A stretch of DNA of 64,000 bases, taken from NCBI RefSeq assembly GCF_004123295.1, contig NZ_SDMK01000001.1, positions 1,116,001 to 1,180,000 of the forward strand, read 5' to 3'. This DNA comes from Silvibacterium dinghuense (lineage in GTDB: Bacteria; Acidobacteriota; Terriglobia; Terriglobales; Acidobacteriaceae). The position numbers and the translations under genes were made by a program. The notes beneath the pieces are model-generated. The model was not told the DNA's origin. It worked only from the letters and a program-made list of their open reading frames with translations, and made no database searches. How positions within the stretch are numbered: position 1 is the stretch's first letter; each line of letters begins with the position of its first letter. This document shows, one piece after another, positions 1 to 64,000 of the stretch.

Positions 1-2637
1 GAGGTTCGGGCCGTCGCCGTAGTTCACCGGCACCAGCTTCTCACCCTTGGCCAGGCCCGCGGTCGGGTTCAGGTTGAAGGTGCCGTAGGACGTGGCGACC
101 GTGTCCGTGTCGCCGGACTGGGCAAAGGTCGGACGGTCGTTGAAGAACGAGTCGCCGTTGTTGTCCTCACCCGTGGTGATATTGAACGGCGTGCCCGACT
201 GGACCACGATGAAGGGGCTAAAGCGCAAATTCCAGCGCGTGGACCAGCTGCCCATCAGGAAGAGGCGGTTGCGGACATCGAAGGAGGCGCGACCGTAATC
301 CTGCTTCAGATTGGCCGAGTTGCTCGGATTGCCGGAGACGCCGGACGAATCGCTGTTCGCCCAGCTTGCCGAATAGAAGCCGAAGAGCGAGAGGTTCGGG
401 CTGAAGCGAGCATTAAAGTTGGTCATCAGCTGGTTCTGCTTGAAGACTGCTTCAGAGAAGTACTGATAAACGTTCGGATCGGCCGCATCGTAACCGGCCA
501 TGTAAGGCGCGTTCGCGTTGCGGGTGATGAGCTGATGGTTCCCCAGCGAATTGATGTAGGTCACCGAAATGGTCGAGGCCTTGGTCACCTGCCGCTCGAT
601 GCTGAAAGCGGCCTGCTGCGTAACCGGAGCGTGCAGGTCGGGAGCGATCTGGTAGACGGCCGTCTTGCTGCTGGTGCTGCCGGCTTCCTGGCAGGAAGTC
701 AGATCGGTGGAGGTGATGCTGGTCGCCGAGTAGCAGGTCGGATCCTCGATCACCGCTTCCTTCTGCGGGGAATCGGCGTTCTCGTTCAGGCGCTTGGCCT
801 GGAGAATTTCTGCCAGGGCGAAGCGGTCATAGAAGAAGCCATAGCCACCGCGGAGGACGGTCTTGGCCTGCTTGCCCGGCTTGGCCAGTCCCCAGGCAAA
901 GCTCAGACGCGGCGCCCAGTCGTTCTTGTCGTGGATGCCGGACTGCGATTCCCAGCGCACGCCATAGCTCAGCGTCAGGTTCTGCTTCGCACGCCAGTCG
1001 TCCTGGTAGTAGAGGCCCACGTCGGTGAGGCTGGAGACGATGTTCGGGCTGCCGTATGTCAGGTTCAGCTGGCTGGGACCGCCGCCGGCTGCGCGGATCT
1101 GCGCCCAGGTCTCGCCGGTGCCCAGGCCCTGGATGGTGGCCGCATAGGCTTCGGCCGCCGTCGTGGTGGTGCAGTCCGTTTCCGAGCTGCTGCACTGGTT
1201 GCCGCCGAAGGTGAAGGAGCCGTTGAAGCTGCTGCTCGAGGTGTTGGCGTCGCGGGCGTAGCGCAGACGGCCGCCGAAGTTGATCGCGTGGGTCTTGAGA
1301 GCAATCTCGGTCAGGTTCTGCAGCTCATAGCGCAGGGTGTGGTCGTTTTCGGTCTGTCCGGTGTAACCGCCGAAGGTCTCGAGACCGGAGACCGCCGTCT
1401 CCGGGTCGGTCGAGGCCGGGGTGGTCTTCGAAAAGTCACGCAGGAACTGGAAGCGCGTCTCGTTGATGACCTTGTCGCTCAGGACCTGCGTGTCGCTGAT
1501 CTGGACGGTGTGCTCGGTCGAAGAGGTGTTGTAGGCCTGGTCGCGCAGCGAATACTGCCCCACGCCTTCGTTCTTCTCATTGTCGTCATAGAACTGGTAA
1601 CGGACGCTCAGGGTGTTGCTGGCGCCCAGCTGCAGATCGATGCGCGGGCTGATGTTGGTGCGGCCATGGGGCGTCACCACCGCATCGTTGAAGGCAACGG
1701 TGTCGTAGTCGGCGGCGTTGGTATAGATGCCGGCGGCAAAGTCGCCGTTCACCTCACCCTGTAACCGGTACGCATCGACGACCGCGTCATCCTGAATGGT
1801 GCGATGCTCGGCGCTGACGAAGTACGAAGCATTCTTGCTGATAGGACCGCTGACCGTGCCGTTGTACTGGTAGCTGTAGTAGTCCGGAATGTCCTTATCG
1901 AAGGGGTTGCCGGTGTTCAGCTGCGAGGGATTGCCCTGGGCCATGAACTGGGCACGGAACTTGTCGGTACCCGGCTTGGTCAGGATCTCGATGCGGCCGT
2001 AACCCAGCTTGTCGTACTGCGCCGAAAAGGGGTTCTGGTTGATGCGGATCTCGCGGATGGCGGATTTGGGCGGCAGCTCGCCGGCGGTGAAGCCGTCAAT
2101 GTAGATCTGGCCGCCGTTGGGACCCGCGCCCGGACCTGCCAGGGCATTCAGCTCATTCTGCAGCTCGTCCGGGTCATCGGAGAGCGCGTCGAGATCCTTG
2201 CCCTTGAGCACCAGGCTGTTGGCGTTGCTGGTGGGGTCCACGCTCACCGTCGGCGTATCTTCATTGACCACCACCTGCTGCTTTTCGATCGCGATCTGGA
2301 GCGATACATCAAACTGCTTGCTCTGCCCGGCGGCGATCGTCACCGCTTTCGAGGCCGAGGGCGCAAAGCCCTGCGCCGAGGCGATCACGATATAGGTTCC
2401 GGCCGGCAGCTTCGCGGCTGCGTATGCGCCCGAGGCATCCGAGGTGGCGGTTGCGAGCGTATGGCCGTCGGTCGTCGTAATGCTGACCCTGGCGCTGGGT
2501 ATGACCGCGCCGGAGGGGTCGGTCACGGTGCCGCGCAGCGTGCCGGTCGGCGTCTGCGCCCGCAGCAGCGGCGCGAAGGCAAGCGCTAACACTGCCAACC
2601 AAAGACTAAGAAAACGAGATATGAATCTGTAATTCAC
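1..2637 (-). CDS. TonB-dependent receptor, Oar-like (3' end cut by window edge)
   Basis: This is the N-terminal ~879 residues of an outer-membrane receptor; the C-terminal beta-barrel end lies beyond base 1. After a signal peptide ending near LLRA-QT comes a carboxypeptidase-regulatory-like (CarboxypepD_reg) domain of about 85 residues (GTLRGTVTDPSGAVIP, LPAGTY), then a plug domain (IYIDGFTAGELPPKSAIREI, GYGRIEILTKPG) and barrel segments such as YGVRWESQSGIHDKNDWAPR. This domain order is typical of acidobacterial Oar-type receptors, which take up oligosaccharides or other large ligands. No ATG gives the signal peptide. The chosen start is GTG 2637-2635, preceded four bases upstream by GGAG (MNYRFISRFLSLWLAVLALA). 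Ligand unknown. Confidence 0.9.
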   Translation of the reverse strand, partial: MNYRFISRFLSLWLAVLALAFAPLLRAQTPTGTLRGTVTDPSGAVIPSARVSITTTDGHTLATATSDASGAYAAAKLPAGTYIVIASAQGFAPSASKAVTIAAGQSKQFDVSLQIAIEKQQVVVNEDTPTVSVDPTSNANSLVLKGKDLDALSDDPDELQNELNALAGPGAGPNGGQIYIDGFTAGELPPKSAIREIRINQNPFSAQYDKLGYGRIEILTKPGTDKFRAQFMAQGNPSQLNTGNPFDKDIPDYYSYQYNGTVSGPISKNASYFVSAEHRTIQDDAVVDAYRLQGEVNGDFAAGIYTNAADYDTVAFNDAVVTPHGRTNISPRIDLQLGASNTLSVRYQFYDDNEKNEGVGQYSLRDQAYNTSSTEHTVQISDTQVLSDKVINETRFQFLRDFSKTTPASTDPETAVSGLETFGGYTGQTENDHTLRYELQNLTEIALKTHAINFGGRLRYARDANTSSSSFNGSFTFGGNQCSSSETDCTTTTAAEAYAATIQGLGTGETWAQIRAAGGGPSQLNLTYGSPNIVSSLTDVGLYYQDDWRAKQNLTLSYGVRWESQSGIHDKNDWAPRLSFAWGLAKPGKQAKTVLRGGYGFFYDRFALAEILQAKRLNENADSPQKEAVIEDPTCYSATSITSTDLTSCQEAGSTSSKTAVYQIAPDLHAPVTQQAAFSIERQVTKASTISVTYINSLGNHQLITRNANAPYMAGYDAADPNVYQYFSEAVFKQNQLMTNFNARFSPNLSLFGFYSASWANSDSSGVSGNPSNSANLKQDYGRASFDVRNRLFLMGSWSTRWNLRFSPFIVVQSGTPFNITTGEDNNGDSFFNDRPTFAQSGDTDTVATSYGTFNLNPTAGLAKGEKLVPVNYGDGPNL

Positions 2638-2825
2638 AATGCTCCAAAGAAACACAAAAGGATGAACTGAACCTGAATGTCGTACGCCGGTACTACAGCC
2701 TGGCGGCTTTCGCCGCCCTTATGCCGGTTTGAGCCGGAGACACACGGGCAGCGCAGTCTCCGCCCTCCGATCGCCCCGGAAGCGGCGAAAGACGGAAAAA
2801 TCTGTTTACGATACGCAGCAAATGC

Positions 2826-4055
2826 TCACTGCGCTCCTTCGCCCTCACCCCCGCCGCCCATGTTCCACGAGGCGGAGAACATATCCCGGCTGGCGGAAGG
2901 GGACGCGGAGAGGATTGGCTCGACCCCGGCAATCAGTGTGACTGCCGTGGCTTCTGCCGGAGTGCCCTGGGTTGCGACGATCATGACGGCATCGCCCTTA
3001 TGAAGATCTCCGAGGGAGAGCGGCGGGGTGCGTTGCAGCATCTGCGAAAGATCGCCGTTGCGTGCCCCGCCCGCGCGCGGTCCCTGTCCGTTTTCGGCCA
3101 CAGGCTGCGCCTGCGGAGCGTGATCGCCTCCCTGAGGCGGAGCCGACGGCGCGCCCTTCGGAGTAGCGCCACCCGACGCAGCGCCCTGGCCGCCACTCTT
3201 GAAGCGGGCCGCCAATGCCTGGGCCATCATCTCCGGCAGCTTGTGCAGCTGCGAATCGGCGGAGATGTGAATGACCACCGGCTTCTTCGTGGCCAGATCG
3301 TTGACGGTGACGGTGTTTGCGGCTGCATCGGCAGAGATGACCGTGGCCGCGATATTGCGGAAAGTGCCGAAGACGACTTCCTCCGCGGCGACATCGGTGC
3401 TGGCCGGATCATGATCGCCCAGCGCGCGCAGCTGATCGCCAACATGAACCTGATCGATCGTCGCGGGCCTGGCATCCGCAAAACGAATGGAGGCCGCGTC
3501 ATAGCGGCGCACGACCGTCTTCGGCGTGGTGTGGATCGTCCAGGTTCTGGAGCCGGCGGAGACGGTCATCGTCCCAGCCGAGGCGTCGACCGACTTTACG
3601 AGGCCGCCTACGCCGCGCCGCTGCCAGTCCGCTTGCTCAGCCTGCTGCTGCTGCGCCACGTCGGCCTTCTTCATGGCCACGACCGTCGTTGCCGTCGCCG
3701 CGCCTCCATCCGCACCGGGATGCACCGCCATCAGGATGCGATCGCCCACAGCAAGATCGGAAAACTGGATCGGAGTCGCGGAGGAGAGTGTCTTCGTGCC
3801 CGGCTCCGCGCGCAGAATGCGGGCCGAATCACTGACGGTCACCGTCACCGGGTCTCCGGTATCCGGCTTGACGGTCACCGACTGGCCATTGATCGCGGTG
3901 ATCGCACCTACCACGCGGCTGGCCGGCGCAGATTGCGCGGCCTGCCCGGAGGCTGCCACGCCCAGCGGAGCTGCCATGCCGAGCGGAGCCAGTGCTCCGA
4001 AGCCACCATACAGTGCAACCGACAAAAGAACTCGTGCTGAGGTCATGGAACCCAT
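2826..4055 (-). CDS. secreted DUF5666-like protein
   Basis: A 409-residue exported protein of unknown function. An N-terminal signal peptide (MGSMTSARVLLSVALYGGFG) is followed by repeated small beta-rich units of the form VVGAITAINGQSVTVKPDTG, LVKSVDASAGTMTVSAGSRT and ATVISADAAANTVTVNDLAT, each followed by a V.VGD..L / LAVGDRI turn. This matches the DUF5666 pattern of metal-binding-like OB folds. The C-terminal third is Gly/Pro/Gln rich. The start at 4055 was chosen over an upstream in-frame ATG because AGGAG lies about five bases before it and the signal peptide begins there. It lies upstream of, and in the same direction as, the TonB receptor; the 188 bp gap makes a separate receptor promoter likely. 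Confidence 0.75.
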   Translation of the reverse strand: MGSMTSARVLLSVALYGGFGALAPLGMAAPLGVAASGQAAQSAPASRVVGAITAINGQSVTVKPDTGDPVTVTVSDSARILRAEPGTKTLSSATPIQFSDLAVGDRILMAVHPGADGGAATATTVVAMKKADVAQQQQAEQADWQRRGVGGLVKSVDASAGTMTVSAGSRTWTIHTTPKTVVRRYDAASIRFADARPATIDQVHVGDQLRALGDHDPASTDVAAEEVVFGTFRNIAATVISADAAANTVTVNDLATKKPVVIHISADSQLHKLPEMMAQALAARFKSGGQGAASGGATPKGAPSAPPQGGDHAPQAQPVAENGQGPRAGGARNGDLSQMLQRTPPLSLGDLHKGDAVMIVATQGTPAEATAVTLIAGVEPILSASPSASRDMFSASWNMGGGGEGEGAQ

Positions 4056-4382
4056 TTTCTCCTGCAAAATGACCGGATGCGCGGCGAGATTTGTAACATT
4101 CGGCAACAGGGAACATACCGAAATCGCGCTGCATGTGTGACGAACTTACAGCCGCAAAGTTTCACGGGGGGATCTTCGTTTTTGTCACGGCCGGCGCGAG
4201 CGGCCTGTCTGCGCACGAGCCAAGCCAGGAAAGAAGCAGGTATCATGCAGCCAGCGGCAACATCGATACCGATGTCACGAAATGGATGCCTTGTACCGCT
4301 CCGGTTACCGCTCGGGCGGCCCGCATCCGAAAAGTTTCAGACGCGAACACGACGCAACCCATAAGGAAAATCAAGAAATCCG
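4056..4382. other. divergent intergenic region, 327 bp
   Basis: The gap between the minus-strand DUF5666-like gene and the plus-strand sugar transporter should hold both promoters. I see no clear inverted repeat, terminator or known riboswitch here. The AAGGAA ahead of the transporter (about 4365-4370) is rather far from its ATG. Confidence 0.4.
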
Positions 4383-5762
4383 ATGGCCATCAGTCACGCA
4401 GGAAGTTCTACCCGAGTTACCGCCGCGCCCGCCGGCTCCAATAACTACCGCAGCGCCTTTGCCATGGTCACCACACTGTTTTTCGTGTGGGGCTTTCTGA
4501 CCTCGCTCAATGACATCCTGATCCCGCACCTGAAAGCCATCTTCGAGCTGAACTACGCCAAGGCGATGCTGGTGCAGTTCGCCTTCTTCGGCTCCTACGC
4601 CGCCTTCGGGTTCATCTCGGGCAAGATCGTGGAATGGATCGGCTATCAGCGCACGATGGTGCTTGGGCTGCTGACCATGGGCGTTGGCGCCATCGGGTTT
4701 ATCCCGGCCGCGAATATCCCGTCCTTCGGGCTCTTCCTCACCGCGCTGATCGTGCTGGCCGCCGGCATCACGGCGCTGCAGGTGGCGGCGAATCCGTATG
4801 TCACGGTGCTCGGACCGCCGCAGACCGCCTCGAGCCGCCTGAACCTGACGCAGGCCTTCAACTCGCTCGGCACCACGATCGGACCGCCGCTCGGCGGCCT
4901 GCTCATCCTCAAGGGCGCCGACATCGCAGCCGACAAGCTCAAGGCCATGTCTCCGGCCGCGCTGCACGCCTACCGCCTGCAGCAGGCAGCCACGGTTAAG
5001 TTTCCGTATATCGCCATCACGCTGGCGCTGATCGTGCTGGCCCTGGCCATCGCGCTCTACAAGTTCCCGCGCCTGGACAACACGAAGGACTACCGCCCCA
5101 CCAAGGCCGGACAGAAGGGCGACAGCATCTGGCGCTATCCGCACGTGGTGCTGGGCGCGGTCTGCATCTTCATGTATGTGGGCGCCGAGGTCTCGCTGGG
5201 CAGCTTCCTGATCAACTACTTCAACCAGCCGAAGATTGCCGGCATCTCAGAGCTGGCCGCGGCCGGCTTCGTGCCCTTTTACTGGGGCGGAGCCATGATG
5301 GGCCGCTTCATCGGCTCAGCCGTATTGCAGAAGGTAAAGACCACGCACCTGCTTACCTTCTGCGCCTTCGTCGCCATGGCTCTGGTCCTCATCAGCATGG
5401 GAACCACCTACACCTCGGGCGCGGTCACCAATATCCACCTGAACCTTCTCTTCTGGCAGGGCACGCTCGCGCTGCCCCACTCCTGGCCGATGTGGACCAT
5501 CCTGGCGGTGGGCTTCTTCAACTCGATCATGTTCCCCAGCATCTTCACGCTGGGCATTGCCGAGATGGGACCGCTGACGGGTGAGGCCTCGGGACTGCTG
5601 GTCACGGCGATTGTCGGCGGCGCGGTGCTGCCGGAGATCCAGGGCATTCTGGCCGATAAGATCGGCCTGCAGCATGCCTTTATCGTCCCGGTGATCTGCT
5701 ATCTCTTCATCGCCTACTACGGCTGGCGCGGTGCACGGATCATCCAGCCGTCGCTCGACTAA
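4383..5762 (+). CDS. sugar MFS transporter, FucP/GluP type
   Basis: A 459-residue inner-membrane permease with about 12 hydrophobic segments. It matches the fucose / glucose-galactose proton symporter branch of the major facilitator superfamily: WGFLTSLNDILIPHLK in the first helix, FFGSYAAFGFISGKIVEWIGY around helix 2, and QVAANPYVTVLGP in helix 4, all hallmark positions of FucP/GluP. The C-terminal half keeps FYWGGAMMGRFIGS and FFNSIMFPSIFTLGI. It probably imports a monosaccharide released by the glycosidases encoded elsewhere in the window; the specific sugar cannot be read from sequence. It stands alone and ends in a strong intrinsic terminator. Confidence 0.9.
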   Translation: MAISHAGSSTRVTAAPAGSNNYRSAFAMVTTLFFVWGFLTSLNDILIPHLKAIFELNYAKAMLVQFAFFGSYAAFGFISGKIVEWIGYQRTMVLGLLTMGVGAIGFIPAANIPSFGLFLTALIVLAAGITALQVAANPYVTVLGPPQTASSRLNLTQAFNSLGTTIGPPLGGLLILKGADIAADKLKAMSPAALHAYRLQQAATVKFPYIAITLALIVLALAIALYKFPRLDNTKDYRPTKAGQKGDSIWRYPHVVLGAVCIFMYVGAEVSLGSFLINYFNQPKIAGISELAAAGFVPFYWGGAMMGRFIGSAVLQKVKTTHLLTFCAFVAMALVLISMGTTYTSGAVTNIHLNLLFWQGTLALPHSWPMWTILAVGFFNSIMFPSIFTLGIAEMGPLTGEASGLLVTAIVGGAVLPEIQGILADKIGLQHAFIVPVICYLFIAYYGWRGARIIQPSLD

Positions 5763-5790
5763 TCAGCTCCCGCTGCAATCGCAGCTCTTT

Positions 5791-5836
5791 ACAACAACGC
5801 CCATCCGGGAAGCTCCGGATGGGCGTTGTTGTTTTG
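5791..5836 (+). terminator. rho-independent terminator of the sugar transporter gene
   Basis: A perfect 18 bp inverted repeat (arms 5791-5808 and 5815-5832, loop GAAGCT) is followed by TTTT. It begins 28 bases after the transporter stop codon. Confidence 0.93.
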
Positions 5837-5849
5837 GGGTTCGTGCTTT

Positions 5850-5945
5850 CCCATGTCTCAGAAGCGAGACATGGGGCACCCGGGTTGTGCGAGTGGAGAC
5901 AAACTGCAGGTTCCTCCACTTCGCTCCGCTCCGGTCGGGATGACG
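5850..5945 (+). repeat. intergenic hairpin repeat, copy 1
   Basis: A 10 bp perfect stem (CCCATGTCTC / GAGACATGGG, 5850-5875) is followed by GCACCCGGG, then ACAAACTGC, then a conserved block GGTTCCTCCACTTCGCTCCG...GGTCGGGATGAC ending near 5944. The same module recurs at 8176, 14929 and 15090, and parts of it at 9519, 11501, 25813 and 61512. It sits between the transporter terminator and the convergent lrp gene. Confidence 0.85.
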
Positions 5946-5992
5946 ATGCAGCGGTATTTTTTACTTTCCATTCCTTTATCGGTGGATACGGC

Positions 5993-6490
5993 CTAACGGC
6001 CTGGAGCTGCCTTCAGCCGTTCCAGATCGGGTCCACGCCGCTCCACCGGGGTCGAGAGGACGAGGCTGGTCGTCGGAATGCCGTAGGGCAGCAGACGCTC
6101 GATCAGCCGCTCCAATTCGATCAGCGAACCCACCGCAACTTCCAGCGAGAATGCATCCGAGCCGGTCACATGGTGGCAGATCCGCACCTCGCGCAAGGTC
6201 TTCATGAACTTCAGAAAGGCCTGGTAGTGGGTGCCGTCGCAGGTCATGCGGATGACCGCCAGCAATCCCACCCCCAGCACCGCGGGATCGATCTCCACGC
6301 TATAACCGCGGATGATGCCTTCCTCTTCCATACGCTTGACCCGCTCGGCGGCCGCGGATGGCGAAAGCCCTACCTTGCGCCCCAGCTCCGCATACGAGGC
6401 GCGCGCGTTCACGGTCAGCTCGGCGATCAGGTTTCGCGCATATTCGTCTAATATTTCCGTCGATTCCACGGATATTTCCTCATCTTCCAC
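5993..6490 (-). CDS. Lrp/AsnC family transcriptional regulator
   Basis: A 165-residue feast/famine regulator. An N-terminal winged helix-turn-helix (about residues 15-62: NARASYAELGRKVGLSPSAAAERVKRMEEEGII) is followed by an alpha/beta RAM effector domain (about 68-150, GYSVEIDPAVLGVGLLAVI ... CHHVTGSDAFSLEVAV). It is transcribed divergently from histidine ammonia-lyase with a 78 bp gap that carries repeated ATCCGTGGAWTC-like sites. The natural inference is that it senses an amino acid and controls hutH and itself. Confidence 0.92.
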   Translation of the reverse strand: MEDEEISVESTEILDEYARNLIAELTVNARASYAELGRKVGLSPSAAAERVKRMEEEGIIRGYSVEIDPAVLGVGLLAVIRMTCDGTHYQAFLKFMKTLREVRICHHVTGSDAFSLEVAVGSLIELERLIERLLPYGIPTTSLVLSTPVERRGPDLERLKAAPGR

Positions 6491-6540
6491 AGGATATCCA
6501 CCTTATTCTGACACGGATTCCGTGGATCATCCGTGGATTC
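6451..6540. promoter_or_regulatory. candidate Lrp operator sites between lrp and hutH
   Basis: Two adjacent direct copies, ATTCCGTGGATC (6517-6528) and ATCCGTGGATTC (6529-6540), lie in the gap, and an inverted copy, GATTCCACGGAT (6462-6473), lies in the first codons of lrp. The inverted copy sits inside a longer imperfect palindrome AATATTTCCGT...ACGGATATTT. The arrangement fits multi-site Lrp-type binding. Binding itself is inferred. Confidence 0.5.
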
Positions 6541-6568
6541 GGCACGCATTCCTGGCTAGGATCAGCCA

Positions 6569-8152
6569 GTGATGATCGAACCCCTTGCTTCCGGCTCCTC
6601 TGTACCCGTTTCTGCATCGGATAGCCCTGCGTCCTATCGCCTGCTCCTCGACGGACAGCCGCTTACCCTGGAAGAACTTGCCGGCGTCGCCGTCCGCCGC
6701 CTCCCGGCGCAGCTCACCTCTGAGGCCCTGCAACGGATTGCGGAGTCCCGCGCGATCGTCGAGAACCTGGTGGGCCGGGGTGAGACCGCTTATGGCATCA
6801 ACACCGGCTTCGGCAAGCTCAGTGATGTGCACATTGGCCCGGACCAGCTCGAGGCACTACAGCGCAACCTCGTCCGCAGCCACGCCTGCGGCCTGGGCGA
6901 ACCGCTTCCCGAGGACGAGGTCCGCGCCATGCTGCTGCTCCGCGCCAACGTTCTCGCCAAGGGATTCAGCGGCGTGCGCCCGATCGTCGCGGAGACGCTG
7001 GTGGCGCTGCTCAATACCGGGGTGCATCCTGTGATCCCCGCGCGCGGATCGGTGGGCGCTTCGGGCGATCTGGCACCGCTGGCTCACCTTGCTCTCACCT
7101 TGATCGGCGAAGGCGATGCCTTCTACCAGGGGCGCCGCATCCCCTCGGCCGAAGCCCTGCGGCAGGCCGGAATTGCTCCGCTGACGCTGGCCGCCAAGGA
7201 AGGCCTGGCGCTGCTCAACGGCACACAGGCCATGGCCGGAGTGGGAGGACTGGCACTGGTCCGCGCACGACGCGTGACCGAGCTCTTCGACCTGGCCGGA
7301 GCCATGTCTCTGGAGGCCCTGCGCGGCACACCGGCGGCCTTCGACGCCCGCATCCATACTGCGCGCCCGCATGCGGGCCAGATGGCCGTCGCCTCTCACC
7401 TGCGCACGCTGCTCGAGCAGAGCGAGATCCGCGAGTCGCACCGCCATGACGATCCTCGGGTGCAGGACGCGTACTGCCTGCGCTGCATGCCGCAGGTCCA
7501 CGGCGCAGCACGCGGCGCGCTCGCCCACGTGCAGAGCGTCATCGAGATCGAAACCGGCTCGGCTACGGATAACCCGCTGATCTTCGGAAATGAGCGTGAG
7601 GGAACGATTCTCTCCGGCGGCAACTTCCATGGCGCTCCGCTGGCGCTGGCCTTCGACTACGCGGCCATCGCACTCACCGACCTGATGAGCATCAGCGAGC
7701 GGCGCATCGACCGGCTCATCAACCCGGACATCAATGAAGGCCTGCCCGCGTTCCTCTCGCCGGAGGCCGGTGTCTCTTCGGGGCTGATGATCGTACACGT
7801 GGCTGCGGCGGCGCTGCTCAATGACGCCAAGGTGCTCTCGCATCCGTCGAGTGTCGACTCCGTGCCCACTTCCGGCGGCAAGGAGGATCATGTCTCGATG
7901 GGCATGACGGGCGCGCTCAAGCTGCGGCGCATTGTGGAGCACGCCGAGTGTGTGCTGGCGATGGAGCTGCTCTCTGCCGCGCAGGGCCTGGAGTATCGCC
8001 TACCCCTGCGTCCGGCGCGCGCCGTCGAACATGCGGCCACCAAGGTGCGGGAGTTCGTGGCTCCGCTGCGCGAAGACCGCGTGCTCTCAGGAGAGATCGA
8101 GCAGCTGGCACAGGCCATCCGCGAGGGTCACTTCGACGAGTGGCGCGGATGA
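6569..8152 (+). CDS. hutH: histidine ammonia-lyase
   Basis: A 527-residue cytosolic enzyme that converts L-histidine to urocanate and ammonia, the first step of histidine degradation. The Ala-Ser-Gly triad that cyclises to the MIO cofactor is at residues 164-166 in GSVGASGDLAPLAHL. Other family blocks are YGINTGFGKLSDV, NGTQAM, TGSATDNPLIF and SVDSVPTSGGKEDHVSMG. Length is slightly above the usual ~510, because of a ~20-residue N-terminal extension. Start: GTG 6569 or the adjacent ATG 6572, both served by AGGA at 6558-6561. No other hut gene is nearby, so a complete pathway is not shown here. Confidence 0.96.
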   Translation: MMIEPLASGSSVPVSASDSPASYRLLLDGQPLTLEELAGVAVRRLPAQLTSEALQRIAESRAIVENLVGRGETAYGINTGFGKLSDVHIGPDQLEALQRNLVRSHACGLGEPLPEDEVRAMLLLRANVLAKGFSGVRPIVAETLVALLNTGVHPVIPARGSVGASGDLAPLAHLALTLIGEGDAFYQGRRIPSAEALRQAGIAPLTLAAKEGLALLNGTQAMAGVGGLALVRARRVTELFDLAGAMSLEALRGTPAAFDARIHTARPHAGQMAVASHLRTLLEQSEIRESHRHDDPRVQDAYCLRCMPQVHGAARGALAHVQSVIEIETGSATDNPLIFGNEREGTILSGGNFHGAPLALAFDYAAIALTDLMSISERRIDRLINPDINEGLPAFLSPEAGVSSGLMIVHVAAAALLNDAKVLSHPSSVDSVPTSGGKEDHVSMGMTGALKLRRIVEHAECVLAMELLSAAQGLEYRLPLRPARAVEHAATKVREFVAPLREDRVLSGEIEQLAQAIREGHFDEWRG

Positions 8153-8175
8153 GGATGAAAGCGGTCTAAGGTGAT

Positions 8176-8270
8176 CCCACGTCTCAACCTCGAGACGTGG
8201 GGCACCCGGCTGTTTCCCGGAGACGGACACCGCAGGTCCCTCGACTCGCTGCGCTCGCTCGGGATGACAA
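8176..8270 (+). repeat. intergenic hairpin repeat, copy 2
   Basis: The perfect 10 bp stem CCCACGTCTC / GAGACGTGGG (8176-8201, loop AACCTC) is followed by GCACCCGG and the degenerate block GCAGGTCCCTCGACTCGCTG...CTCGGGATGACAAG. Relative to copy 1, the stem has a T-to-C change on one side matched by A-to-G on the other. It lies between the convergent hutH and MBL genes, where it may also act as a terminator. Confidence 0.82.
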
Positions 8271-8294
8271 GGAATAAGAATGCCTGTTCCTGGT

Positions 8295-9368
8295 CTATCG
8301 CCACCAGGACGAGCGCAGCTCCACGCCCTTTTCGAACTCCGTCGGGACGCCCGGCGGAGGCGACCATAGAGGGATGCCATCCGCATCCGCCAGCTCCGTG
8401 ATGCGTTCGATGGGAAAGCGCCAGGCGTGGAGCGCGAGATCGAAAAGCCCCCAATGGATGGGCATCAGCAGACCATGCGCGCCCATCGCCCTGAAGGCGC
8501 GCATCGCGCCGTCGGGGCCCATGTGAATGCTCTCCCAGTTCACATTCCATGCACCCACTTCGAGCATGGTCAGATCGAAGGGACCGTAATGCTGCCCGAT
8601 CTCCGTGTACCCATCCCAGTAGCCCGAGTCCGCTCCGTAGTAGACATTGTGCTCCGCGCCTTTCAGCGCGTAGGAGGCCCACAGCGTCTCGAACCGGTTG
8701 CGCATGCTGCGTCCGGAGAAGTGCCGTGAAGGAATCGCGGTGATCCGAAGGCTTGCGCCGGTGCGCGCGCTGCGCATCTCTGCCGACTCTGTCCAGTCGA
8801 GCTCGATGATCTTCTCCGCCGGAGCACCGAAGCTGCGCAGCACGGCTCCGACTTCAAGCGGCACCACCCATTGCGCGCCTGCAGCAGCGGGCAGCGCGGC
8901 CAGCGCGCGCACGGTCTCCTTCCCCATGTGGTCGTAGTGGTCGTGCGAGAAGAGAATCACATCCAGCTCCGGCATCTTCTCGAGCGGCAGCGGCGAGGGG
9001 AAGAACCGCTTCGGTCCCGCCCAGCTCATGGGAGAGGCGCGCTCGTCCCACACCGGGTCGATGAGCACGCGCACGCCGTCAATCTCCACCAGCATGATCG
9101 AGTGCCCGAACCAGGTCACCCGCAGTCCGGAAGCCGGCGGCCGCGCATATGTATCCGCCGCAGTGACAAATGGACCGAGCTGCCGTTTCGGCGTGCGCTC
9201 TTCCCGGTTGGACAGGTAGAGAGGCAGCAGCTTGAAGATCATGCCGAAGCCGCCGATCTCTGTCTCGACAGGATTCTGGAACTTGCGGCCAAGGCGCACG
9301 GCGCGCTTCAGCAGGGTGGGAGCGGGCAGGGGGTCGGCAGGGATGGGAGCGGCAATCTGTTCAGGCAC
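8295..9368 (-). CDS. MBL-fold metal-dependent hydrolase (UlaG / NAPE-PLD-like)
   Basis: A 357-residue metallo-beta-lactamase-fold hydrolase. The metal-binding motif SHDHYDHMG is at residues 141-149, preceded by WFGHSIMLVEIDGVRVLIDP. The remaining ligand region is GADSGYWDGY and the C-terminal HWGLFDLALHAWRFPIERI. This combination is characteristic of the branch containing bacterial UlaG-like lactonases and the N-acylphosphatidylethanolamine phospholipase D relatives. No signal peptide is obvious. The substrate cannot be assigned. It is flanked by repeats on both sides and is not in an operon. Confidence 0.88.
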   Translation of the reverse strand: MPEQIAAPIPADPLPAPTLLKRAVRLGRKFQNPVETEIGGFGMIFKLLPLYLSNREERTPKRQLGPFVTAADTYARPPASGLRVTWFGHSIMLVEIDGVRVLIDPVWDERASPMSWAGPKRFFPSPLPLEKMPELDVILFSHDHYDHMGKETVRALAALPAAAGAQWVVPLEVGAVLRSFGAPAEKIIELDWTESAEMRSARTGASLRITAIPSRHFSGRSMRNRFETLWASYALKGAEHNVYYGADSGYWDGYTEIGQHYGPFDLTMLEVGAWNVNWESIHMGPDGAMRAFRAMGAHGLLMPIHWGLFDLALHAWRFPIERITELADADGIPLWSPPPGVPTEFEKGVELRSSWWR

Positions 9369-9518
9369 AATAAGACTGACGCGGTTTGGGGCGGGATGGA
9401 TTCCGGGAATTTGCGGGAGGACGCTTTACCACAGAGGAGGTCCGTGCCGCTTCCTGCTTCCCGGTTTCGCGCCAAGACGCGAAGTTCCGCAAAGGTCGCA
9501 GGGAGACGGATGTGCTTC

Positions 9519-9549
9519 CCCGTTCAAGCCAACTGCAGGCTTGAACGGG
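9519..9549 (+). repeat. intergenic hairpin repeat, copy 3 (stem only)
   Basis: An 11 bp perfect stem, CCCGTTCAAGC / GCTTGAACGGG, followed by CCACCTGGG. It is structurally equivalent to the CCCATGTCTC stem of copy 1 but different in sequence. Confidence 0.75.
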
Positions 9550-9556
9550 CCACCTG

Positions 9557-9830
9557 GGACGTATCCACCTATAGCAACGAGAAAGGGTTGTCATTTCGAC
9601 CGGAGCAGGACAGTTCTATCGTCCTGCGCAGCGGAGAAACCTGCTGTTCTGCTGCGCGCAGGGCGAATGTGCCTTCGGCCTCCGCTTCCGCAGGTCGCGA
9701 ACTGGAGTGTTGCGGGCTAAACAGAACTGCAGGTTCCTCCGCTACGTTCGCCTTACGGCTCTCTCCGGTCGGAATGACCATTCGCTATATAAGCCGCTTA
9801 TTTTCAGTCTGGATATAGGGGGATACGTCC
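9557..9830. repeat. MITE-like inverted-repeat element, copy 1
   Basis: A 274 bp element bounded by GGACGTATCCACCTATAG (from 9557) and the inverse ATATAGGGGGATACGTCC (to 9830). Inside each end lie opposed GTCAT(T)TCGACCGGAG / CTCCGGTCGGAATGAC blocks. The right 42 bp (about 9789-9830) matches the right end of 61512-61757 with only a few differences. It has no coding capacity. A copy of a second repeat family at 9649-9700 is nested in it. Confidence 0.75.
9649..9700 (+). repeat. second repeat family, copy 1 (nested)
   Basis: A block of the form CTGCTGCGCGCAGGGCGA ... CCTTCGGCCTCCGCT ... GGTCGCGA. It recurs at 25746-25796 and, inverted, at 61777-61829. Confidence 0.7.
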
Positions 9831-9844
9831 TGGGTTTGTTGCCT

Positions 9845-9869
9845 CCCACCCAAGCGGAGCTTGGATGGG
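9845..9869 (+). repeat. intergenic hairpin repeat, copy 4 (stem only)
   Basis: The stem CCCACCCAAGC / GCTTGGATGGG has one mismatch and the loop GGA, and is followed by GCATCC. It begins 15 bp after the inverted-repeat element. Confidence 0.6.
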
Positions 9870-10098
9870 GCATCCGCATCCTCGCCGACCCATCGATGAC
9901 TCTCCGGAGAAATTTGACTTCGCCTGCGGCCGTCTGCTTTCATCGAGTCATCCGCATGCACCGCGCTCTGTCCAGCTTCGGCGTCGTACCCTCCATGCCC
10001 GTCCGCATGGCCAGCCGAATTATTGGCATTCTTTGCATTCCCTCCTATCGGGAGCGGGCGGCCGGGCGAGCGTAAGCAAGCACCAGGATTTCAGGACC

Positions 10099-10150
10099 AG
10101 CCACCATCCGCTCCCGAGGACAGAGGGAGAGATGGTGGCTTTTTCGTTTT
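10099..10150 (+). promoter_or_regulatory. terminator-like attenuator hairpin in the ilvA leader
   Basis: The arms AGCCACCAT (10099-10107) and ATGGTGGCT (10132-10140), with an inner CTCCC / GGGAG pair, form a strong stem followed by TTTTCGTTTT. It lies about 40 bp upstream of ilvA on the same strand. A terminator placed in the leader of an amino-acid biosynthesis gene suggests attenuation. Alternatively it ends a short upstream transcript. No T-box core sequence or obvious leader peptide was found. Confidence 0.6.
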
Positions 10151-10189
10151 ACGCATCTGTTGTTTCCGTTTTGAGGAGAAGAACGACCC

Positions 10190-11401
10190 ATGGCAGTCAC
10201 GCTGCAGGACGTACAGGAAGCAAAACGCCGTATCCAGGACTTCATTTATCTTTCGCCGGCACCGCACTCGCACGCGCTCTCGAAGATGACCGGGCAGCAG
10301 GTTTTCCTGAAGCTCGACAATCTGCAGCGCACCGGCGCATTCAAGGAGCGTGGCGCTCTCAATAAGATTCTTACCCTCTCGCCCGAGGAACGCGAGCGCG
10401 GCGTGATCGCCGCCAGCGCGGGCAACCATGCACAGGCCGTCGCCTTTCACTCCACTGAGCGCGGCATCCGCTCGCGCATCGTGATGCCGCTGATGACACC
10501 GCTGGTCAAGGTCTCCTCCACCGCGAATTTCGGCGCCGAGGTCATTCTCCACGGCGCGAACTATGACGAAGCCTGCGAAGAAGCTCTGCGCCTCGGCGCG
10601 CAGGATGGCATGACCTTCCTACATCCCTTTGACGATGACGCGGTCATTGCCGGGCAGGGCACGATCGGGCTCGAGCTGATCGAGCAGGTGCCGAATCTCG
10701 AAGCCGTGGTTGTACCAATCGGCGGCGGCGGGCTCATCGGCGGCGTGGCCTGCGCGATCAAGGAATCGAATCCGAAGATCCGCATCATCGGCGTGCAGAC
10801 TGACCGGCTGCCTTCGATGCTGCGCGCGGCGGAGGCGAGCGCGCCGGTCAGCATCCCCGCCGAGGCCACGATCGCCGACGGCATCGCGGTGCGCCGCGCC
10901 GGTGAGCGCACGCTGCCGCTGGTGCAGAAGTATGTGGACGAGCTGGTTACGGTCGACGAAGAGGAGATCGCCAAGGCGATCCTCGTGCTGCTGGAGCGTG
11001 AAAAGACGCTCGCAGAAGGCGCGGGCGCCGTGGCTCTGGCCGCGCTGCTGCAGCACAAGACCTCGCTCAACGGACAGCGCACGGCGGTGTTCGTGGGCGG
11101 CGGCAACATCGATGTCAGCCTGCTGGCACGGATCATCGAACGCGGCCTGCTCAAGGATGGGCGCCGCACCCGTCTGCGCATCCATCTGACCGACCGGCCC
11201 GGCGCGCTGCATCAGCTCACGCGCATCATTGCCGACGCCCGCGCCAATATCGTCCAGACGCAGTACGACCGCGCGCACTACGGCGTGAATCTTGGCGATA
11301 CGGTGATCGATCTCACCCTGGAAACGCGCGGCTCCGAGCATATCGACGAGCTGACACAGCTGCTCACCAACGGAGGCTACCGCCACCAATGGATCGATTA
11401 G
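10190..11401 (+). CDS. ilvA: threonine ammonia-lyase with C-terminal ACT domain
   Basis: A 403-residue PLP enzyme that deaminates L-threonine to 2-oxobutanoate, the entry step to isoleucine. The PLP lysine is K52 in RTGAFKERGALNKI; the phosphate-binding glycine loop GGGGLIGG is at about residues 177-184; ASAGNHAQAVA is the substrate loop. An ACT-like regulatory domain (about 325-403, LRIHLTDRPGALHQLTRIIADA) suggests allosteric control by an amino acid. Length fits the ~400-residue single-ACT form rather than the 510-residue E. coli IlvA. GAGGAG lies about nine bases before the ATG. Confidence 0.93.
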   Translation: MAVTLQDVQEAKRRIQDFIYLSPAPHSHALSKMTGQQVFLKLDNLQRTGAFKERGALNKILTLSPEERERGVIAASAGNHAQAVAFHSTERGIRSRIVMPLMTPLVKVSSTANFGAEVILHGANYDEACEEALRLGAQDGMTFLHPFDDDAVIAGQGTIGLELIEQVPNLEAVVVPIGGGGLIGGVACAIKESNPKIRIIGVQTDRLPSMLRAAEASAPVSIPAEATIADGIAVRRAGERTLPLVQKYVDELVTVDEEEIAKAILVLLEREKTLAEGAGAVALAALLQHKTSLNGQRTAVFVGGGNIDVSLLARIIERGLLKDGRRTRLRIHLTDRPGALHQLTRIIADARANIVQTQYDRAHYGVNLGDTVIDLTLETRGSEHIDELTQLLTNGGYRHQWID

Positions 11402-11500
11402 CCGTCTAGGCGACTGCCTTCGGGGACTGGCCGTCCAGACCTTTTGCGCTTTGCGCCTCCGCTTTCGTTGGTCGCGATGGAATCATTGCGGGAGTTCAGC

Positions 11501-11563
11501 AGGACCGCAGGTTCCTCCACTGCGCAGGACGATACCACTGCCCTGCGCCGGCCGGGATGACAA
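11501..11563 (+). repeat. intergenic repeat, diverged copy
   Basis: CCGCAGGTTCCTCCACTGCG ... GGCCGGGATGACAA, the right-hand block of the hairpin repeat family with an internal GCGCAGG / CCTGCGC hairpin in place of the usual spacer. It lies between ilvA and the convergent permease gene. Confidence 0.65.
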
Positions 11564-11617
11564 TTTGCGGCATGGCTCCATGGGGATACCGCCCAAGATA
11601 GACAGCGCTTCGCAGAT

Positions 11618-14050
11618 TTATTCTTCGCGGAGAAGGATCATGGGGTCGATGGCGAGCGCGCGGCGCGCCGGGAGCCAGGTTGCGACCAGTCCGATGCCGA
11701 ACATGGTTGCGATCACGCCGCCGAGAATGATGGGATCGCGCGGCGTGGCCTGGTAAACGATGTGCGCAAGCACGCGCGCCGCGAGAAAGCCGAGGACCAG
11801 TCCGGCGAAAGAGCCGATGGCCAGCAGCCGGAAGGCACGCCCCAGCGCCGCACCCAGCACCCTGCGCTGATTTGCGCCGAGCGCCATGCGGATGCCGAGC
11901 TCGCGCATGCGTTTACTGACCGTATAAGAAGCCATGCCGAAGATGCCGGTGATCGCCAGCATGGTACCGAGCAGTCCCATCACGCCCAGGGCCACGGTGG
12001 CCACGCGGGCGGCGAAGAGCGCCGAGTCCATCTCACTGTTCCAGGTGCGAATGCCGAGCGGGAGCGACGGATCGAGACCATGCAGCACCTGCGACAACGC
12101 CGCCACAGTTTCCTGCGGCGCGCGCCGGGAGCGAACCACCAGCCAGGTGGAGGTGCTGCGCTGCTGCTGGAAGGAGAAGAACATCGCGGGCGCCGCATCT
12201 TCGGTGAGCGTCTGATACTTGCCGTCTTCTACTACGCCGACGACCAGTACCCGTTCGCCGCCCCACACCTTGAAGTGCGCGCCGATGGCCTTCTCCACCG
12301 AGCCGAAGACCTTGCGGGCGAACTCGCGATTGATGACCGCGACCATCGGGTTCGGGTCCGCATCATTCAGGGTAAAGCTGCGGCCGGCGAGCAGTGCCGT
12401 GCCGGCAGCCTGGAAGTAATCGGGCGAAACATCGAACTTCTGGGCATCGGCAATCGCGGTCCCGGAGCGGTAATCGGTGGTTGCGTCGGTGTACACATCG
12501 GAGTCGTTGCCGCCGATGCTGAGCGGGAGCCGGTCGGCGTAGCCCACAGAGGTGACGCCGGGGATGGCTGCGACGGCATCCAGCATCTTCTTCTGCATCG
12601 GCACCCACTGCTCGCGCGGGTAGCCGGCCATTTCCAGATCCGTCTGGACCAGCATGGCGCCGGCCGGGTGGATGCCGTAGCTGCTCTCGAGCGAACGCGC
12701 CAGCCCGCGGACAGCCACCAGCGAAGCGGTAATCAGAACGGCGCAGATGGAGATCTGCAGACCGAGAAGAAGATCGCGCAGAGTCAGACGGCGCGCGGCT
12801 CCGGTGGTGGCTCCGCCGGAGCGGATGACCTGCCACGGATTGCTGCGCAGCACCTGGCGCACGGGAACCATACCGAAGAGCAGTCCACTGAAGATGGCAA
12901 GCCCGGCGGCCAGCAGGTAGGTCGTCGCATCCGGATTCACCGGCACGTTAATCGGAATGTTGGGGATAGGCCGCCAGGTGCTGAGGAGACGCAGGATCGC
13001 CACGGCTCCCGCCATGCCGAGAACACCCCCGGTGAATGAGAGGAGAAGAGCTTCGGTGAGCAGCTGGCGCAGGATCAGCCGGGGACGCGAGCCGAGCGCC
13101 ATGCGCACGGCAATCTCCCGCGAGCGGTCCGCCGCACGCGCGGCAAAGAGGCTGCCCAGATTGGCGCAGGCGGCCAGCAGAATGAGACCGGCGAGCATCA
13201 TCAGTCCGGCCATGAAGGCGCGGGCCGGCCGGCCCAGGGTATTGCCCACCAGTCCAGGCCGCGAGAGCGTGAACTTCAGGCCGTCATCGTCTTTCGGATA
13301 CGACTTCGCCATGGAAGCGGCGAGGGTGTTGAGATCGGCGGTAGCCGCCGCGGGCGTAATGCCCTGCCTGAGATGGCCGATCATCCAGGAAGAATGACTG
13401 CCGCGTTCGTCGTATGGGTTCCAGTCGGAGATCTGCGACATATCGACCAGAGGCGCCCACATATCGGGCGCAAAGAAGAGCTCGGTGCCGCGAAAGCTCT
13501 TCGGCGCCACGCCGATGACGGTGAAAGGGTGCTTGTTCAACTGCACCGTGCGGCCCACCACGCCGGGATCGTCGTGAAAATAGCGGTGCCAGAATGCGTA
13601 GCTGAGCACGATCTCCTGCACGCTGTTCTTGCCACGCTCCTCGGAGGCGTGAAGAAAGCGGCCGAGATGGGGCTGGATGCCGAGCGCATCAAAGTAATTT
13701 GCAGATACCAGGTAAGGCCACACCACGGCCGGCTCTCCGTGGCCGGTGTCGAGCCCGACGCTACCCATGATGTTGTAGCTCACCAGCTGGTCGAAGCTGC
13801 GATTCCGATCGCGCAGGTCACGGTAATCGGGATAGGACTGCGAGGGCGAAGTGTCAGACCCGGTGACGCGCTCGACCATGAAGAGGTTATCCGGATGCGG
13901 CACGCTCAGCGGGCGCAGCACCAGGGCATTGAGCACGCTGAAGACGATGGCATTCGCGCCGATGGCCAGCGCCAGCGTCAGCACGGCGGTGACGGCGAAT
14001 CCGGGGGACTTACGCAACTGCCGCAAAGCAAGCCGTATATCCGGGATCAT
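11618..14050 (-). CDS. ABC transporter permease, ADOP/MacB-FtsX family
   Basis: A 810-residue inner-membrane protein with the duplicated MacB-periplasmic-core plus FtsX architecture of acidobacterial duplicated orphan permeases. The first half runs from IRLALRQLRKSPGFAVTAVLTLALAIGANA, through a periplasmic core, to LAACANLGSLFAARAADRSREIAVRMALG. The second half repeats this, ending ITGIFGMASYTVSKRMRELGIRMALGA and WLPARRALAIDPMILLREE. No ATPase partner is adjacent, as is usual for ADOPs. The start at 14050 was preferred over an ATG eight codons upstream because GGAGGAG lies five bases before it. Substrate unknown. Confidence 0.9.
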   Translation of the reverse strand: MIPDIRLALRQLRKSPGFAVTAVLTLALAIGANAIVFSVLNALVLRPLSVPHPDNLFMVERVTGSDTSPSQSYPDYRDLRDRNRSFDQLVSYNIMGSVGLDTGHGEPAVVWPYLVSANYFDALGIQPHLGRFLHASEERGKNSVQEIVLSYAFWHRYFHDDPGVVGRTVQLNKHPFTVIGVAPKSFRGTELFFAPDMWAPLVDMSQISDWNPYDERGSHSSWMIGHLRQGITPAAATADLNTLAASMAKSYPKDDDGLKFTLSRPGLVGNTLGRPARAFMAGLMMLAGLILLAACANLGSLFAARAADRSREIAVRMALGSRPRLILRQLLTEALLLSFTGGVLGMAGAVAILRLLSTWRPIPNIPINVPVNPDATTYLLAAGLAIFSGLLFGMVPVRQVLRSNPWQVIRSGGATTGAARRLTLRDLLLGLQISICAVLITASLVAVRGLARSLESSYGIHPAGAMLVQTDLEMAGYPREQWVPMQKKMLDAVAAIPGVTSVGYADRLPLSIGGNDSDVYTDATTDYRSGTAIADAQKFDVSPDYFQAAGTALLAGRSFTLNDADPNPMVAVINREFARKVFGSVEKAIGAHFKVWGGERVLVVGVVEDGKYQTLTEDAAPAMFFSFQQQRSTSTWLVVRSRRAPQETVAALSQVLHGLDPSLPLGIRTWNSEMDSALFAARVATVALGVMGLLGTMLAITGIFGMASYTVSKRMRELGIRMALGANQRRVLGAALGRAFRLLAIGSFAGLVLGFLAARVLAHIVYQATPRDPIILGGVIATMFGIGLVATWLPARRALAIDPMILLREE

Positions 14051-14197
14051 GCTCTCCTCCACGGGCGCAGACATGAGGCGCAGACCGGGACTCCCAGGTA
14101 TCCGCGTCTACAGAGCATACGGCCGTTTCGGCTCTGCGGTTCCGTCGAATTCCTCTCAGCCCCTGGCCGGAGGAATGACCGGAGGGATACGGTGGCG

Positions 14198-14857
14198 CTA
14201 CGCCCGGTAAGCCCTGACGAAGAGCACTCCAAGATCAAGGAGGATGATCCAGACAATGCCCATCGATAGAAACCATCCCACTCTTGACCCTATGCTGCCT
14301 TGCGCTTCGCTGTACACGACGAGACACAGTGCGGCATTGGCGAGATAGGCGGCATCGATACCGATCAGGCATGCCTGGGTGGGAAAGACGCGATCACGAC
14401 GCAGCAACAGCAGGATGGCACTGAGAATCAGGACGCCGAAGCCAAGGCTGAGAACCGAAAGCCGTTGCCATGCGCTGGTTCCGGCAAGGTGCAGGAGAAA
14501 CGGCACCTCCACGAGTGCCGTAGCGGCGATGGAGAGACCGATCGCGCTCCAGAGAGATCGCCGTCCCTGCGTGGTCGAGAACTGCGAGGCAAAGAGCGCG
14601 CGCAGCCGGAGCCAGATCATGGGATATGCCAGAAAGAACGGCGCGCCGACCAGCACGTGCCACCAGTTTCCCTGGTTGCCGGGAACGCGCAGCGTCACGG
14701 CATCCCATGGCGAGGTGTTCAAGGCAAAGGGAAGGAATGCGACGACTCCTGCCAACAGCCATACGAGAAGCATGACGGCGTTGAACCACGCCGGTCCTCG
14801 CCCCTCTTCCGGCCAGGACACTCCACGGCCACCTGCGACTGCCGGGCGATTGCGCAT
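14198..14857 (-). CDS. uncharacterised multi-pass membrane protein
   Basis: A 219-residue protein with about six hydrophobic helices (for example AVMLLVWLLAGVVAFLPFAL, LSLGFGVLILSAILLLL, MGIVWIILLDLGVLFV) and few polar segments. I do not recognise the family. GGGAG precedes the ATG at 14857. It lies upstream of the ADOP permease on the same strand with a 147 bp gap; co-transcription is possible but not shown. Confidence 0.65.
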   Translation of the reverse strand: MRNRPAVAGGRGVSWPEEGRGPAWFNAVMLLVWLLAGVVAFLPFALNTSPWDAVTLRVPGNQGNWWHVLVGAPFFLAYPMIWLRLRALFASQFSTTQGRRSLWSAIGLSIAATALVEVPFLLHLAGTSAWQRLSVLSLGFGVLILSAILLLLRRDRVFPTQACLIGIDAAYLANAALCLVVYSEAQGSIGSRVGWFLSMGIVWIILLDLGVLFVRAYRA

Positions 14858-15384
14858 GATGACTCCCGGCTAACCATACGCGGAGTGAGGTGTAGGAGTT
14901 CCCTCCACCCGGCGCAACGTACCTTTGCCCCATGCCCACTGCGGCATGGGCGGGGCACACGGGTTCGTGCGAGTGGGGACAAACTGCGGGTTCCTCCACT
15001 TCGCTTCGCTCCGGTCGGAATGACAACGGAAAGAACAAATGCTTCGGTTGGAATGACAAGCGTTTGCGTGAGCGCGGATATCGCGCTTCCCCACTCAAGC
15101 CAACTGCGGGCTTGAATGGGCCACCCGGGTCCGTGCGAGTGGGGACAAACCGCGGGTTCCTCCACTTCGCTTCGCTCCGGTCGGAATGACAACGTAAAGA
15201 ACAAATGCTTCGGCTGGAATGACAAGTGTTTGGGAATATGCTCCAGGCGGAATGACAACGTAAAGAACGAATGCTTCGATCGGGATGATAAGAGTGCGCG
15301 GAGAGCGGCTTCGGCTGGGATGACAGGTATCTGGAGTAGCGCTCAGAAATATCTGTTTTCCCAGCCTTTTTGCCGCTCCGTCTG
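14858..15384. other. 527 bp repeat-filled intergenic region
   Basis: There is no gene. The region is dominated by two ~160 bp tandem copies of the hairpin repeat and a decaying run of GGAATGACAA-type repeats up to about 15330, in the gap between lacI (downstream end) and the membrane protein start. Confidence 0.75.
14929..15330 (+). repeat. tandemly duplicated hairpin repeat array, copies 5 and 6
   Basis: Unit 1 starts with the stem CCCATGCC / GGCATGGG (14929-14950) and unit 2 with CCCACTCAAGC / GCTTGAATGGG (15090-15120). Both continue with CGTGCGAGTGGGGACAAAC, GCGGGTTCCTCCACTTCGCT...GGTCGGAATGACAACG, then AAGAACAAATGCTTCGG and TGGAATGACAAG. After 15210 further partial GGAATGACAA / AAAGAACGAATGCTTCG copies follow. 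The units are nearly identical outside the stems. Confidence 0.85.
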
Positions 15385-16392
15385 CTATTTCTCCTTTGCC
15401 ACCGCCCCGGTTGACTTCCTCTCAATCAGCAATGGCTGGATCATGTACTCGGCGCCTTCGGCGGCTGCGTCGTCGCGATTGTGATACAGCGCGCGGAAGG
15501 CGACCTTGGCGATCTCCTGCCGCGAGAGGCGCACCGTGGTCAGCGCCGGCTGCGTGAAGGCGCTCAATGCGATGTCGTCGAAGCCGATGATGGAGATATC
15601 GCGCGGCACCTTCAGCCCATGCTCGCTCAGCGCGCCGATGGCGCCGATCGCCGTCATGTCGTTCGAGGTCAGCACGGCCGTCGGCTTATGCTGCTTCCCC
15701 AGGAGCCGCAGCATGGCATCATGGCCGCCGTCCATGCGGTGGTTTCCATTCTCGATCAGATCTTCATCCAACTGCAGCCCCTTGCGCTTCAGGCTATCGA
15801 TGAAGGCAGCCTTGCGTACCCGAGCCGAGGTCAGGTTCATAGGTCCGGCAATGAAACCGATCGAGATATGGCCGAGCGCGATGAGGTGCTCCACTGCTGC
15901 GTCGATGCCTGCGGCGTAGTCGATGGCAATGTTGCTGATACCCGGCTGCGGCTTGCCGGTATCGAGGAAGACCAGCGGGATGCGACGACTGTTGAGCTCG
16001 TCGACCAGGTGCTCGTCCATCTCCGAGGTCATGATGGCCACGCCGTCCACCTTGCGCTGCAGCATGCGGCTTACGCACACCTCCATGCGATGCGCGTTGT
16101 AGTCGGTGTTCGCGACCAGCACTTCCTGGCCGAACTCGACGGCCACATCCTCGAAGCTTTTTACCAGCTCAGGAAAGAAGGGGTTGGTGATATCCGAGAT
16201 GATGAGCCCGTAGAGGCTGCTGCGTCCCGAACCCAGCGCACGGGCGTTGGTATTCGGATAGAACTTGAGCTCTTCGATCGCCTTGCGTACCCGCTCCGCC
16301 GTCTCCGCGGTGACCTTGTCCGACCCATTGATGGTCCGCGAAACAGTGGCTGTCGAGACTTTGGCCAGCCGGGCGACCTCTTTTATGTTCAT
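15385..16392 (-). CDS. LacI family transcriptional regulator
   Basis: A 335-residue sugar-responsive repressor. The N-terminal LacI helix-turn-helix (MNIKEVARLAKVSTATVSRTING) and hinge (NTNARALGSGRSSLYGLIISD) are followed by a periplasmic-binding-protein-like sensor domain (ITNPFFPELVKSFE ... GFDDIALSAFTQPALTTVRLS). The start was taken at ATG 16392 because LacI proteins begin with M-x-I-K-E-V; a TTG six codons upstream has no better ribosome site. The operator TGAAAGCGATTGCA lies 33 bp upstream of its start, and the GH5 gene is divergent. It is the likely local regulator of the arabinan/mannan-type genes. Confidence 0.92.
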   Translation of the reverse strand: MNIKEVARLAKVSTATVSRTINGSDKVTAETAERVRKAIEELKFYPNTNARALGSGRSSLYGLIISDITNPFFPELVKSFEDVAVEFGQEVLVANTDYNAHRMEVCVSRMLQRKVDGVAIMTSEMDEHLVDELNSRRIPLVFLDTGKPQPGISNIAIDYAAGIDAAVEHLIALGHISIGFIAGPMNLTSARVRKAAFIDSLKRKGLQLDEDLIENGNHRMDGGHDAMLRLLGKQHKPTAVLTSNDMTAIGAIGALSEHGLKVPRDISIIGFDDIALSAFTQPALTTVRLSRQEIAKVAFRALYHNRDDAAAEGAEYMIQPLLIERKSTGAVAKEK

Positions 16393-16424
16393 GGCCAAGG
16401 TTATATCCAAGAAGCCGTTGCTTT

Positions 16425-16438
16425 TGAAAGCGATTGCA
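16425..16438. promoter_or_regulatory. LacI-type operator upstream of lacI / GH5
   Basis: TGAAAGCGATTGCA fits the TGNAANCGNTTNCA consensus of LacI/GalR/CcpA-type sites exactly. It lies in the divergent lacI-GH5 gap, consistent with autoregulation. Confidence 0.65.
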
Positions 16439-16525
16439 TCCTGGGCCGCGTCATTTCGTATGCAGCGGAGCTGTATTTATCCATCAGTGGCTCGATGTAA
16501 CCGATTTCACGTATGATGGCCGCCA

Positions 16526-16539
16526 CGGTAGCGCTACCG
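16526..16539. promoter_or_regulatory. palindromic operator ahead of the GH5 gene
   Basis: CGGTAGCGCTACCG is a perfect 14 bp palindrome with the AGCGCT centre typical of LacI-family operators. It ends 17 bases before the GH5 start and could block transcription or initiation. Confidence 0.55.
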
Positions 16540-16556
16540 CTTGCTGGAGGATGGAA

Positions 16557-17675
16557 GTGAAGAAATTTCTCGGAGCCTGCCTGATGCTCCTCGTCGCCAC
16601 ATCCGTGGCTTCTGCCCGCGACCGCTGGACCCAGCAGCAGGCAAACGACTGGTACGCGAAGCAGCCCTGGCTGGTCGGCTCCAACTACATCCCCTCCAAC
16701 GCCATTAACCAGCTGGAGATGTGGCAGGCGGAGAGCTTCGATCCGCAGGAGAACGACCGCGAGCTGGGATGGGCCGAGGCCATCGGCATGAATACCATGC
16801 GCGTCTTCCTCCACGACCAGCTCTGGCAGCAGGACCCCGAGGGTTTCAAGAAGCGCATCGACACCTTCCTCGCCATCGCCGCAAAGCACCACATCCGCCC
16901 GGTCTTCGTTCTCTTCGATTCCTGCTGGGACCCGAATCCGAAGCTCGGCCCGCAGCATCCTCCGATTCCTGGCGTGCATAACTCCGGCTGGGTGCAGGCT
17001 CCGGGCGCCGCCGCGCTCGAGGATGCCTCGCAATACCCGCGCCTGAAGGCTTACGTCGAGGGTGTCGTCGGCGCCTTTGCCAAGGACGACCGCGTGCTGG
17101 CGTGGGATCTCTGGAACGAGCCGGATAACGGCAACGACAGCTCATACGGCAAGGAAGAACCGAAGAACAAGACCGAGCTGGTGCTGAAGCTGTTGCCGCA
17201 GGTCTTCGCCTGGGCACGCGAGGAGAATCCGACGCAGCCGCTCACCAGCGGCATCTGGCAGGGTGACTGGTCCTCGACCAGCACCATGAGCCCCATGGCC
17301 CGCGTGCAGGTGGAAGAGTCCGACGTCATCTCTTTCCACAACTATGGCTGGCCCGAGGAGTTCGAGCAGCGGATCACCCAGCTTGAGCAGCTCCATCGTC
17401 CCCTGCTGTGCACGGAATACATGGCGCGCGGCGCGGGCAGCCTCTTCGAGACCATTCTGCCCATTGCGCAGAAGCATCACGTGGCCGCCATCAACTGGGG
17501 ACTGGTCGCAGGCAAGACGCAGACGTACCTGCCGTGGGATTCCTGGCAGCGTCCTTATGTCGTGGAGCAGCCGACGGTCTGGTTTCACGAGGTCTTTCAC
17601 ACCGACGGCACGCCGTATCGCAAATATGAAACGGACCTGATCCGCAGACTGACCGCGGAATCGAACAGCAAATAG
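16557..17675 (+). CDS. secreted glycoside hydrolase, GH5-like (cellulase/mannanase clan GH-A)
   Basis: A 372-residue exported TIM-barrel glycosidase. A signal peptide (MKKFLGACLMLLVATSVASA) is followed by the barrel. The predicted acid/base glutamate is E188 in WDLWNEPDN and the nucleophile E287 in LLCTEYMARG, both in the positions expected for clan GH-A. Start choice: GGAGG abuts an in-frame ATG at 16551, leaving no spacing, whereas GTG 16557 lies six bases after GGAGG and begins the signal peptide, so GTG is preferred. The substrate (cellulose, mannan or xylan) cannot be fixed. It is first in a likely transcript with the two CRTAC1-type genes. Confidence 0.85.
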   Translation: MKKFLGACLMLLVATSVASARDRWTQQQANDWYAKQPWLVGSNYIPSNAINQLEMWQAESFDPQENDRELGWAEAIGMNTMRVFLHDQLWQQDPEGFKKRIDTFLAIAAKHHIRPVFVLFDSCWDPNPKLGPQHPPIPGVHNSGWVQAPGAAALEDASQYPRLKAYVEGVVGAFAKDDRVLAWDLWNEPDNGNDSSYGKEEPKNKTELVLKLLPQVFAWAREENPTQPLTSGIWQGDWSSTSTMSPMARVQVEESDVISFHNYGWPEEFEQRITQLEQLHRPLLCTEYMARGAGSLFETILPIAQKHHVAAINWGLVAGKTQTYLPWDSWQRPYVVEQPTVWFHEVFHTDGTPYRKYETDLIRRLTAESNSK

Positions 17676-17726
17676 CATGAGCCTCCTGATATCCTTCCGC
17701 CGTAGCTGAAAACAGGAGTTTCACGG

Positions 17727-19604
17727 TTGTTCTCACGGCTTTCGCGCAGTTTTCTTTCGGGCCTCGGAGTGATGGCCCTTGCTTTTTCGCCGGCGCTGCG
17801 CGCCCAATCGCCGCAAGCGGCCCCGCCGGCCGCGGAACAGCAACAGGGAGGCATGGCAGGCGGCAACTCTACCGGCGGCGTCCACGCCGCCGTGCACGAT
17901 GCCCAGAACCGCCCCATCACCGCGGGCGGTTTCGTCGACTCCGGCCCCATCGTCTTTCAAGACATCTCGAAGCAGGCCGGGCTCACGACGTGGCACCACA
18001 CCATGGGCTCTCCGCAGAAGCAGTTCATCCTGGAGACCAATGGCTCAGGGATCGGGCTCATCGACTACGACAACGATGGCTGGCTCGACATCTACATCGT
18101 CAACGGCTCGAGCTTCGATGCGCTCGACGGCAAGACCACGCCGCCCAAGGCCGCGCTCTTCCATAACAATCACGACGGTACCTTTACCAATGTTGCCGAC
18201 AAGGCCGGTGTGACGAATGACCGCTGGGGCTTTGGCGTGGCTATCGGTGACTATGACAACGATGGGTGGCCGGATATCTTCGTCTGCAACTACGGCAAGA
18301 ACCGCCTTTATCACAATAATCACGATGGCACCTTCACCGATGTAGGCGAGAAGGCCGGCGTCCAGCTCGGCAACTGGTCGGCCGGCGCGACCTTCGGCGA
18401 CTACGATGGCGACGGCAAGCTCGATCTTTTCGTTGCCGGCTATGTTCACTTCGATCGCAACAATCTGCCGATTGCCGGCACCAAGGCCGTCTCCTACAAC
18501 TTCTGCAATTTCCGCGGCGTGGCGGTGATGTGCGGACCGCGCGGGCTGGAAGGCGAGCCCGATCATCTCTTCCGCAACAACGGAGACGGCACCTTCACCG
18601 ATGTCAGCGTGCAGACCGGCACCAACGATCCGAACAAGTATTACGGCTTTACTCCGGTCTTTGTGGATTTGAATAACGACGGCAAGGTCGATCTCGTCGT
18701 CGCCGATGATTCGACGCCGAACTATCTCTACATCAACAAGGGCGGCGGGAAATTCGAGGACGACAGCTATGCCTCGGGCTTTGCACTGAACCAGGACGGC
18801 CGCGAGGTCGCATCCATGGGGCTGGCGGTAGGCGACTATGAGAACACGGGTCTCGACAGCCTGTTGGTCACCACCTTTTCCGACGACTACAAGGTGCTTT
18901 TCCATAACGACGGCGACGCCAACTTCACCGATGTGAGCTACCATGCCGGCATCGCGCAGGACACGATTCCCTTCCTCGGATGGGGAGCCGAGTTTTTCGA
19001 CTATGACAACGATGGCTGGAAAGACCTGATGATGATCAACGGCCACGTTTATCCCGAGGTCGACAAGTACGACTGGGGCACTTCTTTCGCCCAGCGCCCG
19101 CTGCTGTATCACAACCATGGCGGCAAGAAGTTTGAGCTCGTGCCGCCGGTCAAGGACACTGGCCTGGCCGACGTCATTCCGGGACGCGGCGCGGCCTTCG
19201 GCGATCTCTTCAATGACGGCAAGATCGACGTCGTGATCAATGCGATCGATCACACGCCTGTGCTGCTGCGCAATGTCAGCAACGACCATCATCACTGGGT
19301 GGAGATGAAGCTTGTGGGCGGCCCGAAATCGCCGCGCGATGCTGTAGGGGCGACGGTCTATCTCACTGCCGCTGGCGTGAGACATCGCGACGATGTGCTC
19401 AGCGGCGGCAGCTATATCTCGTCCAACGATCAGCGTGTGCACTTCGGCATCGGCGATGCCACGACTGTGGATTCTGTCGAGATTCACTGGCCGAGCGGTG
19501 CGGTGGAAAAGATCAAGCTGCCGAACGTCGATCGCATCTTCACGGTGGAAGAAGGTAAAGGCATCACCGGCGAACTCTGCACCGCCTGCAAGGCAGCGAA
19601 ATAG
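17727..19604 (+). CDS. CRTAC1-type secreted protein with FG-GAP/VCBS and ASPIC/UnbV domains
   Basis: A 625-residue exported protein. A signal peptide (LSGLGVMALAFSPALRA-QS) and a low-complexity Gly/Pro/Gln linker precede a beta-propeller built from FG-GAP/VCBS blades with calcium-loop motifs (DYDNDGWLDIYI, DYDNDGWPDIFV, DYDGDGKLDLFV, DLNNDGKVDLVV, DYDNDGWKDLMM). The C-terminal ASPIC/UnbV domain follows (GATVYLTAAGVRHRDDVLSGGSYISSNDQRVHFGIG, WPSGAVEKIKLP). The start is TTG 17727, with AGGAG eight bases before it; no ATG gives the signal sequence. It follows the GH5 gene by 51 bp. Such proteins are usually thought to bind carbohydrate or act at the cell surface; the function here is unknown. 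Confidence 0.88.
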   Translation: MFSRLSRSFLSGLGVMALAFSPALRAQSPQAAPPAAEQQQGGMAGGNSTGGVHAAVHDAQNRPITAGGFVDSGPIVFQDISKQAGLTTWHHTMGSPQKQFILETNGSGIGLIDYDNDGWLDIYIVNGSSFDALDGKTTPPKAALFHNNHDGTFTNVADKAGVTNDRWGFGVAIGDYDNDGWPDIFVCNYGKNRLYHNNHDGTFTDVGEKAGVQLGNWSAGATFGDYDGDGKLDLFVAGYVHFDRNNLPIAGTKAVSYNFCNFRGVAVMCGPRGLEGEPDHLFRNNGDGTFTDVSVQTGTNDPNKYYGFTPVFVDLNNDGKVDLVVADDSTPNYLYINKGGGKFEDDSYASGFALNQDGREVASMGLAVGDYENTGLDSLLVTTFSDDYKVLFHNDGDANFTDVSYHAGIAQDTIPFLGWGAEFFDYDNDGWKDLMMINGHVYPEVDKYDWGTSFAQRPLLYHNHGGKKFELVPPVKDTGLADVIPGRGAAFGDLFNDGKIDVVINAIDHTPVLLRNVSNDHHHWVEMKLVGGPKSPRDAVGATVYLTAAGVRHRDDVLSGGSYISSNDQRVHFGIGDATTVDSVEIHWPSGAVEKIKLPNVDRIFTVEEGKGITGELCTACKAAK

Positions 19605-19609
19605 TCACC

Positions 19610-21292
19610 ATGACGGCTGCCTATCGCCTTGCTGCCTTTGCCTCTCTCCTCTTTGGCCTATCTCTTGCTGTTGCCCAGGATGCGTCTGTTCCTGGCAACT
19701 TTGTCGAAGTGACAGACCAGGTTGGTGTGCACTTCGAGCACCAGGCTCCGCATACCTCGCGCAAATATCTCATCGAGACGATGGGCTCGGGCGCCGCGCT
19801 CTTCGATTACGACAACGATGGACGGCTCGACCTCTTTCTCGTCAACGGCGCGCCCTACGGCGATCCCACGCCGAAGGGCACCATCCCGCAGAAGACCGGG
19901 CCGAAGTACTGGAACCGCCTCTACCACCAGAAGGCTGACGGCACCTTTGAGGATGTTACGGAGAAGGCCGGGCTCGAAGGTGTGGGCTACGGCATGGGTG
20001 TGGCCGTCGGAGACTACGACAACGACGGACGCGAGGATCTATTTGTAACCGCGCTGGGTGGAAATAAGCTTTACCACAACAACGGCGACGGCACGTTCAC
20101 GGATGTCACAGCCAAAGCCGGTGTCGGCGGCAGCGGATGGTCCACCTCCGCGGCCTGGGTCGATCTCGACAACGACGGACGGCTCGATCTCGTGGTGCTG
20201 CGCTACATCCAGTGGGACTGGGACGATGTTTACTGCGGCGAACATCGCGAAGGCTATCGCGGGTACTGCCATCCCGACGTCTTTCAGCCCATCTCCATGC
20301 TGGTCTATCACAACAACGGCGACGGCACGTTCACGGAAGAGGCTGCGAAGCTCGGTCTCGACAAGCCCGCGAAGGCACTGGGCATTGCGATTGCCGATTA
20401 CGACCGCGATGGGCACATCGACCTCTATGTCGCCAACGATTCGATGGTGGAGTTCCTCTTCCACAACAAGGGCAACGGCACGTTCGAAGAGGTCGGCCTC
20501 GATTCGCAGGTGGCCGTCGATGGCGAAGGGCGCACTTTTGCCGGCATGGGCATCGACTTTGCGGACTACAACAACGACGGACTGCCGGACGTTGTCGTCG
20601 ATGACCTTGCCAACCAGAAGTACGCGCTCTTTACCAACGCAGGCGACGGCACGTTCAACTACGCGAGCTACATGACCGGCATCGCCGGCATGACGCTGCT
20701 GCACTCCGGCTGGGGCGTGCGTTTTCTCGACTACGACAACGACGGCTGGAAGGATCTGCTCTTCGCGCAGGGCCATGACCTCGACACTATCGAGCTGACC
20801 TCGCCGCAGCTTCACTACCGCGAGCCGCTGCTGCTGGCGCGTAATCTCGGCGGCAAGAAATTCGTCGATGTCTCTTCTGTCTCCGGCGATGTGTTTACGA
20901 AGCGCTGGGTGGGACGCGGCATGGCCACAGGCGACATCAACAACGACGGGCTTGAGGATGTGGTCGTGACCGAGAACGGCGGGCCAGCGCATGTGCTGCT
21001 CAACGAGACGAAGACCGCGAATCACTGGATCGGTTTCAGCCTTGTGGGTCACAAAAGCAATCGCGACGCCATCGGAGCAGTGATCAAGATTACCACTCCG
21101 CAGGGTTCACAATGGGCTACGGTGACGACGGCATCGAGCTATCTCTCCGCGAGCGATAAGCGGGTGGAGTTCGGCCTCGGCCGAGAGGCTTCCGTGCAAT
21201 CAGTCGAGATTCGCTGGCCGAGCGGCATTGTGCAGACGCTCAAAGATGTGAAGAGCGGCCAATACCTCAAGGTCGACGAGCCGGATAAGTAA
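19610..21292 (+). CDS. CRTAC1-type secreted protein, second copy
   Basis: A 560-residue paralogue of the preceding gene, starting 5 bp after its stop, so surely co-transcribed. A signal peptide (MTAAYRLAAFASLLFGLSLAVA) is followed by VCBS/FG-GAP blades carrying DYDNDGRLDLFLVNG, DYDNDGREDLFVT, DLDNDGRLDLVVL, DYDRDGHIDLYV, DYNNDGLPDVVV, DYDNDGWKDLLF and DINNDGLEDVVV. A C-terminal ASPIC/UnbV domain (GAVIKITTPQGSQWATVTTA, VEIRWPSGIVQTLKDV) closes it. It lacks the low-complexity linker of its neighbour. A predicted calcium-stabilised surface or periplasmic propeller; the partner may be the GH5 enzyme or its product. Confidence 0.88.
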   Translation: MTAAYRLAAFASLLFGLSLAVAQDASVPGNFVEVTDQVGVHFEHQAPHTSRKYLIETMGSGAALFDYDNDGRLDLFLVNGAPYGDPTPKGTIPQKTGPKYWNRLYHQKADGTFEDVTEKAGLEGVGYGMGVAVGDYDNDGREDLFVTALGGNKLYHNNGDGTFTDVTAKAGVGGSGWSTSAAWVDLDNDGRLDLVVLRYIQWDWDDVYCGEHREGYRGYCHPDVFQPISMLVYHNNGDGTFTEEAAKLGLDKPAKALGIAIADYDRDGHIDLYVANDSMVEFLFHNKGNGTFEEVGLDSQVAVDGEGRTFAGMGIDFADYNNDGLPDVVVDDLANQKYALFTNAGDGTFNYASYMTGIAGMTLLHSGWGVRFLDYDNDGWKDLLFAQGHDLDTIELTSPQLHYREPLLLARNLGGKKFVDVSSVSGDVFTKRWVGRGMATGDINNDGLEDVVVTENGGPAHVLLNETKTANHWIGFSLVGHKSNRDAIGAVIKITTPQGSQWATVTTASSYLSASDKRVEFGLGREASVQSVEIRWPSGIVQTLKDVKSGQYLKVDEPDK

Positions 21293-21301
21293 CCATTATC
21301 G

Positions 21302-23362
21302 TTACGATTTTTTCAGCGTGATGACGGTCACGCTCTCGTGGGGAAAGACGCAGCGCAGCTTTCCGCCTTTTACTGCCACCGCGGACTCTTTCGGAATCAC
21401 AGACTGCGGATTGTCGTCGGTGTTCTCGTTGTAGAGGCTCGGCGCATCCAGCGTTTTCACCTGCGCCGTCGCTGCGGCGGCAAAGCCCTGCACGTCGATA
21501 TCTGTCGTCAGATCCCGCGTCAGATGCCGGTTTACTACGAAGAGGGTCAGCGTATCGCCAGCATCGTTCTTGGCCGCTACCGTGTCGAGATACGGTACGT
21601 CGGCGATATTCGGCAGGCGCGTGATCCCGTCTTTCACCGCATAGGAGCCAGTGGAGCCGGTGATTGCAACCGGCGTCGTCGCATCCGCGCCCGCGTACAT
21701 CTGGAAGACATAGTACGCAGGGGCCGCGTAGACCTGGCCGCGCTTCTTCCAAATACCCGCGAACTCCATGATGCCCGTCATGTCGGAGACCGGCACCACG
21801 TCCGCATTCTGCATCAGCATATTGAAGAAGGCCGCCGCGGCGATCGCTCCTCCCATATTCGTGAAGCGCGGCGTATCCGGGCGATGTCCCACGAAGAGCC
21901 ACTCTGTGAATGCGATATGCGTTTTGTGCGCAAAGGCCGGCGTGCCGTCCATCTGCTGCTGCATCTCGCGCAGTTGCCGCCCGAGCTGCACCGGGAGCGC
22001 AAAGGTGGCCTGCGCCAGGAAATCCGCATTCGGACTGGGCTTCACCGTCGCATCGGTCGTGACGACAAAATGCGTGGAGAGGTAGTCGAAGGTTCCCGCG
22101 GGATTCGTCAGCTGCGCCGCATTCCACTGCTGGAAGTGATCGGGGTCCTGGCCGGTCGCAATCAACTTCGCCCTGGGGTCGACGGCACGGATCGCCTCGC
22201 TCATCTCCTTCGTGCGCGCCGGCAGTTGCTGCAACGTCGGCCAGCCCAGATTCCAGCTGCCCCAGAGCTCGTTGCCCAGCTCCCAATGCAGGCCGCCGGC
22301 ATCGCTGTTGAACCTGTTGTCCACGTACTTCACCCAGGCCGCGGCCTCTTCGGGCGTGCCGCTGCCGAGGTTCACGGCGACCTGCGGCTCGGCACCGATC
22401 AGCTTGCAGAAGCGAAGGAATTCATCGGTGCCGAAGGTGTTGTACTCGGGAATGCCCCATGCGATGTTCAGCATGCTTACACGCTTGTCCTCAGGGCCGA
22501 TGCCGTCCTTCCAGTGATAGCCAGAGGTGAAGTTGCCGCCGAAGCGCACCAGCGGCGTGTGCATCTCGCGCGCCATCTTCACCTCGTCCGGATCGAGGCC
22601 GCCGAGCCCGTTCTCGAGCGCATCGGCCGGAAAGAGGTCGATGTTGTCGAGGTCCACGCGTTCCTCGCCGTCTACCAGGACCACGAAGTCTGCCGGCTCC
22701 AGCCGCTGCAGCTTGCCTTGCGGTATTTGCAGCGTGAAAAGATATTTCGTCCAATTTGTATCCGTGGCGGTGACAGTTGTGCTGGCGATCACTTCCAGCG
22801 AATGATGCCGCCGGATCTGCATGGTCAGCGTCGCCGGGCCGAGCAGATGTTTCGCCCACAGGCTGCCCTGATAGCTCAGCTCACGCTGCACGGGCAGATA
22901 CACGCGCTGGACAATGCCCGTGGCTTCTCCCGGCACGCCCAGGACCTCCAGCGAACGCCAGGAGTTTGCCGCATCGCCCCAGTGCGGCTCATAGCGGTTG
23001 CCCTGCCGCACATCGAGCGGACGCCACGGCAGAGGCAATCCCAGCCGCGAGGCTTCACTCAGCTCCGGCTGCTCACGCAGCATTTCCGCGATGTGATTTG
23101 TGTCCCAGAGGTTCTCTTCGAGGCTCGGATTCTCGAGCACCTGGGCCCAGAGCCCGTTATAGGTGGAGTTGCCGATGGGCTCGAGAAAGCTGCCGAAGAT
23201 GGTCCGCGGGATGCGATAGCCTGCCGCCTTCGCAGCATCCACATGCAGGCTCACCACGGAGGGCGGCGCCTGGGTCTCGGAGATCTGCGCGGAGAGAGAA
23301 AGCGGCAGAACTGCCCATGCAGTTCCGGCGAGCAGAGGGAAAAACCAGCGTGCGAGCGTCAT
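21302..23362 (-). CDS. alpha-L-arabinofuranosidase, GH51
   Basis: A 686-residue exported enzyme that removes arabinofuranosyl residues from arabinan or arabinoxylan. A signal peptide (MTLARWFFPLLAGTAWAVLP) is followed by an N-terminal domain (IFGSFLEPIGNSTYNGLWAQVLENPS), a TIM barrel and a C-terminal beta domain. The acid/base glutamate is E365 in HWELGNELWGSW and the nucleophile E487 in THIAFTEWLFVG. The start 23362 is preceded by GGAG nine bases upstream; the reading frame extends 42 codons further but without a signal peptide. A perfect LacI-type operator lies ~110 bp upstream. It converges on the CRTAC1 genes with a 9 bp gap. Confidence 0.9.
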   Translation of the reverse strand: MTLARWFFPLLAGTAWAVLPLSLSAQISETQAPPSVVSLHVDAAKAAGYRIPRTIFGSFLEPIGNSTYNGLWAQVLENPSLEENLWDTNHIAEMLREQPELSEASRLGLPLPWRPLDVRQGNRYEPHWGDAANSWRSLEVLGVPGEATGIVQRVYLPVQRELSYQGSLWAKHLLGPATLTMQIRRHHSLEVIASTTVTATDTNWTKYLFTLQIPQGKLQRLEPADFVVLVDGEERVDLDNIDLFPADALENGLGGLDPDEVKMAREMHTPLVRFGGNFTSGYHWKDGIGPEDKRVSMLNIAWGIPEYNTFGTDEFLRFCKLIGAEPQVAVNLGSGTPEEAAAWVKYVDNRFNSDAGGLHWELGNELWGSWNLGWPTLQQLPARTKEMSEAIRAVDPRAKLIATGQDPDHFQQWNAAQLTNPAGTFDYLSTHFVVTTDATVKPSPNADFLAQATFALPVQLGRQLREMQQQMDGTPAFAHKTHIAFTEWLFVGHRPDTPRFTNMGGAIAAAAFFNMLMQNADVVPVSDMTGIMEFAGIWKKRGQVYAAPAYYVFQMYAGADATTPVAITGSTGSYAVKDGITRLPNIADVPYLDTVAAKNDAGDTLTLFVVNRHLTRDLTTDIDVQGFAAAATAQVKTLDAPSLYNENTDDNPQSVIPKESAVAVKGGKLRCVFPHESVTVITLKKS

Positions 23363-23473
23363 CAGCCTATCTCCAATGATCTCCGGTTCTCTCCGGAGCG
23401 GGCAGCAATCGACATCATGGAAAACCCGGCGTTCAGCATACCGGGTGAAAAGGGGGCATGGGGTGATCGGAAT

Positions 23474-23487
23474 TGTAAGCGCTTCCA
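23474..23487. promoter_or_regulatory. LacI-type operator between GH51 and CocE genes
   Basis: TGTAAGCGCTTCCA fits TGNAANCGNTTNCA exactly. It lies in the divergent gap, 112 bp from the GH51 start and 115 bp from the hydrolase start. Confidence 0.65.
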
Positions 23488-23601
23488 TTCATCTTCGTAA
23501 ACGTCTAAAAAGCCTGTTTCATCAGCACTTTCCGCATTGGCGACCACATAGCGGCCATATACACTGAAGCTCTTCGCCTCCCTGCCCAAGGAGTTCTGCC
23601 C

Positions 23602-25734
23602 ATGCCTGTCCTCCCACTGTCGCGCCGCGTCACCCTGGCACTGCTTCTGTCCACGTTTCCCGGGCTTCCCGGGCTTTCGGGCTTTGCCCAATCCGGCAAC
23701 CTGGACCGTTTCGCGGGCGAATACAGCGAGAAGTCCGAGCCCGATGTGGTCTATTCCGTGTTTGCCGCGGGGGATCACCTGACCATTGAAACCGCGCGCT
23801 CGACCGCCATGGTGCTCACTCCGGCCGGAGGCAATGATTTCACGACCGAAGGCAGCAAGCTGCGCTATGAGTTCACCAGCGCCGACGGCGGCAAGGCGAC
23901 CGCCCTTCACTGGACACGCAGCGTTCGCGGCGTTCCCACTCCGACCGAGGCAGCTCGCGTCAGCGACACTCCGGAACACAATCACTTCCGTCCGTATAGC
24001 CGGCAGGAGGTGATGATCCCCATGCGCGACGGGATCAAGCTACATGCGATCATCCTACGCCCCACAGACACGCATGAGCCACTGCCCTTCATGATGCAGC
24101 GCACGCCCTATGGCGTCGACGGCTATGTGCCCGATCGCATCAACGCGCAGTTCACCGAGCTGGCACAGAGCGGCTATATCTTCGTGATGGAGGACATTCG
24201 CGGCCGGTACGAGTCGCAGGGCCAGTTCGTGATGATGCGTCCCATCGCGGCACACCATGATCCCCACTCCTCCGATACAAAGAACACGGACGAGAGCACC
24301 GACACCTACGACACCGTGGCGTGGCTCATCAAGAATGTTCCCGAGAACAATGGTCGCGTAGGCGTTGCGGGTGTCTCCTATCCCGGGTTTCTTGCTGCCG
24401 AGGCAGGTATCGATCCGCACCCCGCGGTGAAGGCCATCTCTCCGCAGGCGCCGATGACGGACGTGTGGGTTGGCGACGACTTCTTTCACAACGGTGCATT
24501 TCGTCAGACATACGGTTACGATTACGTGCTCGGTATGGAGTCGAGCAAGGAAGCGACCTTCCAGCCGCTTAAAGAAGATGCCTACGACTTCTTTCTGAAG
24601 GCCGGCTCCTTCGCGGCGGCGGGCAAATCGAATGTTGACGACCTGCCTACGGGAAAGGCGTTTCTTGCGCATCCCGGTTATGACGACTTCTGGCAGTCGC
24701 GTGCCGTGCAACCGCACCTCGATCGCGTCACCGTGCCCACGCTCGAAGTGGGCGGCTGGTGGGACCAGGAAGATATGTGGGGGCCGCAGGCGGAATACGC
24801 CGCGCTCAAACCGCATGACGCGCAGCACGAGGTGTACATCGCGCTTGGGCCCTGGAATCACGGTCAATGGACGCTCACCACGCGGCATCTTGGCGCAGTC
24901 GACTTCGGCTCCGCGACCGGCGACTGGTTCCGGCAGCACATCGAGGCGCCATTCTTTGCGCATTATCTTAAGGACCAGCCGGGCTTCGATGCGGAGAGCG
25001 CGATCAGCTTCCAGACAGGATCGAATACGTGGAAGCAATACCCGGTGTGGCCGCCGAAACAGGGGATCGTGGAGCGCAATCTTTATCTCGGCACCGATCA
25101 CGCGCTCAGCTTCGACAGGCCTGCGGCCGCAGAGGCTTTCACGGCATACACGTCCGATCCTGCTTCGCCTGTGAACTATCGCAAGCGGCCGATTGAGGCA
25201 ACCTATTCCCCGACCGGATCGCACTGGTATTACTGGCTGGTCGAGAATCAGAAGCCGTATGAGACGCGCAGCGATGTGGCCACGTGGAAGACTCCGGTCC
25301 TCGATCACGACGTGACCATCACCGGCGATGTGCTGGCCGATATCCTCGCCTCAACCTCGGGCACAGACTCCGACTGGGTGGTGAAGCTCATCGACGAGAA
25401 CCCGGACGATGCCAGCCTGGGCAACATGGCGGGCTATCAGCTGATGGTGGTCGATGAGATCTTCCGCGGCCGCTATCGCGAGAGCTACGAGCATCCGCAG
25501 GCGATCCCGGCAGGCAAGCCGGAGGAGTACAAGTTCAGCCTGCACGGCGCGGACCATGTTTTCAAGCAGGGCCATCGCATCGTGGTGCAGGTGCAGAGCA
25601 GCTGGTTCCCGCTCTACGACCGCAATCCGCAGACCTTCGTGCCCAACATCATGAAGGCGAAGCCCTCCGACTACAAGGCTGCCGAACAGCACATCTATGC
25701 GAGTTCGCATATCGTGCTGCCGGTAGCGGAATAA
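23602..25734 (+). CDS. CocE/NonD family hydrolase, alpha-amino-acid ester hydrolase-like
   Basis: A 710-residue exported serine hydrolase. A signal peptide (RRVTLALLLSTFPGLPGLSG-FAQ) and an extra N-terminal ~110-residue beta domain precede the alpha/beta-hydrolase core (YSRQEVMIPMRDGIKLHAIILRP, MQRTPYG, VMEDIRGRYESQGQF). The nucleophile is S259 in GVAGVSYPGF. A C-terminal jelly-roll typical of X-Pro dipeptidyl-peptidase C domains follows (DVLADILASTSGTDSDWVVKLID ... HRIVVQVQSSWFPLYDRNP). It resembles the alpha-amino-acid ester hydrolase branch more than cocaine esterases. The natural substrate is probably an acyl ester or a peptide. It is divergent from GH51 and may share its operator. Confidence 0.88.
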   Translation: MPVLPLSRRVTLALLLSTFPGLPGLSGFAQSGNLDRFAGEYSEKSEPDVVYSVFAAGDHLTIETARSTAMVLTPAGGNDFTTEGSKLRYEFTSADGGKATALHWTRSVRGVPTPTEAARVSDTPEHNHFRPYSRQEVMIPMRDGIKLHAIILRPTDTHEPLPFMMQRTPYGVDGYVPDRINAQFTELAQSGYIFVMEDIRGRYESQGQFVMMRPIAAHHDPHSSDTKNTDESTDTYDTVAWLIKNVPENNGRVGVAGVSYPGFLAAEAGIDPHPAVKAISPQAPMTDVWVGDDFFHNGAFRQTYGYDYVLGMESSKEATFQPLKEDAYDFFLKAGSFAAAGKSNVDDLPTGKAFLAHPGYDDFWQSRAVQPHLDRVTVPTLEVGGWWDQEDMWGPQAEYAALKPHDAQHEVYIALGPWNHGQWTLTTRHLGAVDFGSATGDWFRQHIEAPFFAHYLKDQPGFDAESAISFQTGSNTWKQYPVWPPKQGIVERNLYLGTDHALSFDRPAAAEAFTAYTSDPASPVNYRKRPIEATYSPTGSHWYYWLVENQKPYETRSDVATWKTPVLDHDVTITGDVLADILASTSGTDSDWVVKLIDENPDDASLGNMAGYQLMVVDEIFRGRYRESYEHPQAIPAGKPEEYKFSLHGADHVFKQGHRIVVQVQSSWFPLYDRNPQTFVPNIMKAKPSDYKAAEQHIYASSHIVLPVAE

Positions 25735-25745
25735 CGGACTGGCCG

Positions 25746-25796
25746 CTGCTGCGCGCAGGGCGACCCGCCTTCGGCCTCCGCTCCCTTCGGTCGCGA
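25746..25796 (+). repeat. second repeat family, copy 2
   Basis: CTGCTGCGCGCAGGGCGA, CCTTCGGCCTCCGCT and GGTCGCGA in the same order and spacing as at 9649-9700. Confidence 0.7.
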
Positions 25797-25812
25797 TCCC
25801 CTGATATGGGAA

Positions 25813-25838
25813 CCCACGTCTCAACCTCGAGACGTGGG
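25813..25838 (+). repeat. intergenic hairpin repeat, copy 7 (stem only)
   Basis: CCCACGTCTC / GAGACGTGGG with loop AACCTC, identical to copy 2, followed by GCACCCGAG. It sits between the converging CocE gene and the small membrane protein gene and may act as a terminator. Confidence 0.75.
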
Positions 25839-25874
25839 GCACCCGAGAAACGTGTCCTTCCAGCTGGGTTTGTT

Positions 25875-26030
25875 CTAACGGCGGTTGCCGCTCCCCAGAA
25901 ACTGCTGCCGGAAGCGTGTGCGGAACTGCTCCATGCTTGTGGGCTTGCGCAGCCCGAACCACAGGATCAGCATTCCCATCACCATCAGGTGCGAAAGCAC
26001 GATCAAAGCGCCGACAATCTCCAAAGCCAT
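25875..26030 (-). CDS. small single-pass membrane protein, 51 residues
   Basis: A 51-residue reading frame: MALEIVGALIVLSHLMVMGM, then LILWFGLRKPTSMEQ, then a basic tail FRTRFRQQFLGSGNRR. One transmembrane helix (about residues 5-26) is followed by a positively charged cytoplasmic tail with an Arg/Gln amphipathic pattern. GGAAGGAG lies about nine bases before the ATG, a better ribosome site than many neighbours have. It lies downstream of, and in the same direction as, the AraC-type regulator, with 127 bp between them. I do not know its family. The good ribosome site, clean topology and otherwise empty gap argue that it is real. Confidence 0.65.
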   Translation of the reverse strand: MALEIVGALIVLSHLMVMGMLILWFGLRKPTSMEQFRTRFRQQFLGSGNRR

Positions 26031-26157
26031 GGCGATTTCTCCTTCCGTCCGCGGGCGGCGGCAATGGAAAAGCAGCCCGCTCTGGCTCTGTTATAGGAGC
26101 TGACGCGGAGAGGATGGGTCTATTCCTGCGCTGCTGTATCTGTTCCTGCGATGAAGT

Positions 26158-27042
26158 TCAGCCTCGCTGCTGCCGCCACGCGCTTGGACTCAGGCCGGTG
26201 ACACTGCGGAAGGCGCGCGCGAAGTGCTGCGGGGTGGCGAAGCCGGTCTCCGCGGCCACTTCGGCCATGCTGCGCGAACCGCGCTCGAGCAGCGCACCTG
26301 CGCGGCGTATGCGCTCCTCAAGCACATAGCGGTGCGGCGTAAGACCGGTCGCTTCGCGGAAGATGCGGGCAAAGTGAAAGACGCTCATCCCGGCCACCTC
26401 GGCCAACTGCTCCAGGCGCAGCGAGTCATGGCTGTGCTCGCGGATGAACTCGAGCACCCGCCGCACCTGATGCCGGTTACCCTGCGGAGAGGTTGCGCGC
26501 GGCGCGCCGTATTTGCGCAGCAACGCGACGGTGAGCGACATGCCCAGCAGATCGCCATAGAGCGCGCCGGTTCCCCAGCCTGAGGACATTTCGCGGTCGA
26601 TCTCGGTGAGCAGCAGACGAAGCTGGCGGTCTTCAAAGTTCCACCGGCTGGCCATCCCTGCAGGCAGCGGCAGATGGAGCTCCTGCGCGGCACGCTGGAC
26701 GAGCGAAGGATCGACAGAGACCACCAGCCGCCGCGATCCGCCACCCCAGCGCAGACGATCCCGCGTGCCGGCGTCGAGCAGCGTCAGCGATCCGGGGCCT
26801 GTCCGTTCCAGACCATGCCGGCCTTCGCTCCACCACTCCATCTCCACCGGGGCGCTGGTCTGCAGGTGAAGGCACAGCGAAGTATGTTCGTGCTCGGGAA
26901 TCTCCACCGCGCCGATGAGGTGCTTCTCCACGGTGAGGCCGCGCCACGGCAGATGCGCGCTGCTCTGCTCCGGCCGGCCGGGAAGCAATGGCACCATGCG
27001 GTCCTGACGGATGACGGATATCCGGTCCTCAATGCGGTCCAC
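26158..27042 (-). CDS. AraC family transcriptional regulator
   Basis: A 294-residue DNA-binding protein. The N-terminal ~170 residues are a cupin-like sensor region (HLIGAVEIPEHEHTSLCLHL, GPGSLTLLDAGTRDRLRWGG). The C-terminal ~100 residues are the double helix-turn-helix AraC domain (VRRVLEFIREHSHDSLRLEQLAEVAGMSVFHFARIFREATGLTPHRYVLEERI ... VAAETGFATPQHFARAFRSVTGLSPSAWRQQ). It starts at GTG 27042 with GGAG eight bases upstream. Target unknown; it may act on the divergent small secreted protein gene. Confidence 0.9.
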   Translation of the reverse strand: MDRIEDRISVIRQDRMVPLLPGRPEQSSAHLPWRGLTVEKHLIGAVEIPEHEHTSLCLHLQTSAPVEMEWWSEGRHGLERTGPGSLTLLDAGTRDRLRWGGGSRRLVVSVDPSLVQRAAQELHLPLPAGMASRWNFEDRQLRLLLTEIDREMSSGWGTGALYGDLLGMSLTVALLRKYGAPRATSPQGNRHQVRRVLEFIREHSHDSLRLEQLAEVAGMSVFHFARIFREATGLTPHRYVLEERIRRAGALLERGSRSMAEVAAETGFATPQHFARAFRSVTGLSPSAWRQQRG

Positions 27043-27149
27043 GCACGCGACTCCTCTCTTCCATGATGCACCGGAATGGCTGAGGGAGATTCTCCCTCAG
27101 CCAAAGGAGGCAGTGCTATGCTGGTGCGCAACTGCCTGGGGAGCCCCTC

Positions 27150-27602
27150 ATGAAGCCGTTCGCACGCCCTGCCGCCTTCGCCCTCGTTGCCTCCTTTGCC
27201 CTCGTTGCCGCGGCGCAATCACCCATGCCCAAAGCGGCCTTCACCGCGAAGACCATCGCCATTCTCAACGACACCAAGACCGGCGAGGTCACGGACGGAG
27301 CTCTCGAACAGCTAAAACGCTGGGGACATTTCACCGTGATCGATGATCCGGAAAGCGCCGATATCGTCCTGCGCTTCGATCACAAGACCGAGCGCGACGG
27401 CCGCAATACGCAGAAGACCGATGCCAACGGTAATCCCACCGATTACGGCTACACCATGAGCTTCTCGTCGGAGGTCCACATGCGCGCGTATCTCAAGGGC
27501 TCGGAGACACCCTTCTATACGACGAAGAGCAGCGACGGGAAGAAGAAAGGCGGACAGTCCTGCGTGAGCAGCTTTGAAGACGCCTGGCTGGCCGAGCGTT
27601 AG
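27150..27602 (+). CDS. secreted protein of unknown function, 150 residues
   Basis: A signal peptide (MKPFARPAAFALVASFALVAAA-QS) is followed by a ~125-residue domain: AFTAKTIAILNDTKTGEVTDGALEQLKRWGHFTVIDDPESADIVLRFD, then a polar loop and SSEVHMRAYLKGSETPFYTTKSS. The alternation of beta strands and helices and the 'SADIVLRF' strand resemble periplasmic lipoprotein-like domains that sense or bind envelope components, but I cannot name the family. It overlaps the stop of the convergent bestrophin gene by 4 bp. Confidence 0.7.
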   Translation: MKPFARPAAFALVASFALVAAAQSPMPKAAFTAKTIAILNDTKTGEVTDGALEQLKRWGHFTVIDDPESADIVLRFDHKTERDGRNTQKTDANGNPTDYGYTMSFSSEVHMRAYLKGSETPFYTTKSSDGKKKGGQSCVSSFEDAWLAER

Positions 27603-28489
27603 CGTGTGCCTGTCATCTCCGAGACGGCCTGTTCGATATTTTCGCTGAGCTGTTCCAGCGGCAGGTCGTTGAAGGCTGTACCGAAGGGGTCTTCGAGCTC
27701 GCTGGCCAGCGTCTCGAGCGCGATAAAGGTATAGGCCACAAAGGTCGCGATCACCGGCGTCAGCAGGCCGACCGAGTCCAGCAGGCCGAAAGGCAGCAGC
27801 AGGCAGTAGATGTAGACCGTGCGATGGATGATGACCGAATATCCGTACGGGATCGGCGTGTTCGCCAGCCGCTCGCAGCCACCGATGATGTTCGCCAGCT
27901 CATCGAGATTGCGATCGAAGGCCGTCAGCACTATTTCTCCGAAACGCCCTTCCCGCTGGCGCTCGACGACCCACTCGGCCATCAACGCGGTCAGCTCCAT
28001 GGGCCGAAAATGTGCAGCCCGCACCCGCGCACACACCGCCGCAGGCAGCAACCGCTGCAGCTCGCTCATGGCATCGGTCTTGCGCAGCTGGTGCTCGAGC
28101 GCATGGGGACAGGACGCCAGCAACGCCGTCCATTGCTGCAGGCGCTCATCGTCCGCCGGCAGACCGGTGAGTGTCCGGCCCTGCCGCGCCAGCGCACGCA
28201 GGCTGTTTAACAGCGAACCCCACAGCTTGCGGCCCTCCCAAAAGCGATCGTAGCTGGCACTATTCCGAAACCCGAGGAAGATGGAAATGGCCACGCCGGT
28301 CAGCGTGAACGGCGCGACATTGAGCGGAATATGGAAGCGCCCGATGCGACCACCGGAATACACGGCCGCGCTCGAGAGCAGAAACATCAGCCCCAGCCGC
28401 GGCAGGATCTGCCTGAGCACCGAACCCCGCCACTCAAAAAGCATCAGGAACCAGTGCTGTTTCTTTTGCCGTTTCATCGGTTTATCCAT
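27599..28489 (-). CDS. bestrophin-family membrane protein (YneE/UPF0187-like)
   Basis: A 296-residue inner-membrane protein of the prokaryotic bestrophin-like chloride/cation channel family. Signature stretches are IPLNVAPFTLTGVAISIFLGFRNSASYDRFWEGRKLWGSLLNSLRAL, IPYGYSVIIHRTVYIYCLLLPFGL and FVAYTFIALETLASELEDPFGTAFNDLPLEQL. The last acidic segment corresponds to the calcium-clasp region of animal bestrophins, though bacterial homologues conduct monovalent cations. Start uncertain: ATG 28489 or ATG 28477; neither has a strong ribosome site. Confidence 0.88.
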   Translation of the reverse strand: MDKPMKRQKKQHWFLMLFEWRGSVLRQILPRLGLMFLLSSAAVYSGGRIGRFHIPLNVAPFTLTGVAISIFLGFRNSASYDRFWEGRKLWGSLLNSLRALARQGRTLTGLPADDERLQQWTALLASCPHALEHQLRKTDAMSELQRLLPAAVCARVRAAHFRPMELTALMAEWVVERQREGRFGEIVLTAFDRNLDELANIIGGCERLANTPIPYGYSVIIHRTVYIYCLLLPFGLLDSVGLLTPVIATFVAYTFIALETLASELEDPFGTAFNDLPLEQLSENIEQAVSEMTGTR

Positions 28490-28521
28490 TCTATCGAGGC
28501 AGCTGGGACTATATGGTCCTT

Positions 28522-28679
28522 GCCCGCTCACTGCGGGCCGGGTATCCTTATTTCATGCGGATTTTCACTATCCCGGCTCCCTGTCCTGCATGTTGTCTCA
28601 TGCTGAGCCGGAGTCGCGTGTAGTTTCACTGCATCCATACACGCTCCGCCCGGCCCACCCTCACACGGTGGGTTTTTCT
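28522..28679 (+). promoter_or_regulatory. structured leader with terminator upstream of sulfite reductase
   Basis: The ~160 bp upstream of the sulfite reductase gene can fold into successive hairpins. They are GCCCGC / GCGGGC (28522-28538); CCGGCTC / GAGCCGG (28573-28579 with 28605-28611) enclosing GCATG / CATGC (28588-28603); GCGTGTA / TACACGC (28616-28622 with 28638-28644); and an intrinsic terminator CCCACC / GGTGGG with TTTTTCT (28654-28679). CCGGG (28538-28542) can alternatively pair with CCCGG (28572-28576). The layout is that of an attenuator or riboswitch. It matches no class I can name, including SAM-I, cobalamin and T-box. Confidence 0.6.
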
Positions 28680-28701
28680 ATTTCAGATCAAAGAAGACGA
28701 G

Positions 28702-30408
28702 ATGACGCTGACCACAACGACCCCGCAGGCCGCCCCCAAAGAGACCAAAGCCCAGCGCATGGAGCGCCTTAAGCGCGAGAAGAATCCCTGGGAGATCTTC
28801 GACGAAGTCCGCGCCTTCGCCCGCGAGGGCCGCGCCAGCGTGGTCCCCGAGTGGGCCAACGCCTATTTCAAGTGGTGGGGCATTTACACGCAGGGCGATG
28901 GCGCCGGTGTCACAGGCGGCAAAGGCGGCGAGGGTCTGGCCACCGACTACTTCATGATGCGCATCGGCCTGCCCAACGGCCTGCTCACCTCGCACCAGCT
29001 CCGCATTATCGGCAACCTTACCAAGAAGTACGCCCGCAACCTCGCCGATATCACCACGCGGCAGAATATCCAGCTTCACTGGCTCACCATCGAAGACATC
29101 CCGGAAGTCGTCGACATCCTCGACAGGATCGGCCTCTCGCCCAAGGGCGCCTGCGGCGACGTGGTCCGCAATGTGACCGGCTGCCCGCTCGCCGGCATTG
29201 ACCACGAAGAGCTCATCGACGCCTCCGGCCTGGCGGTGGAGCTCGCGCAGACGCTGGTTGCCAATCCCGTGTTCTACAACCTGCCGCGCAAGTTCAAGAT
29301 GTCCGCCTCCGGCTGCCCGGTCTGGTGCAACTATCCGGAGATCAACGACGTTGCCTTCACGGCCATCAAGAACGCAGCCGGCGAAGTCGGCTATACCGTC
29401 CGCGTCGGCGGCGGCCTCTCGAATGAGCCGCATCTTGCCGTGAAGCTCGATGCCTTCATCCGCCCGGATCAGGCGGTGGTCGTGGCGACCGCGATCACCG
29501 CGATCTTCCGCGACCAGGAAGTGCTGCGCGAGAGCCGTGACCGCGCCCGCATCAAGTACCTCTTCATGCGCGAAAAGTGGACCGCCGAAACGATGCTCGA
29601 GGAAATAGAGCGCCGTCTCGGTTACAAATTCGAGGCCGCTCCGCAGGAAACCCTGCCGCAGGATGTGCTGCGCGATCACGTGGGCGTCCACCGGCAGAAG
29701 CAGCCCGGGCTCAGCTATGTCGGCGCCTCGGTGCTGCGCGGCCGCCTCACCGGCGACCAGCTTGTGGCGGCCGCCGATCTTGCCGAGCGCTTCGGCGACG
29801 GCCAGCTGCGCGCCACGATCATGCAGAACCTGATCTTCGTGAATATCCGCACGGCGGAGACCGCGGAACTGGTACAGGAGCTGGGCAAGATCGGCCTGCA
29901 TGTGGACGGCACGAACTTCTGGCGCGGCGCCATTGCCTGCACCGGCACCGAGTTCTGCAAGCTGGCCATCAGCGAGACCAAGGGCTTCACGCGCTGGCTG
30001 GTCGAGGAGCTCGAGGAGCGCCTGCCCGGCTTCGATCAGCAGATCAAGCTGCACGTGACCGGCTGCCCCAACAGCTGCGGCCAGCACTGGATTGCCGATA
30101 TCGGATTGGAAGGCAAGAAGATCAAGCATGAGGGCAAGCTGGTCGATGCCTTCTATTTCTGCGTTGGCGGAGCGGTCGGCGCGCATGCCGCGATTGCACG
30201 GCCGGTCGGCTATCGCGTGCCTGCGACCGAGGTTCCGGAGGCGCTTACCCGCCTGCTTTCGTCGTACCTCGACGAGCGCAACGAAGGCGAGAACCTGCGC
30301 AGCTACTTCTCGCGCCACGATGCCGATGCCATTCGCGCACGGCTGGCCGGTGAAGTTCTCGCACCCGTTGTTCGCGACGCCGCAACCCGTCCCGGCTTCG
30401 GCGACTGA
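28702..30408 (+). CDS. nitrite/sulfite reductase, ferredoxin-type (assimilatory sulfite reductase)
   Basis: A 568-residue cytosolic siroheme and 4Fe-4S enzyme. It has the paired ferredoxin-like and catalytic half-domains of the NirA/Sir family (TRQNIQLHWLTIEDIPEVVDIL, MQNLIFVNIRTAETAELVQEL). The four cluster cysteines are C413 and C419 in ACTGTEFCKLA and C455 and C459 in TGCPNSCGQHW. The adjacent siroheme-synthesis genes support it. Sulfite rather than nitrite is favoured because the transporter context and the absence of nitrate genes point to sulfur assimilation, but sequence alone does not settle this. Its transcription is probably controlled by the structured leader. Confidence 0.9.
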   Translation: MTLTTTTPQAAPKETKAQRMERLKREKNPWEIFDEVRAFAREGRASVVPEWANAYFKWWGIYTQGDGAGVTGGKGGEGLATDYFMMRIGLPNGLLTSHQLRIIGNLTKKYARNLADITTRQNIQLHWLTIEDIPEVVDILDRIGLSPKGACGDVVRNVTGCPLAGIDHEELIDASGLAVELAQTLVANPVFYNLPRKFKMSASGCPVWCNYPEINDVAFTAIKNAAGEVGYTVRVGGGLSNEPHLAVKLDAFIRPDQAVVVATAITAIFRDQEVLRESRDRARIKYLFMREKWTAETMLEEIERRLGYKFEAAPQETLPQDVLRDHVGVHRQKQPGLSYVGASVLRGRLTGDQLVAAADLAERFGDGQLRATIMQNLIFVNIRTAETAELVQELGKIGLHVDGTNFWRGAIACTGTEFCKLAISETKGFTRWLVEELEERLPGFDQQIKLHVTGCPNSCGQHWIADIGLEGKKIKHEGKLVDAFYFCVGGAVGAHAAIARPVGYRVPATEVPEALTRLLSSYLDERNEGENLRSYFSRHDADAIRARLAGEVLAPVVRDAATRPGFGD

Positions 30409-30415
30409 GCCTGCC

Positions 30416-31045
30416 ATGAGCCTGCTGCCAGTTTTTCTTAAGCTCGACCGCCGCCCGTGCCTGATCATTGGCGCGGGCTCGGTCGCGCTGCAGAAGATTC
30501 CGGCCCTGCTCAATGCCGAAGCGGAAGTCCGCGTCATCGCGCCGCGTGTCCATCCGGAGATTGCCGCGCTGGCTGCTGCCGGCCGCATCACGCTCCAAGA
30601 ACGCGGCTATCGTCCTGACGACCTTGATGGCCTCTTTCTTGTCATCGCGGCCACCAACGATTCCGCTGTCAACACCGCGATTTACGAAGAGGCGCTGCGC
30701 CGCAACCTGCTCTGCAACGCGGTGGACGACCCGCCGAACTGCGACTTTTATTTCGGCTCGATCGTGACGCGCGGCGATCTCCAGATCGCCATCTCGACCG
30801 CGGGCGAGAGCCCGGCCTTTGCGCAAAAGCTGCGCAAGGAAATCGATGCGCAGCTTCCGGAAGATCTTGGTCCATGGCTGCACACTATCGGCGAGCAGCG
30901 GGGTGAAATCCTCGAAGCGTATGAACCCGGCGAGGATCGCAAGCTGCTGCTGCACCAGCTTGCGCAACGCCCCACCTGCGAAGCAGCCGCCTGCCCCGCG
31001 CAGAAGCTCGCGCTGCGTGCCAGGCATGCCGGAGCCTCGCGATGA
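30416..31045 (+). CDS. precorrin-2 dehydrogenase / sirohydrochlorin ferrochelatase (SirC/Met8-like)
   Basis: A 209-residue enzyme that oxidises precorrin-2 with NAD and may insert iron to give siroheme, the cofactor of the upstream reductase. The N-terminal Rossmann motif is PCLIIGAGSVALQKIPALL, followed by RGYRPDDLDGLFLVIAATND and CNAVDDPPNCDFYFGSIVTRGDLQIAISTAGESPAFA, all characteristic of the CysG N-terminal/Met8p family. The start at 30416 gives the usual length; the frame is open further upstream without a start signal. It begins 7 bp after the reductase stop and overlaps the next gene by 4 bp (ATGA). Confidence 0.9.
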   Translation: MSLLPVFLKLDRRPCLIIGAGSVALQKIPALLNAEAEVRVIAPRVHPEIAALAAAGRITLQERGYRPDDLDGLFLVIAATNDSAVNTAIYEEALRRNLLCNAVDDPPNCDFYFGSIVTRGDLQIAISTAGESPAFAQKLRKEIDAQLPEDLGPWLHTIGEQRGEILEAYEPGEDRKLLLHQLAQRPTCEAAACPAQKLALRARHAGASR

Positions 31046-31848
31046 AGACCGGCGCCGTCTACCTCATCGGTGCGGGCCCGGGCGATCCCGATCTCCTGAC
31101 TGTGAAAGCTGCGCGCCTGCTTGCTTCGGCGGAGATCGTTCTTCACGACGACCTTGTGCCGGAAGCGATTCTGTCGCTCGCCGGGCCACGCGCGCTTCGC
31201 GTGAGCGTGGGCAAACGCTGCGGCACCAAGAAGATCACGCAGGCCGAGATCAACCAGCTCATCGTAGAGAAAGCGCGGCAGGGCCTCACCGTTGTACGCC
31301 TCAAGAGCGGCGATCCGCTGGTCTTCGGCCGCGCCGCCGAAGAGATGGACGCACTTCGCACCGCAGGCATTGCTTTCGAGATCGTGCCCGGCATCACCGC
31401 TGCGTTTGCCGCGGCCTCTGCGCTCCAGTGCTCGCTTACCGATCGCCGAGCAGCTTCGGGGATTGTCTTCCGCTCCGGTCATCATGCTCCGGACGCCACG
31501 GCGGACCACATCTGCGACCCAGCCGCAGCCACACGCATCGTCTACATGCCAGGCCGCGACTTCACGGCCATCGCCAGCGAGTGGCGCGCGGAAGGCCTGC
31601 CGCCGGAGTTTCCCTGCATAGCCATCTCCCACGCCGCACGGCCCGATCAGCAGATCACCGTCACCACGCTCGCTGCACTGGCCACGACCGAACCCGGCCC
31701 GGCCCCCGTACTCCTGCTGGCAGGGTGGGTCTTCGAGACGATCCGCAGCGATGCACCCGGATTGCAACCACTCGTGCGGAGCGCCCTGGCCGAACTCGAA
31801 GTGGCACACCAGACCGGCTTATTGCCAGTCGAAAGCCCCGCGAAATAG
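31042..31848 (+). CDS. cobA: uroporphyrinogen-III C-methyltransferase
   Basis: A 268-residue SAM-dependent methyltransferase making precorrin-2 from uroporphyrinogen III. Family blocks are VYLIGAGPGDPDLLTVKAARLL, VRLKSGDPLVFGRAAEEMDAL, EIVPGITAAFAAASALQCSLTDR and a C-terminal VLLLAGWVFETI. With the preceding dehydrogenase it reconstitutes the three CysG activities as two proteins. It is translationally coupled (ATGA overlap) and overlaps the convergent yraN-like gene by 30 bp. Confidence 0.94.
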   Translation: MKTGAVYLIGAGPGDPDLLTVKAARLLASAEIVLHDDLVPEAILSLAGPRALRVSVGKRCGTKKITQAEINQLIVEKARQGLTVVRLKSGDPLVFGRAAEEMDALRTAGIAFEIVPGITAAFAAASALQCSLTDRRAASGIVFRSGHHAPDATADHICDPAAATRIVYMPGRDFTAIASEWRAEGLPPEFPCIAISHAARPDQQITVTTLAALATTEPGPAPVLLLAGWVFETIRSDAPGLQPLVRSALAELEVAHQTGLLPVESPAK

Positions 31849-32268
31849 CTCGAACTGCGTTGCCGTTCCTGCCTCGAAATAGACAGACACGATATCGAAG
31901 CGCACCGGGATCTTCTCCATTTGTAACTGCGACAGATACTGAAAGGCCAGCCGAGAAAGAACCTTCTGTTTCTGCGAATCTACGGAAGCCTCAGCCGGAG
32001 CCACTGCTCGCGTACTGCGCGTCTTCACTTCAATGAAGCACAGCGTATCTTTCTCCCAGCCGACCAGATCGAGATCGCCGCGCACACGCGAGGAGCGCCA
32101 GCGCCGTGCCGTAATCAGATAACCCAGACGTCGCAGGTAAAAAAAGGCAGCCTGCTCGCCGCGCTGCCCTGTGACCAGATGTTCGGTCTGCTGTTCCGCA
32201 TCTCCACGCCGCAGCGCGAGGCGATCCAAAAGCGAGAGGGTGCGATCGAGAAGATTCAGGAGAAACAT
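31819..32268 (-). CDS. YraN family (UPF0102) endonuclease-fold protein
   Basis: A 149-residue small protein with the restriction-endonuclease-like fold of UPF0102: TGQRGEQAAFFYLRRLGYLITARRWRSSRVRGDLDLVGWEKDTLCFIEVKTR. The conserved E, D and E-V-K form the PD-(D/E)XK core, and the C-terminal KIPVRFDIVSVYF is also typical. The start is uncertain: ATG 32268 gives MFLLNLLDRTLS, while GTG 32304 adds twelve residues. The members' role is unclear. It may be the last gene of the long minus-strand run. Confidence 0.85.
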   Translation of the reverse strand: MFLLNLLDRTLSLLDRLALRRGDAEQQTEHLVTGQRGEQAAFFYLRRLGYLITARRWRSSRVRGDLDLVGWEKDTLCFIEVKTRSTRAVAPAEASVDSQKQKVLSRLAFQYLSQLQMEKIPVRFDIVSVYFEAGTATQFELFRGAFDWQ

Positions 32269-32339
32269 CCCGCCATTCTCACGCAATCCCGGCGAAGCTC
32301 CCACGGTACTTCCGTTATGCGCTGCGCTCTTGACTTACC

Positions 32340-34916
32340 TCACGGCTTTTTCAGCAGCCGTTCTATCTCTGCGTGCAGTCGCTCTGTGATCTCTTCAGCA
32401 GTCAACCCAGCTTCAAAGCGCATGGGCTCACCCACCATCACGCGCAGTTTGCCGGAGCGGAACCAGCGTTCGCGGCCCGTCTTCATTGCGCCCAGGCCAG
32501 CCAGCGCTATCGGCAGCACCGCAGTTTTCGATTCCTCCACCAGCAGCCCAATCCCCGGCCGGAAACGCTGCAGGGTGCCGTCCGAACGATGCCCCTCCGG
32601 AAAGACCAGCACGTGGAAGCCGCGATCGAGCGCTTCGCCGGCGTGCGCAAAGCTGCGGCGAAAGCCCGCGCTGCGCGGCAGCGGGAAGACATTGAAGACG
32701 GCGGTCACCGTAAGGTAAGTCAGCGGTCCGAGCACATTCAGAAACCAGCTTCCCTGATTGCGGCTCTTCCGCCAGTCTTCCAGCATGTTTGCGGCCATCG
32801 CCGCTGCTACGCGCCGGCGCATGCGCCCCGGCAGGGCGTAGAGAATCAGCGGCATGTCATACGTGCTTACGTGGTTCGCAATCAGTAACAGTGACTGTGA
32901 CGTATCGACAGCGCCTTCCCTGCGCACCACGGGAGCAGCCAGCAGCCACACCAGCGGCCGAAGCACCAGCTCCATAAAAAACGTACGTCCCCATCGCGCC
33001 GGAGCCGACCATGGCCAGTGCGGATAGATATCCCGCTCGCCCTGTGGCACAGCCGGAGCCGGAGTAAAAGCCGTTGCGGTACTCGAGGCCTCCTCATGTA
33101 CCACTGCGCTGCCCGCTCCTACACCCAGTAACCGACGCAGTTCACCGAGCGTCCCCACCTGCTCGAGCTCCTGCTCTCCTAATCCAAGGCCAAAGCGCTG
33201 CTCCAGCTCTGCCTGCAGCTGCACGCGGCCGAGACTGTCGAGACCGAGATCGTCCGCAAGCCGCGCGCTTTCATCCTGCCGAGCGGGCCTGATCCCGGTT
33301 ATGCCGGCGATGACAGCAAGCAGCGCGTCGGAATTTGTCACAGTTTCCGTGGCATTTTCTTCCTTCGCGGTGTTGTTCACCCACTCCGCGACCTTGCCAC
33401 GGCGAATCTTTCCGGTCGCCGTGCGCGGAAAATCCAGCTCCGGCCATAACCGCCAGCGACGCACTCTCTGAAACTCGGCGAGCCCTGCATTTGCGGCCGA
33501 AACTGCGCGCTCCGCATCCTCACGCGTGCCGCGCAGCAGCAGCACGGCCACCGGCTCCGGTCCACGCGACGTGTTCTGCGCCACCACCACCGAGGCCTGC
33601 ACGCCAGCCTGCGCGTCGAGCGCCCGCTCCACATCCTCCGGATGCAGGTTCAATCCGGATGCGGTCACGATCATCTGATTCTTACGCCCGAGGAAGCGTA
33701 ACTGCCCGGCCTCATCACGCTGCGCCAGATCGCCGGTCGCAAGCCAGGGGGATTCCGCCTGCTCCAGCCGCCCGTTGCGCCAAGTCGAGGTCGAGACCAT
33801 ATCGCCGCGCACGCGCACCTCGCCGTCCTCGCCGATCTCCACATCGCGGCCGGGCAGCACCTTGCCCATCGTGCCCTTGCCGACCTTAAAGGGGTGATTG
33901 AGCGAGATGAGCGCGGCGGTCTCCGTCATGCCGTAACCCTGCACCAGCGCAAAGCCCAGCGTGTTCCAGAACTGCTCAAGATCGGAGGGGAGCGATGCGC
34001 CGCCGCAGACGAAGGCCCAGAATTTGTAACCGAGTTTGCGATGAATTCTGCGGAAGCGCCACCAGCGCTTCCACACCTTTTCGCCCTGCGCAGCGGACAG
34101 CTCACGCTCGAGCTCGGGCCACTCCGCCAACAACGCCTCGCGCAGCAGTTCCAACACGCGCGGCACCGCGGCCAGCACGGAAATACGCTCGCGGCGCGCG
34201 GTCTCCATCAGCCGTCCGGCCTGCAGGCGCGACTCGAAATGCACTTCGGCTGCGAGCAGCGGCGGAATCCACAGCGCCATGAACTGCCCGAAAACATGGC
34301 TCAGTGGCAGCGTGTGCAGAAAGCGCAGCGGATGGACCCACTTCTCGTATTTGAGATACTTGCCGATCTCGCGTTCGATCGGCGCGACGCTGGCCGCGAT
34401 ATTGCGATGCGTATGCACCACGCCTTTCGGCTCCGCTGTCGTGCCGGAAGTGAAGAGAATCTGCAGCGGCGTGTCCGGATTCAGCGAGGGATCGGGCTGC
34501 TCCGGTGTGCTCACCTGCGGTAATTCTTCCGAGAAGGACTCGAATGCCAGCCGCTCGCCGTCCAGCTGCGCCAGCAGCGTTGCATCTCCGACGATGAGCC
34601 TGGGCGCGGTCTCGGCCATGACCCTGCGGGCAAAGTCGACGGCGCCCGCGGTATCCAGCGGCACCGCAATCACCCCACGCAGCAGGCAACCGAAGAATGC
34701 GCCCATCCACTCGGCACCGTTTGCCCCCCATAGCACCACGCGCTCGCCCGCGCTTACGCCACGACGACGCAGCTCCGCCGAGAAGCGGTCGGCCAGCAGG
34801 GCCAGGCCCGCGTAGCTTGTAGCTACGCGGCGATTGCCCGTATAGGTAACGATGGCAGTGGCATTTCCGTGGCGACGCCAGTCTTCCACCAGAGAGGCGA
34901 GGTGCGTCCGCATCAT
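32340..34916 (-). CDS. fusion of AMP-dependent ligase, acyl carrier protein and 1-acyl-glycerophosphate acyltransferase
   Basis: An 858-residue three-part enzyme. Residues ~1-500 are an acyl-adenylate-forming ligase (LFTSGTTAEPKGVVHTHRN, GYGMTETAALISLNHPF, WLATGDLAQRDEAGQLRFLGRKNQMI, FPRTATGKIRRGKV). Residues ~520-600 are an acyl carrier domain with the phosphopantetheine serine in DDLGLDSLGRVQLQAELEQRF. Residues ~640-858 are a PlsC-type acyltransferase (LLIANHVSTYDMPLILYAL for the NHxxxxD box, VFPEGHRSDGTLQRFRPG). The chain can be read as activate, carry, transfer onto a lysophospholipid. It begins 9 bp after the RNase gene stop, so co-transcription is likely. Confidence 0.92.
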   Translation of the reverse strand: MMRTHLASLVEDWRRHGNATAIVTYTGNRRVATSYAGLALLADRFSAELRRRGVSAGERVVLWGANGAEWMGAFFGCLLRGVIAVPLDTAGAVDFARRVMAETAPRLIVGDATLLAQLDGERLAFESFSEELPQVSTPEQPDPSLNPDTPLQILFTSGTTAEPKGVVHTHRNIAASVAPIEREIGKYLKYEKWVHPLRFLHTLPLSHVFGQFMALWIPPLLAAEVHFESRLQAGRLMETARRERISVLAAVPRVLELLREALLAEWPELERELSAAQGEKVWKRWWRFRRIHRKLGYKFWAFVCGGASLPSDLEQFWNTLGFALVQGYGMTETAALISLNHPFKVGKGTMGKVLPGRDVEIGEDGEVRVRGDMVSTSTWRNGRLEQAESPWLATGDLAQRDEAGQLRFLGRKNQMIVTASGLNLHPEDVERALDAQAGVQASVVVAQNTSRGPEPVAVLLLRGTREDAERAVSAANAGLAEFQRVRRWRLWPELDFPRTATGKIRRGKVAEWVNNTAKEENATETVTNSDALLAVIAGITGIRPARQDESARLADDLGLDSLGRVQLQAELEQRFGLGLGEQELEQVGTLGELRRLLGVGAGSAVVHEEASSTATAFTPAPAVPQGERDIYPHWPWSAPARWGRTFFMELVLRPLVWLLAAPVVRREGAVDTSQSLLLIANHVSTYDMPLILYALPGRMRRRVAAAMAANMLEDWRKSRNQGSWFLNVLGPLTYLTVTAVFNVFPLPRSAGFRRSFAHAGEALDRGFHVLVFPEGHRSDGTLQRFRPGIGLLVEESKTAVLPIALAGLGAMKTGRERWFRSGKLRVMVGEPMRFEAGLTAEEITERLHAEIERLLKKP

Positions 34917-34925
34917 CGGCCCGTT

Positions 34926-36398
34926 CTATGCTCGCGCAAAGTCGATGAAGCCATGAGCCGGGTCCGTATGCACCAGCTTCACCTCGATCTTGTCGCCTAC
35001 ATCCAGCCCGTGCTTGCCCTGCACCAGCATGCCGTCCACATGTGGCGTGAGCGTGCGTACAAAGGTTCCACGCTCATTCGCGCCGGTCACAATGGCGCGG
35101 AACCGCTGCCCGATACGGTCTGCCAGCGCCACGGCGGCAATGCGCTTTTGCATGGCCCGCTCCAGCTTGCGCTCGGCTGCGGCTCTCACCGTGCAGTTCG
35201 TGGCAATCGCTGACAGCTCATCTTCGGTGTACGGAGTCGCTGCGCCGGCTACCATCGCCTTCAGCAGCCGCTGCGTCACCAGGTCGGCATAACGGCGGTT
35301 GGGGGCAGTCGAGTGCGTGTAGTCTTCCACGGCCAGACCGAAGTGGCCGATCTCCGGGGCGCCGGCCCGCTCCAGCACATACTCGCCAGGACCAAGCAGC
35401 TTCACGACCGCGAGCGAAAGATCCGGGAAGCGGTCGGGATCGGCCTCCTTGCGTGCGCAGAGAAAATCATTCAGAGCCCGCGCATCCGGTTCCGCAGGCA
35501 GATCCGTGCCCAGCTCCGCTGCCAGCTCCACGATGCGATCCCAGCGCTTCGGCACGCGCACCACGCGCCGGATGGAGGCGATGCCTTTTGCACGGAATGT
35601 CCGGGCCACCACGCCGTTGGCCGCGATCATGAAGTCTTCGATCAGATCCGTCGCCGGATTGCGCAGCTCTGTGCCCAGATGAATCTCCCCGTCCTCCACC
35701 GTGGAGTGCGCTTCAGCCAGATCGAGGTTCAGGGCGCCATGCTTCACACGCTCGGCGCGCAGCCGGCTTGCAATGCGATCCTGCAGCCGCAGCTGCTCCT
35801 GAAGTTCCGGCGATGCCGCCACCTTCTCCGGCGCCTCACCGCGCCCGGCGAGCCACGCTCCGACGGCCGGATAGGCGAGCTGCGCCTTATTGTTCACCAG
35901 CGCAGGATAGATGCGGCTCTCGGCGACACAGCTCTCCGTCTGGCAGACATTCGCATCCAGCACGAACTCAGTCACCATGCACAGCCGGTCTTCGCCTTCG
36001 AGCAGCGATGTCAGCCCGGTCGACAGCTCCTCGGGCAGCATGGAGAAGTTCTTCACTCCCGTGTAGAGAGTGACCGTCTCGTGCTCCGCGTAACGATCGA
36101 TCGCCGAGCCCCTCGGCACATACGCATCCACATCGGCGATGCCAATGCGCACCCGCATGCGGCCATCGGGCAGAATATCCGCGTATTCGATCTGGTCGAG
36201 ATCGCGCGAAGTATCGTTGTCGATCGAGGACCAGAGCAGGCCACGCAAATCTTCCGCCCGCGCATTCAAAGGCGCAGGCTGCGTGAGGATCTGTTTCACC
36301 TCTGCCTTCACCTCGGCCGGGAACTCCGGCCAGAATCCCTGCTCTGCTACCGCCTGCTTTGCTGCCGCCACCAGGTCAAACCGCGCGCCCGTATGCAT
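34926..36398 (-). CDS. RNB-domain exoribonuclease (RNase II/R family) with C-terminal S1 domain
   Basis: A 490-residue 3'-5' exoribonuclease. The RNB catalytic core has the acidic cluster SSIDNDTSRDLDQIEYAD near residue 55 and later RIGIADVDAYVPRGSAIDRYA, EDFMIAANG, HFGLAVEDYTHSTAPNRRYADLVTQRLL. An S1 RNA-binding segment closes the protein (RFRAIVTGANERGTFVRTLTPHVDGMLVQG ... GDKIEVKLV). It lacks the N-terminal cold-shock domains of E. coli RNase II, which makes it shorter than usual (~490 versus ~640). GAAGG precedes the ATG. Confidence 0.9.
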   Translation of the reverse strand: MHTGARFDLVAAAKQAVAEQGFWPEFPAEVKAEVKQILTQPAPLNARAEDLRGLLWSSIDNDTSRDLDQIEYADILPDGRMRVRIGIADVDAYVPRGSAIDRYAEHETVTLYTGVKNFSMLPEELSTGLTSLLEGEDRLCMVTEFVLDANVCQTESCVAESRIYPALVNNKAQLAYPAVGAWLAGRGEAPEKVAASPELQEQLRLQDRIASRLRAERVKHGALNLDLAEAHSTVEDGEIHLGTELRNPATDLIEDFMIAANGVVARTFRAKGIASIRRVVRVPKRWDRIVELAAELGTDLPAEPDARALNDFLCARKEADPDRFPDLSLAVVKLLGPGEYVLERAGAPEIGHFGLAVEDYTHSTAPNRRYADLVTQRLLKAMVAGAATPYTEDELSAIATNCTVRAAAERKLERAMQKRIAAVALADRIGQRFRAIVTGANERGTFVRTLTPHVDGMLVQGKHGLDVGDKIEVKLVHTDPAHGFIDFARA

Positions 36399-36462
36399 AC
36401 GCCTTCACCCTAGCACGCGACCGGCATAGAGCGCATCCTGCGGCCGGCAAACCCCGTGCCGC

Positions 36463-36822
36463 TCATGATGCGGCACGGTCCAGCGCATGCAGGCTGGTCT
36501 GCGCCGCATCCGCCACGGCAGCATCCTCGCATGCGGCGGTGAGCGCCTGCCGCACGACCGCGATATCCATTCTCCGTCGCAATGCGGCCAGCTCCCCCAG
36601 GCACACCGCGGCGGCCCTGCGCACCGGCGGATGCGGCGAGGCCAACGCAGCCAGGCATGCATCCTGCGCCTGTTTCCAGTCCTCGCCACCCTGCACCGCA
36701 GAGGCCAAGGCGCGGGCGATCATCGCCGACTTCACGCCGTCGAGATCCTCGCCCTTTAATTCACTCAGAAGCTCGCGCAAGGGAATCCCTTCGAGCGCAC
36801 TCCATGGTTTTCTGCCGGACAT
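36463..36822 (-). CDS. small helical HEAT-repeat-like protein
   Basis: A 119-residue all-helical protein. SAMIARALASAVQGGEDWKQAQDACLAALASPHPPVRRAAAVCLGELAALRR has the helix-turn-helix and the 'HPPVRRAAA..LGEL' signature of a HEAT repeat, so it may be a scaffold or partner protein. A GAGAGGA ribosome site precedes the ATG. It sits 26 bp after the PspA gene in the same direction, suggesting it works with the PspA/flotillin set. Function not known. Confidence 0.7.
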   Translation of the reverse strand: MSGRKPWSALEGIPLRELLSELKGEDLDGVKSAMIARALASAVQGGEDWKQAQDACLAALASPHPPVRRAAAVCLGELAALRRRMDIAVVRQALTAACEDAAVADAAQTSLHALDRAAS

Positions 36823-36848
36823 ATTTCCTCTCTTTTCCCGCCTGCAGA

Positions 36849-37511
36849 TCAGGCCGGGTGCTGAGACTTCAGATTCTGAAGCAGAGCGTCGATCTGCTCC
36901 TCGCGCTCGAGAGCGGCAAAGCGGTCTTCGAGCGAATCACCGCCGGCGAGCTCGCCATGCGCGGCGTTCTCCGCCTCCGCACCGACAATGCGCGTCCTCA
37001 TCTTCGCCAGGCTCGCTTCATGCTGCACAGGATCGGCCTTGTGTTGTGCCTGCTGGGCACGTCCCACGACCTTCGCCCGCCGGTGCTGCGCAATCAGGAT
37101 TTCACAGCGCGAGCGCGTCTCGGCCAGCTTCTGTTCGAGCTTGCGCAGCGCGGCTTTCAACGCTTCCGCCTCGGCCTTCTGGTCTTCGAGCTGCTCGGCG
37201 AATCCCTTCGCCATCTGCTCGCTGCTCAATACGCGCTCGAGGGCCGCACGCGCCAGGTCGTCGGCATCCTTCTTCACCGCAAGCTCGGCCTTGCGCTTCC
37301 ACTCCTCGGCTGCGGATTCATGCTCCTTGCGCTTCTTGTCGAGGACATGCAGATCGGCAATCGCAATCGCCACCTGCGTCTTCACCTGCATCAGCTGGTT
37401 CTCCATATCGAGAACAAGCTGCTTCATCAGCTTCTCCGGGTCCTCAGCCTTATCCACCAGGTCGTTCAGGTTTGCCCGCAACAGTGTCGCTACCCTCTCC
37501 AGCAGTGCCAT
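36849..37511 (-). CDS. pspA: PspA/IM30 family membrane-stress protein
   Basis: A 220-residue peripheral membrane protein of the ESCRT-III-like PspA/Vipp1 family. It is almost entirely coiled coil: MALLERVATLLRANLNDLVDKAEDPEKLMKQLVLDMENQLMQVKTQVA, then a long basic/acidic helix run. The N-terminal amphipathic helix that binds stressed membranes is intact. The start at 37511 was chosen because AAGGAGG lies five bases upstream; the longer frame reads through the gap. It is sandwiched between flotillin and the HEAT-like gene. Confidence 0.93.
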   Translation of the reverse strand: MALLERVATLLRANLNDLVDKAEDPEKLMKQLVLDMENQLMQVKTQVAIAIADLHVLDKKRKEHESAAEEWKRKAELAVKKDADDLARAALERVLSSEQMAKGFAEQLEDQKAEAEALKAALRKLEQKLAETRSRCEILIAQHRRAKVVGRAQQAQHKADPVQHEASLAKMRTRIVGAEAENAAHGELAGGDSLEDRFAALEREEQIDALLQNLKSQHPA

Positions 37512-37573
37512 ATCGTCCTCCTTGTTCCCTTGTGCAGAAACAGGCGGAGCTCTGCGCTCCGCCCGCATTGCCA

Positions 37574-39001
37574 TTACTTCGCTTCCGGCGACGATCCAGT
37601 GCCGTTCGCGCGCGGCTTCATGGCCGTCACATTCGACATCAGCTCGCGCATGTCCATGCCCGAGAGCGCCTCGAAGAGCGCCGGCACCTGCGCGGCAATC
37701 TTCGTGAAGTCGCCGGTGAGCTTGTTCACGCCCGTCGCGCCATCGTTGCCGGTCGAAACGATCGTGACCTTGTCGACCTTCGAGAGCGGCTCAGCCATGG
37801 CACGCACCACATCGGCCATGTTGGTGATGATGCGATCGACCACCGCGGCCTGGTTCCACTCCTGGTAGGCTTCGGCCTTCACATTCATGGCCTTCGCCTC
37901 GGCCTCACCCTTCTGGAAGATGACGGCTGCTTCGGCCTCACCCTGCAGACGGATCGCCGACGCACGGCCTTCGGCTTCGGTTGCAAGCCGCATCTTCTCC
38001 GCCGCAGCCAGCGCTTCGATCCGCTGACGCTCGATTTCCGCCTGCTTCAGCACGGTCGAGATGAGCTCCTTCTCGTGGCGCAGGATTTCCGCTTCCTGCA
38101 CCTTGATCTGCTGCTCCTTCTCCACCTGCTGCACCTTCACCTGCTCCGCGGTGACCTGCTGCTGCATGATGTTGGTCTGGATCTCGTAGGCTTTGTCGGC
38201 CTGCGCCTGCTGGCGGCGGCTCTGCTCCTCGTACTGCGCCTTCTGGATGTCGAGATCGCGCTGCGCTTCGGCCTGCCGCGCGAGCGATGCCGTTTCTGCA
38301 ATCACGCGCTCCTGGTCGGCCGCGGCCTTCGCCACCGCCGATTCCCGCAGCGCGTTCGCACGACGGATCGCCGTGTCACGCTCAGCTTCGGCTGCAGCTA
38401 CATCCGCATCGCGACGGATGCGCACGATATCCGGCCGGCCCATGTTAGTGATGTATTCGTTCTTATCGCGCACCTCCTTGATGGTGAACGATACGACCTC
38501 GAGACCCATCTTGCTCAGATCGTCGGAGCAGGTGGAGCGCATGCGATCGGCGACCATCTCCGGCTCCTTCACGATCTGCTCGACCGTGAGCTGACCGATG
38601 ATGCCGCGCAGATGGCCTTCCATCACCAGGCGAATCAAGCCTTCGCGCTGCGGCGGGGTCTTGGTGAGAAACTGCTCGGCTGCCGTCAGGATCGATTCCT
38701 GGTCACTGCGGACTTTAATCTGCGCGACCGCTTCGACCGTCACCGCAACACCCTGCTTCGTATAAAGATCCTGCTGCGGCGCCACATCGAAGCCCATCAG
38801 CTCGAGAGAGAGCTCGCGGCAGTTCTGCACCATCGGAAAGATCACCGTGCCATGGCCCTTGATCACACGCGTGCCGCCAAAGCCATAGACAATCAGCGCT
38901 TCGTTCGGACCGGCTTTGCGAAACATCTTCGCCATCAGACCCATCAGCACAATTACCGCCAGCAGGCACAACCCAACAATCACTACGACTGTATTCGTCA
39001 T
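37574..39001 (-). CDS. flotillin-like SPFH-domain protein
   Basis: A 475-residue membrane scaffold protein. One N-terminal transmembrane helix (MTNTVVVIVGLCLLAVIVLM) precedes an SPFH domain (about 30-190: GPNEALIVYGFGGTRVIKGHGTVIFPMVQNCRELSLELMGFDV, YTKQGVAVTVEAVAQIKV). A long EA-rich coiled coil typical of flotillins follows (AAAEAERDTAIRRANALRESAV, LRHEKELISTVLKQAEIERQRIEALAAAE). It corresponds to FloT/YuaG/YqiK proteins that organise membrane microdomains. AGGAGG lies five bases before the ATG. Confidence 0.94.
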   Translation of the reverse strand: MTNTVVVIVGLCLLAVIVLMGLMAKMFRKAGPNEALIVYGFGGTRVIKGHGTVIFPMVQNCRELSLELMGFDVAPQQDLYTKQGVAVTVEAVAQIKVRSDQESILTAAEQFLTKTPPQREGLIRLVMEGHLRGIIGQLTVEQIVKEPEMVADRMRSTCSDDLSKMGLEVVSFTIKEVRDKNEYITNMGRPDIVRIRRDADVAAAEAERDTAIRRANALRESAVAKAAADQERVIAETASLARQAEAQRDLDIQKAQYEEQSRRQQAQADKAYEIQTNIMQQQVTAEQVKVQQVEKEQQIKVQEAEILRHEKELISTVLKQAEIERQRIEALAAAEKMRLATEAEGRASAIRLQGEAEAAVIFQKGEAEAKAMNVKAEAYQEWNQAAVVDRIITNMADVVRAMAEPLSKVDKVTIVSTGNDGATGVNKLTGDFTKIAAQVPALFEALSGMDMRELMSNVTAMKPRANGTGSSPEAK

Positions 39002-39112
39002 AACGGCCTCCTGATCCTTTCCATCAGGAACACAACAAATTCGGTTGATACTTCGACTTCAAACCATGAACAAGACCACTTCTTCGGCAGCATGCGATCG
39101 AGCGGCTATGCT

Positions 39113-39688
39113 TTACCCTCTATCTCCCTGCAACTCATCCCACCGCCGCACCCAGGCGATGCCCTGCTCATAGCGCATCACCACTACTTCTGTTTCGCGC
39201 GGAACCGCTTGCCCATCCTCACTGCGGGCTACGGCGAAGCGCCGCACACCGTTTTGTGAGTACTGAATCTCACCCGTGCCACGCTCATGCACGGTGGCGG
39301 TCACCTTCGCCAGCACGCCCACGATGTCGGTATCCGCCGCCGTCAGTTCGCGCTCATGCGGCAGCAACACCTTCACCAGGAACCAGAACAGCACTGCTCC
39401 ACCGGCAAGCCCGGCCACACTCGAAGCTCCGAGCACAATCGGGGTCAGCAGGCCTGCAAAGCGATGCAGCAGGTAACCGCAGCCCCCGAACCAGCAGAGG
39501 AAGCCCGCGATGGTGAAGCCGTTGATCGGACTCACGCCGTGACCGCTGCCCTGCGCGTGCGCGGCATGAAAGTGCACATGCCCGAAGTGCAGGTGAGAAA
39601 ACATCCCCAGGCACGAAAGCACCGTGAACGACAGCCCCAGCGCAAAACAGACCAGGTAAAACGCCTCCCACGGAAATACCCCGTTCAT
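39113..39688 (-). CDS. NfeD/YuaF-like membrane protein
   Basis: A 191-residue membrane protein with about three N-terminal hydrophobic helices (AFYLVCFALGLSFTVLSCLGMF, GFTIAGFLCWFGGCGYLLHRF, GASSVAGLAGGAVLFWFLVKVLL), a His-rich loop (HLHFGHVHFHAAH) and a C-terminal OB-fold segment (GVLAKVTATVHERGTGEIQYSQNGVRRFAVARSEDGQAVPRETEVVVMRYEQGIAWVRRWDE). This is the usual partner of flotillins. Its ATG overlaps the stop of the XRE regulator (ATGA), and AAGGAG precedes it. Confidence 0.88.
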   Translation of the reverse strand: MNGVFPWEAFYLVCFALGLSFTVLSCLGMFSHLHFGHVHFHAAHAQGSGHGVSPINGFTIAGFLCWFGGCGYLLHRFAGLLTPIVLGASSVAGLAGGAVLFWFLVKVLLPHERELTAADTDIVGVLAKVTATVHERGTGEIQYSQNGVRRFAVARSEDGQAVPRETEVVVMRYEQGIAWVRRWDELQGDRG

Positions 39689-40200
39689 ACTCCGGACTCC
39701 TTTCCTGTCCGCTTCTTCCTGACCCCCTCCGGCTTCGCCGGCCGTAGCACCTCCAGCAGCCGCTCCACCAGTCCTGGCGCCTCGATCACCGCCTCCATCA
39801 GCAGCAGGCAGTCACGCGTGTTCTCGTGCCTGGCCAGTGTCAGCAGCGCCTGGCGCAGCGCGGCGTCCTTGCGAAAGCGCTCCGCGCCGCCGACCAGCCA
39901 CAGATCCAGCTTGTCTTCGAGCGTCCGCGCATCGCTCATCAGCTCCGCGTGGTAGCCCTCCGGATCGTCGACCAGGTATCCCGGATGCACTTTGAAGAAC
40001 CTGGCAAGAAGCTGGCGCGTGGCGTTGGTCAGGTGCGGCCTCGCCCCACTCTCGATCTGCGAAAGGTAGCTCTGGCTCAGCGTTCCGCCCACTTCGGCCT
40101 TGATCGCCTTCACCAGCTCCTGCTGCGTCATGGCGCGCTCCATGCCGCGCAAGTTGCCTTCCACCTCACGCAGATAGCGGATTTTTTCGCCCAGCTTCAT
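39685..40200 (-). CDS. XRE-family helix-turn-helix regulator
   Basis: A 171-residue DNA-binding protein. The N-terminal XRE helix-turn-helix (about residues 1-70: KLGEKIRYLREVEGNLRG ... TQQELVKAIKAEVGGTLSQSYLSQIESGARPHLTNATRQLLARFF) is followed by a C-terminal helical region of unknown type. The start at ATG 40200 was preferred over an upstream in-frame ATG because AGGA lies four bases before it and the DNA-binding domain begins there. It is the first gene of the NfeD-flotillin-PspA run and likely regulates it through the palindromes upstream. Confidence 0.88.
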   Translation of the reverse strand: MKLGEKIRYLREVEGNLRGMERAMTQQELVKAIKAEVGGTLSQSYLSQIESGARPHLTNATRQLLARFFKVHPGYLVDDPEGYHAELMSDARTLEDKLDLWLVGGAERFRKDAALRQALLTLARHENTRDCLLLMEAVIEAPGLVERLLEVLRPAKPEGVRKKRTGKESGV

Positions 40201-40265
40201 TGCGTCCTGCTCTCCTTCGTTCACGGCGGCTCTGGTTCGAAACTGCCGTGATTTGCTTCTTTGCA

Positions 40266-40321
40266 GCGGATTGCTATATCGCAATCCGCAATAACTTTAT
40301 CGCTGATTGCAATTTTCGCAA
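40266..40321. promoter_or_regulatory. palindromic operators upstream of the XRE gene
   Basis: GCGGATTGC (40266-40274), a six-base centre TATATC and GCAATCCGC (40281-40289) form a 9 bp-arm inverted repeat. A second, weaker TTGC-N7-GCAA (40307-40321) follows, with the shared half-site ATTGC. They lie 65-120 bp upstream of the XRE start, between it and the divergent PadR gene, as expected for regulator binding sites. Confidence 0.6.
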
Positions 40322-40411
40322 GAAAACCTTGGTAACCATTCCATTCCCGCCCGCAAGCGCCCGGAAATCTTTCTCTTGCGATCCGGATATTTCTTCATTA
40401 TTTTTGAAGAA

Positions 40412-40756
40412 ATGAACGACCAGACCTCGCTCGGCGAACTCGAACTGCTCATCCTGCTGGCACTGGTCCAGCTCGGCGACCGGGCTTACGGCGTCCCCAT
40501 CGCCCGCGAGCTTGCTCTCTATCGCGGCCGCGAGGTTGCGCTGGGCAGCATCTATGCCGTGCTCACGCGCCTCGAGGAGCGCGGCCTGGTGCTTTCCATG
40601 CTGGGCGATCCCACGCCGGAACGCGGCGGACGCGCCAAGCGCTACTTCGAGCTCACACGCGAAGGGCTGCGGGAACTTCACCGCACCCGGCGGGTTCTAA
40701 CCGAGCTATGGCGTAAGCTTCCGGCACTCGATCCGGCTCCGGCACTCGACCGGTAA
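40412..40756 (+). CDS. PadR family transcriptional regulator
   Basis: A 114-residue winged-helix repressor: LGELELLILLALVQLGDRAYGVPIARELALYRGREVALGSIYAVLTRLEERGLV ... RAKRYFELTREGLRELHRTR. The GSIYAVLTRLEERGLV helix is the recognition element of PadR proteins. The start is the ATG at 40412, about 35 codons into a longer open frame. It is followed 12 bp later by a permease-prefix-type membrane protein, a frequent pairing in Acidobacteriota. Confidence 0.9.
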   Translation: MNDQTSLGELELLILLALVQLGDRAYGVPIARELALYRGREVALGSIYAVLTRLEERGLVLSMLGDPTPERGGRAKRYFELTREGLRELHRTRRVLTELWRKLPALDPAPALDR

Positions 40757-40768
40757 AGGAGAATCCCT

Positions 40769-41419
40769 GTGAAGTTACCGATGTTTGCCGACTGGCTGCT
40801 GAAGCACTTCACCCCGGAGCCTCTGCGCGAGCAGCTCGCCGGCGACCTTCTCGAAGAGATGCACGCCGGCCGCTCGCCTCTCTGGGTATGGCGGCAAACG
40901 CTGGCGGCCGTGTCCATCGGCAAACGCTCGATGGCTGCGCATTATGTGCAGATCGCGCTCTTCTCCTTCGCTGCGAGCACGCCTGTCCCGACGCTCATGA
41001 TGAGCTGGCGCCATAGCGCCTTCTTCCTGAGAGTCTGGGAGCGCGCCATTCAGCTTGACTGGCCCACCTCGGCCCTTACCACGCTGCTGCTTGAACTGGC
41101 GCCGGTGCTCCTGCCGTTCTGGACGGCTATCGCACTCTACGTTTTGCTCATCCCTAGAGCGTATCGACCGACCAAACACCGCGCGCTGCCGGCCATTGCC
41201 CGCGGCTGGCTCACCACACTTCCGGCCTTTCTGCTCGCGGGCTTTCTGCTCATGCATTTCTTCGGTCAACACGGCACTCTGCACAGAGCAGCACCAAGGA
41301 TGGAAGCCCTGAACCCGCTCTCGCTCCCGGCGATCCTGTACTTTGTGCCCAGCCTCTTCCTCTCCCTGATCGCGGCGCTGCCGCTGCCGCCGAGACCTCC
41401 GCTTCGCGCCAACCGATAG
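40769..41419 (+). CDS. membrane protein with ADOP permease-prefix-like N-terminus
   Basis: A 216-residue protein starting at GTG 40769 with AGGAG nearby. The N-terminus MKLPMFADWLLKHFTPEPLREQLAGDLLEEMHAGRSPLWVWRQTLAAV resembles the prefix domain that normally precedes the FtsX-type core in acidobacterial orphan permeases (GDL.EE ... GRS..W.WRQ). The rest has four or so hydrophobic helices but no MacB core. It may be a truncated or stand-alone relative. PadR upstream is presumably its regulator. Confidence 0.7.
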   Translation: MKLPMFADWLLKHFTPEPLREQLAGDLLEEMHAGRSPLWVWRQTLAAVSIGKRSMAAHYVQIALFSFAASTPVPTLMMSWRHSAFFLRVWERAIQLDWPTSALTTLLLELAPVLLPFWTAIALYVLLIPRAYRPTKHRALPAIARGWLTTLPAFLLAGFLLMHFFGQHGTLHRAAPRMEALNPLSLPAILYFVPSLFLSLIAALPLPPRPPLRANR

Positions 41420-41456
41420 TTCCGTTCCTAGCCCCGCTTCAGGACGAGCCCAAGCC

Positions 41457-42941
41457 ATGCCGACACTCCGAGAGTCCGCCGCCGAGTCCGATACCTCCTC
41501 TCTGCGCGCCGTCTCCTTCGCCGGCACCTTCGCTGCGCTCTCGGCTGCGCTGCTCCTCTGCCGCGTGCCGGAAGCTCATCCCGGCACGGTTCCGGCGCGT
41601 GCGCTTCTCTGGATCGCCTGCAAATATCTCTTTGCGCCCACCGCCATCGGCCTGGGCGCCACCTGGCTCTATTTCCAATTCGCCGCAGTAGAGCCGCCAC
41701 GGGTCTTCCGATCGCTCGTGCGCTGCCTTTGCGAGGCGTGGCTGTTCTTCCCGGCCTTCATGCTGCTGCTGTGGGAAAACTCACCCGTCCTGCTTGCGCT
41801 CGCGCCTATCGCCACCGTCGCCGTCACGCTCTCGCTCGAGCGATTCCTCCCTGCTCCTCCGGAGCCCGCTTCGCATCCGCCCGGCCAGCTCTTCGCCGAA
41901 CCGCCTCCCTTGCCTTCGCGCAGCCGCGCTCTTTACACCGCGCTCGCACTAGTGGCCGCGACCGCCGAAGTGGCCGACGGCGATCTCGCCACCGCCGGCC
42001 TTATTCTCGGCCTCACGGCCTATCTCCTCATCCGGCAATGGTCGGGGTTGATGAAGCACCGCGACAGCCCTACTCAGCGCAATAGCCAACCGCCTGGCTT
42101 GTTGCGTCTCAGCGCGAGCCTGGTGCTTGCCTTTCTGCTCACTCTCGTCGCGCTGCTGCCGTGGATGCATACGGCGAGCCCTACGCTGCAGATGTCACGT
42201 CTGCTCGTTGGCCCGACTCACGATGCAAAGAATCCGTCCGCATCGCATGCCAACATGCCGCGCTTCGATGCCGATGGCTGGCATGCGATCGTGCTGTGGC
42301 CGTACCCGCCGAAGAAGCAAAAGCTGCCACCGGTGCCACACACCGCGCTCCTGACCGCTGCTCACTTTTCGAGGCCGCTCGTGATTCCCTTCGACGGCTC
42401 CTACCGTTATTTCCAGACGCCCGGCATCTGGCGCCCCGACCGCGCACACACGGCTCATGCCAGCCCGCTCAACGTAGACATCCACTCCATCGACGCCGAA
42501 CCACTCTTCGAAGAGGCGCACCAGCTCCTTGCCCAGCCGATCTCGACCGACTGCTGCCGCGCTATCGAGGTGGTGGTTCGCAACGGAGATAACAGCCGCG
42601 GCGGTGTTGTCCTTGGGCTTGTTCTGCGCGACTCCACGCAGCCGGAAGAACAGCTGCCTCATCCTGCGAATATGCTGGACCCGCGCGCGAGTTATGCCAT
42701 GAGACAGCAACAGAACATCGCGCGCACGCTCTCACTCAGCCCTGAGCCCATCCTCTCGAGCTTCCCGGCAGGCTTCACCATGAAATCGGCGCCTGTCTCC
42801 GAAACGCTCACCTTCACCATCCCGCCGGATGCGCGCCTGCGCCGCTTCGACGAGATCAGCGTCGTCTTCCTGCCCGAGCCCAGCCGCGCCGAGAGCGGAT
42901 CGAAGATCGCCGTACAGCAGTTTCAGCTGATTCCGCGCTGA
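41457..42941 (+). CDS. large membrane protein of unknown function
   Basis: A 494-residue protein. About six or seven hydrophobic segments occupy the N-terminal ~240 residues (AVSFAGTFAALSAALLLC, FAPTAIGLGATWLYFQF, LWENSPVLLALAPIATVAVTLSL, ASLVLAFLLTLVALLPWM). A large soluble C-terminal domain (about 250-494) has beta-rich motifs such as PLVIPFDGSYRYFQTPGIWRPDRAHTAHASPLNVDIHS. I do not recognise the family. It follows the permease-prefix gene by 37 bp in the same direction, so the PadR transcript may include it. Confidence 0.65.
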   Translation: MPTLRESAAESDTSSLRAVSFAGTFAALSAALLLCRVPEAHPGTVPARALLWIACKYLFAPTAIGLGATWLYFQFAAVEPPRVFRSLVRCLCEAWLFFPAFMLLLWENSPVLLALAPIATVAVTLSLERFLPAPPEPASHPPGQLFAEPPPLPSRSRALYTALALVAATAEVADGDLATAGLILGLTAYLLIRQWSGLMKHRDSPTQRNSQPPGLLRLSASLVLAFLLTLVALLPWMHTASPTLQMSRLLVGPTHDAKNPSASHANMPRFDADGWHAIVLWPYPPKKQKLPPVPHTALLTAAHFSRPLVIPFDGSYRYFQTPGIWRPDRAHTAHASPLNVDIHSIDAEPLFEEAHQLLAQPISTDCCRAIEVVVRNGDNSRGGVVLGLVLRDSTQPEEQLPHPANMLDPRASYAMRQQQNIARTLSLSPEPILSSFPAGFTMKSAPVSETLTFTIPPDARLRRFDEISVVFLPEPSRAESGSKIAVQQFQLIPR

Positions 42942-42970
42942 CGGCTGACGCCGGGCGAGCTGCCTTCGGC

Positions 42971-44152
42971 TTACCACTGCCCCAGCAGCAGCTCCATCTT
43001 GCCTTTTCGGTCGCCGGTCCCCGCCGTGAAGCCGATGAGCGACTCCTCTGTTGCGCACACCGGCTCGAATTTCTCCGGCATTTCGTACTTCCGCAACACC
43101 TCACCCGTCGAGGAACTGACCTCGTAGTATGAATACCTCTGCGCCAACGGGCCTCCGGTCAGCATCACCAGCCAGCGCGAGCCGCCAGCGATCAATCCAT
43201 CCACCCGCATCCCCTTCGGAGTTTGAATCTTCGTGGTCCGCACTACGCCCGCATCGCCGACTTCGATCACCGGCAACGCGGTGAAGGGCGAGAGCAGCAG
43301 CACGTCATCTCCAGCGGGTATGAGCTGCTGCAGTCCCAGTTTGCTCATATCGTCATTCCTGCTGATGCCGGTCACGGCACGACTCGCAGCGTCGGCAGCA
43401 TCCGCTGCAGCCCCGAGCGAAATCTGGCCGTAACTTTTCGCATAGGCATCCTGCGTCTCGAGGCCCATGTCGACATACGCGATCACCTCGCCGCCGGTAC
43501 TTACCACTGCCGCCTTCGGCACCTTGTTTCCCTCATCGACACCGGTCATCACGAAGTCCCCGGACCGCAGCACAGCGAAGTGATACGGGGTAAAACTCAG
43601 GTGCAGCTCGATGCTCTTCACAAAGCCACCCTGTCGATCGAAGACCAGCATGTACGCCTGGGATTCAGGCTTTTCACCCGTTGTAACCGTTGTGACCGCC
43701 TCCTGGCCGAAGGCCATGACGGCAATCTCATCGCCGTTCACGCTGACTCCGCGAAACCACAGGCTGCTGAAACCCGGCACCCGGCCTACATCGAGGTGAA
43801 TCCGTTCCCCGGGTTTCTCGATCCACACGCCGTTGATCTGGATGTCGTACTGCGGCGCCACCATGGCCGCCTTGAAGACGCCACCCTCCGGAGTGCAGGC
43901 AAGCGGCATGAATGCGCCCGCCAGATTCATCCCATCCGCTACATCCCTGGGATCGCCAACGGTGACGCGACTCACGGGGATCTCCTGAGCATGAGCCGCT
44001 GATTTCGCATTGTCCTCCGGGGCCACGCCGGCCTTCTGCGCATGCGCGGAAGCCGCCACGCCCAAACATCCGATTCCGCAACAGAGCACACCCAGCAGCG
44101 TGATTCTCAAAGCCCGTATCCCTGCACTCTTCCGTTCCATCGTGATGGCCAT
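42971..44152 (-). CDS. secreted protein of unknown function
   Basis: A 393-residue exported protein. A signal peptide (GIRALRITLLGVLCCGIGCLGVAASAHA-QK) precedes a beta-rich domain with repeated short strands that could form a propeller: RIHLDVGRVPGFSSLWFRGVSVNGDEIAVMAFG, HFAVLRSGDFVMTGVDEGNKVPKAAVVSTGGEVIAYVDM, LIPAGDDVLLLSPFTALPVIEVGDAGVV, YYEVSSSTGEVLRKYEMP. No family is recognised. It converges on the PadR-led group and is not obviously in an operon. Confidence 0.65.
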   Translation of the reverse strand: MAITMERKSAGIRALRITLLGVLCCGIGCLGVAASAHAQKAGVAPEDNAKSAAHAQEIPVSRVTVGDPRDVADGMNLAGAFMPLACTPEGGVFKAAMVAPQYDIQINGVWIEKPGERIHLDVGRVPGFSSLWFRGVSVNGDEIAVMAFGQEAVTTVTTGEKPESQAYMLVFDRQGGFVKSIELHLSFTPYHFAVLRSGDFVMTGVDEGNKVPKAAVVSTGGEVIAYVDMGLETQDAYAKSYGQISLGAAADAADAASRAVTGISRNDDMSKLGLQQLIPAGDDVLLLSPFTALPVIEVGDAGVVRTTKIQTPKGMRVDGLIAGGSRWLVMLTGGPLAQRYSYYEVSSSTGEVLRKYEMPEKFEPVCATEESLIGFTAGTGDRKGKMELLLGQW

Positions 44153-44345
44153 AATATCCAGAGAATCGTGGAGCGCTGTCAGAATCCTTTCGTAACCGGC
44201 GCAGAGGACAGATGGCTGTCAAGCCTGCCCTTCTTTCAGCATTTCCATAACTTGCCTCCGCTGAAGCAGATACCCAAGCCTCGAAGGTGGCATCGAATTT
44301 CTTCCTTTCGACCTACCATGGAAGTAAGGGCATATTTTCTGCGGG

Positions 44346-44378
44346 AAGGCGCGGCTTGCGAGCCGCGCCTTTTCTTTT
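44346..44378 (+). terminator. strong intrinsic terminator upstream of the 127-residue protein
   Basis: AAGGCGCGGCT / AGCCGCGCCTT (44346-44356 and 44361-44371, loop TGCG) is followed by TTCTTTT. It lies 35 bp upstream of a plus-strand gene with no plus-strand gene before it for over 1 kb. It therefore ends a short unannotated transcript or attenuates the downstream gene. Confidence 0.75.
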
Positions 44379-44413
44379 GCCCGGATTTTCCGCGCGTGCG
44401 AAGGAGACGCATC

Positions 44414-44797
44414 ATGACCAACATCCTGAAGAAGTTCGGCACCGGCATCGCCGACTTCGGCAAGTGGATTGCCGACGCCATCACCGGCACCGTGCACCTG
44501 GCCGAAAAGATTGAAGCGGTGCTCAGGGCTGCAAAGCCTCTCGAAGAGCCCTTCGTCGAGGGGCTTTCGACTGTTGTCGCCGATGTCGAAGCGCTCATTG
44601 CCGCATCCGGCACCGCGCTCTCGGCAGAGGGCCTCAACTTCACGGCCGACAGTGCGGCCTATCAGCACTTCCTTGCGCTGATTGCAGACTTCAAGAAGCT
44701 CGCGCCCATCGTGACCGAGGCGCTCGAGATCCTGGAAGGCAAATCTGTTACGACAACGACCTCGAGCACGGCTGCCGGCACCACCAGCGCAAGCTGA
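44414..44797 (+). CDS. small alpha-helical protein of unknown function
   Basis: A 127-residue protein beginning MTNILKKFGTGIADFGKWIA; AAGGAG lies seven bases before the ATG. It is Ala/Leu rich and helical, with a predicted amphipathic N-terminal helix and a Thr/Ser-rich tail. The start TNILKKFGTGIADFGKWIADAIT, with a Lys/Gly amphipathic pattern, resembles membrane-active or structural phage-like peptides. No family is recognised and there is no signal peptide. It is preceded by a strong terminator hairpin. Confidence 0.6.
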   Translation: MTNILKKFGTGIADFGKWIADAITGTVHLAEKIEAVLRAAKPLEEPFVEGLSTVVADVEALIAASGTALSAEGLNFTADSAAYQHFLALIADFKKLAPIVTEALEILEGKSVTTTTSSTAAGTTSAS

Positions 44798-44816
44798 GCT
44801 GCTCCGCTTCCTTACG

Positions 44817-44846
44817 GTAAAAAGCCCGGTCCTATCCGGCCGGGCT
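44817..44846 (-). terminator. terminator of the GH43 gene (minus strand)
   Basis: AGCCCGG / CCGGGCT (44823-44829 and 44840-44846). Read on the minus strand the hairpin is followed by TTTTT (44822-44818), just after the GH43 stop at 44852. On the plus strand the tail is less U-rich, so it mainly serves the minus strand. Confidence 0.75.
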
Positions 44847-44851
44847 GCTTC

Positions 44852-45895
44852 CTATTCCTTCGTTCCCGAAGGCTTCTGGATCGGCTGATCCAGCGGTATC
44901 GGCCGTCCGAAATCCGGCGTCCCGTCCGCATTCCAGGTGAAAGGCTGTGCACGGGGTGAGCGATCGCCGCCGCAGCTCTGATTCACTCCCGCATTCGCGT
45001 GGTAAAGAATCCAATCCTGCCTGCCGTCCGGTGACTGGAAGAAGGTGTTGTGTCCTGTGCCGAAGGCCTGCGCCTCAGGCGACTGCCAGAAGACCGGCTT
45101 CGGCGACTTCTTCCATGATTTCGGATCGAGCAGGTCGCTCGACTTCTCCGCCGTCAGCATGCCCAGCTCGTAGTAGTTGGTCCAGCAGCCGCTCGCGGAG
45201 TAGATCAGGAAAATCCTGTCGCCGTGTTCCAGGATCTCGGGCCCCTCGTTCACATCGACGTGCGGCATAGGAATGATCCGGTTCTGTGAATCGAGATCGC
45301 CGACCTTTTCCCAAGGGTACTCCGGCGTCGAGATGCGCACGCGCCTGCCTTCGATCGTCCACGGATTCCTGAGCTGCGCGATGTAGATGCTCTGCACGCC
45401 ATTGGTATCGCCCTGCCATCCCGACCAGATCACGTAGTCGCGTCCACCTGCGGTGAAGACGGAAGGATCGATCGCCCACTTGTCGGAGCCGTCGTCGAGC
45501 TTGCCCTTCATTGTCCACGCGCCTTTGGTTGGATCGGCCGAGGCATTCTCGAGCACCCAGATGCGATGGCCGTCGTTATCGCCCGCATCGGCCGCGAAAT
45601 AGAGGTACCACTTGCCGTCGAGCCAGTGCAGCTCCGGCGCCCATATCTCCTTCGAGTATGGGCCAGCCGCGGGCGGCGTCCATACGACCGTCTTCTCCGC
45701 GTGGCGCAGATCGGTGACATCCCGCGTCTTCCAGATGGTCAGGTTCCGGCCCGTCGTCTGCATATAGTAGTAGACGCCATCGCGCTCGGCCACCCACGGA
45801 TCGGCTCCGGAGGGCAGCAGCGGGTTCTGGAAGGTCTGCGCGGCGGCAGGCAGAGCGAAAAGGCAGGCAAGAGCAGAGAGCAGCAGACAGCGCAT
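44852..45895 (-). CDS. secreted arabinanase/beta-xylosidase-type glycoside hydrolase, GH43
   Basis: A 347-residue exported five-bladed propeller glycosidase. A signal peptide (RCLLLSALACLFALPAAA-QT) precedes the family motif QNPLLPSGADPWVAERDGVYYYMQTTG, whose Asp is the predicted general base. Further motifs are SKEIWAPELHWLDGKWYLYFAAD, WAIDPSVFTAGGRDYVIWSGWQGD, PHVDVNEGPEILEHGDRIFLIYSASG with the acid Glu, and QAFGTGHNTFFQSPDGRQDWILYHAN. The start is ATG 45895, with GAGG seven bases upstream. An operator-like site lies 41 bp upstream. With GH51 it would degrade arabinan. Confidence 0.92.
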   Translation of the reverse strand: MRCLLLSALACLFALPAAAQTFQNPLLPSGADPWVAERDGVYYYMQTTGRNLTIWKTRDVTDLRHAEKTVVWTPPAAGPYSKEIWAPELHWLDGKWYLYFAADAGDNDGHRIWVLENASADPTKGAWTMKGKLDDGSDKWAIDPSVFTAGGRDYVIWSGWQGDTNGVQSIYIAQLRNPWTIEGRRVRISTPEYPWEKVGDLDSQNRIIPMPHVDVNEGPEILEHGDRIFLIYSASGCWTNYYELGMLTAEKSSDLLDPKSWKKSPKPVFWQSPEAQAFGTGHNTFFQSPDGRQDWILYHANAGVNQSCGGDRSPRAQPFTWNADGTPDFGRPIPLDQPIQKPSGTKE

Positions 45896-45935
45896 CGACA
45901 ACCTCGGGGGAAATTCAAGCTGCCGGACGCGCTAA

Positions 45936-45949
45936 TGATAGCGCTTTCA
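45936..45949. promoter_or_regulatory. LacI-type operator between GH43 and the SDR gene
   Basis: TGATAGCGCTTTCA matches TGNAANCGNTTNCA with one deviation (T for A at position 4). Its position in the divergent gap lets one site control both genes. Confidence 0.55.
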
Positions 45950-46051
45950 TCGGCTAAGCATTCTCAGGCTACACTCATCCTGCCGTACCCTGCATCTCAA
46001 CAAGGAAAGCCACAGGCTGCCTCAACGAAACTCCACAAAGGAGATCTCCGC

Positions 46052-46822
46052 ATGTCCTCGCTCGCAGGCCGCACCGCCATCATCACCGGGTCCAGTTCAG
46101 GAATCGGCCAGGGCATTGCCATCCGGCTCGCCCGCGAAGGCGCAAATGTCGTCATCGACTATGTGGGAGCGCCGGAAGGCGCAGAGGAGACCCGGCAGAA
46201 AGCCGAAGCCACGGGCGCAAAGGCTATCGTCGTGCAGGCCGATGTCGCCAAGGTCGAGGCTGTCCGTATGCTCGTCGACGAGGCGTGGAAGGCCTTCGGC
46301 TCGGCCGACATCCTGGTGAACAACGCAGGCATGGAGAAGAAATCCGATTTCTGGGAGACCTGCGAAGACGACTACGACCACGTTCTCGGCGTCAATCTCA
46401 AAGGACCGTTCTTCCTCACTCAGGCCTTTGTGCAGCGCCTGCGCGCGGCGAAGAAGCCTGGGCGCGTCATCAACATCAGCTCCGTCCATGAAGACATGGC
46501 CTTCCCCGGCTTCGCCACCTACTGCGCCAGCAAGGGCGGCGTCCGCATGCTCATGCGCGACCTCGCCGTGGAGCTTGGTCCGCTCGGCATCACCGTGAAC
46601 AACGTTGCCCCCGGCGCGATTGCCACACCGATCAATACATCCCTGCTCGAAGACAAGCCCAAGCTCAATGCCCTGCTGGCCAATATTCCGCTTGGCCGTC
46701 TCGGCTCGGTCGACGACGTCGCCGGCCTCGTCGCGTGGCTTGCTTCCGACGAAGCGGCATACGTCAACGGCTCCACGTTCATCATCGACGGCGGTCTCTC
46801 CCGTAATTATCACGAACAGTGA
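46052..46822 (+). CDS. SDR family oxidoreductase (glucose 1-dehydrogenase-like)
   Basis: A 256-residue NAD(P)-dependent short-chain dehydrogenase. Cofactor motif TGSSSGIGQGIA, NNAG in ILVNNAGMEKKSD, catalytic serine in NISSVHEDMAFPG, and Tyr-Lys in FATYCASKGGVRML; the C-terminal SDEAAYVNGSTFIIDGGLS is the usual tail. VHED after the serine and the overall pattern resemble bacterial glucose 1-dehydrogenases, though the sugar is not certain. AAAGGAG precedes the ATG at 46052. It is divergent from GH43, so it probably belongs to the same sugar-utilisation set. Confidence 0.9.
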   Translation: MSSLAGRTAIITGSSSGIGQGIAIRLAREGANVVIDYVGAPEGAEETRQKAEATGAKAIVVQADVAKVEAVRMLVDEAWKAFGSADILVNNAGMEKKSDFWETCEDDYDHVLGVNLKGPFFLTQAFVQRLRAAKKPGRVINISSVHEDMAFPGFATYCASKGGVRMLMRDLAVELGPLGITVNNVAPGAIATPINTSLLEDKPKLNALLANIPLGRLGSVDDVAGLVAWLASDEAAYVNGSTFIIDGGLSRNYHEQ

Positions 46823-46930
46823 CCGTGAGATGATGCTGCCAGATACCCCCAAGGCCGACGGGGTGTATCGACCAGCGGAGCAGGCAACAATCACACGCGC
46901 GCAAGCGCAGTTACGTGGATGGTTCGTTCC

Positions 46931-48664
46931 ATGCATACCTTTCGAATCTGGGCTCCGGCCGTAACGTCCGTCTCTGTCCTCATCGACGGCACCGCTACGC
47001 CACTCACCCCGCAAAACGGCGGATGGTGGCAGGCCGACATCGCCTCGGCCGGTCCCGGCACCGGCTACCAGTTCCTGCTCGATAGCGATGACTATGCCGT
47101 TCCCGATCCGCGCTCATTGTGGCAACCAGAAGGCGTGCACGGACCTTCGCGCATTTATGACCATGCCGCATTCCAATGGACCGATCAGAGCTGGAAGCCA
47201 TCCGCGTGGCCCGAAGCCATTGTTTACGAGCTGCATATCGGTACCTTCACGGAAGCCGGCACGCTCGACGCGGCCATCGAGCGGCTGCCTTATCTCAAGT
47301 CGCTCGGCATCACGCACGTCGAACTGCTGCCGGTTGCCAGCTTTCCCGGCGCTCATGGCTGGGGCTATGACGGCGTCGATCTTTTCGCGCCGCAGGAGTC
47401 GTATGGCGGCCCCGACGCGCTCAAGCGCTTCGTCGATGCCTGCCATGCGCACGGCATGGCCACGATCCTCGATGTCGTGTACAACCACTTCGGGCCATCG
47501 GGCAATTATGTGGGACGCTTCGGCCCCTACTTCACAGCCAGCCACCACACGCCGTGGGGCGATGCGGTAAATCTCGAAGAGGGCGGCAGCCACGAGGTGC
47601 GCCGCTTCTTTACCGACAACGCGCTGATGTGGCTGCGGGATTATCACTTCGACGGACTGCGCCTCGATGCCGTGCACGCCTTCATGGACCGCTCCGCCAT
47701 CCACTTCATGGAGCAGCTCTCCATCGAGGTTGCCGCGCTCGAAGCCGAGAAGGGCCGTGAGTACGTGCTCATTGCCGAGAGCGACCTCAACGATCCGCGC
47801 ATCATCGCGCCCCGCGAAGAGAACGGCTATGGGTTTGACGCACAGTGGAGCGACGACTTCCACCACGCGCTCATCGCGCTGCTCACCGGCGACCGCGGCG
47901 GCTACTATGCGGACTTCGGCTCCATCGCCGGCCTGGTCAAAGCACTCAGGCATGCCTACGTCTATGACGGGCAATACTCGCAGTATCGTGACCACCATCA
48001 CGGGCGGCCGGCTGCGGGCCTGCCCGGCTGGCGCTTCCTTGGCTATGCGCAAAATCACGACCAGGTGGGCAATCGCGCGCAGGGCGAACGACTCTCGCAC
48101 CTCTCCGGCGCAGGCCGCGCAAAGATCGCCGCGGCGCTCGTACTCACCGCGCCCTTCGTGCCCATGCTCTTCCAGGGCGAAGAGTGGGCCGCGTCCACGC
48201 CGTTTCAATACTTCACCGATCACGAGGACAAAGAGCTGGGGCGCCTCGTCTCCGATGGGCGCAAAAAGGAGTTCGGCGCCTTCGGCTGGAATCCCGAGGA
48301 CGTACCCGATCCGCAGCACCATGCAACCTTCGAGCGCTCGAAGCTGCGCTGGGAGGAGCTGTCCGACCCGGTGCACGCCGCCATGCTCGACTGGTACAAA
48401 AAGCTCATCGCGCTGCGGCGCGCCACACCTGAGCTGACCGACGGCAGACTCGACCAGGTCGAGGTACGATTTTCCGAAGAGCAGAGATGGCTCACCATGC
48501 GCCGCGGAGCCATCTTCGTGGCCGTCAACCTCAATACCGCGCCTATCGGCGTCGAAGTCTCAAAGTCGGTCATGCCGCTGCTTGCCTCCGATCCTGCGAT
48601 CGTCATCAGCGGCCCTACCATCACGCTGCCATCCGACACCATCGCCATCGTGAAGCTGGTCTGA
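46931..48664 (+). CDS. treZ: malto-oligosyltrehalose trehalohydrolase
   Basis: A 577-residue GH13 enzyme that releases trehalose from maltooligosyl-trehalose. It has an N-terminal CBM48-like domain (FRIWAPAVTSVSVLIDG), HIGTFTEAGTLDAAIERLPYLKSLGITHVELLPVASFPG, and FHGLRLDAVHAF-like DYHFDGLRLDAVHAFMD with the nucleophile Asp, then LIAESDLNDPRII with the acid Glu, and YAQNHDQVGNRAQGERL with the transition-state Asp. The start was taken at ATG 46931 (MHTFRIWAPA) rather than ATG 46919. No treY is adjacent. Confidence 0.93.
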   Translation: MHTFRIWAPAVTSVSVLIDGTATPLTPQNGGWWQADIASAGPGTGYQFLLDSDDYAVPDPRSLWQPEGVHGPSRIYDHAAFQWTDQSWKPSAWPEAIVYELHIGTFTEAGTLDAAIERLPYLKSLGITHVELLPVASFPGAHGWGYDGVDLFAPQESYGGPDALKRFVDACHAHGMATILDVVYNHFGPSGNYVGRFGPYFTASHHTPWGDAVNLEEGGSHEVRRFFTDNALMWLRDYHFDGLRLDAVHAFMDRSAIHFMEQLSIEVAALEAEKGREYVLIAESDLNDPRIIAPREENGYGFDAQWSDDFHHALIALLTGDRGGYYADFGSIAGLVKALRHAYVYDGQYSQYRDHHHGRPAAGLPGWRFLGYAQNHDQVGNRAQGERLSHLSGAGRAKIAAALVLTAPFVPMLFQGEEWAASTPFQYFTDHEDKELGRLVSDGRKKEFGAFGWNPEDVPDPQHHATFERSKLRWEELSDPVHAAMLDWYKKLIALRRATPELTDGRLDQVEVRFSEEQRWLTMRRGAIFVAVNLNTAPIGVEVSKSVMPLLASDPAIVISGPTITLPSDTIAIVKLV

Positions 48665-48739
48665 ACCCACGCGAGTGAGCTGTCCTCTTCCCTCTCACCC
48701 GCTGGCATTTCGCGCTCCGCGCAGATACTCTGGTCCCGC

Positions 48740-49576
48740 ATGAGCACCGATGTTTTTTCGCTCTGGATTTTTCTGAGCTCCATCCTCGCCGGATTGCTTG
48801 GTTCGCTCACCGGCCTCGGCGGCGGCGTGGTCATCGTGCCGGTGCTCACCGTCCTCTTCCACATCGATATTCACTACGCCATCGGCGCATCGCTGGTATC
48901 GGTGATCGCCACGTCGTCGGGCGCGGCGGCAGCCTATGTGCGCGAGGGCTTCTCGAACATCCGCGTGGGCATGTTCCTCGAGATCGCCACCACCCTCGGA
49001 GCGCTGCTCGGAGCCTGGCTCACCACACGCATCTCCACGCACTCCATCGGCATTCTCTTCGGCATCGTCCTGCTGTACTCCGCGTATGCCTCGCTGCGCC
49101 AGCGCCATACCGAGAAAGGCCATCTCGCGCCCGATGCCCTGGCTATGCGGCTGCGGCTCGAAGGCTCGATGCCTACGCCAGTCGGTCCAGAGAAGTATGT
49201 CGCGCAACATGTGCCCGCAGGCTTCGGACTGATGTTCACCGCCGGCACACTCTCGGGACTCCTCGGCATCGGCTCAGGAGCCGTGAAGGTGCTGGCCATG
49301 GACCAGGCCATGCGGCTGCCCTTCAAGGTCTCGACGACCACATCGAACTTCATGATCGGTGTCACCGCCGCGGCGAGCGCCGGGATTTATCTCAGCCGCG
49401 GTTACATATCGCCCGGACTCGCCATGCCGGTGATGCTGGGTGTCCTCATCGGCTCGCTCGCGGGAACCAGAATTCTCGTCCACGCCGAGGTCAAGACCCT
49501 GCGGCGCGTCTTCGCCGCCGTCATCGTCGCCCTTGGCATGGAGATGATGTACAACAGCCTGGCAGGAAAGCTCTGA
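48740..49576 (+). CDS. TauE/SafE family sulfite/anion exporter
   Basis: A 278-residue inner-membrane transporter with about eight helices. Family hallmarks are SILAGLLGSLTGLGGGVVIVPVLTVLFHIDIHYAIGASLVSVIATSSGAA at the N-terminus and TLSGLLGIGSGAVKVLAMDQAMRLPFKVSTTTSNFMIGVTAAAS in the second half. It is paired by a TGATG overlap with a DUF1634 protein, as in many genomes. A substrate such as sulfite or a sulfonate is plausible but not determined. Confidence 0.92.
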   Translation: MSTDVFSLWIFLSSILAGLLGSLTGLGGGVVIVPVLTVLFHIDIHYAIGASLVSVIATSSGAAAAYVREGFSNIRVGMFLEIATTLGALLGAWLTTRISTHSIGILFGIVLLYSAYASLRQRHTEKGHLAPDALAMRLRLEGSMPTPVGPEKYVAQHVPAGFGLMFTAGTLSGLLGIGSGAVKVLAMDQAMRLPFKVSTTTSNFMIGVTAAASAGIYLSRGYISPGLAMPVMLGVLIGSLAGTRILVHAEVKTLRRVFAAVIVALGMEMMYNSLAGKL

Positions 49577-50016
49577 TGGAACAGACACCGTCACAAGGCG
49601 GCGCGGCCCTCCGCCCGGGCAAAAGCCCCCACGCTCGACTCACAGACCAGGGCCTGGAGATGGCCATCGGCCGCATGCTCCAGTTCGGCGTGCTGCTCGC
49701 GGCGCTCGTTGTCTTCGCGGGCGGCCTGCTCTACCTTGCCCACGACCACGCACGGAACGGGGCTTCCCGCCCGGACTATACGCATTTCCACGGCATCGAT
49801 GCCGACCTGCGCACTCCCGCCGGCATTGTGAGCCGCGCCGCGCATGGCGACGCGGAAGGACTCATCCAGTTCGGTCTGCTCCTGCTCATTGCCACGCCGA
49901 TTGTCCGCGTGATCGTTGCGGCAGGCGGATTCTTTCTCGAGCGCGACCGCCTCTATGTCGCGATCAGCCTCCTGGTCCTCGTCATTCTTCTCTGGAGCCT
50001 CTGGCACGCACGCTAA
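49576..50016 (+). CDS. DUF1634 membrane protein, partner of TauE
   Basis: A 146-residue protein with three hydrophobic helices (MLQFGVLLAALVVFAGGLLYL, IQFGLLLLIATPIVRVIVAAGGFFLE, LYVAISLLVLVILLWSL), the DUF1634 layout. It overlaps the preceding transporter stop codon (TGATG), so it is translationally coupled and probably a subunit or accessory of that exporter. Confidence 0.9.
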   Translation: MEQTPSQGGAALRPGKSPHARLTDQGLEMAIGRMLQFGVLLAALVVFAGGLLYLAHDHARNGASRPDYTHFHGIDADLRTPAGIVSRAAHGDAEGLIQFGLLLLIATPIVRVIVAAGGFFLERDRLYVAISLLVLVILLWSLWHAR

Positions 50017-50068
50017 CGTATCTTCAGAGATTCAGGCTGTCTTCAGGATCGGCAGCTACACTCACTCC

Positions 50069-50941
50069 ATGGGCCTTCGCTTTCGACCACGACCTGCGGT
50101 GAAGAAGAGAAAATCCGTACTCGCGCTCACCGCCGCGCTCCTTCTTCTGCCCGCGCTTCGCTCCTTCGCACAGGAGGAGGCACCGGAACAGCTCATGAAG
50201 GACGTGGCCTATAACGAAGTCCAGGATCGCGGCCGCCAAAGCTGCTGGATATACCACGTCGAACGCAAGGCCGAAGGCCACACCCTCTCGGAGCTGCAGA
50301 TTGAATCGACCGACGGCCCGGTCTATCGCCTTCTGGCCGTGGATGGTCAGCCGCTGACGGCAGAGCAGTCCCGCGCCGAAGACAACAGGCTCGCTTCCCT
50401 CCTGGCACACCCCGAGCAGCAACGAAAGATTGCGCAGGCGCACGAGCAGGACGAGGAACGCCTGCAACGGCTGACCGCACTGCTGCCCACCGCCTTTACC
50501 TATACCGAGGTGAGCCACGACGCAAAGAGCATCCGCCTGCTCTTTGCGCCCAATCCCGACTTCCATCCGCCGACTTACGAGGCTCGCGCCTTTGCCAGCC
50601 TTTCCGGCAGCATCGAAATTGACGCCGCACAAAAGCGCCTGATGCACCTCGACGGCTCGCTCATCCATCCTGTCGACTTTGGCTTCGGGCTTATCGGGCG
50701 CATCGAGCAAGGCGGCAGCTTCAGCATCGCGCGCACGCCTGTCTCCGACACGCACTGGAAGACCAGCCGGGTGGCCGTCCACGTAAACGGCCGCATCATC
50801 CTCTTCAAGAGCATCAGCAAACAGCAGGATGAGATGCGCTCGGATTTCCATCCGCTGCCCGATCACACGACGCTCAAGGATGCCGTGCGACTGCTCGACG
50901 AGAAGGAAGCAAATCCGGCAGCCATGCACAGCACGCCATAG
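50069..50941 (+). CDS. secreted protein of unknown function
   Basis: A 290-residue protein with an N-terminal basic hydrophobic signal (KRKSVLALTAALLLLPALRSFA-QE). The following helical region has many Gln/Glu and Arg/Asp (LAHPEQQRKIAQAHEQDEERLQRL) and then a beta-rich domain: YTEVSHDAKSIRLLFAPNPDFHPPTYEARAFASLSGSIEIDAAQKRLMHLDGSLIHPVDFGFGLIGRIEQGG. This resembles the kind of fold used for outer-membrane lipid-carrier-like proteins, but no family can be named. Start: ATG 50069 or GTG 50099, both plausible. Confidence 0.7.
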   Translation: MGLRFRPRPAVKKRKSVLALTAALLLLPALRSFAQEEAPEQLMKDVAYNEVQDRGRQSCWIYHVERKAEGHTLSELQIESTDGPVYRLLAVDGQPLTAEQSRAEDNRLASLLAHPEQQRKIAQAHEQDEERLQRLTALLPTAFTYTEVSHDAKSIRLLFAPNPDFHPPTYEARAFASLSGSIEIDAAQKRLMHLDGSLIHPVDFGFGLIGRIEQGGSFSIARTPVSDTHWKTSRVAVHVNGRIILFKSISKQQDEMRSDFHPLPDHTTLKDAVRLLDEKEANPAAMHSTP

Positions 50942-50982
50942 GGCCAGCCAACGCCTCAAAGCAACATGCGCATCGAGCTGCA

Positions 50983-51627
50983 ATGGAAGATGCGCAGCAT
51001 GTTACGATGCCTGCCGGCATGCAAATTTCAGCAGAACGCCTCGCAGCACGGTATGCGGTCATGTCCGATGAGGAGCTCCTGATCCTAGCCGGACAATACG
51101 ATCTCCTGACACCCGAGGCGCAGCCAATCCTCGAAGAAGAACTTCAGAAACGCGGCCAATCCCTGCCCAACAGGATCGGAGCGACAGATGTTCCCCAATC
51201 ACGCAGGCTCACTACCGTGCGCCGATTTCGCGATCTTTCCGAAGCCATCGTCTCTCGAGCACTCCTGGAGTCAGCAGGGATCACAGCCTTTCTCCGCGAC
51301 GAAAACTATGTGCGTCTCGACTGGCAGCTATCGAACTTCATTGGCGGAATACGGCTGGAAGTGAGTGAGGAAGAAGCCGCGGAAGCAATCGACATCCTCA
51401 ACCAGCCGGTTCCGGACAACTTCTCTTACGGCATCGAAGAGGCGTTCGAACAACCTCGCTGTCCCTCCTGCGGATCTATAGAAATCGAGTTTCGTGGCGC
51501 TTCCCGAACTGCGGCGCTGGCTCTGCTCTATGTCGCATCGCTGCCCGCGCCTCCAGGGCCCACATCATGGAGATGTAACGCCTGCGGGAGCCTCTGGCGG
51601 GAAGAAAAAGCTCCATCAGAAGAATAG
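50983..51627 (+). CDS. DUF2007-like domain protein with C-terminal zinc ribbon
   Basis: A 214-residue cytosolic protein. Residues ~75-150 (TVRRFRDLSEAIVSRALLESAGITAFLRDENYVRLDWQLSNFIGGIRLEVSEEEAAEAIDIL) fit the DUF2007 'putative signal-transducing protein' pattern. The C-terminus has two CxxC pairs (PRCPSCGSIEIEF ... SWRCNACGSLWREE), a zinc ribbon. The N-terminal part is helical. Function unknown; the start could be any of several Mets in the first 15 residues. Confidence 0.75.
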   Translation: MEDAQHVTMPAGMQISAERLAARYAVMSDEELLILAGQYDLLTPEAQPILEEELQKRGQSLPNRIGATDVPQSRRLTTVRRFRDLSEAIVSRALLESAGITAFLRDENYVRLDWQLSNFIGGIRLEVSEEEAAEAIDILNQPVPDNFSYGIEEAFEQPRCPSCGSIEIEFRGASRTAALALLYVASLPAPPGPTSWRCNACGSLWREEKAPSEE

Positions 51628-51655
51628 CCAACAGTGGATTGAGTTAGAAATCCCG

Positions 51656-52186
51656 CTACAAATCCTGCGGACCGCTGCCCAACTCTGGCACCGGTTCCTG
51701 CAGCAGACCGTGCAGGTTCAGATGGCGCGTGTACATGGCCAGCTCTCCGGCCGGCGTCCTCGGCCACTGCTCCTGTGGCCGGTCCCAGTAGAGTTCCACA
51801 CCATTTTCATCGGGATCGCGCAGGTAGAGCGCCTCGCTCACGCCATGGTCCGCTGCGCCATCGAGAGCGATGCCCGCCTGCAGTACCCGGCGCAACACCT
51901 CGGCCAGCGCGGCCCGCGTGGGATAGAGAATTGCCGTGTGATAAAGCCCGGTCGTGCCCATTGGAGGCGGTGAACCTCCCAGGCTCTCCCAGGTATTCAG
52001 GCCAATGTGGTGGTGATACCCGCCAACCGAGAGAAAGGCGGCCTGCGAGCCAAAGCGCTGCATCACCTCGAGCCCCAGCACGCCGGAATAGAAGCGCACC
52101 GAGCGCTCCAGATCCGCAACCTTCAGGTGGACATGCCCGATCCGCACCCGCGGATCGGCTTTGTAAAGCGGCGACTGCTCACTCAT
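51656..52186 (-). CDS. VOC-family protein (glyoxalase/bleomycin resistance/extradiol dioxygenase superfamily)
   Basis: A 176-residue protein with one N-terminal VOC module (VRIGHVHLKVADLERSVRFYSGVLGLEVMQRFGSQAAFLSVGGYHHHIGLNTW) and a second half (GLYHTAILYPTRAALAEVLRRVLQAGIALDGAADHGVSEALYLRDPDENGVELYWDRP). The metal-ligand pattern H, H and E is present (GHVHLKV, LYHTAIL, NGVELYWD). It resembles catechol-2,3-dioxygenase-like CatE/YfiE proteins. Substrate unknown. It is convergent with the DUF2007 gene. Confidence 0.9.
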   Translation of the reverse strand: MSEQSPLYKADPRVRIGHVHLKVADLERSVRFYSGVLGLEVMQRFGSQAAFLSVGGYHHHIGLNTWESLGGSPPPMGTTGLYHTAILYPTRAALAEVLRRVLQAGIALDGAADHGVSEALYLRDPDENGVELYWDRPQEQWPRTPAGELAMYTRHLNLHGLLQEPVPELGSGPQDL

Positions 52187-52214
52187 TCCACCACTCTACC
52201 GGCAAATTTGCCGC

Positions 52215-52247
52215 AAAAAGCCAGAGGGCGCGGAATCGTCCGCGCCC
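52215..52247 (-). terminator. terminator after rplT (minus strand)
   Basis: GGGCGCGGA / TCCGCGCCC (52226-52234 and 52239-52247, loop ATCG). On the minus strand it is followed within six bases by TTTTT (52219-52215). It lies 33 bp downstream of the rplT stop and close to the VOC gene start. Confidence 0.75.
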
Positions 52248-52280
52248 TTCATGGCCTGTTGCTGCACGTTGGTGAATGTT

Positions 52281-52652
52281 TTAGGCTGCTGCCTGCTCGC
52301 CGAGGGCGGCCTTGGCCTGGCCCACCAGCGCCGTAAAGGCGGCTGCGTCGTTGATCGCGATCTCGGACAGCATCTTGCGGTCCAGCTCCACGCCGGCCTT
52401 CTTCAGGCCGTTGATCAGCTGCGAATAGCTGATGTTGTTCAGCTTGGCCGCGGCGTTGATGCGCACGATCCACAGGGAGCGGTATTGGCGCTTCTTCTGC
52501 TTACGGCCGCTGTAGGCAAACTTCAGGCCGCGCTCGACGGCTTCCTGGGCTGCCTGGTAGAGCTTTGATTTGGTGAGGAAATAACCACTCGCCCGCTTAA
52601 GAATCTTTTTGCGGCGATCACTGCGCTTTGTTCCACGTTTGACGCGGGGCAT
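52281..52652 (-). CDS. rplT: 50S ribosomal protein L20
   Basis: A 123-residue ribosomal protein. [20 protein letters not shown], then a basic helix and [39 protein letters not shown], is diagnostic of bL20. It binds 23S rRNA early in 50S assembly and in many bacteria represses its own operon. The gene follows rpmI with an unusually long 163 bp spacer. Confidence 0.97.
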
Positions 52653-52815
52653 TGCTTGTTCTCCGTTTCAATTTCGGTTGCGCGGCTGAAGGCAGGGAAC
52701 GCTGGTTCCGGAACCTCTTCACTCGCTGGGTGATCCTGATCTCTCGTGTGCTCTGTTCCGAACACCCGGGGGCCCTTTACCGCCGGCCCATGCATCGCTT
52801 AAAAAGCGGTGCAGA
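52653..52815. other. 163 bp spacer between rpmI and rplT
   Basis: The spacer is long for this operon. On the minus-strand transcript it contains GGTTCCGGAACC and other short inverted repeats, for instance near 52700-52720. It could be an L20-binding autoregulatory region or simply a diverged intergenic segment. No gene is seen. Confidence 0.4.
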
Positions 52816-53013
52816 TCAGGCGTAAGGGATCATGCGTGCGACCTTCGCGTGGTCGGCATCCGAGACCAGGGCGGCATGGCCCAGCTTGCGCTTGGTCTTG
52901 GTTTCCTTCGACGTGAGGATGTGACGCATCTTCGACTGACCGCGGACGATCTTGCCCGTGCCAGTCTTCTTGAAGCGCTTCGCGGCGCCTTTATGGGTCT
53001 TCAATTTGGGCAT
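52816..53013 (-). CDS. rpmI: 50S ribosomal protein L35
   Basis: A 65-residue ribosomal protein: [20 protein letters not shown] then [45 protein letters not shown], the bL35 signature. It is transcribed towards rplT. infC, which usually precedes rpmI, is not adjacent; the upstream neighbour is a large lipoprotein gene on the same strand. Confidence 0.97.
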
Positions 53014-53105
53014 GGTTATCCTGCTTGAAAAAAACGTGCGTGCAACATCAACCAGTATAGGGGAATCGGGCCGGATTCGCCAATATTCTGAGCATAAATG
53101 CCCCT

Positions 53106-53151
53106 AAACGCGCGGTGCGGAGAGCCTGCAGGCTCTCCGCACCGCGCGTTT
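53106..53151 (-). terminator. 46 bp perfect palindrome, probable terminator of the TIG lipoprotein gene
   Basis: The arms of 23 bp mirror exactly around the CTGCAG centre (53126-53131), starting AAACGCGCGG and ending CCGCGCGTTT. It starts 12 bp after the lipoprotein stop codon, between it and rpmI. On the minus strand the hairpin carries only a short UUU tail before AGGGGC, so it is strong in stem but weak in U-tract. Confidence 0.7.
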
Positions 53152-53163
53152 GACTGCATCCAG

Positions 53164-56100
53164 CTACTGTACGGTTACCGTCAGCGTATTCGAGGCCTCC
53201 GAGCCCGGGTTGGCCGAGCCTAGCGTCACCGTCGCGGCCGTGGCCACGTCCGAGGCCGGGATGGCGACCGTCACCTCAGTCGAACTAACCCAGGTGGTCG
53301 TCCGCGCCGCGCCGCCCCAGGTCACCGTCGTGCCGGGCAGAAAGCCCGAGCCCGTCACGGTGAGGACCTGGTTGCCGCTGCCCTTGGTGATCGTGCTCGC
53401 GCTCACCGAGCTGAGCGTCGGCGCGGAATTGGCCACCGCCTCGGCCGGCAGCACGAAGGGGCCGCGTAGCAGCAGGATCTGCGTCGTCGGGTTCCCCGAG
53501 CTGTCCTGGCTGGGCAGCAGGTAGGCCAGCCCGTCCTGCCCCCAACGTGTGCCGGAGGTGAGCGAGCTCGCGCTCAGGGGAAGCTGCAGCTGCGTGCTCA
53601 GCGTGTAGGACCGCGTATCGAAGCGCTGCAGATACATGCCCAGCGGCTGGTAGCCGGAGAGCGCCCCGGCGAATGCCGCGTGCTCCACCTGGTACGGCGT
53701 GAAGCCGTAGGTCGTCGTGTAGGTCGACGAGGTATAGCTCGTGGTCAGCGGCAGCACGGCCACCTGCGACGGAGGGGTGGTGGAAGGATTGACGATGCCT
53801 CCTGCCCCGCCGAAGACCAGCCCGTCGTCATAGGCGATCCGTCCGCTGAAGCCGCCCATGCCGTCCAGCGTCGTGCCATCCACCAGCGTCACGCCGCTAG
53901 CGTCGATGGTGAAGCGGTAAAGCTCGGCCCCGGTGGTATCCGAATCGTAGGCATAGAAATGCGTGGCGTCGGCGAAAACCGGGTGATCGCCGCTGTAGCC
54001 GCCGACGATCTTGCTGCGCAATGTGCCGGTTGATCCCGAGATGTCAAGGATCCCGATGCCGTCAAAGGAATCGTCTTCGACCGCCAGGCTGGAATCCGTG
54101 CCGGGGACGGTGGCGATCGCCTCGGCCGCTGCCTGCCCGCTAGTGCCGTATTCCGTGATCGGGGGCAGCGGCACAGTCAGGTCCAGCGCCTGGGTCAGAA
54201 GATTGAAGCGTCCCAGGCTCTTGGCTCCGCTCAGGCCGATGTACATGTAGTTGCCGTCGCTGGTCTCCGAGAGCAGGTTCGGCTCACTGCCCACCGTGAC
54301 CGGCGTGCCCACCGCACCGGTCGTCGGATCGACCGCGACGATGCTGTTGCCGGTGAGCTGCTGCGAGGTGCTGGGCAGCACCGCGTAGAGCTTCCGGGTA
54401 AAGCCGTCGTAGGCGATGGCGTTGGCCGGCACGTTCACCAGCTGGTAGGTGGAGAACGGCAGCACGCTCGAAGTGCCGCCGCCGGGCGCGCCGGTCTCGA
54501 CCGAGACCAGCGCGTAGCCGATGGCCGAAATCGACGTAGCCGGAACGCTCGCCGTCAACTGGCCGCTGCTCACGTAGGTTGTGGTCAGCGCCGTGCCGTT
54601 CCACAGCACCGTCGAAGACGAGGTGAAGCCCTCACCGTCCACGGTCAGCGTGAAGCTGTTCGAACCGGCCTGCACCGCGGCCGGCACCAGCTGCGTCGCC
54701 ACCGGCGAGGCGGCATAGTCGCTGCCCGTCGCCGTCACCGTGGCGTTCGCCTGGTTGTTGGAGGTATTCGGATCGTAGCTCACCGAGGAGAGTGTCGCCG
54801 AAGCCTCGAGCGCGCCTGCAGCGGTCGGCGTCGCGCTCACCGCCATCGTCGCGCTGGCGCCGCTGGCCAGCGTGCCCAGGTCGCAGTAGTACACGCCCGC
54901 ACCGCTGCAGCTGCCTGCGGAGGCCGTGGCCGTGCCGGCAATCACGCCCTCCGGCAGCGTCACGGTCGCCACTACGCCCGTGGCCGCATTCGGACCGTTG
55001 TTCGTCACCGTCACGGTATAGCTCAGGGCCGTGCCGGTGGTCGCGCTGGCCGGCGCCGACATGCTCACCGCCACATCCGCCGGCGTGCTGCTGTTGTCCT
55101 TCACAATCGACCCCTTGAAGACCAGAAGCTGGCTGGCGGTGTGCAGCGCCAGGCCATCCGTTCCCCAGCGGATCAGGTCCACCGGCGTGTAGCCCAGGCT
55201 GGCGATCGGCAGGGTCGCGATCGGGTCGTAGGTCGTCTCGTTGTAGGAGACGATCTCCGACGCCGTGCTGGTGTAGGAGGTAGGCGTGATCCATGCCGTA
55301 TTCAGCGAGGAGTCGGAGATGATCGGGCCGATGGCGGCCTGCGCCGTCGTGCTCGAGCTGGACGTAGTCGTCGAGAACTGCCCGGCCTGTTCGCCGGTGC
55401 TGGCGTTGTAGACCAGCCCCTCGGGAACGTAAAGCAGGCCGTTGTCATACTGCAGCGTCGAGCCGCCGGTCCCGGCCCCGATCTGCTTGGCCGCGCTCAC
55501 GCCGGTGGAGTCGATCGTCAACTGGTAGAGATAGCCGCCGACGGCATTCGACATGGCATAGAGCGTCGAAGCCGAGCTGCCGAAGGCAATCGCCCCGACA
55601 TTGCTCACAAAGTACGTCGAGAGCCCGGAGCTGGCGCTGGTGTTGGCCCGCGCCACGCCCGCGTCATACACCGTAACCACGCCGGCCGTGGTGTAGACCG
55701 CGACCGAACCGGCCGCGACCGGCACCGGGGCAAAGCTCAGCGCCGTGTACGGCGGGTTATACACACCCGAACCGCCGCCGAGTGTGACCGGCGTTCCCAC
55801 CGAGTCTGCCGTCAGGTCCACCTGTACGAACGCGCCCGCGCCGTCGAGACCAACGAACAGCTCGGTCCCGTCCGTCGAGAGCGCCATCCGGTTCGGGTTG
55901 CTGCCGACAAAGATGGTCTTCTCGATCACGCCGGTCGTCGGGTCAATGGCCACCACGCTGTTGCCCAGCCCGGCTCCCATCGAGCCCGGCACCGAGGCAT
56001 AGATCAGCCCGTCGGTCGCGCGGTAGACGATGTCGTTCGTCTGGAGGGCGAGATAGGTATCAAAAGGCTGCGCTGCCGGCGCCGTCGTGCTCTCCGGGCT

Positions 56101-57261
56101 CATCACGCCGATCGAGGCATTCACGAAGCCGGCCAGGCTGGCAGCCGGAATCACCGCCGTCAGCTCGCCACTGCCCACGTAGGTTGTAGTCAGCGCGGTG
56201 CCGTTCCAGGTGATCGCGGAATCCTTGTAGAAGCTCTGGCCGCCGTAGGTCGTCACCGTGATCGTCGTGTCCGGGCTGCCGGCCGGCACCAGGCTGGGGC
56301 TCACCGTGATGGTGCCCGCGGTGCTGGCGGCGTTCACCGTCATCAGCCCCGCGTTCGAGGAGATGACCGGCGAGCCGGGATTGCTCACCACGAAGCTGAC
56401 CGTGCCCGTCTTCGCCATCAGGCTTGCCGGCAGGGTCGCGATGATCTGGCTTGTGCTCTGGCTGCTGATCGTCAACGCCTGGCCGTTGGCCTGCAGCGTC
56501 GCGTTGCCCTCAAAGCCGCTGCCGCCCACGTAGACGGTCTGCGCCGCGCTGCCCGCGGTCACCGAGGTCGGTGAGATGCCGCTGATCGTCGGCGTGGTCG
56601 CCAGGATCGTCAGGCCGACCGGGGTGGTCGGATCGATGCCCGGGTTCTGGACCGAGAGATTGCTGGTGCCGCCGTTGGCCGTGTCCGCCGCGGTCAGCGC
56701 CACCTGCAGGGTGCTGTTGTTCACGTAGGTCGTCGCGTGGACCGCGCCGTTCCAGAGCACCTTCGAGTTGCCCTCGAAGCCGCTGCCGCTCACCGTCACC
56801 GTGGCGGCCGCGCCCGCGGTCACACTCGCGGGCGAGATCGAGGAAACCGTCGGCGTGGGCACCGAGATGCTGTAGGACTGCACGGCCGAAGTGCCGCCGC
56901 CGGGGGCAGGATTGGTCACCGAGATTGCAGCGCTTCCATCGAAAACCAAAAGAGAGGCCGGCACACTGGCCGTCAGCGAGGTCGCGCTTGCGTAGGTCGT
57001 CGTCAACGCGGTCGAGTTGAAGTTCACCACCGAGGAACTGAGGAAGCCCGTGCCCGTGATCGTCAGCGTCTCTGCTGCGGAACCAGCCACTACGCTCGAA
57101 GGAGAGATCGAGGTCACTGATGGCTTGGGGTTGGTGCTGGAAGTCCCTGAAGAGGGTGGCGTCGAGGTCGTAGTCGAACCTCCGCCCGCGCATCCGGCAA
57201 TCACAAGGAAGACAGAGAGAGAAAGAACAGGCAGAAACCTACGCAAACAAGCGACGTACAA
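53164..57261 (-). CDS. very large lipoprotein with repeated IPT/TIG domains and two propeller-like regions
   Basis: A ~1365-residue exported lipoprotein. The signal peptide ends in the lipobox VIAGC (SLSVFLVIAGCAGGGSTTT). Six TIG-like domains start with motifs such as PSVTSISPSSVVAGSAAETLTITGTGF, PTVSSISPASVTAG, PTISGISPTSVTAG and PTLSSVSASTITKG. Between the fourth and fifth is a propeller-like region (~370-750: GNSVVAIDPTTGVIEKTIFVG) followed by a DUF11 module (DVAVSMSAPASATTGTALSYTVTVTNNGPNAATGVVATV). A second propeller region (GNSIVAVDPTTGAVGTPVTVG) follows the fifth. The chosen start is TTG 57261, with GGAGG four bases upstream, since the frame upstream makes too long an n-region. Likely a cell-surface binding or adhesion protein. 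Confidence 0.85.
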   Translation of the reverse strand: MYVACLRRFLPVLSLSVFLVIAGCAGGGSTTTSTPPSSGTSSTNPKPSVTSISPSSVVAGSAAETLTITGTGFLSSSVVNFNSTALTTTYASATSLTASVPASLLVFDGSAAISVTNPAPGGGTSAVQSYSISVPTPTVSSISPASVTAGAAATVTVSGSGFEGNSKVLWNGAVHATTYVNNSTLQVALTAADTANGGTSNLSVQNPGIDPTTPVGLTILATTPTISGISPTSVTAGSAAQTVYVGGSGFEGNATLQANGQALTISSQSTSQIIATLPASLMAKTGTVSFVVSNPGSPVISSNAGLMTVNAASTAGTITVSPSLVPAGSPDTTITVTTYGGQSFYKDSAITWNGTALTTTYVGSGELTAVIPAASLAGFVNASIGVMSPESTTAPAAQPFDTYLALQTNDIVYRATDGLIYASVPGSMGAGLGNSVVAIDPTTGVIEKTIFVGSNPNRMALSTDGTELFVGLDGAGAFVQVDLTADSVGTPVTLGGGSGVYNPPYTALSFAPVPVAAGSVAVYTTAGVVTVYDAGVARANTSASSGLSTYFVSNVGAIAFGSSASTLYAMSNAVGGYLYQLTIDSTGVSAAKQIGAGTGGSTLQYDNGLLYVPEGLVYNASTGEQAGQFSTTTSSSSTTAQAAIGPIISDSSLNTAWITPTSYTSTASEIVSYNETTYDPIATLPIASLGYTPVDLIRWGTDGLALHTASQLLVFKGSIVKDNSSTPADVAVSMSAPASATTGTALSYTVTVTNNGPNAATGVVATVTLPEGVIAGTATASAGSCSGAGVYYCDLGTLASGASATMAVSATPTAAGALEASATLSSVSYDPNTSNNQANATVTATGSDYAASPVATQLVPAAVQAGSNSFTLTVDGEGFTSSSTVLWNGTALTTTYVSSGQLTASVPATSISAIGYALVSVETGAPGGGTSSVLPFSTYQLVNVPANAIAYDGFTRKLYAVLPSTSQQLTGNSIVAVDPTTGAVGTPVTVGSEPNLLSETSDGNYMYIGLSGAKSLGRFNLLTQALDLTVPLPPITEYGTSGQAAAEAIATVPGTDSSLAVEDDSFDGIGILDISGSTGTLRSKIVGGYSGDHPVFADATHFYAYDSDTTGAELYRFTIDASGVTLVDGTTLDGMGGFSGRIAYDDGLVFGGAGGIVNPSTTPPSQVAVLPLTTSYTSSTYTTTYGFTPYQVEHAAFAGALSGYQPLGMYLQRFDTRSYTLSTQLQLPLSASSLTSGTRWGQDGLAYLLPSQDSSGNPTTQILLLRGPFVLPAEAVANSAPTLSSVSASTITKGSGNQVLTVTGSGFLPGTTVTWGGAARTTTWVSSTEVTVAIPASDVATAATVTLGSANPGSEASNTLTVTVQ

Positions 57262-57591
57262 GGGGCCTCCAACGACAAAACCGTGGCATGAATTCTGAGA
57301 CTGCACTGGAACAATGCTGAGGACCGATCAAGGAGGGGGGTCGAGTCGGGGTGATGAAAGAATAAAACCGCAGGAGGATCTGTCAACTCAATTTCCTACG
57401 AATCTGGCAGCGCTTACTTTAGCCCTCATGAACAGCCGGGAAGATGCCGGTTTTCAAATGAACTGGGACTGTTAAGAGTAATCGCATCCCGTCCTCCAAT
57501 CCCTTCATCTTCTTTCTGTTTTTTTCTAAGACCACGCCCCCGACAGAGATGTATGCTGACTCGCTGCGCCGTGCTATGCTTCCGTCCACTC

Positions 57592-58104
57592 ATGGCCGCG
57601 ACTTCCAGTACGATGCCTGCCTCGCTGCAGGCCGATTTCCCTGTCGCCCATCCCCCTGCCAGCGACCCGATCCTCAACCGCCTCGAAGACCAGATTGGCT
57701 GGTATGACCGCAAGAGCCGCAGCGCGCAGCGTGTCTTCAAGCGCATCAAGGTGGTGGAGATTCTCGCCGCCGCGCTGATTCCCTTCCTCACCGGTCTGCG
57801 CCTCCCTGAAGTGGCCATGATTGCCGGCGGGCTGGGCGTGCTCATCACTATTCTTGAGGGCATCCTGCACCTGAACCAGTACCAGCAGAACTGGACGATG
57901 TATCGCGCCACCTGCGAAGCCCTGAAGCACGAGAAATACACCTTTCTCGCCCTCGCCGGCCCTTACGCCACGGCCCCCAACCCGCGCTGCCTGCTCGCCG
58001 AGCGCATCGAGTCCACCGTCTCCCAGGAACACGCGCAGTGGTCCTCCTTCCAGCAGCAGGGGAACCAGCGCGCGCCGCAGAAGCCGGGCGCCGAATCCGC
58101 ATAG
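57592..58104 (+). CDS. DUF4231-like two-helix membrane protein (SLATT-type)
   Basis: A 170-residue protein. Residues ~20-120 hold a helix with WYDRKSRSAQRVFKRIKVVEILAAALIPFLTGLRLPEVAMIAGGLGVLITILEGILHLNQYQQNWTMYRATCEALKHEKYTFLALAGPYA, with two adjacent transmembrane helices. This is the DUF4231 layout, a relative of the SLATT (SMODS/SLOG-associating two-TM effector) domains. The start is uncertain because no strong ribosome site is visible. It converges with a TIR protein 31 bp away. Confidence 0.75.
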   Translation: MAATSSTMPASLQADFPVAHPPASDPILNRLEDQIGWYDRKSRSAQRVFKRIKVVEILAAALIPFLTGLRLPEVAMIAGGLGVLITILEGILHLNQYQQNWTMYRATCEALKHEKYTFLALAGPYATAPNPRCLLAERIESTVSQEHAQWSSFQQQGNQRAPQKPGAESA

Positions 58105-58135
58105 CGCGCAACGCTGCCAGTGTCTGTCAGGGACT

Positions 58136-59206
58136 TTAGGGCTCGCGCGAAAAGTCCACATCCGCGCGGTTGCGTTTCGACTGCCCGTCCACGGTCCAGC
58201 TGTTCTGGATTTCCATATTCAACAGCGCACCGGCGGGCCGCAAAGTCACGCGCGCTACGCGTTTGCCGGCCACGTCAGCCAGTGCCAGACGCGGCAGCCA
58301 GCGCGCCGTTCCTTCCCCTTCGACGAAGATGACCGGCTGCGTGCCCCAGCTGCACTCTCCCTGCGGGCAGTCTGCCAGCACCTCTACCTGGTAGGCGGGA
58401 TCGGTACCGGTGATGCGCAGCTCGACCGGCCCGTGGCCTCCGTTCTTCGCCCGGTTGCTGTGCCACGTACCTGCCAGACTGGCCGAGGGTGAGCCGGCCG
58501 CGGCTTTGGGAGCGGAAACAGCCTGCGAGGGAGCACCGGAAGCCGGAGCAGGCGCATGATTCCCCCCATGGAGCGCCATCCAGACAATGCCTGCGCCCAG
58601 CAACACGAAGACTGTGACACTTATGCCCAGAATCTGTGGCAGTTTCGATGGCGGCACAGGCGTCTGCCCCTGCGGTGCAACCGGAGGCGGAAGCTGCACG
58701 GGCACCGTGGCATGAACCGGCTGCGTCTCCGTGAGCCGGGTCGCCTCGACATAGGGTTTCAGGGCATCTACCAGCAGCTGCACATCGGAATTCCAGCGCG
58801 CGTGCGAGATCTCCACGCTGTTGCGATAGGCCAGTTCGCGAATCTCCTCGGGCAACTGTTCCGGGTGCGGCATGCGCGCATCATGCACCAGCACCGGGAT
58901 TACCGGGATGTTGCGGCGCAGCGCGGAGGAAACCTCCAGGCGCACGAAGTCATTCGGGTCGTCGAGCCTGCGTTGACCGGTGCTGCCGGTGATCGTCGCC
59001 CATTGCGGCCCGAGCATCACCAGGCACACGCCGCAGCCGGCTACGTTGTCATCGATCGCCTGACGAAAATCCACACCCGGCGCAATGCCGGCCACATCCA
59101 TAAAGACCGACTGGTCGCCGTAAGTCCGGACCAGATCGTCATAGAGCCGTCCCGCCTCGCCCTCCGAGTCGTCCCGGCGATAACTGATGAAGATCACGCG
59201 CTTCAT
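58136..59206 (-). CDS. TIR-domain protein with transmembrane segment
   Basis: A 356-residue protein. The N-terminal TIR domain (about residues 1-145: VIFISYRRDDSEGEAGRLYDDLVRTYGDQSVFMDVAGIAPGVDFRQAIDDNVAGCGVCLVMLGPQWATI ... DPNDFVRLEVSSALRRNIPVIPVLVHDARMP) has the ISYRR box and the E in the VRLEV region expected of NADase TIRs. A proline-rich linker and a transmembrane helix (ILGISVTVFVLLGAGIVWMAL, about 195-215) are followed by an extracytoplasmic or periplasmic ~130-residue domain (SLAGTWHSNRAKNGGHGPVELRITGTDPAYQVEVLADC). It may be an immunity or signalling protein. Function unproven. Confidence 0.85.
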   Translation of the reverse strand: MKRVIFISYRRDDSEGEAGRLYDDLVRTYGDQSVFMDVAGIAPGVDFRQAIDDNVAGCGVCLVMLGPQWATITGSTGQRRLDDPNDFVRLEVSSALRRNIPVIPVLVHDARMPHPEQLPEEIRELAYRNSVEISHARWNSDVQLLVDALKPYVEATRLTETQPVHATVPVQLPPPVAPQGQTPVPPSKLPQILGISVTVFVLLGAGIVWMALHGGNHAPAPASGAPSQAVSAPKAAAGSPSASLAGTWHSNRAKNGGHGPVELRITGTDPAYQVEVLADCPQGECSWGTQPVIFVEGEGTARWLPRLALADVAGKRVARVTLRPAGALLNMEIQNSWTVDGQSKRNRADVDFSREP

Positions 59207-59526
59207 CGTCTCTCCTCCAATGCGTACAGGTCAGGAGTCCGGCAGCGAAGCCAGGGGAGGCGCCGCGCACCCAGCATAGGCGGAACCGGCCGCTTCGGCA
59301 ATCCTCATCTGCCCGTGTTTGTGATTGACCGATCTCGTCTGCGCGGCAGGAGCGTTGCTCATCGGGCGATGAAGACTCGCGCCCCATGAAACTTTCCGTG
59401 CGGGCTTGAACTCCATTTCCAGATGTACGTCTATATCCATCAGAAACGTATGTCAGAGACACTTCAGCGGCGATATGCTCCGTAGAAGCCCAGCCGCGAG
59501 ATCGCTGACAACAGGAGTTCCTTTCG
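59207..59526. other. 320 bp intergenic region between the TIR gene and the CDO fusion gene
   Basis: No convincing gene was found. A short minus-strand frame (59231-59440, 69 codons) lacks a ribosome site and was not accepted. The region probably holds divergent promoters. I see no strong hairpins. Confidence 0.4.
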
Positions 59527-61512
59527 GTGATGTGTATGGAAGCATCCAGCCCGGGCAGTCGCGGCCTCGGCTGGCTTGTCGAACAGCTCCATCTGCAGGA
59601 CGGGGTTTTGAGCGAATCCGTGGTGCGGAATTTACTGCTGGAAGCGAACCTGCCTTCTTCCGAGCTTGCTCCTTATATCGAGCATCGAGAAGAATCGTAT
59701 GCCCGGCGCTGCGTAGCCCGGAACGAACACTTCGAGCTTCTCGTGCTCACCTGGGCTCCTACGCAATACGGTGTCGCCCACGATCATTCCGGATCGCTCT
59801 GCGGCCTGAAGGTCGTGGATGGAAGACTCACGGAAACGCTCTTCGCGGATGGCCCGGACGGGCGGGTACGTCTGACCTCGGAAACCAGCCACGGCCCCGG
59901 AGATATCCTCACCGATCCCGGAACAGTCGTTCATGCGCTGGCCAACGCATCCGCCGATGAGCCGCTCATTACCGTTCATGTGTACTCGCCGCCGCTGCCC
60001 GAGGTCCGGCGCTATGCGGTCACCGAAGAAGATCCTCCGGAGATGTTTCTCCGTCCGCCTGCTCCGGAGGCACAGACGGTAGCGATCATTGGAGGCGGAT
60101 TTACCGGAACGATGGTGCTTGCGAATCTGATCCGCCAGGCGGCATCGGCGTCACGGCCCATGCATTTTGTTTTGATCGACCGGCAGCCTGCTCCCGGGGA
60201 TGGTGTAGCCTATCGCGCCGTCGATGGGCGCCACGTGCTGAACGTGCCGGCCGGCCGCATGAGTGCGTGGCCGGATCTACCCGAGGATTTCCTGCATTAC
60301 GCACAAAGCAAGAATCCGGCCATCGGGGCTCACGACTTCCTTCCGCGAAAGATGTACGGAGAGTATGTGCGCGAGTGCCTGTTCAAGCTGGCCAGGAGCG
60401 CCGGCCGGCATCTCAGCGCATCGATCGTCCACGATGAAGCGAAGCAGCTCCAGCGCGCATCCTCCTCGGGATGGAAGATCGATACCGCCGGAGCGCGCAC
60501 GCTCCCTGCGGATGTGGTTGTTCTGGCCGTCGGACATCGTCCGCCCAAGGACCCGCTGATCCATCGCTGGACGGGACCGCGTACCCGATTCATTGCCGAT
60601 CCGTGGGCATCGCTGGCACTGAGCCTGATCCGTCCGGACGAGCCGGTGCTGCTGATGGGCAGCGGTCTGACGGCGATGGATGTCGTGCTCACCCTTCAGC
60701 GCTCGCATCGCACCGCACCTCTGCTTGCAATCTCCCGGCGCGGACTGCTCCCCTCGGCCCATCTTCGCGCACCGAAGCCGGCGATCGAATTGCCGAAGAA
60801 TGTAGCGGCACTCCTCCATGCCGAGGAGCCGCTGATGACGCGGGAACTCCTGCACGAGGTTCGGTGCTCGGTGCAAAGCGCAATCGCACAGGGTTTCGCG
60901 TGGCAGCAGGTTATCGACAGCCTGCGTCCTGCGATTTCGCATCTATGGACCCGGCTCGATAGCCGGGAGCGAGCACGATTCCTGCGTCATGCACGTTCCT
61001 TCTGGGAGACACACCGTCATCGCATGGCGCCGGAGGTGGCCGATACGATCCAGCAGATGCGCCTCGAAAAGAAGCTGGAAGTGATGGCGGGCACGCTGCT
61101 GCGGGCCGAAGCGGACGATCACGGCATCGATGTCTCGTTTTCCTGCCGAGGCGGCTCTTCCACGCGCAAGGTTCGTGTGGCCTGGGTCATCAACTGCACG
61201 GGACCCGACGCTCACAGCCGGCACGCGACGCATTCCTTTCTCGGGCCACTGCTGCAGGATGGAACCCTCGTCGGCGACGAACTCGGTCTCGGTTTATGGA
61301 CGGATGAGGGTGGCCGTACGATCAACATCCACGGAGAGACGCATGAGGATTTACTGGTTGCCGGCACGTTGCGCAAGGCAACGCTGTGGGAGTCCACGGC
61401 AGTGCCAGAATTACGCCAACAGGCACAAACCTCCGCGCAGATCGCACTGGCAACACTCGCATCCACACTGCCGCGTTCCACCTGTCCGCCACCGGGCTCC
61501 GCGGTGTCTTAG
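59527..61512 (+). CDS. fusion of cysteine dioxygenase (cupin) and FAD/NAD(P)-binding oxidoreductase
   Basis: A 661-residue two-domain enzyme. Residues ~1-165 are a type-I cysteine dioxygenase: metal ligands in HDHSGSLCGLKVVDG (His, His) and VVHALANASADEPLITVHVYSPP (third His), plus the cross-link pair Cys in GSLCG and Tyr in VYSPP. Residues ~180-650 are an FAD/NAD(P)-binding protein of the HcnB/YdhS type (VAIIGGGFTGTMVLANLI Rossmann motif, DRQPAPGDGVAYRAVDGRHVLNVPAGRMSAWPD, VLLMGSGLTAMDVVLTLQRSHR). The start is GTG 59527 with AGGAG nine bases before; an ATG follows at once. The fusion suggests coupled thiol oxidation and flavin chemistry. Confidence 0.9.
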   Translation: MMCMEASSPGSRGLGWLVEQLHLQDGVLSESVVRNLLLEANLPSSELAPYIEHREESYARRCVARNEHFELLVLTWAPTQYGVAHDHSGSLCGLKVVDGRLTETLFADGPDGRVRLTSETSHGPGDILTDPGTVVHALANASADEPLITVHVYSPPLPEVRRYAVTEEDPPEMFLRPPAPEAQTVAIIGGGFTGTMVLANLIRQAASASRPMHFVLIDRQPAPGDGVAYRAVDGRHVLNVPAGRMSAWPDLPEDFLHYAQSKNPAIGAHDFLPRKMYGEYVRECLFKLARSAGRHLSASIVHDEAKQLQRASSSGWKIDTAGARTLPADVVVLAVGHRPPKDPLIHRWTGPRTRFIADPWASLALSLIRPDEPVLLMGSGLTAMDVVLTLQRSHRTAPLLAISRRGLLPSAHLRAPKPAIELPKNVAALLHAEEPLMTRELLHEVRCSVQSAIAQGFAWQQVIDSLRPAISHLWTRLDSRERARFLRHARSFWETHRHRMAPEVADTIQQMRLEKKLEVMAGTLLRAEADDHGIDVSFSCRGGSSTRKVRVAWVINCTGPDAHSRHATHSFLGPLLQDGTLVGDELGLGLWTDEGGRTINIHGETHEDLLVAGTLRKATLWESTAVPELRQQAQTSAQIALATLASTLPRSTCPPPGSAVS

Positions 61513-61757
61513 GACGTATCCCCATAGAGATGGTCTGAAAATAAAGAACCTACCCTTATCGTTGTCATCCCGACCGGAGCGTAGCGAAGTGGAGGGACCT
61601 GCGGTTTGCGCTTGTCCGGGCAGAAACCTGCGGTTCTACCCGTACCGGCAAAACTGCAGGTTCCTCCGCTACGTTCGCCTTGCGGCTCACTCCGGTCGGA
61701 ATGACAATGCGCAAGATAAGTCGCTTATTTTCTGCCTGGATATAGGGGAATACGTCC
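61512..61757. repeat. MITE-like inverted-repeat element, copy 2
   Basis: A 246 bp element with ends GGACGTATCCCCATAG (from 61512) and TATAGGGGAATACGTCC (to 61757). Inside are GTTGTCATCCCGACCGGAGCG (about 61562) and its opposed CTCCGGTCGGAATGACAA (about 61690). Nearly the same right end occurs at 9789-9830, with a single fixed 42 bp stretch. It starts on the last base of the CDO-fusion stop codon. Non-coding, no target-site duplication verified. Confidence 0.75.
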
Positions 61758-61776
61758 TAGTTATAAACATGTCCGC

Positions 61777-61829
61777 TCGCGACCAGCGGGAGCGGAGGCC
61801 GAAGGCGGTATCGCCCTGCGCGAAGCAGC
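61777..61829 (-). repeat. second repeat family, copy 3 (inverted)
   Basis: Reads in reverse as the block with GCAGGGCGATA, CCTTCGGCCTCCGCTCCC and GGTCGCGA, matching 9649-9700 and 25746-25796. Confidence 0.65.
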
Positions 61830-61837
61830 CACGCCTG

Positions 61838-62464
61838 TTACAGTGCGTCGGCCTCCAGACTTTGACGCGTGACCGAAGCCCTGGAGGCATCCTCAAGCCT
61901 TCCATCCGCGCGCCCATAGTCCAGCAAGGACAAAAACAAGGTTCCTGTGCCATAGGCAGCACTTATGGCCACGAGCCCCGCATCGTGCGCATGCAAGGCG
62001 CTTTTCATCAGCTCCACGACGCCGTAAGAGCACAGCAGTGCGGAGAGGGCATAGGGGCGCCTCAAGACCGCTCCTAGAAACCTCGCAGCGCCGATACGCG
62101 ACGCTGCGAGGTGCTGGCCCAACCGGCGCAATTCATTCTGGAAACCTACCGCCGCGGCGCCGGGGATGTAGCCAAGCGGTGTCCTCACCCGATTCCAATC
62201 GACGTATCCCACATGAAAGCCACTTGCCGAAAGCAGAAGACTACCAAGGATTACGCCGGCGGCATTGATTCTGGGAGCGGCGACAGGATGGCGTGATTTT
62301 TGCCGAAGCGCATAGTCGGAAGCGATCCACAGGAAACCGACCGCGGTCTCCAGGTTCGGGTGCAGACCTCGCCTGAAGAGGAGACCTGCATTTCCAGCCA
62401 TCAGGCTGATCGCTGTCACTGTGGGAGCGATACGGATCAGACGACTACGAACCACAGCAAACAA
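61838..62464 (-). CDS. uncharacterised membrane protein
   Basis: A 208-residue protein with about four hydrophobic segments (APTVTAISLMAGNAGLLF, AGVILGSLLLSASGFHVGYV, YALSALLCSYGVVELM, AGLVAISAAYGTGTLFLSLL) separated by short basic loops. No family recognised. It ends in a stretch overlapped by the boundary of the second repeat family. Its start lies next to the lower-GC tail of the window. Confidence 0.55.
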   Translation of the reverse strand: MFAVVRSRLIRIAPTVTAISLMAGNAGLLFRRGLHPNLETAVGFLWIASDYALRQKSRHPVAAPRINAAGVILGSLLLSASGFHVGYVDWNRVRTPLGYIPGAAAVGFQNELRRLGQHLAASRIGAARFLGAVLRRPYALSALLCSYGVVELMKSALHAHDAGLVAISAAYGTGTLFLSLLDYGRADGRLEDASRASVTRQSLEADAL

Positions 62465-62669
62465 GCAGAGAACCTCGATAAAGCGACTCAGCTCTCAATT
62501 GTAAGGGAGTGCGCCTTCTGCATCGATTGCGTCCGGCTTGTATGGAATCGTTGCGTTGCTCATCGACCGGGGATCGTATCGCTATGTTGGCTTATCACCA
62601 GCTATGTATGCCTTCTGCGAAGGGTGTTTCTCGAGACCAGGCACCATTCTCAGGAGTGGCAGGCAGCCA

Positions 62670-63674
62670 TCACTGAATCCTTTGAAGTTCTTTTTGCAGC
62701 GCCACCTTGCATTCTTGCGCAGTGAATTTGTGATTTGTCTTAGCCCCGGCATTCCATTCGGCGTTCGGCACGTTAACAACGTCTCCGTGATGCTTCTCTA
62801 CAATGTCCAAACGCATATCGATCACAACACCATCTTCGTCGCATTGAAAAAAAACTCCCTCAGTGTCCAGCAGGTACATTCCCCCTTGCAGCTCATAGTG
62901 ATCGCCGAAAGACTTGCCTTCCATTCCCTTGGTAAAGCTCGGCTGCTTTTCATCCATTCGCGTTCTATCAAGTACTTCCACCTCGTTCGCTTTAGGATGA
63001 ATGATTAACGTCGTCGTAGTGGTGCCAGAAAGCCCGCGCTCCACATCGGTGGCAATCACTTCATCACGGCTCCATGAAGCTATGTGATAAGTCTGCGTGT
63101 CAACATTAATGCTCCCTAGTTGCGTATATGCCTGTGTCTCTGTGCAGGAATTCGAATCGTCCCCAGCATCTTTTGCTTCGGTATAGATGCAATCCAATTT
63201 GACAGCGTTTGCATCGGCAACAGGTTGCTGTCCTGGATCAGAACTGACGGGTACCCAATAGCCTTCCACATAAAGGTGGTGATAGTTACGAATTTCAGAC
63301 AGATGCACATGCAAGTCGCTCTCGGTGCGGTGCCATTTTGGAGGAGCCACAAAGCCATAGGTAAGATCACTCACCACATAATTCATAGCTCCGGAGTCCT
63401 TTGGGTTTAGCGTCTCGTAAATCTGCACGCACGTATGAAGTTTGCGGCTAAAAAATGCGCGGTCAGCCTCGCCTTTCTTATCTTCTGCCGATAGTTTGGA
63501 GAGACTGTCGTTCAATTTAGCTGTGCAATATGCATCCATGTCTTGCTGAAACGTCATTTCATTTGCCGCAAGGCCATTCGGGAGAGCGTTCTGCGCTTCT
63601 TCGTCGAGACTAAGACCAAGTATTCCCACCGCCACAATCACCAATAGCGCAACACGGCCTACTGAACCCTTCAT
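62670..63674 (-). CDS. secreted protein of unknown function in a lower-GC segment
   Basis: A 334-residue exported protein: a signal-like hydrophobic stretch (SVGRVALLVIVAVGILGLSL) is followed by a mixed alpha/beta domain with several paired cysteines (DAYCTAKLN, HTCVQIYETLN, LDCIYTEAKDAGDDSNSCTETQ, FFQCDEDGVV). No family recognised. GGAGG lies four bases before ATG 63674, chosen over the longer frame. By eye its base composition is around 48% GC, well below neighbours; this may reflect transfer. Confidence 0.7.
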   Translation of the reverse strand: MKGSVGRVALLVIVAVGILGLSLDEEAQNALPNGLAANEMTFQQDMDAYCTAKLNDSLSKLSAEDKKGEADRAFFSRKLHTCVQIYETLNPKDSGAMNYVVSDLTYGFVAPPKWHRTESDLHVHLSEIRNYHHLYVEGYWVPVSSDPGQQPVADANAVKLDCIYTEAKDAGDDSNSCTETQAYTQLGSINVDTQTYHIASWSRDEVIATDVERGLSGTTTTTLIIHPKANEVEVLDRTRMDEKQPSFTKGMEGKSFGDHYELQGGMYLLDTEGVFFQCDEDGVVIDMRLDIVEKHHGDVVNVPNAEWNAGAKTNHKFTAQECKVALQKELQRIQ

Positions 63675-63880
63675 ATGTCCTCCGCTCTCCTTCGGGCTGG
63701 AAATCAGCATACGGTGTCACAGCGGATTTGGCGCTCAAAATGTAAATCAGGCAAGACATCGAGTCCAACAACCCTCCTCACAATCGTTGCTGTAAGCCTC
63801 TACGCGAATCCGGTCGATCTCACTCGGTGACACGCTGATTGTCCGACGGTGCAGTTCTATAACCATGCGGTCAGCGAGGA

Positions 63881-64000
63881 TCATGCAAAGAGAGCTCGAT
63901 CTTCTCGGCGTTGGTCATAGCCACGGCTGAACATGAGTACCGTGAAGCCGGCTTCTCGCCAGACGCCCGGCGCCTGAGAATTCCACTCCTCGAACAGACC
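63881..64000 (-). CDS. possible C-terminal end of a gene cut by the window edge
   Basis: On the minus strand an open frame enters from beyond base 64000 and ends at a TGA (63883-63881) with about 39 residues: GLFEEWNSQAPGVWREAGFT then VLMFSRGYDQRREDRALFA. It has a protein-like composition and no start inside the window. It may be a chance frame; no family can be named. Confidence 0.35.
   Translation of the reverse strand, partial: GLFEEWNSQAPGVWREAGFTVLMFSRGYDQRREDRALFA

Follow-up and report, generated by a model that had tools for sequence, protein, structure and literature searches.

A putative cysteine-responsive attenuator ahead of the sulfite reductase operon of Silvibacterium dinghuense and its relatives

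Upstream of a reductase gene in Silvibacterium dinghuense lies a leader with several potential hairpins (positions 28522–28701 of the window, the 64,000-nucleotide stretch of DNA analyzed here), which raises the question of what signal, if any, this leader transmits to the genes that follow. The initial annotation had proposed a new class of regulatory RNA, responding to cysteine, sulfide, SAM or siroheme. The analysis reported here retains a cis-acting, terminator-based leader with cysteine as the likely signal, and abandons the new ligand-binding class: the leader is very probably a cysteine-responsive attenuator of transcription, mediated by the ribosome.

The leader and the genes that follow it

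The first gene (28702–30408, + strand) encodes a NirA-type siroheme nitrite/sulfite reductase, with Pfam NIR_SIR domains over their cut-offs and best NCBIfam matches under their curated cut-offs. It is likely an assimilatory sulfite reductase, and the Cys codons of the leader described below support this assignment over that of a nitrite reductase. The next two genes on the same strand are a siroheme synthase N-terminal (CysG-N) type gene (30404–31045, start approximate) and a uroporphyrinogen-III C-methyltransferase (31042–31848), in agreement with the initial placing of the leader at the head of a sulfite-reduction and siroheme operon. The same genome encodes a second, distant nitrite/sulfite reductase homologue, of 34% identity (C1:275835–277241, − strand). 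The divergent neighbour of the leader (27602–28480, − strand), whose 5′ end lies near the leader promoter, encodes a bestrophin-type protein (Pfam Bestrophin_2, E 1.3e-99), and an X-Pro dipeptidyl-peptidase family S15 protein is encoded at 23602–25734 (+ strand).

The predicted minimum free energy of the region 28515–28701 is −65.2 kcal/mol (z −3.28), and none of 200 dinucleotide shuffles was equally stable. The hairpins and the intrinsic terminator reported earlier do exist as sequence, the terminator both by pattern and by folding. The leader had also been said to match no recognised class, and an Rfam search bears this out, with no match at gathering score in the window; the best sub-threshold match in 28400–28800 was anti-hemB, at 18 bits for a cut-off of 49.5 (E 0.077).

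Overlooked until now was a short ORF at 28555–28623 (+ strand), which passes through the nested stem. Its 22 codons encode MRIFTIPAPCPACCLMLSRSRV, followed by a stop codon at 28621–28623, and include three TGT Cys codons (28582–28584, 28591–28593 and 28594–28596, encoding the Cys residues of CPACC), the minimum allowed by the Cys-cluster threshold given below. Ahead of this ORF, a −35-like hexamer TTGCCC (28520–28525, + strand, 4/6 matches to consensus) is separated by 17 nt from a −10-like hexamer TATCCT (28543–28548, + strand), with 6 nt between the latter and the ATG. With 8/12 matches to consensus in all, this promoter falls below the 9/12 threshold of the window promoter scan; the own-genus leader L002 carries an identical TTGCCC-17-TATCCT, and L003–L006 carry TTGACC-17-TATNCT. 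Because of this promoter-like spacing, transcription is predicted to start at about position 28555, at or next to the ATG, and the leader peptide therefore appears leaderless. A longer ORF, beginning MVLARSLRAGYPYFMRIF from an in-frame ATG at 28513, was rejected, with a promoter score of 3/12 compared to 8 for the ATG at 28555.

This predicted start also bears on the stems, at least four, claimed for the leader. The nested stem, a stem pairing 28616–28622 with 28638–28644 and the terminator are all recovered, but the first hairpin (∼28522–28540) probably sits in promoter DNA, outside the RNA. The switch suggested between CCGGG and CCCGG cannot work as written because the CCGGG at 28539–28543, beside the −10 hexamer and upstream of the predicted transcription start, is probably not in the RNA. 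An alternative CCGG pairing, of 28607–28611 with 28650–28654, is possible in the fold.

Three elements of the window leader, all on the + strand, are relevant to attenuation. In the fold, the Cys codons are enclosed by the nested stem (labeled 1:2), which pairs 28573–28579 with 28605–28611. The intrinsic terminator (3:4), identified by pattern and folding, consists of GCCCACC-loop-GGTGGGT and a T-run (28653–28677, with the hairpin at 28653–28673), and the ORF ends 29 nt ahead of it. Between these, the folds provide a candidate antiterminator (2:3, 28607–28654), combining GCCGG 28607–28611/CCGGC 28650–28654 and GCGTGTA 28616–28622/TACACGC 28638–28644, which cannot coexist with stem 1:2 and costs the terminator two pairs at its foot. 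When the sequence is folded with a cut before the terminator 3′ arm, 28604–28605 can pair with 28656–28657, while that arm is unmade.

Recurrence of the leader design in relatives

Within the class, 132 of 399 genomes gave a match to the reductase gene at E ≤ 1e-100; the loci fetched from this search were its complete places, all but eleven of them. The leader set consists of 136 stretches (30 loci, with L029 and L030 as distant paralogues, 26 more, and 80 fetched stretches), and 133 of these were counted, as L026, L122 and L123 have too little upstream sequence. A leader was considered positive if, within 300 nt, it has an ATG ORF of 6–50 codons in which three or more Cys fall in a seven-residue span. 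This is the case for 106 of the 133 reductase leaders, compared to 2/133 on the minus strand, 4/131 in the region 350–650 nt upstream, and a mean of 3.45/133 in shuffled sequences (2.4/133 in a second run). With GTG starts also allowed, 114/133 are positive (minus strand 4, shuffles 5.5, far upstream 4/131). Clustering at 70% identity gives 57 clusters, with a positive leader in 42 (ATG) or 44 (ATG/GTG), and in a second, named-contig set that overlaps the first, 62/78 leaders have a Cys-cluster ORF with an ATG start within 320 nt. The carriers in this second set include Terracidiphilus gabretensis, Edaphobacter modestus, E. lichenicola and Granulicella rosea.

The remaining 19 of the 133 leaders have no Cys-cluster ORF starting with ATG or GTG. 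These include the paralogues L029 and L030, as well as L028, which is negative only as its match began inside the gene, its "upstream" being gene interior. They also include L095, L097, L099, L101 and L104, all of one genus, where the reductase is kept without the Cys-cluster uORF that their congeners L082, L102, L103 and L111 possess; either a loss or another form of control would explain this. On the positive side, L080 has neither promoter nor terminator at its Cys-cluster ORF, and is probably a chance occurrence. No Cys-cluster ORF was found for the Methylomirabilota and Rokubacteria homologues L199, L210 and L214. Two contigs labeled Opitutia (L144) and Verrucomicrobia (L174) encode an acidobacterium-like reductase (71 and 68% identity), L144 with a Cys-cluster ORF and L174 with just a two-Cys ORF; these are perhaps misassigned bins. 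Scanning the genome of S. dinghuense itself for Cys-run leaders was uninformative, as TGYTGYTGY gave 1098 matches, for 509 with the reversed pattern.

The spacing between promoter and start codon was studied for 107 Cys-ORF starts, obtained with a 350 nt search. A TTGACA/TATAAT-like pair with 16–18 nt spacing, at least 8/12 matches and located 5–9 nt ahead of the ATG is present at 72/107 uORF starts, compared to 2/817 other ATGs in the same regions, bearing in mind that the ATG with the best promoter was chosen among in-frame ones, which favours the leaderless reading somewhat. The other 35/107 uORF starts have no promoter of 8/12 or better at this spacing. A Shine-Dalgarno-like tetramer is found for 2/107 uORFs, in contrast to 52/96 main genes, whose starts were approximated by the in-frame ATG lying furthest upstream within 90 nt. 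For six of the nine own-genus leaders (L001–L006), a single start codon is indicated by the best promoter, 6–7 nt from the −10 hexamer; it is ATG in L001 and L006 and GTG in L002–L005, and this suggests leaderless GTG initiation in the latter four. Among the other own-genus leaders, the spacing is kept in L008 and L010, though with weaker hexamers, and amounts to 13 nt in L009. Several other clades have 9–14 nt between −10 and start, and a leader of a few nucleotides is therefore likely there. Judged by sequence only, the leaders fit a leaderless start.

A terminator, defined as a hairpin at least as stable as −9.5 kcal/mol and followed by a T-run, comes after 105 of the 107 Cys-cluster ORFs. 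In 97 of these 105 it is positioned 21–45 nt past the stop codon, and the median distance is 30 nt. The corresponding controls gave 3–12/107 in five shuffles, 6/105 far upstream and 11/107 on the minus strand.

The same design is found upstream of a PAPS-reductase-family gene in the same genome (C1:2165302), which its length and a second family member downstream suggest to be of the cysD type. Its leader consists of TTGACA-17-GACCCT, 7 nt, and an ATG that opens the reading frame MRFAPAATVFVMHACCCACCPRTAVCSVNA, whose stop codon is followed after 34 nt by a terminator (−18.4 kcal/mol). Among nine same-genus loci of the cysD-type gene, L225 alone is without a Cys-cluster ORF. Of the eight positive leaders, six have a strong terminator, while L224 has none and that of L226 is weak. 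For the PAPS-reductase family more widely, a Cys-cluster ORF is present within 500 nt at 13/30 loci of a first set and at 11/29 loci of a new one, with 3/30 and 0/29 respectively for the minus-strand control. The new set derives from 297 genomes of the phylum, 128 of which gave a match, and the counts cover 29 fetched loci. Its 11 positives include L267, L268, L272 and L274, from one family outside the class, in which six to seven of seven residues are Cys and all four ORFs are followed by a terminator. L267 and L268, the two that were scored for it, show no clear promoter at leaderless spacing. The pattern is not always so clear: among 14 of the loci checked, L271 is without terminator and L273 has a weak one. 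Other cysteine genes gave little: a Cys-cluster ORF was found at 1/17 usable cysK loci, 422 nt upstream in that instance, and at 0/6 cysE loci.

Antiterminator pairing and the proposed mechanism

Attenuation by a ribosome would require that the terminator 5′ arm has an alternative partner upstream. Pairing was modeled for a transcript cut at the terminator loop, with the ribosome either stalled at the first Cys codon or placed at the stop codon. The mean probability of upstream pairing for the terminator 5′ arm is 0.62 in the stalled state, compared to 0.24 at the stop and 0.48 when the free stretch is shuffled. Pairing is higher in the stalled state than at the stop in 102/105 leaders, a difference that is partly trivial as more RNA is free, and it exceeds the shuffled mean in 85/105 leaders and in 33/40 clusters (p 2.4e-6). 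The duplex between free stretch and terminator arm has a mean z of −0.94, with 31/105 leaders reaching p 0.05 and 2 at p 0.9 or above. Over the set as a whole, complementarity is therefore above chance. In the clearest antiterminators, the ORF contains, towards its 3′ end, TCTGGCGNGGGG, which mimics the terminator 3′ arm and pairs with CCCACCGCCAGA. Antiterminator sequences differ in other clades, and the alignments show stems varying from clade to clade.

For the window leader the same model gives 0.53 stalled, 0.22 at the stop and 0.29 shuffled. In the duplex test, its energy shows no gain over shuffles (z 0.42), and in the full-length fold its antiterminator removes just two of the seven terminator pairs. 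Covariation was evaluated in three clades (16/22, 24/28 and 11/13 sequences, the remaining rows having been dropped by eye), on hand-drawn antiterminators that were each taken from one clade member. Antiterminator cells are paired at 81.7, 91.7 and 82.8% in the three clades, compared to 16–58% in slid versions, but no covariation measure went significantly beyond shuffles in any of them; for the measure that came closest, the number of pairs with both sides changed among the 24 sequences, 77/500 shuffles did as well. Since within-clade covariation is not significant, an antiterminator in the leader set is probable, not proven.

I propose the following sequence of events. RNA polymerase would start at or next to the ATG of the 22-codon leader peptide, and a ribosome would load on this 5′-terminal start codon without a Shine-Dalgarno site. 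With ample Cys-tRNA, the ribosome would reach the stop codon and cover the 5′ strand of the antiterminator, so that the terminator hairpin would form and transcription would end ahead of the reductase gene. With scarce Cys-tRNA, it would stall on the CPACC codons and block stem 1:2, leaving 28605–28622 free for 28638–28654; this would weaken the terminator, and the sulfite reductase and siroheme operon would be transcribed. Sequence comparison directly shows the ORF, its Cys cluster, the promoter spacing, the missing Shine-Dalgarno site, the terminator and, over the set, the complementarity; the transcription start, translation, stalling, antitermination and cysteine response are inferred. The cysteine leader peptide can be proposed with high confidence and termination of transcription with good confidence, whereas for the antiterminator in its exact form confidence is moderate.

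The stable fold, the presence of a terminator and the location ahead of a sulfur operon would also suit a riboswitch whose ligand is cysteine, sulfide, SAM or siroheme and whose expression platform is the terminator. Such a riboswitch is nonetheless very improbable here, since clades have the Cys-coding frame, the promoter and the terminator in common while their stem sequences differ, no Rfam family matches, and part of the fold proposed for it lies upstream of the predicted transcription start. A T-box was set aside as the main reading together with the riboswitch, as the alignments show no aptamer-like conservation between clades. The pattern that recurs across relatives, a promoter, at fixed spacing a short ORF with clustered Cys codons, and then a terminator, is the signature of ribosome-mediated attenuation, where the signal sensed would be charged tRNA-Cys and not an aptamer ligand. 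That the terminator is constitutive, or the 3′ end of an unrelated small transcript, with the short ORF present by chance, can be given practically no weight: one short ORF with three Cys codons would be unremarkable on its own, but its occurrence in 106/133 relatives, for 2.4–3.5 in shuffles, already contradicts this explanation.

The cysteine leader peptide could also act by translational or Rho-dependent attenuation, as in mycobacteria, the hairpin being incidental. The weakness of the window leader's own antiterminator would fit, and such a mode is reported or proposed for mycobacterial polycysteine leaderless sORFs. A strong hairpin and T-run after 105/107 uORFs, at a median of 30 nt past the stop, argues against it, and I regard this variant as unlikely. 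Transcription attenuation by the terminator is the preferred reading.

Comparison with known attenuators

Both ribosome-mediated attenuation as a kind of control and cysteine as its signal are already known. Polycysteine-encoding leaderless short ORFs of mycobacteria were reportedly described by Canestrari et al. in 2020. Other studies describe Cys-rich mycobacterial uORFs proposed as attenuators (PMC4633059, 2015), Cys leader peptides predicted in Actinobacteria, with no conserved terminator at the mycobacterial ones (PMC1262725, 2005), and M. smegmatis cases termed translation attenuation (PMC13236596, 2026). The acidobacterial leaders share with the mycobacterial sORFs a uORF that, here, appears leaderless, a run of Cys codons, association with sulfur/cysteine operons and cysteine as the likely signal, and differ from them by the intrinsic terminator found after nearly all of the uORFs, and by belonging to another phylum.

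Another parallel is the uORFC-8-2 motif of Rhodobacterales, a predicted Cys-codon attenuator with a terminator before cysS (PMC8632094, 2021). In this motif, tandem Cys codons lie inside the first stem and are followed by an intrinsic terminator, as in the acidobacterial leaders, and attenuation of transcription by the ribosome is likewise predicted. However, uORFC-8-2 is a consensus-structure motif that concerns the cysteinyl-tRNA synthetase of alphaproteobacteria, whereas the leaders described here precede sulfite/sulfate reduction genes, have no Shine-Dalgarno site and possess clade-specific stems. The open-licence literature yielded no description of a leaderless start combined with a polycysteine peptide and an intrinsic terminator, or of the spread of this combination in Acidobacteriota, and no relevant account of Cys leader peptides or of leaderless attenuators in acidobacteria.

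It is reasonably likely that in the window's class, and perhaps in the wider phylum, assimilatory sulfite/sulfate reduction is placed under a distinct, leaderless and Shine-Dalgarno-free polycysteine attenuator with a terminator. If so, these genes could respond to cysteine without a regulator protein or riboswitch dedicated to the task, and a role and a signal would be assigned, with two or more genes as targets in each genome, in cultured species. It would also add a case of an apparently leaderless ORF driving intrinsic termination, where ribosomes loading on a 5′-terminal AUG or GTG would have to synchronise transcription and translation.

The trp, his and leu attenuators of enterobacteria combine control codons, three mutually exclusive stems and a terminator before the first gene; each leader peptide there has a 5′ untranslated stretch ahead of it, and a Shine-Dalgarno site. 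The acidobacterial leaders resemble them in their control codons, in the mutually exclusive stems of the proposed model and in the terminator before the first gene; in contrast, their start codon appears to lie at or near the 5′ end of the transcript.
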